From: Planctomycetota bacterium | Lineage (GTDB): Bacteria > Planctomycetota > Planctomycetia > Planctomycetales > Planctomycetaceae | Length of the DNA: 32,287 nucleotides | Assembly: GCA_013151585.1 (NCBI GenBank) | Contig: JAADHY010000029.1 | Location: 1 to 32,287, forward strand | Direction: 5' to 3' | Shown here: piece by piece, positions 1-32,287 of the stretch | Numbering within the stretch: position 1 is the first letter of the stretch | How the letters are laid out: each line of letters starts with the position of its first letter | Position numbers and translations under genes: made by a program | Notes under the pieces: model-generated | What the model saw: the letters and a program-made list of their open reading frames with translations, nothing else | What the model was told of the DNA's origin: nothing | Database searches by the model: none

Positions 1-1
1 A

Positions 2-682
2 GCCCGTGTGAAAGCGGGCCGGCAGATTGACGACTTCGTCAGCTTCACCGATTTCGCGCCGACGTTTCTCGAAGCCGCTGGCGTTCCGATCCCGAAAGAA
101 ATGACCGGGCGCAGCCTTCTGCCCATTCTGCTCAGCCCTCGGTCAGGCCGGATCGATCCGGCTCGCGACCACGTGCTGGTGGGAAAGGAACGGCATGTTC
201 CCGCTCAAGAGGCCCCGGATTGGGGCGGCTACCCTTGCCGCGGTCTGCGAACGCACCAATTTTTCTACATCCGCAATTTCCGGCCGGACCGTTGGCCCTG
301 CGGGACTCCCAATTATCGCAAAGCCGTCATCCCGGGCGCCTGGTACGCCGACACGGATAATGGTCCCACGAAGACCTACATGATTGAAAACAAAGACAAA
401 GACCCACTGCACCGGCGCCTTTATGAGCTGGCTTTTGCCAAACGGCCGGCGGAAGAGCTGTACGATTTGAAGGCGGACCCAGACCAGTTACAGAATGTCG
501 CCACCGACCCGCGGTATTCTTCGGTGAAGCAACGCCTGGCCGACCAACTGATGCAAGAACTACGAGCGACGGGTGACCCGCGAGCTTTCGGGCGGGGCGA
601 CGTCTTTGACAAGTATCCCTACTTGGGCGGGGCTCCCAAGTTTCCCGGCTGGAAAGAGCCGAAGAAGAAACGGGCGCGCTGA
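2..682 (+). CDS. Sulfatase, C-terminal part (5' end lies outside window)
   Basis: Frame is open to the window edge; DFVSFTDFAPTFLEAAGVPIPKEMTGRSLLPILL is typical of the sulfatase C-terminal half, followed by 'EELYDLKADPDQLQNVATDP'. Confidence 0.85.
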   Translation, partial: ARVKAGRQIDDFVSFTDFAPTFLEAAGVPIPKEMTGRSLLPILLSPRSGRIDPARDHVLVGKERHVPAQEAPDWGGYPCRGLRTHQFFYIRNFRPDRWPCGTPNYRKAVIPGAWYADTDNGPTKTYMIENKDKDPLHRRLYELAFAKRPAEELYDLKADPDQLQNVATDPRYSSVKQRLADQLMQELRATGDPRAFGRGDVFDKYPYLGGAPKFPGWKEPKKKRAR

Positions 683-730
683 GCGATTGCCAGTCACGTC
701 AGCGACGGCAAGCGAGACGTCCGAAAACGG

Positions 731-2509
731 TTAGGTTGGAAGCGGCACGGCGGACGACGCAACGCAGACGCGGTTCCGGCCAGCTTGCTTGGCTTGGTAG
801 AGAGCGGCGTCGGCGGCGGCGATCAATTCTTGCACGGACTGAGCATGCACGGGAAAGGTGGCTAGCCCGGCGCTCAAAGTGACACGAATAGTTTGACCGC
901 CGATTGGGATTTCCGTATTCGCGACGGCGGACCGGATCGATTCCGCGACTCGCATCGCGCCGGAGACGCCGAATCCCGGCAAGATCACAGCCACTTCTTC
1001 GCCTCCGTAGCGGGCAATGAGTGCTCGGTCGCCCGATCGGATTCTGCCAACCTGTTCGCGAATCATCCGCGAGGCGGTGCGCAAGACGGCATCGCCCGCC
1101 TGGTGCCCGTACCGGTCGTTGATGGACTTGAAGTGGTCAAAATCGAGCAGAACCAAGGAGCACTCGCTGCCGTTGCGCCGAGCTTCTTCTATCTCCCGTT
1201 CGATTTGCACGTCGAAGGCGCGACGGTTTGCCAGTTCCGTCAGGCCGTCCTGCCGTGCTTGACGTTGGACCAGCGCGACGTTCAATGCCCGATGCATCGT
1301 TTCCACCAGCAATTGAGCCGTCCACTCCGCCAACTCTTGCTGAGCCGGCTGGAAGGGCTCGCAACGCCGGCGTGTCAAGCAAAGGATCGCCGTCAGCCGA
1401 TCTTGCCGCCGCATGGGCACAACGAGAGCCGATCCCAGCAGGGTCTCGATGCCCAATTGGCGAAGTTCCTCGGCTCGAAGGGCCAAAGGCTGACTGCCCG
1501 AAATCGTCAAAGATGCGAGTGTTTCTTCATGGTGGCGCCATTGCTGTTCAACGCCTGCGTGACATTGTGCTCCGCAACGGACCAGGGGTTTGGAGGAGCG
1601 CTCCCCCGAAGGCGAAACCAGGAAAAGGGCCGCTCGATCCGCCTCGATCATTTCAAGCAAAGTCCCCAGAAGTTCCTCGATCATCTTCAGCGGCGCTTCA
1701 AACTTGCGGTCCACGATGGCTCGCAGTCGCAGCATCTCTTTGGTCGTCCGCAGCTCGCTTTGGTGGGTCTGGACTTGTCGGCCCTGCGTAAGTCGTGCCG
1801 CCAGACAGGCCAGCAGACGTTTTGCCAACTGCAACTGCAGTTCCTGCGGAGAATTGGGCGGGAACAGATTCGTGGTGATCAGGAAAAAGGTCCCGGCGGA
1901 ATCACTCTGAGCAGCGACCAGGAAAAGGTGGCACACTTTTCGCCGGTCCGCCGGGCTCAGGCTCGCCCATAACTTCGTCCCCAGCAACCTGGCCCCTTCC
2001 ACGACGGTCGCTCCTTCCGTCAGAGCGGTCTGACGAAGCGATCGATCCAGACGAAGTTGAGCTTGCGACCCACCGCTCAACCCGCGGGCCAGGACGACTC
2101 GCGGTATCTCTTCGTGGCACTCCAGAATAGCCGCGAAATCTGTCGCCTTGTTTGGAACGAACTGACGAAGCAGTTCAGCGATCGCTCGGTGAAGATCGTC
2201 CGCGACGATGAGCTCGTGCAGAATTTGGCTTTCGGTTCGACTGACGAGCTGCCGAGATTGGACGTCACGAAGGGCGGAGGCGAGCTTCTCCTTTTGTCGA
2301 CGTTCGGCGTCGTTCCGCCGTCGCTGCTCCGAAAGCCGATGAACGTGCAGGACGTACTGCAGGATGCAGACCAGTGCCATGGCCACCACGTACGCCGAAG
2401 AGACCGTGCTATACGCGATCTGCTTCCAGAATTCCCACGCTGCTGAGCTCATGGAAAAGAATCCGTCATTCTTGACGAGACGAGGCAAGGCGGCTGGTAG
2501 GAGCGCCAT
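731..2509 (-). CDS. GGDEF-domain protein (putative diguanylate cyclase) with N-terminal TM helix and GAF-like region; start may be 2452
   Basis: QDGLTELANRRAFD...LVLLDFDHFKSINDRYGHQAGDAVLR...ARYGGEEVAVILPGF...VTLSAGLATFP is a GGDEF domain; N-terminal hydrophobic stretch AYVVAMALVCILQYVL. Confidence 0.85.
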   Translation of the reverse strand: MALLPAALPRLVKNDGFFSMSSAAWEFWKQIAYSTVSSAYVVAMALVCILQYVLHVHRLSEQRRRNDAERRQKEKLASALRDVQSRQLVSRTESQILHELIVADDLHRAIAELLRQFVPNKATDFAAILECHEEIPRVVLARGLSGGSQAQLRLDRSLRQTALTEGATVVEGARLLGTKLWASLSPADRRKVCHLFLVAAQSDSAGTFFLITTNLFPPNSPQELQLQLAKRLLACLAARLTQGRQVQTHQSELRTTKEMLRLRAIVDRKFEAPLKMIEELLGTLLEMIEADRAALFLVSPSGERSSKPLVRCGAQCHAGVEQQWRHHEETLASLTISGSQPLALRAEELRQLGIETLLGSALVVPMRRQDRLTAILCLTRRRCEPFQPAQQELAEWTAQLLVETMHRALNVALVQRQARQDGLTELANRRAFDVQIEREIEEARRNGSECSLVLLDFDHFKSINDRYGHQAGDAVLRTASRMIREQVGRIRSGDRALIARYGGEEVAVILPGFGVSGAMRVAESIRSAVANTEIPIGGQTIRVTLSAGLATFPVHAQSVQELIAAADAALYQAKQAGRNRVCVASSAVPLPT

Positions 2510-2834
2510 GAAAGTCGACGTGGCAACCGCCGGCGCATAAGCTGAGCCTCCGTCCGGTCCCGCTGGGGGCCCTCCATCCCGTGTTCGAACGCTCCCGGCA
2601 AATCTACTTCACGGAATCGATGCCGTCGAAAAGATTGGGCGGCTGAATGCCTGCACCGGCGAACTCTGGTCGATACAACCCGCGATTCCGTCGCAGCCGG
2701 TAAGCAGCCTTGCTAGACTTTGGATCGAACGAAACGAGCCCCGACGCGCAACGGCGCGTCGCGCTCGATCCGCAAATGCCTCTTTTTCCGCGACAGAAGA
2801 GGTGCCCGCCACGATCGGACGAGGGAGACATGAG

Positions 2835-4700
2835 ATGACTCTGCAATGGAGACTTTTCTGGGTTGTAAGCTCGCTGTTCTGTGTCGCTGCTAGCGGCGCA
2901 AACCTCGCTCGAGCCGCCGAGAAACCGAATTTCGTTTGGATCGTCTCGGAAGACAACTCCAAACACTACCTCCGACTTTTCGACCCGGCCGGTGCGCCGG
3001 CACCGAACATTGAAGCGCTGGCTCAGAATGGTCTCGTCTTCGAACACGCCTTTTCCAACGCCCCCGTCTGTTCCACCGCCCGAACCACACTGGCGACGTG
3101 CCTCTACGGACCAAGAATCGGCACGCAGTACCATCGGAAGTTTCAGCCGGCTTCGCTGGCACCCGGCTGGCGCATGTTTCCTTACTACCTGAGGCAAGCA
3201 GGTTACTACACCACAAACAACGCCAAGAAAGATTACAACGCGGTTGAAGGTAATGGCGTTTGGGACGCTTCTTCAAAACGAGCCACGTGGCGACACCGAC
3301 CGTCGCCTGACACGCCGTTTTTCCACATGCATTCTTACGCGGCGTCTCATGAAAGCTCGCTGCATTTCACCAAAGAACAGATCGATTTCGCCTCGCTGCA
3401 AACAGACCCTCAGACAGTTCAAATCGCTCCCTATCATCCCGACACGCCTCTGTTTCGTTATACTTATGCGCGCTATCACGACCGGATGAGGAAAGTCGAC
3501 CAGTTTGTGGGCAAGATCGTTCGACAGTTGAAAGAGGATGGATTGCTCGAAGACACGTTCGTCTTCTACTTCGGCGATCACGGTGGCGTGCTGCCTCGAA
3601 GCAAGGGCTATCTCTACGAAACCGGTTTGCATGTGCCTCTGGTCGTACGAATCCCCAAAAAGTGGCAGCATCTGGTCGGCATCCCCCGGGGGACTCGGGT
3701 CGAGGGATTCGTGAGCTTCATCGACTTCGGCGCCACCGTGCTCCATCTGGCGGGTGTGCCCGTGCCAAAGCATTTCGACGGGCGTCCCTTCCTCGGACCG
3801 GGCGTCTCATTGGAAGACATTAACCGGCGCAACCAAACCTATGGCTACGCGGACCGCTTCGACGAAAAATACGACTTGTGCCGCTCGCTGCGCGTCGGAC
3901 GCTTCAAGTACATCCGCAACTATCAGGCCTTCTATCCCGATTCGCTGCAAAACAACTACCGCTATCGCATGCTGGCCTATCAGCAGTGGAGGCAGATGTA
4001 CCGAGACGGCAAACTGAACGCCGTTCAGCGGCAGTTCTTCGAGCCGAAACCGGTGGAAGCTCTGTTTGACATCGAATCCGACCCATACGAGGTGCGAAAC
4101 CTGGCTGCCGATCCGGCCTACGCAACGGTGCTGCAACAGATGCGCCAGCGGATGCAGCATTGGGTCAAGAATCTGCCCGACCTCAGTTTTTTCCCAGAGT
4201 GCGAGCTTGTGAAGCGGGGGTTGGACGACCCGGTGCGATTCGGTCGGGCCCACGCCGACCAGATTGCAAGGTTGGTCGATGTCGCCGACTTGAGTCTCCG
4301 CCCCTTCGCCAAGGCGAAGGCCGATCTGGAGGCGGCGATGCAATCAAGCGACCGATGGGAGCGTTATTGGGCTTGGATCGCGTGCAGTTGTTTTGGTCGC
4401 CGCGCCCGCGACCTGGTTCCCGCGGCCCGAAAGGCGCTAGACGATACCGAGCCTTTGGTGCGAGTGCGAGCCGCGGAGTTCTTGGCGATCGTGGGGGCCA
4501 CCGACCCGAGACCGGTCTTGTACGACACCTTGAACGCGACAGACGATCCCGCGGTGGCGACCTTGATCTTGAACACAGCCGTGTTCGTCAATGATCACTT
4601 GAAGGGATATCCGTTCGACGTGAGCCGACTGCACATGAAATTAAAAGGCGGCTACGTGGAACGCCGCCTGAGCCACCTGGCGGGACGAGAAAAGCAGTGA
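2835..4700 (+). CDS. Sulfatase with C-terminal HEAT-like extension
   Basis: Signal peptide MTLQWRLFWVVSSLFCVAASGANLARA, then KPNFVWIVSEDNSKHYLRLF, APVCSTARTTLATC, VFYFGDHGGVLPRSKGYLYETGLHVPLVVRIP. ORF track start is 2802; the ATG at 2835 opens a cleaner signal peptide. Confidence 0.85.
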   Translation: MTLQWRLFWVVSSLFCVAASGANLARAAEKPNFVWIVSEDNSKHYLRLFDPAGAPAPNIEALAQNGLVFEHAFSNAPVCSTARTTLATCLYGPRIGTQYHRKFQPASLAPGWRMFPYYLRQAGYYTTNNAKKDYNAVEGNGVWDASSKRATWRHRPSPDTPFFHMHSYAASHESSLHFTKEQIDFASLQTDPQTVQIAPYHPDTPLFRYTYARYHDRMRKVDQFVGKIVRQLKEDGLLEDTFVFYFGDHGGVLPRSKGYLYETGLHVPLVVRIPKKWQHLVGIPRGTRVEGFVSFIDFGATVLHLAGVPVPKHFDGRPFLGPGVSLEDINRRNQTYGYADRFDEKYDLCRSLRVGRFKYIRNYQAFYPDSLQNNYRYRMLAYQQWRQMYRDGKLNAVQRQFFEPKPVEALFDIESDPYEVRNLAADPAYATVLQQMRQRMQHWVKNLPDLSFFPECELVKRGLDDPVRFGRAHADQIARLVDVADLSLRPFAKAKADLEAAMQSSDRWERYWAWIACSCFGRRARDLVPAARKALDDTEPLVRVRAAEFLAIVGATDPRPVLYDTLNATDDPAVATLILNTAVFVNDHLKGYPFDVSRLHMKLKGGYVERRLSHLAGREKQ

Positions 4701-4768
4701 GCCGCCGCGGCACAGAAGGGCAAGGCGAAGCGGAACTTCCAGTGTCCTGAAACTGCTACGCGCCGCGC

Positions 4769-5404
4769 TCAAGCGGATCGCACCTCGTCCAGCGGAATTA
4801 GTTTTGGGATGGGGATTTTGAGGCCGACAATGCCGCCGTACCGTTCTTGCAATGTGCCGAATTGGTGCTCTAGGAATTGGTAGACTTCGGGCGGCGGGTC
4901 GGTTGCCAGGTACTGGTCGACAAACCGCTCGACGGCACGATCAAACTCTTTTTGCCGATGAGAATGAATGTGGTATCGACCAGAGAAGCGACGGATGTCG
5001 CCGTCAAAAGCCGGGCTGATATGGTATAGCTCGTGAAAAACAGTGACCAGTTTTTCGCGGAACGGCAAGTCGAGAAAACGCGGCAGGTAAAAGGTCAGTA
5101 TGTAAAGCATCTCCCGGTCGCCGCAATAAACGCGTTGAAGGGTCCATCGGCGTGAGCCCCGTGTCGTGACGAGCGAACCGTTCTCGAACCGCAGCGGCGT
5201 CAGCTTGGCCTGAACTCCGTGTGAGCCCCGCCGGCGTGTCTGAGCGAAAGCGACCGCCACTTGCTCCATGCGGATGTGTGAAAATTCATCAAGCCGGGCG
5301 GCGATGTCCGCGCAGAGCAAAGTCATGGCGCGGCAGAAATCAAATGGGCCTTTCGACAGCATAATCAGCGGAGAATCCTTTCTCGCGTCTTCTGAGAACC
5401 TCAA
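4769..5404 (-). CDS. Putative zincin-like metallopeptidase, function unknown
   Basis: HExxH motif in VTVFHELYHISPAFDGDIRRFSGRYHIHSHRQKEFDRAV; no frame breaks. Confidence 0.6.
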   Translation of the reverse strand: MRFSEDARKDSPLIMLSKGPFDFCRAMTLLCADIAARLDEFSHIRMEQVAVAFAQTRRRGSHGVQAKLTPLRFENGSLVTTRGSRRWTLQRVYCGDREMLYILTFYLPRFLDLPFREKLVTVFHELYHISPAFDGDIRRFSGRYHIHSHRQKEFDRAVERFVDQYLATDPPPEVYQFLEHQFGTLQERYGGIVGLKIPIPKLIPLDEVRSA

Positions 5405-5734
5405 ATGTGGTAAACCAACGAAATGAGGGGAAACGGCAAGAAACCCTACTTTGAAGTTCTCTCGCCGCCGCGGCGCCGCGAACGCTTATGATTTTCCGTC
5501 CCGAGTGCTGTTGTCTTTTGTGAGGCCGTGTGAAACAGGCAAGACCGCTAGGTGTCCATTTGGAAACGTTGAAAGGTTTATCTCAAAAACGCGACACGAA
5601 AGCCCTCAATCGCCCTGTGCGGCTCGGTCAAGACAGGAGACCAGCCGCAACGCAATGACGCTATTGTGAGATAATCTCTCAGCCAGTCCGCAATGGCGAT
5701 CGCTCTCAATCGATTTCGTGTCGGCGGCCTCTTC

Positions 5735-6757
5735 TCACCGACTGAACCACCGGCGGAACCGAGACTTCTTTTGGGAATCGCCCTCACTCTCGCCGGTTTC
5801 GTCTGTGGCCTCCGGCTGCGCCGCTTCGGCTTCCGCTTCCGACGGCACCTTCTTCTCGGGCTGGGACTCTGGAGCTTCGTCACTCGCTTCCGCTCCCGGG
5901 GTCTCGGCCGGCGCGGCCTCCGCCGCTGGAGTTTCCTCGGTGGCCTGCGATTGATCTTCCGCTTCGGTTGTTTCGGCACCGGCTGCGTCTGAGAGCTTTT
6001 CGTCCGGCGCGACCGCCTCCCCTCCAGTTTCCGTTGACGGTTCCGCCTGCTCGGCAGCCGATGTTTCAGAGGTCTCGGCCGCCGACCGCTCCTCTTCGGC
6101 TGGACTTTGGACCTCGGCCGCCCCTTCTGCAGGCTCGTCGGCTGTCACCGCCGGCCCTGGCACAGTCGGCGCTGCTACGGGCTCGCTCCATTCCTCTTCG
6201 GCCACAACGGGGGCCCGGCGTTTCTTCTTGGCTCGATCCCGCTCGCCCACAAACTCAATGAAAGCCAATTGCCCGGCATCGCCCAGCCGTCGTTTGGGAA
6301 GGCGCACAATGCGCGTATAGCCGCCGTTACGGTCCCGAAACCGATTCGCCAGCTCATCGAACAAGATGTCGACGGCCTCGGAATCCCGCAGCAAGGCAAA
6401 GGCCCGACGCCGCAACGCGACAGCCGGGGCAATCGCCTGATTCCAGCGGTTCCACTGCTCGGAATTCCGCCATTCGCGCCAGGCGCTGCTGTCGCGGGGC
6501 CCCGGCGCCTCGTACTGAATCGCTTCGTGCTCGTAAACCAGAGCCTTCCTAGCCATCGTCACCAGCTTCTCGACGAACGGTCGCAATTCTTTTGCCTTTT
6601 CGACCGTCGTCACGATCCGGCCCGGGACCTTGGGCTTGTCGGGAGCATCCTCGTCGTAACGCAGCGAACGAATCAAGCTGCACGCCATGTTCCGGAACAT
6701 CGCCTTCCGGTGAGCCGGAGTGCGTCCGAGCTTTCGTCCTTTGATGCGGTGTCTCAT
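5735..6757 (-). CDS. rplQ: Ribosomal protein L17 (bL17) with long acidic C-terminal extension
   Basis: [29 protein letters not shown] is the L17 N-terminus; the ATG at 6757 is preferred over the ORF-track start at 6823; last gene of the alpha-operon segment. Confidence 0.95.
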
Positions 6758-6837
6758 GGGTTCGTAGTTTCCTCGTACCAAGAAAGCAATCGCCCGGCCG
6801 GCAATCGCCATACGGCAAAGCAACTGAAGGGACGGCC

Positions 6838-7857
6838 CTAGCGGTTAGCTGACGACATTGACTTGGGCACCTTCATACCGAGTCGGAGCCCGATCGCGTT
6901 CAAACGGTTGCGAACTTCGTGCAGCGTCGTCTCGCCGAAGTTGCGAACCTGCAAGAGCTCGTCTTCGGTGCGAGTCACCAGATCGCGGACCGTGGTGATA
7001 CCTTCCGACTCCAAGCAGTTGGTGGCGCGGACCGACAGGTTCAGCTCGGCCAGGCTCTGATTCAGCTTTTCCTCCAACTCCAGGTCGACCGGCGCGTATC
7101 CCGTCGCTTCCAACATGCCCTTCAGACCGCCTTCGGGAGGCAGCTCCGGACCGGGCTCGCGGTACGTGATGAACGGATTGAGGTGCTTACGAAGAATCTT
7201 GGCGGCTTCAATGAGCGCCATCTCCGGTGTGACGGTTCCGTTCGTCCAGATCTCCATGATCAACCGGTCGTAGTTGGTCCGTTGTCCAACACGCGTTTCC
7301 TCGACCTTGTAGCGGACGCGAACGACCGGCGAGAAGGCGGCATCCAGGGGGATCACCCCCAGTTCCTCTTCCTGCTCGAACCGCTCCGACGCCGGCACAT
7401 AACCGCGACCGTTTTCGACCGTCAGCTCCATGTAAAGCGGAACATCCTCGGTCATGGTCGCAATGACCAGATCCTTGTTGATGACTTCGACCTGATCGTC
7501 AGTGATCACATCGCCGCCGGTCACGACGCCGCGCTCGTGCCGGTCAATCCGCAAGACCTTGCTGGTACTGCTGTGGTTTTTCACCACCAAGGATTTCAAA
7601 TTCAGGCAGACGTCGGTGATATCTTCCACGACGCCCGGAATCGTGCTGAACTCGTGCTGGACGCCTTGAATCTTCACGCGGGTCACCGCGCTTCCCTCCA
7701 GACTGGAGAGAAGAATTCGGCGCAGGCTGTTCCCGATGGTGGTCCCGAAGCCGCGTTCGAACGGTTCGGCAACAAACCGTCCGTAAGTGGCTGTGGCCGT
7801 TTCGCGGTCACAGACGACTCGACTGGGGAGCTCCAACCCTCGCCAACGAATTCGCAT
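6838..7857 (-). CDS. rpoA: DNA-directed RNA polymerase subunit alpha
   Basis: [14 protein letters not shown]...[31 protein letters not shown]; alpha-[29 protein letters not shown] at 7857 chosen so that it does not overlap rpsK. Confidence 0.97.
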
Positions 7858-7922
7858 CAGTGCGCCTCCCGTTTGCGTTTCAAAAAAAATATAAGGGACT
7901 GCGTAGCCAACGTCATCGCCCA

Positions 7923-8303
7923 CTAGACGCGACGGCGCTTGGGGGGCCGACACCCGTTATGCGGCAGAGGGGTCACGTCCTCGATCGCTCGGATGACGAT
8001 GCCAGCCGTCTGGAGTCCCGTGATCGCGCTCTCCCGTCCCGATCCGGGACCTTTTACCCGAACCTCCAGTTCGCGCACGCCGAATTTGGCCGCCCGCTCG
8101 GCACACGTCTCGGCCGCCCGCTGAGCCGCAAAAGGTGTACTCTTACGACTCCCCTTAAACCCGACCGTCCCGGCCGACGCCCAGCACAACACCTCCCCGT
8201 TCAAATCCGTGATCGTCACGATCGTATTGTTGAAGGTGGCTTTGATGTGAGCGATGGCACGAGTGACGTTCCGGCGTACCTTCTTGCGTCTGGATCTGGC
8301 CAC
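7923..8303 (-). CDS. rpsK: Ribosomal protein S11 (GTG start proposed)
   Basis: [33 protein letters not shown]...[15 protein letters not shown]...[18 protein letters not shown]. Confidence 0.95.
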
Positions 8304-8445
8304 GCAGTGACTCCTTCTCGTCTCCCAACCCCGCTGCCGCCGGCTGAACAACCTCGGCGAGCAGCCCGTGTATGTCTATTCTCATCAACCGCCGAGCGAC
8401 ACAAAGTTCCAGTTTCGACCGGAACCGCACGCTCGATGCCGCCCC

Positions 8446-8832
8446 TTAGTGTTTCAGGTCTTTCACGCCCTTCTTGCCTGCCACGGTCTTCTTGACCCCC
8501 TTCCGGGTCCGAGCATTGGTGCGAGTTCGCTGGCCCCGGACGGGCAGCCCCCGTCGGTGCCGCAGGCCACGGTAGCAGCGGATGTCCCGCAACCGAGCAA
8601 TGTCCTGCTGGATGCTTCGCCGCAATTGCCCCTCAAGGATGTACTCCTTATCCAACAGGCTGTTGATGCGGCCGATATCCTCGTCCGACAGTTGGCCGGC
8701 CTTCACCTGCGGATCAATGCCCAGCCGATGGCAAATCTGAAGAGCACTGGTCCGACCGATACCAAAAAGGTAGGTCAACGAAATGTACGTCGGTTTCTCA
8801 TTCGGAATGTCAACACCGTGGACACGCGGCAT
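8446..8832 (-). CDS. rpsM: Ribosomal protein S13
   Basis: MPRVHGVDIPNEKPTYISLTYLFGIGRTSALQICHRLGI...YRGLRHRRGLPVRGQRTRTNARTRKG. Confidence 0.97.
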   Translation of the reverse strand: MPRVHGVDIPNEKPTYISLTYLFGIGRTSALQICHRLGIDPQVKAGQLSDEDIGRINSLLDKEYILEGQLRRSIQQDIARLRDIRCYRGLRHRRGLPVRGQRTRTNARTRKGVKKTVAGKKGVKDLKH

Positions 8833-8885
8833 GGTTTTCTCGACTCCTGGCCCTCGGGGCTGGTAAAGGCGTCAGGGCGCACCGG

Positions 8886-9002
8886 CTACCCTTGGCGCTG
8901 TTTGTGGCGCGGATTCGACGAGCAGACGACGTAAGTTTTCCCCTTACGCCGCACAATTTTACAGTTCTCACAGATTCGCTTGACGCTGGAACGGACTTTC
9001 AT
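8886..9002 (-). CDS. rpmJ: Ribosomal protein L36 (C+ zinc form)
   Basis: [38 protein letters not shown]; internal ATG at 9002 gives the standard 38-aa length. Confidence 0.96.
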
Positions 9003-9036
9003 CGCCTCGTTCTCCTTTCGATCGAAAGAACGACAA

Positions 9037-9906
9037 TTATAGGCAGTCGCGTCCGCTTTTCTCAACCGAACTGCGACCGTCTTCACGCGATTTTCCGCGT
9101 CCCGGCGGACAAATTCTTTCGGGTTCCCCGGTCAGGCCCGCCGTAAGGACGTCCGGGCCCGAGTCGGTGATCGCCACCGTCCACTCGAAATGGGCGGCCG
9201 GGCGACCATCCGCCGTCACGACCGACCAACCGTCGGGGCCGACTCGTGTCAGGGCGTTTCCGTTTGTCAGGATGGGTTCTATGGTGAAAACCAAGCCCGG
9301 CCGCAGTTGGAAAAAGCCGGCTCGATCCCCAGCCCCGCCAACTGAAAGGGGGACCTGGGGGTCTTCGTGCAGCTCCCGGCCGATCCCGTGGCCGGGGAAT
9401 CCCTCCACAAGCCGCAAATGCCGGGCCCGCACGACGTTCTCCAGCCGGGTGACCACATCCCGCCACGTCCCGACTTCTGGGTCACCGAGCAGTTCGATCG
9501 CACGCTGCAGAAGCTTTCGTCCGGTCTGCAGCAAAGCGTCGCTTTCTGCGTCTGCTGGGCCGACGGAATATGTCCAGGCCGCATCGCTGCACCAACCTTG
9601 CCATCGACATCCGACGTCCAGGCTAACCAAATCCCCCGCTCGTAGTTGGCGGTCGCCCGGGACGCCGTGCGTCACTTCCTCATTGACGGAGACGCAACAG
9701 GCGGCAGGAAAGGCACGACGGCCGCCCCGTTCGCGGAAAACCGCCTCCGCCCCTTCCGACCGGAGAACTCGCTCAACCGCGTCCGCCAACTCGCGGGTCG
9801 TTGTCCCGGGCCGCAGCAACGAGCGAGCCACTTGGTGGGCTCGGACGACGATCCGGCCCGCCTGCCGCATCCGCTCGATTTCTTCTCGAGACTTGAGGAT
9901 GATCAC
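9037..9906 (-). CDS. map: Methionine aminopeptidase type I
   Basis: [20 protein letters not shown]...[29 protein letters not shown]...[15 protein letters not shown]...[10 protein letters not shown]. Confidence 0.95.
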
Positions 9907-9984
9907 GCCAGCTTCCCGAAGACTCGACGGCCGTGGGCTTTTGCAACCTGCCCCTCGCGTCGGTGCGGCTGGCGGTGTCGCAGG

Positions 9985-11346
9985 TCACCGCTTCTTCGTT
10001 TCCACTTCCAACAAGCCCGGATAGTTCCGCATGACCAAATGGCTGTCGATCTTCTGGATTAAATCCAATTCGACCGAAACTACGATTAGCAACCCGGTTC
10101 CTCCGTAAAACGACGCGATCAAGTACGGAATGCCCATCGAGGTGGCGACGATCGTCGGGATGACGGCCACAATCGCGAGGAAGGCGGCACCGACGTAGGT
10201 GATCCGGACCATCACTTGCTCGAGATACGCGGCCGTGCGTCGGCCCGGCCGATAACCCGGGATGAAGCTTCCGTAATCCTTCAGGTTGTCGGCCATATCC
10301 TTCGGGTTGAACGTAATGGCCGTCCAGAAATAGCAGAAGAAGTAAATCAAGATAATGTAGCAGACGTTGTATACGTAACCACGTCCGCCGCCGAAGGTGT
10401 CCGCCAACATGGCGAGGACCCGCGAGTCGGGAAACATCCGCGACAGTTGGCCGAACAGGAACCACGGGAACATCAAAAGACTGGACGCAAAGATAATCGG
10501 CATGACGCCGGCTTGGTTGACTCGCAACGGCAGAAACTGCCGCTGTCCACCCAGGATCCGCCGCCCCCGAACATGCTTAGCGCTTTGAATCGGGATCCGT
10601 CGTTGGCCTTCGGTGATCGCTAGCACCCAGACCACGACGAAGACGAACAGCGCCGCCAGCAACAGGATTTTCTCGATGCCCATGTCGGCTCCGAGCTGAA
10701 GCGAAGCCTGCTGGAACAACTGCCGCCCCGCACCGGGCATGCGAGCGATGATCCCCGCCATGATCAGCAAGCTGATGCCGTTGCCGATGCCGTAAGCGTC
10801 GATCTGCTCACCGATCCACATCAGCAGGATAGTTCCCGCCGTCATGGTCAACGTACAGACGAGATGCCAATAAAAAGAGTTGTATTCGGGACGGACCAGA
10901 TCGGCTCCGAGCATGCCACCCGCCAATCCTCGAATCCAAAAATAGCTTTGCCCGAGGCATATGAACACGGTTGCATACCGAGTGTATTCGTTGATTTTTT
11001 TGCGCCCAGCTTCCCCCTCTTTTCGGAGCTGCTCCAGCGGCGGATAAACGCTGGCCAGAAGCTCAAAAATAATCGCCGCAGAGATGTACGGCATGATGCC
11101 CAAGCCGAAGATCGTCGCGTTACCGATCTGAGCAGCCGAGAAAAGGGCCACTACCTGCATGATCTGGCCCATCCCGCCGCCTTGGCCTTGCTGCATCAGC
11201 TCGATATTCTTCTGCAACTGTCCTTGATCGATGATCGGCAGCGGAACCCAGAACCCCATCCGGTAGACCGCCAGCAGGGCGAGTGTGAAGAGGATTTTCC
11301 GGCGCAGTTCCGGGATTTTGAACAGCGTGATCAGCTTACCGAACAT
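9985..11346 (-). CDS. secY: Protein translocase subunit SecY
   Basis: GIMPYISAAIIFELL, GIGNGISLLIMAGI, RRIPIQSAKHVRGRR, LRVNQAGVMPIIFASSLL, ADNLKDYGSFIPGYRPG. Confidence 0.97.
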   Translation of the reverse strand: MFGKLITLFKIPELRRKILFTLALLAVYRMGFWVPLPIIDQGQLQKNIELMQQGQGGGMGQIMQVVALFSAAQIGNATIFGLGIMPYISAAIIFELLASVYPPLEQLRKEGEAGRKKINEYTRYATVFICLGQSYFWIRGLAGGMLGADLVRPEYNSFYWHLVCTLTMTAGTILLMWIGEQIDAYGIGNGISLLIMAGIIARMPGAGRQLFQQASLQLGADMGIEKILLLAALFVFVVVWVLAITEGQRRIPIQSAKHVRGRRILGGQRQFLPLRVNQAGVMPIIFASSLLMFPWFLFGQLSRMFPDSRVLAMLADTFGGGRGYVYNVCYIILIYFFCYFWTAITFNPKDMADNLKDYGSFIPGYRPGRRTAAYLEQVMVRITYVGAAFLAIVAVIPTIVATSMGIPYLIASFYGGTGLLIVVSVELDLIQKIDSHLVMRNYPGLLEVETKKR

Positions 11347-11542
11347 GACACTTGCATCCTGTTTGGTGGCTCGACGGGCCGCGTGCCGTATTCGAACGGG
11401 CCGCTCGATTTCGGCGAGGGCCGCCAGCGGCTTCTCTATCGCCGGAAGGGCCCCGCGGGCGGCTCCGGCTTCCGTGCCTCAAGTGTGCTGTCCCAGGATC
11501 GCCGCCCGTTATTCATCGGCGGGCACGAGAGGCGGGACGGGT

Positions 11543-11998
11543 TTACGAAGCAGCAATCTGTTCGGCGACGCCGCCACACGCCGTGATCTTTTCCTGGGCC
11601 GCTCTCGAAAACTGGTGTGCCTGGACGGTCAACTTCTTCGTGAGTTCGCCTTTGGCGAGGATTTTTATCTGATCATAGCGGCCTTTGGCTAGACCTTTTT
11701 CTGCCAGCGCCTCGGGGGTGACGGTGTCACCGTCCTGGAATGCCTGTTCTAAGGCTCCAACGTTGACGATGGCGATCTTCAGCGCGAAGGCCTTGTTGTT
11801 GAAGCCGCGCTTCGCAACCCGACGGAACAAAGGCATCTGGCCGCCTTCGTAGCCCCGGCGCAGCGACGCTCCCGCCCGGCTTCCGTAGCCTTTGTGGCCC
11901 CGACCGCACGTCTTGCCGTGGCCGGAACCGGTCCCGCGGCCGACTCGTTTCCGCCGTCGACGTCTGTTGATTCCTCGATGAACGTCGTTAATGATCAT
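11543..11998 (-). CDS. rplO: Ribosomal protein L15
   Basis: [31 protein letters not shown]...FEGGQMPL-like [19 protein letters not shown]. Confidence 0.96.
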
Positions 11999-12525
11999 GA
12001 CAGCTTGACTCCTCGCAGTCGCTCGATGTCTTCCCGATTGCGGAGCCGCGTCAAGGCGTCAAAGGTGGCTTTCACCAGATTGATCGGGTTGTTGGAACCG
12101 CGGCTCTTGGTGAGGATGTCGGAGATGCCGGCCGCCTCCACCACCGCTCGAACACATTCTCCCGCGATGATGCCGGTCCCGGGCCGGGCGGGCAGCAAGA
12201 GCACTCGGGACGCTCCGAACCGCCCGACAATTTGATGAGGGATCGTGGTCCCCACCAACGGCACTCGGACCATACTCCGTTCGGCCGCCTTGGTCGCCTT
12301 CTCGACGGCGGAAGGAACCTCCGTCGCCTTGCCGTACCCCCAGCCGACTCGCCCCTTGCGATCGCCCACTACGACCATCGCCGAAAAACTGAATCGGCGG
12401 CCGCCTTTGACGACGCAGGCGCAGCGCCGAATCTGGATGACGTTCTCGATTGTCTGCTTCTCGATGTCCGTCGACACGTTTTGGCTCCCGTGGGTCTCTT
12501 GATTCTTTGATCTCCGCCCGATCAT
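11995..12525 (-). CDS. rpsE: Ribosomal protein S5
   Basis: [40 protein letters not shown]...[34 protein letters not shown]. Confidence 0.96.
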
Positions 12526-12584
12526 CCGCCGCAGACGGTGGGACTCGGCCGGAGCCGAACCTCGATGTCGATCTCCGCGGCCGG

Positions 12585-12968
12585 TCAGAAGTCCAAGCCA
12601 GCCTCACGAGCGGCATTGGCCAGAGCCGCCACGCGGCCATGGAACTTGTATCGTCCGCGATCAAACGCCACCTGCTTGATCCCTTTTTCCAGAGCACGCT
12701 CGGCCAGAATCTTTCCAACTTTCGCGGCCGCCTCTTTATTCCCCCCGTTCTCGCCCGGACCGCAAACCGCTTTCTCTAACGTGCTGGCCGCGACCAGCGT
12801 ATGGCCCGCTTCGTCGTCGATGATCTGAGCGTAAATGTGCTTGTTGCTGCGAAACACAGAAAGGCGCGGTCGAGCCGTACCCGCCACCTTCGCCGCGCGG
12901 CGAATCCGGTTACGGACTCGGTAAGTCCGCCGAATGCGACGCTTCTGAATTCGCTTGATCGTTCGCAT
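12585..12968 (-). CDS. rplR: Ribosomal protein L18
   Basis: [41 protein letters not shown]...[26 protein letters not shown]; start chosen at [11 protein letters not shown]. Confidence 0.95.
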
Positions 12969-13098
12969 GGTTTCGCTTTCGCCTCCGGCCAATCGCCTTT
13001 TCCGGCGGACGTCGTCTCGCCCGCCCGGTCTTTACCTTTTGCTCCTGCCCTCGACAAACAGGCTCGGTCCTACCACAAAACGCACAAGACAAAACCGA

Positions 13099-13653
13099 CT
13101 AGCCCGCTCCACCGGCGAAAGCCTTGCCCGCCTTCCGCCGAATGTGCTCGCCTTGATAGCGGATTCCTTTACCCTTGTACGGCTCGGGCGGACGGACACG
13201 GCGAATCTCCGCAGCAAACTGTCCGACCGCCTGTTTGTCCGGACTCCTCAGCACAATGTGCGTCGTATCCGGTAACTCGCACTGCACGTTGTCCGGGACG
13301 GTCAATTTCACCGAATGAGCGAAACCGACCTGAAGCTCCAGCTCCTTCCCGTTCAGAAACGCCTGGTAACCGACCCCCACAATTTCCAGCCGTTTCTCAA
13401 ATGGCTGATGAACGCCCTGCACCATGTTGTTGATCAGAGCTCGCGTCAGCCCGTGCAGAGCGCGGTTCTGCCTCTGGTCGTCGGGCCGACTGACTCGGAT
13501 CTCCCGTGCCTGTTCATCGTAGACCACGGTCATGTTCGGATGATGCTGGAGAGACAACTCGCCGTGCTTGCCTTTCACCGTCACCCGATTGCCGTCGATC
13601 TTTACTTCGACGCCGTCCGGCACCGGTATCGGTTTTCTGCCAATCCGCGACAT
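13099..13653 (-). CDS. rplF: Ribosomal protein L6
   Basis: MSRIGRKPIPVPDGVEVKIDGNRVTVKGKHGELS...RPPEPYKGKGIRYQGEHIRRKAGKA. Confidence 0.97.
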   Translation of the reverse strand: MSRIGRKPIPVPDGVEVKIDGNRVTVKGKHGELSLQHHPNMTVVYDEQAREIRVSRPDDQRQNRALHGLTRALINNMVQGVHQPFEKRLEIVGVGYQAFLNGKELELQVGFAHSVKLTVPDNVQCELPDTTHIVLRSPDKQAVGQFAAEIRRVRPPEPYKGKGIRYQGEHIRRKAGKAFAGGAG

Positions 13654-13771
13654 GGTCGATTCACCTATCCTGCGCGGGTCCTGAACTGATGGGGTATTCT
13701 ATTTTGCGGGCCGAAAAGACGCTGGCCCGCCGAAACGACACGATCCACTGCAAGGGACCGAACTTTCGACC

Positions 13772-14167
13772 TCACCACACCTCACAAAGGATTTCGCCTC
13801 CGACGCCTTTCTTCTTCGCCTCCCGATTACTCAGGATGCCTTGATTCGTCGAAAGGATGCATATGCCCAAACCCTGAAGGACGTCCGGCAAATCGCGAAC
13901 GCCGGCATAGACTCGACGTCCCGGCTTGCTGATCCGGCGGATGTGCTGAATCACCCGTTCGCCGTTCAAGCCGTACTTCAAGTTAATGCGGAGAACGTTC
14001 TGCGGATGCTGCTCCAGGATTTCGTAGTCCCAGATATACCCCTCGCGCTGAAGGACATCCGCAATGCCGATCTTCAGCTTTGTGGCCGGCATGTCCACAA
14101 ACGGCCGCTCGATTTGAACGGCGTTGCGAATCCGGGTCAGCATGTCAGCGATCGGGTCCGTCATCAT
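13772..14167 (-). CDS. rpsH: Ribosomal protein S8
   Basis: MMTDPIADMLTRIRNAV...ISKPGRRVYAGVRDLPDVLQGLGICILSTNQGILSNREAKKKGVGGEILCEVW. Confidence 0.97.
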   Translation of the reverse strand: MMTDPIADMLTRIRNAVQIERPFVDMPATKLKIGIADVLQREGYIWDYEILEQHPQNVLRINLKYGLNGERVIQHIRRISKPGRRVYAGVRDLPDVLQGLGICILSTNQGILSNREAKKKGVGGEILCEVW

Positions 14168-14400
14168 GGCAACGACTACCTCGTGTCAACGATAGCTCTC
14201 GTCGTGTATCCTCTGAAAACGATGGGATCGTTCGTTGGACTGTTCTCGTAGTTTCGATTCCTCGGTTTAGCGGGCTCGTCCCCGCCGGTCATTCTCGGCG
14301 CCACTTTCCTGCGTTTTTCGGTCCAGAGCCCCCGATTCCTGTCCGACGACGATTGCCGGCCGCTCCGGGCGGAATCCGGGCCGCGCGAAGACGAACGCCT

Positions 14401-14586
14401 TTACCAACTCGCTTTCTTCACGCCCGGCACCAGGCCGTCCAAACAAAGGTTCCGGAAGCAGATGCGGCACACCTTGAACTTTCGGTACACCCCCCGCGGC
14501 CGACCACACAACTGGCAGCGGTTTTCCCGTCGGGTGGAAAACTTGGGAGGACGCTTCGCTTTTTCGATTTTCGCTTTACTTGCCAT
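14401..14586 (-). CDS. rpsN: Ribosomal protein S14, short zinc-binding type
   Basis: [46 protein letters not shown], with two CxxC pairs. Confidence 0.96.
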
Positions 14587-14653
14587 CTTTCTTTCCGTGT
14601 TGCCTCAACTGGCTTCGCTCAGCACCGTCTTCTCCGGTCGTCCCGTCCTGCTT

Positions 14654-15217
14654 CTACCGCTGTGCGCCGGCCTTCCGGAACGGCATGCCGAGCTCTTTCA
14701 GCAGCAAGTACCCTTCTTCGTCGTTCTTGGCTGTCGTGACGAAAGCGATATTCATTCCCTGCTGGTAGTGGACGGAATCGGGATCGATTTCGGGGAACAC
14801 CAACTGCTCGTTCAATCCCATGTTGTAATTGCCGTGGCCGTCGAAACCGTTCGGATTGAGACCTCGAAAGTCGCGGACCCGGGGCAGAGCCAGCGAGATG
14901 AGCCGGTCGAGGAACTCGTACATGCGCTTCCCTCGCAACGTGACTCGGCAGCCGACTTCCATGCCCTTCCGCAAACGGAAGCCCGAGACGGATTTTTTCG
15001 CTCGCGTAATCGCCGGCTGCTGGCCTGTCAACTGCCGCAGGTGCGTAACCGCCTCTTCCAGTCGCTTCCGGTCCTGGATGGCCCGTCCCACGCCCATGCT
15101 GACCACGATCCGCTCCAACCGTGGTACAGCCAGGATGTTCTTCAGTCCTAGCTCCTTTTGCAGCTTCGGGGCGATTTCGTTTCGATACCGTTCAAGAAGT
15201 CTGGCCATGGCTATCAT
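14654..15217 (-). CDS. rplE: Ribosomal protein L5
   Basis: [35 protein letters not shown]...[38 protein letters not shown]. Confidence 0.97.
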
Positions 15218-15305
15218 TACCGACCTGGTTCTTTTTCTTCACGGTCCCTGATTTTTGTGACGGAAGACGGCCTCCGCCGATTCCCGGCCGTCGAAGCGGC
15301 GGGGG

Positions 15306-15662
15306 TCATGCTTTTTTGGCGTAACGGGCTTTGGGAGGACCGGCTTCGCCGATCCGCGTCCCGCACTTCTTGCAGTAACGTTCTTTGCGGCCCTCGCTGT
15401 CGTACCGGTACCCGACCCGGACACCCTGCGTACAAGACGAGCAATACAGGAGACAATTGGAAGCATCGATAGGAAGTTCCAGCTCCAGCCGCCCGCCCTG
15501 AGGGCTTTTCGGATGCCCGCGACGCACGTGCTTGTAAACCCGGTTAACGCCTTCGACGATCACCTTCCGCCCCCCGTCCAGGACCTGGAGCACCTTACGG
15601 GGACCCGGCGCCGCGTCGTCACCGGCGATCACGACCACACTGTCGCCGCTCCGGATTCTCAT
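15306..15662 (-). CDS. rplX: Ribosomal protein L24 with C-terminal zinc-ribbon-like segment
   Basis: MRIRSGDSVVVIAGDDAAPGPRKVLQVLDGGRKVIVEGVNRVYKHVR; tail YCSSCTQGVRVGYRYDSEGRKERYCKKCGTRIG. Confidence 0.94.
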   Translation of the reverse strand: MRIRSGDSVVVIAGDDAAPGPRKVLQVLDGGRKVIVEGVNRVYKHVRRGHPKSPQGGRLELELPIDASNCLLYCSSCTQGVRVGYRYDSEGRKERYCKKCGTRIGEAGPPKARYAKKA

Positions 15663-15665
15663 CGT

Positions 15666-16034
15666 TCACACCACCTCGCTGGCTAGGCTGATGATTTTCA
15701 TGAAGTTTCGCTCGCGAAGCTCGCGGGCCACTGCGCCGAAAACGCGCGTCCCGCGAGGATTGCCGTCGTTGTCAATCAGGACGATCGCGTTCTTGTCAAA
15801 CCGGACGTAACTGCCATCCTCCCGGCGCGTCGGCTGGCGGCAACGGACGATGACACCTCGCATCACGCTGCCCGCCTTGATCTGACTGCCGGGCAACGTC
15901 TTCTGAATGCTCACAACGATCACGTCGCCCAGTCCGGCGGTCCGGCGTCGTGATGCGCCCAAAACCTTGATACACCGCGCCACTTTCGCGCCCGTGTTAT
16001 CGGCAACGTCCAGAAGGGTCTGCATCTGGATCAT
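15666..16034 (-). CDS. rplN: Ribosomal protein L14
   Basis: [44 protein letters not shown]...[29 protein letters not shown]. Confidence 0.98.
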
Positions 16035-16189
16035 TGTTTGGTCGCCTTTCCGTCAATTCGTCCATGTCTCAAAGGGCTGCTTGCTCCCGGTCGCTCGTGG
16101 GGACGGACCGTTCTGATCGTGGCTCCGAGCTTTTTGGGATCGGTCCACCCCACCGCGCTGATAGGACGATGGGAAACAACCGGCCACGC

Positions 16190-16561
16190 CTACGGTGTCG
16201 CTGGTTCGGAGGCCTCGGCTGGCCCTTCCACCGAAGACGCGGTCGCTTCTGTCTCAGCCTGGTCACTGGCCGTGCCCGGTTCGTCGATCGCTTCGGCAGA
16301 CGACCGTGGTCGGCCTTGGGTCGAACCTCGTTTCACGATCCGCACCAAGTCCCACCGCTTGGTCTTGGATCGAGGGCGAGATTCGATGATCTCCACGATG
16401 TCGTTCTCGCGAGCTTCATTCCGCTCGTCGTGAACCTGGCAGATCGTGCGGCCGCGCACGATCTTCCCGTAAACGGGGTGCCGATAGCGCCGCTCGATTT
16501 CCACTCGAATCGTTTTGTCTCGCTTGTCACTGGTGACGATGCCAATCAACCGTTTTCGCAT
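16190..16561 (-). CDS. rpsQ: Ribosomal protein S17 with acidic C-terminal extension
   Basis: MRKRLIGIVTSDKRDKTIRVEIERRYRHPVYGKIVRGRT...ENDIVEIIESRPRSKTKRWDLVRIV. Confidence 0.94.
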   Translation of the reverse strand: MRKRLIGIVTSDKRDKTIRVEIERRYRHPVYGKIVRGRTICQVHDERNEARENDIVEIIESRPRSKTKRWDLVRIVKRGSTQGRPRSSAEAIDEPGTASDQAETEATASSVEGPAEASEPATP

Positions 16562-16582
16562 GGACGCCGCCTCTCGGAACCC

Positions 16583-16813
16583 TTATTGTTGGCTGCCTTC
16601 TTCTTCACGAGCCAATTCCCGCTCCAGTTCCCGTTCGCGCAAGATCGTTTTGATCCGCGCGATTTCGCGTCGGAGCTTTCGCAAGTTACTGGGAGCGTCC
16701 AAACGCTCCGTCGCCGCCTGGAACCTCAGGCGGAACAACTCTTTCTGGCACGTGACCAGCTCATGATGAAGCTGGTCATCGCTCATTTCCCGCAGTTCTT
16801 TGGCCTTCGTCAT
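16583..16813 (-). CDS. rpmC: Ribosomal protein L29
   Basis: MTKAKELREMSDDQLHHELVTCQKELFRLRFQAATERLDAPSNLRKLRREIARIKTILRE; internal ATG at 16813. Confidence 0.94.
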   Translation of the reverse strand: MTKAKELREMSDDQLHHELVTCQKELFRLRFQAATERLDAPSNLRKLRREIARIKTILRERELERELAREEEGSQQ

Positions 16814-16893
16814 GGTTTCACACCCTGTTGCCGTGAAAGGAAGCCAGCAGGCTTCCTGTCGCCGAACGATCGATCGTTCGGAAACGGTCTGTG

Positions 16894-17313
16894 TTAACCG
16901 CCGGCGAGCCGGCCGACCAACCGAACGCGAACCGGCAATTTGTATGCGACCCGAGCAAAACAATCCCGAGCCGCCTCGTGGGAAACGCCGCTCAGCTCGA
17001 ACAGGATCGTCCCGGGCTTGACCACCGCCACCCAGCGGTCCGGCTCGCCTTTACCTTTGCCCATTCGCGTCTCCAACGGCCGGGCCGTTACCGGCTTGTG
17101 AGGAAAGATGCGAATATAAAGCTTTCCCTCGCCGCGAATGTATTGGGTCGCGGCGATTCGGCACGCTTCGATCGTCTTGGCGGAAATGTGTCCCGCCTCC
17201 AGGGACTGAAGGCCCCAATCGCCGTAAACGACAAGATTCCCGCGGGTCGCGTTACCTCTTATGCGTCTTCTTTGGCTTTTTCGGTGCTTGACCCTTTTGG
17301 GCATGAGCGCCAT
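16894..17313 (-). CDS. rplP: Ribosomal protein L16
   Basis: MALMPKRVKHRKSQRRRIRGNATRGNLVVYGDWGLQSLEAGHISAKTIEACRIA; AAGGAG Shine-Dalgarno-like motif 7 nt upstream of the ATG at 17313. Confidence 0.96.
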   Translation of the reverse strand: MALMPKRVKHRKSQRRRIRGNATRGNLVVYGDWGLQSLEAGHISAKTIEACRIAATQYIRGEGKLYIRIFPHKPVTARPLETRMGKGKGEPDRWVAVVKPGTILFELSGVSHEAARDCFARVAYKLPVRVRLVGRLAGG

Positions 17314-17953
17314 CGCCAGGCTCCTTATCTTCGTATTCTCCCAAGTCGATCCAGACCTTCACGCCGATCGCCCCTTGTGGCGTACGCGACAGAGCAAAGC
17401 CATAGTCGATGTGCCGGCGCAAGGTGGATAACGGAATGGACCCACGGATCGCCTTCTCCGTCCGAGACATTTCCGCTCCGCCCAGACGACCCGCGAGCTG
17501 AATCTTCACGCCGTGGACCCCGGACTCCATCACCTGGTCCAACGCTCGCTTCATCACCCGTCGAAAACTGCCCCGCTTGGCCAATTGCTGAGCGATCTCT
17601 TCGGCAACGAGCTGGGCACTGCGATAGGGAGAGTTGACTTCGATGATCTTCAGCTCCATGCGACGACCCGTCAACTCTTCCAAATCATCCTTCAGCCGGT
17701 CGACTTCTTGTCCTTTCTTTCCGATGATGATGCCCGGCCGCGCTGTGTGCAGATGGACCACCACATGATCCCGGGTCCGTTCGATCTCGATCTTCGGAAT
17801 CCCGGCGTACTGATACTTCTTCTTGATGTACTGGCGGATTTTCTGGTCTTCGATCAGCAAATTACCGAATTCCTGCTTGGAGGCGTACCAGCGGCTCCGC
17901 CAGTCCTCCATAATGCCAATCCGAAAACCGGTGGGTCGAACTTTTTGTCCCAT
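17252..17953 (-). CDS. rpsC: Ribosomal protein S3
   Basis: MGQKVRPTGFRIGIMEDWRSRWYASKQEFGNLLIEDQKIRQYIKKKY...GVKVWIDLGEYE. Confidence 0.97.
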   Translation of the reverse strand: MGQKVRPTGFRIGIMEDWRSRWYASKQEFGNLLIEDQKIRQYIKKKYQYAGIPKIEIERTRDHVVVHLHTARPGIIIGKKGQEVDRLKDDLEELTGRRMELKIIEVNSPYRSAQLVAEEIAQQLAKRGSFRRVMKRALDQVMESGVHGVKIQLAGRLGGAEMSRTEKAIRGSIPLSTLRRHIDYGFALSRTPQGAIGVKVWIDLGEYEDKEPGDGAHAQKGQAPKKPKKTHKR

Positions 17954-18103
17954 TCTCTCAGCCCTTGGCCAAGGGTCCGAGCCGGAGCAATCCCCGGCCG
18001 CTTCGTCGATTTCGTTTCGCCGTTGCCGATACCGGTCTTATTTCTAGTGCTTTTTACAGGACGCGCTTAAGCGTCCATCTGCAGTGTTTTGTCAACGCCG
18101 TCA

Positions 18104-18146
18104 ACAAAAAGGCCCCGCTGCGGCCACAAAAAGCCTCAGCGGGTTT
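18104..18146 (-). terminator. Intrinsic terminator/attenuator-like hairpin between rplV and rpsC
   Basis: Arms CCCGCTG/CAGCGGG (18114-18120 and 18137-18143); read on the minus strand the 3' arm is followed by GCCTTTTTG. Confidence 0.45.
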
Positions 18147-18152
18147 TCCAAA

Positions 18153-18497
18153 TCAGACCATTTCCGGGACGTCCAGCCCCACGTGGATATGGGAAAAACG
18201 CTTGCGGATCAGGAAGGCCATACCACGGGCGCGCGGCCGAATGCGTTTCATCATGGGGCCGCCATCGACACGGGCCTCGATGATCCGTAACCGCTCGACA
18301 TTGCGTGCGCCTCGGTCCTCCGCGTTGGCCATGGCCGAGCGCAGGACGCGTTCCAACATCCGCGCGCCCCGATTGGGGTAATAGCGCAGGATGTCCAGCC
18401 CGTCCTGGGCCGTCCGGCCTCGGATGAGTTCCGCAAACGGCCTCACCTTTGTGGCCGAGATTCGAGCGAACTTGTGCGACGCTCTGACAACCGCCAT
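18153..18497 (-). CDS. rplV: Ribosomal protein L22
   Basis: VRASHKFARISATKVRPFAELIRGRTAQDGLDILRYYPNRGARMLERVLRSAMANAED. Confidence 0.95.
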   Translation of the reverse strand: MAVVRASHKFARISATKVRPFAELIRGRTAQDGLDILRYYPNRGARMLERVLRSAMANAEDRGARNVERLRIIEARVDGGPMMKRIRPRARGMAFLIRKRFSHIHVGLDVPEMV

Positions 18498-18509
18498 GAC
18501 CGACTCCGA

Positions 18510-18779
18510 CTACTTCTTTCCTTTCGCTCCGTGGCCGCGGAAGGTCCGCGTCACCGCGAACTCGCCCAGCTTGTGGAGCACCATATCTTCAGTGACGTAA
18601 ACGTTAACAAAGTTTCGTCCGTTGTGGACCAGGAAGGTGTGCCCGACGAACTCCGGCGCGATCGTCGATCGTCGCGACCACGTCTTGATGGGCTCTTTGC
18701 GCCCTTGCGCGTTCAATCGCTCAATCTTCTTCAAAAGCTTCGGGTCCACATAAGGACCTTTTTTCAGAGAACGTCCCAT
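18510..18779 (-). CDS. rpsS: Ribosomal protein S19
   Basis: [19 protein letters not shown]...[52 protein letters not shown]. Confidence 0.98.
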
Positions 18780-18796
18780 GATTCTGCGTCCTCGCG

Positions 18797-19654
18797 TCAG
18801 ACTTTCAACTGTCCGTAGCGTTTGGATTTCCGCCGCCGGATGATCGCTTTGGACGATGGTTTCCTGCGCTTGCGGGTTCGGCCGCCCTTGGCCAATTTGC
18901 CTGTCGGGCTACACGGATGCCGCCCGCCCGAGTTACGCCCTTCGCCGCCGCCCATCGGGTGAGCGACAGGGTTCATCGCCGTGCCGCGCACGTGGGGCCG
19001 ACGGCCCATCCAACGCTTCCGGCCGGCTTTGCCCAGCACGATGCTGTTGTGTTCCGAATTGCCGATCTGGCCAATCGTCGCCCGACATTTCGCCGGCAGC
19101 CGCCGCACCTCCCCCGATGGCAACGTGATCTGCGCCCATTTGCCTTCACGAGCATTCAACACCGCGCCCGTCCCGGCACTGCGACACAACTGCCCGCCCC
19201 GGCCGGGCTGCATCTCAATGTTGTGGATCGTCGTCCCCAAAGGAATCCGATCCAAAGGCAAACAGTTTCCAATCTTCGGCTCGGCATCCGGACCGCTCAT
19301 CACCTTGTCGCCGGCTTTCAGCCCTTCCGGCGCCAAGATGTAGCGCTTCTCACCGTCGGCATAGTGCAAGAGCGCAATTCGGGCACTTCGGCAAGGATCG
19401 TACTCAATCGACGCCACCTTCGCGGGAATTGCATCCTTATCCCGCTTAAAGTCGATGATCCGGTACATTTTCTTATGACCGCCGCCGCGATGTCGGCACG
19501 TGATCTTGCCTTGGTTGTTGCGGCCTCCGGTCTTCTTGTACCGCACCAGGAGCGACTTTTCCGGCTTCTTTTTTCGATCGGTGATCTCAGAGAAATCACT
19601 GACCGAGGCGCCCCGTCGCCCGGGCGTTGTCGGCTTGTAATGTCGAATTCCCAT
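18797..19654 (-). CDS. rplB: Ribosomal protein L2
   Basis: [25 protein letters not shown]...[15 protein letters not shown]...[27 protein letters not shown] at 19654. Confidence 0.98.
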
Positions 19655-19762
19655 GGATCGGCCTTTGCTTTCTTCGTCGGATCCTTTCCATTCACGAGCG
19701 GGACATCCGGCCGAACCCGGCCCCACCCGACTTCCTCACGCCCCCTTTCATCGACAAGAAGA

Positions 19763-20071
19763 TCAATAGAAGGCGATTCGGTCTTCCGGATGCAGCTCGA
19801 CGATGGCCTTTTTCCAACGTCGCGTCCGCCCCCATCGCCACCGGTAACGGCGAGGTTTGCCGCGACGGTTCTGCGTACGCACCGCCACCACGCGGACGTT
19901 CCACAACTCTTCCACCGCTCGCTTAATATCCGTCTTGGTCGCCAGCGGATTGACTTCAAACGTGTAGGCGTTGTGCCGTTCAGACAAATGCGTCCCCTTT
20001 TCGGTCACCAGAGGACGCACAATGACCTGGTACGGCTCCAATTCAACCTGACTCGACTTTTGCTCGGCCAT
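19763..20071 (-). CDS. rplW: Ribosomal protein L23
   Basis: [65 protein letters not shown]. Confidence 0.96.
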
Positions 20072-20094
20072 GGCTCACCTTCCGCACTGACCGT

Positions 20095-20955
20095 CTATGG
20101 CTCGCTCGTCTCATCGCCGCCCTTTTGTTCGGCTGCCGGATCCGGTTGGCCAGCAGCCTCCGCCTCTTCCGAAGCGTCCTCCTGCTGAGGGCTTTCGGCA
20201 ACTGGCTCGTTCGGCTGCTCTCCTGCGTCCGGCTCAGACTCGACCACGCCTTCAGCCGCTTCGTCCGCTTGCGACTCGCCGCTTCCGGCTTCCGAAGCGG
20301 GTGCTTCGGCCGTCACTTCTTCAGCCGGCGCTGCCTTGCCGCGCAGTTGATCCAAAGCCGCCGTCGTCAACAGGAGACGCTTTTGCCGAAGCAGAATGTG
20401 CGCATTCAAATCAGAGGCAGGCAGGACATCCAAGAGCGGGATGTTCCGTGAGGACTTCCAGACGATGGGGTCGTGTCGTTCGAGGCTGAGCAGGCAGGTT
20501 TCGGAATCCAGCCCGAGGGCTTTCAGCATACTGGCGACGAGTTTCGTTTTCGGCTCGTCCAGAACCACCTGATCGATCAAGGTGACTTCGTTATCGAGGA
20601 ACTTGCTCAGAAGGGCCATCCGAGTTGCCAGTCGCACCGCCTTTTTCGGCAGCCGATACCCCCAATCCTTAGGCCGCTTGGCAAACGTGTGGCCACCGCC
20701 TCGGCGGATCGGCGTCCGCCGCGCTCCGGCCCGGGCCCGCCCAGTACCTTTCTGGCGATAGAGCTTCCTCGTGCTCCCCCGAACCTCGCCGCGCGACTTG
20801 GTCTTGACCGTCCCAACGCGTCGGCTCGCCTCATACATCACGACGACGTCGTGAAGGAGCTGTTTATTAATCGACGGCGCCAGCTCGGACGGATCAAATT
20901 CGTACGTCCCGACCTGCTCGCCGCTGGCGTTCCGAATCGGCAAGGAAATCATCAC
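20095..20955 (-). CDS. rplD: Ribosomal protein L4 with acidic C-terminal extension
   Basis: NKQLLHDVVVMYEASRRVGTVKTKSRGEVRGSTRKLYRQKGTGRARAGARRTPIRRGGGHTFAKRPKDW. Confidence 0.96.
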   Translation of the reverse strand: MMISLPIRNASGEQVGTYEFDPSELAPSINKQLLHDVVVMYEASRRVGTVKTKSRGEVRGSTRKLYRQKGTGRARAGARRTPIRRGGGHTFAKRPKDWGYRLPKKAVRLATRMALLSKFLDNEVTLIDQVVLDEPKTKLVASMLKALGLDSETCLLSLERHDPIVWKSSRNIPLLDVLPASDLNAHILLRQKRLLLTTAALDQLRGKAAPAEEVTAEAPASEAGSGESQADEAAEGVVESEPDAGEQPNEPVAESPQQEDASEEAEAAGQPDPAAEQKGGDETSEP

Positions 20956-20962
20956 TCCTACC

Positions 20963-21655
20963 CTACACCTTGTTGGTCTGCCGAATCATGACGTAGCTGC
21001 CGTTGGGACCCGGAACAGCCCCTTTTACCAGCAACATGTTGTTTTCCTCGTCGATCCGCACGACCTTCAGATGGCGAACCGTGACGCGGCTATGCCCGTA
21101 GTGGCCCGCCATGCGCGTGCCCTTTAAAACTCGCGACGGATCGGCACTCATCCCGATCGAACCCGGATGACGATGAACCCGCTTGACGCCGTGGGTCGCC
21201 CGCTGGCCCCGGAAGTTGTGCCGTTTCATGACACCTGCCGTGCCGCGGCCCTTGCTTGTCCCGATGACATCCACATACGGCACTTCTGCAAACAGACCGA
21301 CGGTCAGGGTGTCGCCGACGTTCAGATCGACCTGCTCGCCATCCGTTCGGAACTCGCGAATGAACCGCTTCGGCTCGCAGTTGGGCTTGGGCGGAAGCTG
21401 GACGCCAGCCTCGGTCAGCCTCTTGCGTCGCTTGCTGGGCAGCTCAGTCACGTGCCCACGCTCGCTCCGCCGAGCCAATCGTCGCGGCTTATCGGCAAAT
21501 CCGATCTGCACTGCTTCGTATCCGTCCCGGTCCCGCGTCCGGATTTGAAGCACCACGCAAGGCCCCGCCTCGATGACGGTCACCGGCACCAGTACCCCGT
21601 CTTCGTCGTAGACCTGCGTCATCCCGATTTTTCGACCCAATAGTCCGACTGGCAT
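20963..21655 (-). CDS. rplC: Ribosomal protein L3
   Basis: MPVGLLGRKIGMTQVYDEDGVLVPVTVIEAGPCVVLQIRT...GTSKGRGTAGVMKRHNFRGQRATHGVKRVHRHPGSIG. Confidence 0.97.
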   Translation of the reverse strand: MPVGLLGRKIGMTQVYDEDGVLVPVTVIEAGPCVVLQIRTRDRDGYEAVQIGFADKPRRLARRSERGHVTELPSKRRKRLTEAGVQLPPKPNCEPKRFIREFRTDGEQVDLNVGDTLTVGLFAEVPYVDVIGTSKGRGTAGVMKRHNFRGQRATHGVKRVHRHPGSIGMSADPSRVLKGTRMAGHYGHSRVTVRHLKVVRIDEENNMLLVKGAVPGPNGSYVMIRQTNKV

Positions 21656-21939
21656 CGTCGCTCACTCTTTTACTTCGAGTCGTGCTCGGCACTCGAATCT
21701 ATCCACTCCCAAACCGCCGGGGCCCGCCAAGCCCCAGACGGCTGATTTTCACCGGCTGGGGGCCGCAAAGAGTCCCCACGCTCCAAGTGGAAGGTCGGGC
21801 GGGGAGGTGCCGAGAGGCTGACAGGAAGCGAGACGCCTCCCCCTGTCAACAACGCTCCCGTCACTTCAAGAAAAAGGACGAAAGCCGGCCACCCGAAAAA
21901 AAACGCAGCGAGCGCCGCTCAGGGTCTCACTTCACCCTC

Positions 21940-22272
21940 TTAACCTCCCGTGGCGCTCGCCTTGATCTTGATATCGACACCCGCTGGCAGCGACAGCTTG
22001 TTCAACGCGTCAATCGTCTTGCCCGTGGGCTGAATAATGTCGATCAACCGCTTATGGGTGCGGATTTCGAACTGCTCGCGGGACTTCTTGTCGATGTGCG
22101 GACTCCGCAGGACGGTATAGCGTTCGATCCGCGTGGGCAGCGGAATCGGACCGCGCACGATCGCCTCCGTGCGTTTGGCCGTATCGACAATCTCGGCCGC
22201 CGCTTGATCCAGAATCCGGTGGTCGTAGGCTTCCATCCGAATTCGAATTCGCTCGTGCTTCGCCGCGGACAC
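21940..22272 (-). CDS. rpsJ: Ribosomal protein S10 (GTG start)
   Basis: [85 protein letters not shown] lies upstream of the GTG at 22272. The longer ORF-track start (22347) coincides with the predicted -10 box. Confidence 0.96.
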
Positions 22273-22346
22273 CCAAATCTCCCCTCTGCCTGAAGTTACG
22301 CTTACGAACGCACAACATCGTCCTTGCCCATCTTGGAGAACGGGCA

Positions 22347-22375
22347 ATGGTAGTGACGGGCAAATCGTTTGTCAA
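22347..22375 (-). promoter_or_regulatory. Sigma70-type promoter for the rpsJ operon
   Basis: Minus strand TTGACA (22375-22370), 17-nt spacer, TACCAT (22352-22347), about 75 nt upstream of the rpsJ GTG. Confidence 0.7.
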
Positions 22376-22991
22376 TAAACGGGCCCAGAGTTTTGGCGGA
22401 AAGCGGCCAAATGATCGCTCGGGCCCTTCCGCCGCGGTGCGATACTGGAAATCCCACGATGTCCACTAGCGTTGCGAGACCTCACCGGTCAGACGGCGCG
22501 CGACCTTTGAGGTCCGGCGCGGCGCCGACGCCCGACGATCCTCCCCCTTGTGAAGCCTCGCACCGCCCGTTCACCATCGAATTGGCGAAGTCGCAACGGA
22601 AGGGCTTCGCCGTTGGTATCCCATTTCCGAGTCCCACTCTCTTCCGCCCTTCGGAAACCTCACTTTTTCTTGTGGTATTTCGTAGCCTTCTCCACGCGAC
22701 GAGTGAAGGGGGGCCTCGCAGCAGCGGGCCACAGGACTGCCAGCCGATCTTCTCTCCGGCGGGCGCAGAAAGGACATCCATTGACGCGGCTCCAGTTTTC
22801 GTGACTTGTACTACCAGCGACTTTGCGACTCATACAACCTCTGGCTCGCGCGCGGGTCGCCGGTCGGCCGGTTGGGTGTGGGTCAGACTGATGTTGATGC
22901 ACGGGGCGAGTTTTTCTAACATGCCGCGACCACGCATTCCTCTCTCCCCTTTCCGACCTTCACGACCCACCTTTCGATCGGGATCACTGCC

Positions 22992-25706
22992 GTGGAACGA
23001 CCTCGGTCTCGTGTTGTCGCTGCGCTATTGCGCGCAGGATGCGCCTGGCTGGCGCTGTGCTTCGCGATCGGTGAGGCTGGGACGGCCGACGAGCCGTCTG
23101 GCGGAAAAGCCGAATATCGCGCTTATCAGCTCCATCACAAGCCGGTCACCCAAGTCCGGCAAATGCTCGAACAAATCCTGGCCGACGCGCAGCCGAAACC
23201 GCACCTCGTGGCCGACGGCCAAGAGAATGTCTTGTTGGTGCGGGGCTCGGAGAGCGTGCATCGGCTGGTCCAGCAGGTTATCGAATCGGTGGACAGACCG
23301 ACGCCCTCGCCGCAAAAGTTGAAATCCACCCGTCGGGTCGTTCGCGTGTATAACTGTCCGGCCGACCGCCTTCGGTTTACCGCCGAAGCCCTGCAAAAGG
23401 AGTTTCCCGAGGCTCGAATCGCGGTCGTGGCGGATGTCTCGCAGATCGTGGTTTTGGCTGAGCCGGCAGTCCAGGAAGCGATTGCCCGCCACTTGTCCGA
23501 GCCAGCTCCTCGGCCCGTCCATCGTTCTTCCCAGGTCTCGCCGTCGGACGTCCCTGAACCGCAAGTCGAGCGAGTCGTGCTGTTGCGCAACGCGACGTTG
23601 GATCGTGTCGAACACCTGCTGACTCAATTGCTGAGTCCGCGTTTGGCCCCTTTGGGCAATCAGCCGGGGCGTTTTCAGTTTGTCAATAGCAAAGGCCGAC
23701 AAGCGCGTTTGACGCTGGATGCCACGCATCGAGCCGTGGAAATCGCGGGCGACCAAAGTGTGGTCACGCAATTCGAGCGTTTGGTCCGGCTGATCGACCA
23801 GCCCGAGTCAGGACCGGGATTCAAAGTCCGCATCCTGCCGGTCCGACGGGCCGATCCTGCGAAGATTCGGCAGGCGGTGGAAGCCTATCGCGGACGCTTG
23901 CCGGAGCGAACGACGAGGCCCGAAGGCGGTCGCGGTGGAGCCGGACGGTCGTCGCTGGAGCCCGGACGCGTCGGTCGCCGCCCGCCGCAAGAGCAGAGCC
24001 GATTGGGGCGGGGCGAGGCCGAAGGGGGAATCCAACAAGCCTCTTTCCAGCAGGGTCCGGCCGGCAAGGCAGCCGCGACCGCCGAGGAAGGGCAGCCGGA
24101 GGAAGAAGAACCGGCCATGCGCGAGCCCGGCTCGATGGTCGACATCGAGACCTTGCCTGATTTGGATGTGATCATCTTGCGCGGCCGGGAAGCCGACGTC
24201 GAAGAGCTGACGCGAATCATTGAGGAAATCGAGCGACTGAGCGTCGAAAAGCAGCCGACTATTGACATCGTCTACTTGAAACACATCAAGGGCGAGGCGC
24301 TGATGCAAGTACTGCAGCAGGTCCAACAGGCTTGGCTGGGCGGCCGACAGGGACGAGTCAGTGTGCTACCGCTGGTCAAGCCGAACGCCCTCTTGCTCAT
24401 CGGCTGGGGCGAGGCGATGGAAGCCATCAAAACGCTCATCCAAAAGTTGGACCAGCCCGTTCAGGCCTCGACGCAATTCAGAGTCTTTCGGCTGAAGCAC
24501 GCTCCGGTCAGTACGGTGCAGTCGACCGTGCAGCAGTTCTTTTCGAACCGAGGCGGTTTGGGACCTCAAGTTCGCGTGACGGCCGACGCGCGGACGAACT
24601 CGCTGGTGGTGGAAGCTGCGCCACGCGATATGGAAGAAGTGGCCTTGCTGATCCAGCAGCTCGATACGGATCAGTCGGAAGCGGTCATGCAAACGCGCAT
24701 TTTCCATTTGAAGAATACTCTGGCGGCGAACACCGCTCAGACGCTGCTCACCGCCATCCAAGCGGCGGCCGGTGGCGCGGCCGGACAAAAATCTTCTGTG
24801 CTCGAATTGCTCACGATCGACGCCAAGGGCCGGAAACGGATCAAATCCGGTTTGCTGGCAGACGTGCGCATCACGCCCGACGTCCGGGCCAATTCGCTCA
24901 TCGTATTCGCTCCGGCCCAGAGCATGGGCTTGATCGAAGCCTTGATTCATGAGCTGGACGACAAGCCGGCGGCGGTAGCCCAAATCAAAGTGTTTCGAAT
25001 CTTGAACGGCGACGCGACGTCACTGGTTCGCATGCTGCAAACGTTGCTGCCCACTCAGGCCGGAGCGACCGCCGTGCCGCAGCTCCCCACGGCGGAGGGA
25101 GAAGAGGGGTTGGTGCCGATCCGGTTCGCGGTTGACATCCGGACGAACAGCATCATCGCCACAGGTTCCGCCGGTGATCTGCAAATCATCGAAGCCTTGC
25201 TGTTGCGGCTGGACGAAAAAGACGTCCAGGAACGAAAAAACACGGTCTACCGTCTGAAAAACTCACCCGCCAACGACGTGGCGCGGGCCTTGAGCGAGTT
25301 CCTGCGGAGCGAGCGGGCCATCCTGCAGGCGGCCCCGGGAGCGGAGAGTCCGTATCTGCAGATCGAGCGGGAAGTGATTGTGGTTTCCGAGCCCGTCACC
25401 AACTCGCTCATCATCAGTGCCACAGCGAAGTACTACGACCGCATCATAGAGCTGATTGAGCAGCTCGATGCGCAGCCGCCGCAAGTGCTCATCCAAGTGC
25501 TGATCGCCGAGGTCGTGCTGGGAGACGCCGACGAGTTCGGCATCGAGGCTGGCATTCAAGATTCGGTCCTGTTCAATCGAAGCATACTTGACAACATTCA
25601 GACGATCACCCGGGTCAGTCGCGGCCGGCCAGATCAGCAACGAAGAGATTATCTCGGTCGAGGGCGTTCCCGGCTTCAATTTCATCAGCCAGCCGCTCGG
25701 CAATAA
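22992..25706 (+). CDS. Secretin (GspD-like), N-terminal repeat part; frameshifted relative to its C-terminal part
   Basis: GTG start, signal-peptide-like N-terminus, repeated N1-like units (e.g. FRVFRLKHAPVSTVQSTVQQFF...VTADARTNSLVVEAAPRDMEEVALLIQQLD); reaches PPQVLIQVLIAEVVLGDADEFGIEAG, then leaves the conserved frame. Confidence 0.85.
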   Translation: MERPRSRVVAALLRAGCAWLALCFAIGEAGTADEPSGGKAEYRAYQLHHKPVTQVRQMLEQILADAQPKPHLVADGQENVLLVRGSESVHRLVQQVIESVDRPTPSPQKLKSTRRVVRVYNCPADRLRFTAEALQKEFPEARIAVVADVSQIVVLAEPAVQEAIARHLSEPAPRPVHRSSQVSPSDVPEPQVERVVLLRNATLDRVEHLLTQLLSPRLAPLGNQPGRFQFVNSKGRQARLTLDATHRAVEIAGDQSVVTQFERLVRLIDQPESGPGFKVRILPVRRADPAKIRQAVEAYRGRLPERTTRPEGGRGGAGRSSLEPGRVGRRPPQEQSRLGRGEAEGGIQQASFQQGPAGKAAATAEEGQPEEEEPAMREPGSMVDIETLPDLDVIILRGREADVEELTRIIEEIERLSVEKQPTIDIVYLKHIKGEALMQVLQQVQQAWLGGRQGRVSVLPLVKPNALLLIGWGEAMEAIKTLIQKLDQPVQASTQFRVFRLKHAPVSTVQSTVQQFFSNRGGLGPQVRVTADARTNSLVVEAAPRDMEEVALLIQQLDTDQSEAVMQTRIFHLKNTLAANTAQTLLTAIQAAAGGAAGQKSSVLELLTIDAKGRKRIKSGLLADVRITPDVRANSLIVFAPAQSMGLIEALIHELDDKPAAVAQIKVFRILNGDATSLVRMLQTLLPTQAGATAVPQLPTAEGEEGLVPIRFAVDIRTNSIIATGSAGDLQIIEALLLRLDEKDVQERKNTVYRLKNSPANDVARALSEFLRSERAILQAAPGAESPYLQIEREVIVVSEPVTNSLIISATAKYYDRIIELIEQLDAQPPQVLIQVLIAEVVLGDADEFGIEAGIQDSVLFNRSILDNIQTITRVSRGRPDQQRRDYLGRGRSRLQFHQPAARQ

Positions 25707-27099
25707 CATCCAACAGAGCCCCGGGAGCTTGGGCGGTCAGGCGGCCTCCTATCTCGGCGTGGGCCGACTGAACAGCGAGCTCGGTTACGGCGGCCTGGTC
25801 CTTTCGCTCAGCAACGAGAGCGTGAGCGTGCTGATTCGTGCATTGCAAGATCGGCGACGAATTGAGATTCTCAGCCGTCCCCAAATCATGACGCTCGACA
25901 ACCAGCCGGCGTTCATCCAAGTGGGGGAACGAGTGCCCCGAGTCGTGGGCTCGCAGGTGAATCAGGTCGGTCAGGTGAACACCGTCACGCTCGAAAACGT
26001 CGGGTTGATTCTCGGCGTTACTCCGCGGATCAGCCCCGATGGGATGGTGGTGATGGAGATCGATGCCGAGAAATCCGACCTGGGCACCGAAGCCGAAGGA
26101 ATTCCGATTTCGATTTCCGCGACGGGCGAAGTCATCCGCTCCCCTCGCATCAATCTGACTATGGCCCAAACCACCGTTAGTGCGATGGACGGCCAAACGA
26201 TCGTGCTCGGAGGTCTCATCACAAAACGCAAATCGAGCATCTCGCGACGCGTACCTTGGCTGTCCGATTTGCCGGTGCTGGGCTCGTTGTTCCAGTACAA
26301 CAGCGAAATCAACGAACGAGCCGAACTGTTGATCTTCCTGACGCCTCACGTGATTCGGTCGAAGGAAGATGCCGAGAAGATGAAGCAACTGGAGGCGGCT
26401 CGCATGAGCTGGTGTGCGGCGGACGTCCACGAGCTAACCGGGTCCGGTGAGTTCTGTCGGACGGGAACATGTCCGTACTGCGACGGCGACATCCCCGTGA
26501 TTTATCCCGATTTCGACCCCCGCGGCAGTTTGCCTCCCGGTTCTCCTTCCCCTCCTCCCGCTCCTCTGCCGCTCGACCAGAATCTGCCCCCGGGCAGCGC
26601 CATCCAACAACAGTCCGCTCCGCATCCGTTCCCCGCTGCGGGACCTCCAGCCCCGTTCGACGCGGGTCACAGCGTGGTTCCATCGTCCGGCCCGATTCTT
26701 TCGCCGCGGCGCGACAACGGGCTCAGCGGGCTGACGCCTCCGATCAAGCCGACCAGCAACGAGACGGATCATCGCAAGAACCCTAAGAAGAAAAAGCGAG
26801 TGATGCCGGCTCTGTTCAAACTGCCTTGGAAACGGGAACGTCGGAAAGCCGCCGCGCCAGAGGCTGCTGGACGGGCGCAGACAGATCGAGGCGATCGTGC
26901 AGACGGACATCCGAAAGACGCCGCGGCGAGCACTTCCGCTCCCGAGGAACCAACAAAAAAGCCAGCCTCGCGTGACGCGGCGAATCCAGCAGACGGGCAG
27001 TTGGAATCGCAGTTTCAGTGGCGTTCCCAAGACCTGAGTGGGCCGCTGCAGCCAGCCGATCTCTCCCCTGCCGACCTGAAACCGGTTCCCAGCGAGTAA
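25588..27099 (+). CDS. Secretin pore domain plus Pro-rich C-terminal tail (probably the same gene as 22992..25706)
   Basis: LSNESVSVLIRALQDRRRIEILSRPQIMTLDNQPAFIQVGERVPRVVG...VVMEIDAEKSDLG...TTVSAMDGQTIVLGGLITKRKS...RRVPWLSDLPVLGSLFQYNSEINERAELLIFLTPHVI. TTG at 25588 is unlikely to be a true start. Confidence 0.85.
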   Translation: MTTFRRSPGSVAAGQISNEEIISVEGVPGFNFISQPLGNNIQQSPGSLGGQAASYLGVGRLNSELGYGGLVLSLSNESVSVLIRALQDRRRIEILSRPQIMTLDNQPAFIQVGERVPRVVGSQVNQVGQVNTVTLENVGLILGVTPRISPDGMVVMEIDAEKSDLGTEAEGIPISISATGEVIRSPRINLTMAQTTVSAMDGQTIVLGGLITKRKSSISRRVPWLSDLPVLGSLFQYNSEINERAELLIFLTPHVIRSKEDAEKMKQLEAARMSWCAADVHELTGSGEFCRTGTCPYCDGDIPVIYPDFDPRGSLPPGSPSPPPAPLPLDQNLPPGSAIQQQSAPHPFPAAGPPAPFDAGHSVVPSSGPILSPRRDNGLSGLTPPIKPTSNETDHRKNPKKKKRVMPALFKLPWKRERRKAAAPEAAGRAQTDRGDRADGHPKDAAASTSAPEEPTKKPASRDAANPADGQLESQFQWRSQDLSGPLQPADLSPADLKPVPSE

Positions 27100-27271
27100 G
27101 GCGGGCGAGGAGCACAACACAGGAACCGCGTCGTACATTTTTGCGGGCGCACGGGACAGCTCCCGGTGCAACTTACCCGCCAGAACAGTTGAGCATTTCC
27201 GGGATGAGAATTTCCGGAAAGGGAATCGCCATTGACCAGGGCAAGGCTTTCTCTGTTACGGAGTAACAAGA

Positions 27272-28726
27272 GTGAAAACGCAAACGGATTGGCCTCGCCG
27301 AATGGGGATGCTCCTGATCCTCGGGCTGACTTGTACGGCCACGGGGTGCGCTACGCTCTTGGAGCAGCCCATCGTACAAACAAAACCGAAACCGAAGGTC
27401 CCCACCAAAGCGACCGCGATTTGGAGCAACACAGTCTTGTACCAGCCGGGCAAGAAGCCCGTTCGAGGGTTCGGTGGTCGAGTCTTGTTCTTCGACGATC
27501 GCGCGAAGGAGCCGATTGTCGTCGACGGCACGGTGACGATCTATGCGTTCGATAATTCCGATCCCAACGTCGATCCGGCCGTCCCGGTTCGGAAGTATGT
27601 TTTCACTCCCGAGCAACTGCCGCTCCACCACAGCGAATCTGAGCTGGGGCACGCGTACGATTTCTGGATTCCCTGGGACGAAGTGGGCGGACCGTCCAAA
27701 AAGATCAGCTTGCTGCTGCGTTTCGACGCACGGACCGGAGAAACCTTGTTGACCGACACCTCGCAACACTATTTGCCGGGCGATTCTGACGCAGACCCCA
27801 AATCCATGCAGCACGCTCGGCGGCAGTCGTCGGAAAGCAATTTCCAGCCGACAGTCCAGCCGGCAGCCTTCGCAGAAGCTGCCTCCCCAGGCGAAGCCAC
27901 TCAGCTCGGTCGTGTTCAGCCTACGTCCCGAGAGCAGCCCGCCGGTCCCAGTCCCCTCAACCGACCGCCAATCGGTTCGGCCCGGCAAAAGGATTCTGTA
28001 TCCGGGTCGCCTCGGAGGGCCTTCCCTCAACAGCCATCTCCACGTTCTCCGCTGACGCCGGACACGCCCACAACCGCCGCAGGGCCGGAGCCGCACCGGA
28101 GAGACGGTCTACAAGTCTCCACGGTCACGATCGATGTTCCGCCGGGATTTGTCGAGCGGGTTCTGGTCGGGCCGGCGGGCCAAGCCGACGGAAAAGCGTC
28201 GCGACCGGGGCTTCCCAAACGCAAGCCGGCCGTCGCTCCAGGCGAAAGCCGCTCCGTTCCGACCACCACGCGGCTCTTACCAAAGCAGCCCCTGTTGAAT
28301 CAGACCGACGTCCCGTCGAGTCCGACCACCGATCAAACCCCTCGCTGGCTGGGCTCGTCTGGGGGAGGCTGGCCAAATGGAACCGGGACGACGTCCTCTG
28401 CACCGGAAAAACGGGACACCGCCCCCGTCGGTGCCGTTTCTCAAGCAATGAAAACGTCGCGGACGACAGCCGTCACTGACGGACGGTACTCTGCCGCATC
28501 TTCTGCCGAGAATCCTCTCTCGGTAGCTCCGTGGCCACCCGAAGCTCATTTCGTACAGAAACGATTCCCGGCTCGAACAACACGACCAAGGCTGCCAATC
28601 GCCGATCGTGTTCGGAGAGAACCGTACCGCGCAATGTGGCCGTCTGCCCTTCCACCGACACCTCGATTCGGCCCAAACGCTCCAGGGCCTGGAATGCTCC
28701 CCTATACGCCGTCAGGTCGCGGGTAG
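27272..28726 (+). CDS. Lipoprotein-like protein with Pro/Ser/Thr-rich C-terminus, function unknown
   Basis: GTG start; MGMLLILGLTCTATGCATLLEQP hydrophobic segment then Cys (imperfect lipobox); structured-looking part up to about residue 165, low complexity afterwards. Confidence 0.65.
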   Translation: MKTQTDWPRRMGMLLILGLTCTATGCATLLEQPIVQTKPKPKVPTKATAIWSNTVLYQPGKKPVRGFGGRVLFFDDRAKEPIVVDGTVTIYAFDNSDPNVDPAVPVRKYVFTPEQLPLHHSESELGHAYDFWIPWDEVGGPSKKISLLLRFDARTGETLLTDTSQHYLPGDSDADPKSMQHARRQSSESNFQPTVQPAAFAEAASPGEATQLGRVQPTSREQPAGPSPLNRPPIGSARQKDSVSGSPRRAFPQQPSPRSPLTPDTPTTAAGPEPHRRDGLQVSTVTIDVPPGFVERVLVGPAGQADGKASRPGLPKRKPAVAPGESRSVPTTTRLLPKQPLLNQTDVPSSPTTDQTPRWLGSSGGGWPNGTGTTSSAPEKRDTAPVGAVSQAMKTSRTTAVTDGRYSAASSAENPLSVAPWPPEAHFVQKRFPARTTRPRLPIADRVRREPYRAMWPSALPPTPRFGPNAPGPGMLPYTPSGRG

Positions 28727-29159
28727 CCGATCCGCCCGAATTCTGGGGGATCGAAAAGGCGATGCGTAAGCGGGGTTCGTACAATCCGGTCGTCCGCGGC
28801 GCTCCGCGTGGACGATTCACGCTGGACGTTTCCCCAATCTCGACCCGCAGGCCAGCCGTCGGCGACGTCACCCGGCCGCTGGTCTGAGCTTGGACGGCAC
28901 CGACAAAGGATCGCACATCTCGCGAGTCGCTTCCGACGAAGTCGCTGCGCCGCCGGTTGCTCCGCAGGAACCGCTCTGCGCCAGACAAAGTGCCAACGTC
29001 ACTAGCCGCAGACGGGGAGGTGGAGATTCCGGGACGGGTTCGCCGGCTCAGCGGCTGTCCCAAGGTTCGAGCCCCAAACAATTGCGCCGAAACCGGTTCG
29101 GCGGCCACAGTCAAGAGCAGAATCGCCGACATCGACCAGATCAAATTGCGGACCGCCAT
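28473..29159 (-). CDS. Secreted BON-domain protein
   Basis: Signal peptide MAVRNLIWSMSAILLLTVAAEPVSA; BON-like C-terminus RIEVSVEGQTATLRGTVLSEHDRRLAALVVLFEPGIVSVRNELRV. Confidence 0.7.
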   Translation of the reverse strand: MAVRNLIWSMSAILLLTVAAEPVSAQLFGARTLGQPLSRRTRPGISTSPSAASDVGTLSGAERFLRSNRRRSDFVGSDSRDVRSFVGAVQAQTSGRVTSPTAGLRVEIGETSSVNRPRGAPRTTGLYEPRLRIAFSIPQNSGGSATRDLTAYRGAFQALERLGRIEVSVEGQTATLRGTVLSEHDRRLAALVVLFEPGIVSVRNELRVATELPREDSRQKMRQSTVRQ

Positions 29160-29813
29160 TGCTATTGTCCTCCGCTTTCGCCCACGCCCGCCGGCGCGAT
29201 CGGACGACTTTTCAACGAGAATCTCCTCGCCTGCCTATTATATCGTCCTTCGCAACGAAAAACCGCAACTGGGGCACCCGGCGCCAGAGACCAGATCGGT
29301 TTTTCGACTCGCAAACCGATTTTTCAAAAAACTTCTTGCGAATTCGTTTCGGGCGGTCATACTGAATGCGTCAACAGATCTGACGCTCAGAAACTCTCTC
29401 AAAGCCGACTTGTGCGGACGTCATGCGAGCGCGAAGTTTCCGCGGAGCCTGACGGGACTCGGTCTGGAACGGTTCGGCTGGAGCCTCGTCCGGCCAGTTT
29501 TGAGGGAGTTGCTCAGCAGGCTGCGGTCGGACCGCTAGCGGTCGGGATGCGGTCGTCTTTTCCCGAGGCGGGCGGTAGCGGGCCCGCCGCAGTCTTGGGG
29601 TTACGTCGGGGTGAGTCCGTCGGAGGAGCTTGTGGGCCCGTTTTGAGGGGAATTGTCGGCAACGCCCGCCCGAAGTGGATTTATCGAGATGCCTTGCAAA
29701 GCCCGATTCACTCGGCCAGCCGTTCCTCGATGAGCCCCCTTTTCGCTCCGGATGACGGACAGAGGCTCTGGCGCACGGCGGTTTTCACGGGAGTACGAGG
29801 AGGGAGAGCGGTC

Positions 29814-32287
29814 ATGTTGATCGTGGGGTCCGTACGCAATCGGTCGTTTGTCTTGTCGGGAATCGCCCTTTTGTTGGGCGCCGCCGTTTCGTTGGGGGTG
29901 AGCCGTCTGGAGGAAACGCCGCCGCCCGAGAATCTGCTCCCCGCGGACGCGGTCGTCTTGTGTCAATGGGATGGATTTACCGCTCACGAGGCGGCTTGGC
30001 GACAGACGGCTGCGTATGAAGCACTGGTCGAAAGCGGGTGCGCCGACTTCGCCAAGAAGCTGGCCGAAGGACTATTGGCGCAGGCTCCGCCCGACGTTGC
30101 CACGCTGCTGGAAGACGCTGTCGGGTCGGTGATAAGTAAAGGGGTTTCGTTCGCGATCGCTCTGAATGGAGGCCAGGGACCGCCCACGCCCTTTGCTGTT
30201 CTGGTTCTCCACCGATCCTCTCGGCTGGCGGCGGAGTTGCAGCGATTGGTCCGCCAGGCCGCTGGACCGCGAGTCGAATGGCAGGAGAAAAAGATCAACG
30301 GCCGTCAGGTCGTCTGGGCGGCTCTGCCGCGGACGCCGAACGTCGAAGCAGGCTGGTGGTCCGAGGGAGAGCACTTGGTCATCGCCATCGGCATTCAAGC
30401 CATCGAAAGGGCCACGTCCGTCGCGGCCGGAACGACTCCGAACGTTACTCACACCCAACTTTGGAAGACGTATCACGCCCGGAAACGGGCCGGCGTCGAG
30501 CGGACCTGGTTCGGCTGGTTCGATTTCCGCCGACTGCGCGAAGCCGTTCAGGATATTCCGGTTCCCGCTCGCCGGGGCGACGGGCAGCCGATTCGTGTTG
30601 GCCAAATCATCGAAGCTTTCGGGCTGGACCGTGTCGGCACGATCGTCAGTTGGAGCGGCTTGGAGGGCCGGGCCATCCGGTCGGAAACGTTTGTGGAAGC
30701 ACCGGCACCGCGAACCGGTCTGCTGGCGCTCGCCGACCAGAAGCCCATGACATTGAAAGACCTGCCGCCGTTGCCCGCCGGGTCGCCCAGTTTCGCTGCT
30801 TGCCGATTCGATGCGAGTCGAGCTTACGACGAGGTGCTTCGTTCAGTCCGCCGCTTCCTGGAGTTAGCGCCTGCCGACGCGCAGCGAGAGGCTGAAGCGC
30901 TCATCGCAAGCCTTTCCGACAAGCTCGGTTTTGATCCGAAGGCCGATTTGTGCGACTCGCTAGGCGACGTTTTCTGTCTGTACGCGGACCCGAACCAAGG
31001 GGGGCTGTTTCCCGGATTCGGGCTTGTCGTCAAGGTGGATGATTCCGAACGACTGCGATCGACCGTCGACCTGTTGCTGCGGCGGCTGCAGGACGTGGCC
31101 GGCCGAGACGTGACGATTCAACGCACGACGAAAGGCGGACGGGAGCTGATCGGCTTCACGTTCCGCCAAGGGGTCCCGCTAGGCGCATTTGCCATCGGAC
31201 GCCGCTGGGCGTGCGTGGCGTTAAGTACGCAATCCGTCGAGAGTTTCTTCCTGCGTGTCGACGGCAAATTGGACTCGTGGCGACCATCGGCCGAATACGA
31301 AGAGGTACTGAACGCGGTTCCGAAACAGTTCACCCAGATCGCTCTCGGTGATCCCCGTCCCGGCTATAGAACTCTGTTGGGGGCTGCGCCTTTGCTGTTT
31401 TCAATCGCTCAGGCAGCACTGGATCGTGTGGGTCGCAGGACTATCGGGCCCATTGAGCTACCGGTGACGGCTGCCGACATCCCACCTGCCGAGTTGTTCG
31501 TTCGGCCGCTCTTTCCCAACGTGGCAGTGTGGACGGTCGAGGAGGACGGTTTCCGCGGCATCGCGCGGTACTCGCTGCCCGGGGCGCCGATCTTTGGTCA
31601 AATCGGCGCAGGAAGCACAGCGGCGACGACGGGAGTACTCGTCGCATTGTTACTTCCGGCCGTGCAGCAAGCTCGGGAGGCCGCCCGACGGACTCGGTCG
31701 CGCAACAATTTGAAGCAGCTCGGCTTGGCCTTGCACAACTATCACGACGCCTATGGCCGCTTCCCCGTCGGTACTCACCCGAATCCGAAGCTCCCGCCCG
31801 AGAAGCGACTGAGCTGGATGGCGGATGTTTTGCCGTTTGTCGAGCAAGCTCCTTTGTACGAACAGATCGACTTCGAAAAACCGTGGGACGACCCAGCGAA
31901 TCGCCGGGCTCTTTCGCGGCAAGTCTCTGTCTTTGTGAATCCCGGTCAGCGCGCTGGGCGGGGTCGGCACGGCGTCACTCATTACGTCGGGTTGGCCGGG
32001 CTCGGCCGCGATGCGCCCATGTTGCCGGTGACCAGTCGACGGGCGGGCGTGTTCGGGTACGACCGAATAGTGCGGATTCGGGATATCCGAGACGGAAGCT
32101 CCAACACGATGGCGGTTTCCGAAGCCAACAAGAAGCTCGGGCCCTGGGGAGCCGGCGGACCTTCCACGATTCGCGCATTGACCACCCGGCCTTGTATCAA
32201 CGGACCGGACGGAATCGGCGGGCCATTTCGCGGTGGCGTCAGCGTACTGTTCGTCGACGGCTCCGTCCGTTTCGTCAGCGAATCGAT
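29814..32287 (+). CDS. Large protein with C-terminal DUF1559-type domain, 3' end outside window
   Basis: My own reading; not in the ORF track because it has no stop in the window. ATG at 29814 after AGGAGGGAG; open to the end. LLLPAVQQAREAARRTRSRNNLKQLGLALHNYHDAYGRFPVG, RDGSSNTMAVSEA and GGPFRGGVSVLFVDGSVRFVSES are DUF1559 hallmarks. Confidence 0.85.
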   Translation, partial: MLIVGSVRNRSFVLSGIALLLGAAVSLGVSRLEETPPPENLLPADAVVLCQWDGFTAHEAAWRQTAAYEALVESGCADFAKKLAEGLLAQAPPDVATLLEDAVGSVISKGVSFAIALNGGQGPPTPFAVLVLHRSSRLAAELQRLVRQAAGPRVEWQEKKINGRQVVWAALPRTPNVEAGWWSEGEHLVIAIGIQAIERATSVAAGTTPNVTHTQLWKTYHARKRAGVERTWFGWFDFRRLREAVQDIPVPARRGDGQPIRVGQIIEAFGLDRVGTIVSWSGLEGRAIRSETFVEAPAPRTGLLALADQKPMTLKDLPPLPAGSPSFAACRFDASRAYDEVLRSVRRFLELAPADAQREAEALIASLSDKLGFDPKADLCDSLGDVFCLYADPNQGGLFPGFGLVVKVDDSERLRSTVDLLLRRLQDVAGRDVTIQRTTKGGRELIGFTFRQGVPLGAFAIGRRWACVALSTQSVESFFLRVDGKLDSWRPSAEYEEVLNAVPKQFTQIALGDPRPGYRTLLGAAPLLFSIAQAALDRVGRRTIGPIELPVTAADIPPAELFVRPLFPNVAVWTVEEDGFRGIARYSLPGAPIFGQIGAGSTAATTGVLVALLLPAVQQAREAARRTRSRNNLKQLGLALHNYHDAYGRFPVGTHPNPKLPPEKRLSWMADVLPFVEQAPLYEQIDFEKPWDDPANRRALSRQVSVFVNPGQRAGRGRHGVTHYVGLAGLGRDAPMLPVTSRRAGVFGYDRIVRIRDIRDGSSNTMAVSEANKKLGPWGAGGPSTIRALTTRPCINGPDGIGGPFRGGVSVLFVDGSVRFVSES

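Follow-up and report, generated by a model that had tools for sequence, protein, structure and literature searches.

In the solved secretins, N1-like domains form rings, and the N1-N3 domains of PulD are stacked in this way. The N0 domain of PulD, at the base of the secretin, binds the inner-membrane protein PulC (PMC6882859). In Thermus thermophilus the PilQ secretin has six rings (N0-N5) and a length of 350 Å, reaching across most of that bacterium's wide periplasm (PMC5745081); it is the deepest such channel that we found characterized. The periplasm of planctomycetes varies, and may be much enlarged (PMC5394234). How might one machine span periplasms of differing, or changing, depth? This is an open question, on which the planctomycete domain arrays described here bear. 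In the open-licence literature (that is, without subscription papers and preprints), we found no published secretin with more than six N rings, no split secretin, and no description of the planctomycete system presented here.

The DNA considered here (the window) is a stretch of 32,287 nucleotides from a planctomycete genome bin of 783 contigs that is 80% complete. It carries a secretin gene, which we call A. Like GspD, PulD, XcpQ and ExeD, A has a C-terminal secretin domain and domains of the N1-N3 type, and GspE, GspF, GspG and GspK are neighbours of its relatives. Unlike them, it has nine N1-like domains instead of three, and lacks N0; that domain, together with tens of units more, belongs to a second polypeptide, which we call B. 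The N0 of B is homologous to that of GspD, and in this it resembles the PulD N0 that contacts PulC HR; in contrast to PulD, N0 and pore are on different chains, and a GspC partner was not identified. A second point of comparison is T. thermophilus PilQ, which also has extra N rings and also comes from a bacterium with a wide periplasm. However, the six rings of PilQ are on one polypeptide, whereas the window's genome has nine units in A plus at least 39 in B, and single-chain relatives have 28-50, and the neighbours of the planctomycete relatives are T2SS genes, not T4P genes.

The secretin gene of the window

The gene is divided between two reading frames, and is made up as follows.

22992-25706, + strand: N-terminal part of A, 904 aa; signal peptide and nine N1-like units (ORF, PF03958, unit profile, AlphaFold2)
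23118-23300, + strand: N1-like unit 1; 44 bits; modelled as beta-alpha-beta-beta-alpha, model residues 8-65
23334-23501, + strand: N1-like unit 2 (divergent); 15.5 bits; model residues 81-134
23571-23804, + strand: N1-like unit 3 (divergent, with an extra hairpin); 23.5 bits; model residues 156-233
23829-24236, + strand: N1-like unit 4 (split); 18.8 bits; model residues 242-266 and 349-384, with pLDDT<50 between
24267-24458, + strand: N1-like unit 5; 42.9 bits; model residues 388-451
24480-24668, + strand: N1-like unit 6; 74.1 bits; model residues 461-522
24696-24962, + strand: N1-like unit 7 (with a hairpin insert); 51.7 bits; model residues 531-622
24987-25217, + strand: N1-like unit 8; 53.0 bits; model residues 629-712
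25242-25475, + strand: N1-like unit 9, adjoining the secretin domain (the N3 position in GspD); 56.1 bits; model residues 713-791
25600-25660, + strand: frameshift region between the two parts of A, with homology on both sides
25588-27099, + strand: C-terminal part of A, in the following frame, with PF00263 (25840-26358) and, after it, a Pro-rich tail
27272-28726, + strand: predicted lipoprotein (LP), with the lipobox ..TATGC.., directly downstream of A

The first-pass annotation of this DNA had proposed nine tandem N1-like units, naming a Secretin_N (PF03958) search and a structural model as checks and four or fewer modelled ring domains as the result that would speak against it. All nine motifs that it quoted are in the translation of 22992-25706. 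In that ORF, PF03958 was found by Pfam at E=3.7e-73, with seven stretches individually significant, and a unit profile iterated over relatives picked out exactly nine non-overlapping units at thresholds of 0.01, 0.001 and 1e-4 (the weakest having E=4e-5) and seven at 1e-6. On shuffled or reversed sequence of six times the amount, the same profile made only four matches, and it made none on the ORFs of L047-L050, further secretin contigs of the genome; trained without the window, it recognized eight units in the window ORF, missing unit 3. In solved GspDs, a comparable profile recognizes between one and three such stretches. An AlphaFold2 model of residues 36-874, built with 43 orthologues, contains nine consecutive beta-alpha-beta-beta-alpha units (mean pLDDT 74), and the solved folds closest to it are those of the T2SS secretins GspD, ExeD, XcpQ and PulD. 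The count of nine is thus upheld by both profile and model, with the amendment that unit 4 is not continuous: some 77 disordered residues (model residues 267-344, about 23895-24128) are inserted in it. The annotation's yardstick of about three N domains in a canonical GspD was apt for N1-N3 but omitted the canonical N0. In the window protein, N0 is absent, the best score being 4.9 bits, from a position inside an N unit.

The pore domain (PF00263, E=1.3e-46 by Pfam) is in the second frame, and with PF03958 in the first it bears out the annotation's identification of a secretin. Orthologues of A are single uninterrupted ORFs of 1,100-1,500 aa. The frameshift is likely to be a sequencing or assembly error, which is the simplest reading because two more T2SS genes in the same bin (L046 and, on L175, the part of B that contains N0) are also frame-broken, but it is possible that the gene has really been disrupted. 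Each part was analysed by itself, with the sequence left as it stands.

For both parts, the best family is GspD (TIGR02517 of NCBIfam): singly, the frameshift-separated halves score 222 and 177 bits against an equivalog cutoff of 351 bits. The PilQ model scores lower than the GspD model for both, and the SctC models of the T3SS also score below GspD for the window gene. Within the window, the T2SS core genes (GspE, GspF, GspG and GspK) are not linked to A; such linkage is present in the relatives L052 (A beside GspF, GspG, a GspH-like protein and GspK) and L054 (A near GspE and GspF), and for B, including that of the window's own genome. By sequence, fold and the neighbours of its relatives, the window gene is a T2SS secretin of the GspD type whose chain does not include N0; it would work as a GspD with a partner, and is not a textbook GspD.

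Among named genomes, the closest relatives of the pore domain (75% identity at best) are in bins of Pirellulales, Thermoguttaceae and Planctomycetaceae and in Planctomycetes bacterium CA13, in agreement with the planctomycete origin that had been suggested from the sequence, and the window organism is probably a planctomycete of the Pirellulales type. The scan of named genomes was made with a secretin-domain alignment, a broad N0 alignment having contained no stretch that was conserved enough. There is strong conservation of A across 44 sequences, and intact orthologues with eight or nine units occur in dozens of other genomes. The 67 complete relatives of A have six to nine N units (nine in 28 of them, eight in 26), and none of the 67 has N0. 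An unrooted tree of secretin domains sets apart three groups: A proteins, which lack N0; short, N0-bearing secretins; and fused giants. As the tree has no root, we do not state whether fusion or fission came first.

Proteins with N0 and giant arrays

Where, then, is the N0 domain to be found? The search for relatives of the window protein also returned open frames of 2,000-3,300 aa, which were of two kinds: B, and single-chain giants that include the pore. B consists of a signal peptide, N0 and 18-68 N1-like units, after which come a low-complexity region, a further pair of units and a basic tail; no secretin domain (PF00263) was found in it. The units are regularly spaced (about 66 residues), and the N0 matches the N0-N1 region of solved XcpQ with E=1e-8. 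Complete examples are listed below.

L203: 5,352 aa, 68 units
L204: 4,168 aa, 50 units, Pfam alone passing 9
L178: 3,259 aa, 35 units
L210, from strain CA13 (in which A is L118): 2,794 aa, 32 units, on an 8.6 Mb contig
L041: 31 units, from a one-contig genome

In the window genome, B is on different contigs from A, and is itself in two pieces: N0 and eight units are on contig C59 (L175: 8158-10907), together with GspF and GspE, and 39 further units and the tail are on contig C70 (L037: 450-9107). Pfam alone passes 16 units in this B. No exact overlap joining C59 to C70 was found, and 8 + 39 units is a sum of lower confidence, the join being unproven. The eight units were modelled as eight beta-alpha-beta-beta-alpha domains (pLDDT 88.9) with predicted linkers of 1-9 residues, and their nearest folds in the PDB are secretin N domains. 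With pTM values of 0.34-0.35 for this stretch and for the window protein, inter-domain placement is not fixed by the models. Unit counts in the giants should be read with the caution that the family-trained profile may overcount weak units (Pfam passes fewer, for example seven in A), and that most giants are from metagenome bins (L041, L177, L215 and L216 are from one-contig genomes).

Non-overlapping segments of B were used for alignment. Mean identity between units of the window genome's B is 49% at a lag of four, versus 26-34% at lags of one to three (26% at lag two); likewise, the array of L112 shows 52% at four, with some units up to 100% identical. This peak at lag four shows that the array grows by the duplication of small blocks of domains.

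The single-chain giants combine all these elements. In L038 and L039, a polypeptide of 3,270 aa comprises N0, 29 units and the pore (Pfam alone finding 25 Secretin_N stretches), and in L214-L221, from outside the window's class, chains of 3,100-5,000 aa join N0 and 28-50 units to the secretin domain. Those from one-contig genomes are of 4,600-4,900 aa with about 49 units; in L215 and L216, Pfam alone recognizes 30 and 35 Secretin_N stretches, respectively, as well as PF00263.

Several features connect A with B. Their parts are complementary, B having N0 and no pore, and A a pore and no N0. When fused L039 is taken as reference, B aligns up to about residue 2153 and a close orthologue of A (L051) from 2233 to the end; the match of the window protein starts earlier than that of L051, at 2028, and for this protein the seam is not sharp. 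The gene order A-LP-B-GspE is found at L096, L097, L104 and L142, and B also adjoins GspE and/or GspF at L177, L179, L188 and L210, as does the N-terminal part of the window genome's B (L175). A gene with N0 is present in 47 of 48 genomes that have an N0-less A, which is supportive rather than conclusive because some of these genes are paralogous secretins or short B-like proteins. Judging by the sequences, A and B are probably the two halves of a secretin that is one giant polypeptide in other planctomycetes (a probability that we attach to this idea jointly with the stacked arrangement considered in the next section).

Short B-like proteins (N0 plus five or six N units, without a pore) head GspE-GspF operons at L181, L183, L184 and L185. 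In these genomes the secretin keeps its own N0.

A proposed split secretin and alternatives to it

In our preferred reading, which we consider more likely than not, the planctomycete T2SS has a split, elongated secretin, with A in the outer membrane, B below it, and coaxial N rings extending across a deep periplasm. A would be a GspD-type secretin with nine N1-like ring domains and no N0. B, a second exported protein encoded with GspE and GspF, would provide N0 and tens of N1-like domains in trans, lying under A and reaching the inner-membrane platform with its N0. Stacked coaxially, the N domains of the two proteins would make a very long channel around the pseudopilus, and this channel would cross the deep planctomycete periplasm. 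What the sequences and models establish is the domain content, the predicted fold, the existence of split and fused forms, their collinearity, the linkage of the genes and the duplication of blocks; the binding of A to B, the formation of rings by the added domains, the length of the channel and its match to the envelope are inferred.

An unusually deep channel is what one would naturally expect of nine N1-like domains, as the first-pass annotation had recognized; its nine-domain secretin holds good for A, but would be part only of a system to which B adds at least 39 domains and N0. If ring length is extrapolated from PilQ, at roughly 3-4 nm each, nine rings would occupy about 30 nm and 50 rings about 150-200 nm; 50-77 rings would come to 150-300 nm, exceeding any secretin that we found described. 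The predicted linkers of 1-9 residues would fit close stacking. More speculatively, Planctomycetota may have conduits of 30 to >70 stacked N rings, of some 100-250 nm, made either of one chain of 3,000-5,000 residues or of A and B in two parts; their length would evolve by block duplication to match a periplasm that is variable and unusually deep, and they are perhaps part of the crateriform structures that connect the membranes. This is possible, but we hold it only tentatively, and for crateriform structures we offer no more than a suggestion. If the rings do stack, the secretion channels of planctomycetes would seem to be longer, by a wide margin, than any others known, a suggestion that comes from sequences rather than from microscopy. 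A phylum with 9 to about 68 copies of the ring domain, in some cases on a second protein, amounts to a natural experiment in machine length, and A and B are concrete candidates for a membrane-linking structure in organisms whose cell plan has long been debated. The idea is testable, since there are giant forms in one-contig genomes and a split form in the named strain CA13.

Some of the evidence is awkward for stacked rings. A range of 5-68 units between species is hard to square with a fixed depth of periplasm, the low pTM values leave the relative placing of the domains unfixed, and in the window genome A is frameshifted, A and B are on different contigs, and B is split over two that do not overlap. 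A flexible tether would need no stacking at all. In the main rival reading, to which we allot a minor share of the probability, B acts as a long ruler or semi-rigid tether, with its N0 bound to the T2SS platform of the inner membrane. The last units of B would be paired with A's N domains, which would hold the machine together as the periplasm widens or narrows, and only the last three to six domains of A would form a conventional vestibule. This accords with the highly variable number of units, the separation of B from the pore in many lineages, the basic, low-complexity tail of B, inter-domain orientations that AlphaFold2 does not fix, and a periplasm that varies and can enlarge greatly (PMC5394234). 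On the other hand, other lineages carry the same arrays in the pore polypeptide, hence on each secretin subunit, and linkers of merely 1-9 residues are like those of stacked N domains and unlike a floppy string. It also counts against a tether that N1-like domains are rings in solved secretins. Variation in unit number does not discriminate, fitting an envelope-adapted length and a loosely constrained tether alike.

Further alternatives concern what the secretin is for and which parts of it are real. The suggestion that it works for a type IV pilus, or for crateriform-pit fibres, instead of type 2 protein secretion draws on the description of the pits as outer-membrane complexes touching the inner membrane, with fibres of 12 nm or 6 nm (PMC5394234); we think it unlikely, as the neighbours of relatives include T2SS-type pseudopilins (GspG and GspK), the GspD model outscores the PilQ model for both halves of A, and nothing here ties the A and B genes to pits. 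It is somewhat harder still to believe that A alone is a nine-ring secretin, with B a paralogous adaptor (a substrate receptor or surface anchor) that forms no part of the channel wall. A does contain nine domains of its own, and short B-like proteins do occur beside secretins that keep N0 (L181, L183-L185, L056 and L182), but N0 is missing from A in all 67 complete cases and present in B, the fused forms put the whole length of B N-terminal to A in one chain, and there is the linkage to GspE and GspF. Least credible, and in our view very improbable, is an artefact, whether a standard secretin over-read as nine units or a dead, frameshifted pseudogene in a poor bin. The broken frames of A, L046 and L175 and the fragmentary, incomplete genome might be taken to favour it; the intact orthologues with eight or nine units, the conservation of A and the nine modelled folds oppose it, and for the unit count they refute over-reading.

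The lipoprotein gene and other secretins

LP follows A in 69 of the 70 loci with enough flanking sequence. It has no family match in Pfam, and a pilotin-like role would be a guess. The place that B occupies after LP in other genomes is taken in the window by an ORF (28890-32285) that runs off the contig; it was considered as a candidate for B and rejected, as N units are absent from it and its domain is DUF1559 (PF07596).

The window genome has a second secretin gene (L046, G000:C427), of the short, N0-bearing type and broken over three reading frames; thus, two related T2SS-like systems may coexist in this organism. In another family of the class, fused secretins of 2,200-2,330 aa (L043, L044 and L045) have 9-11 N units, with long inserts between the units that in L044 are Gly-rich.
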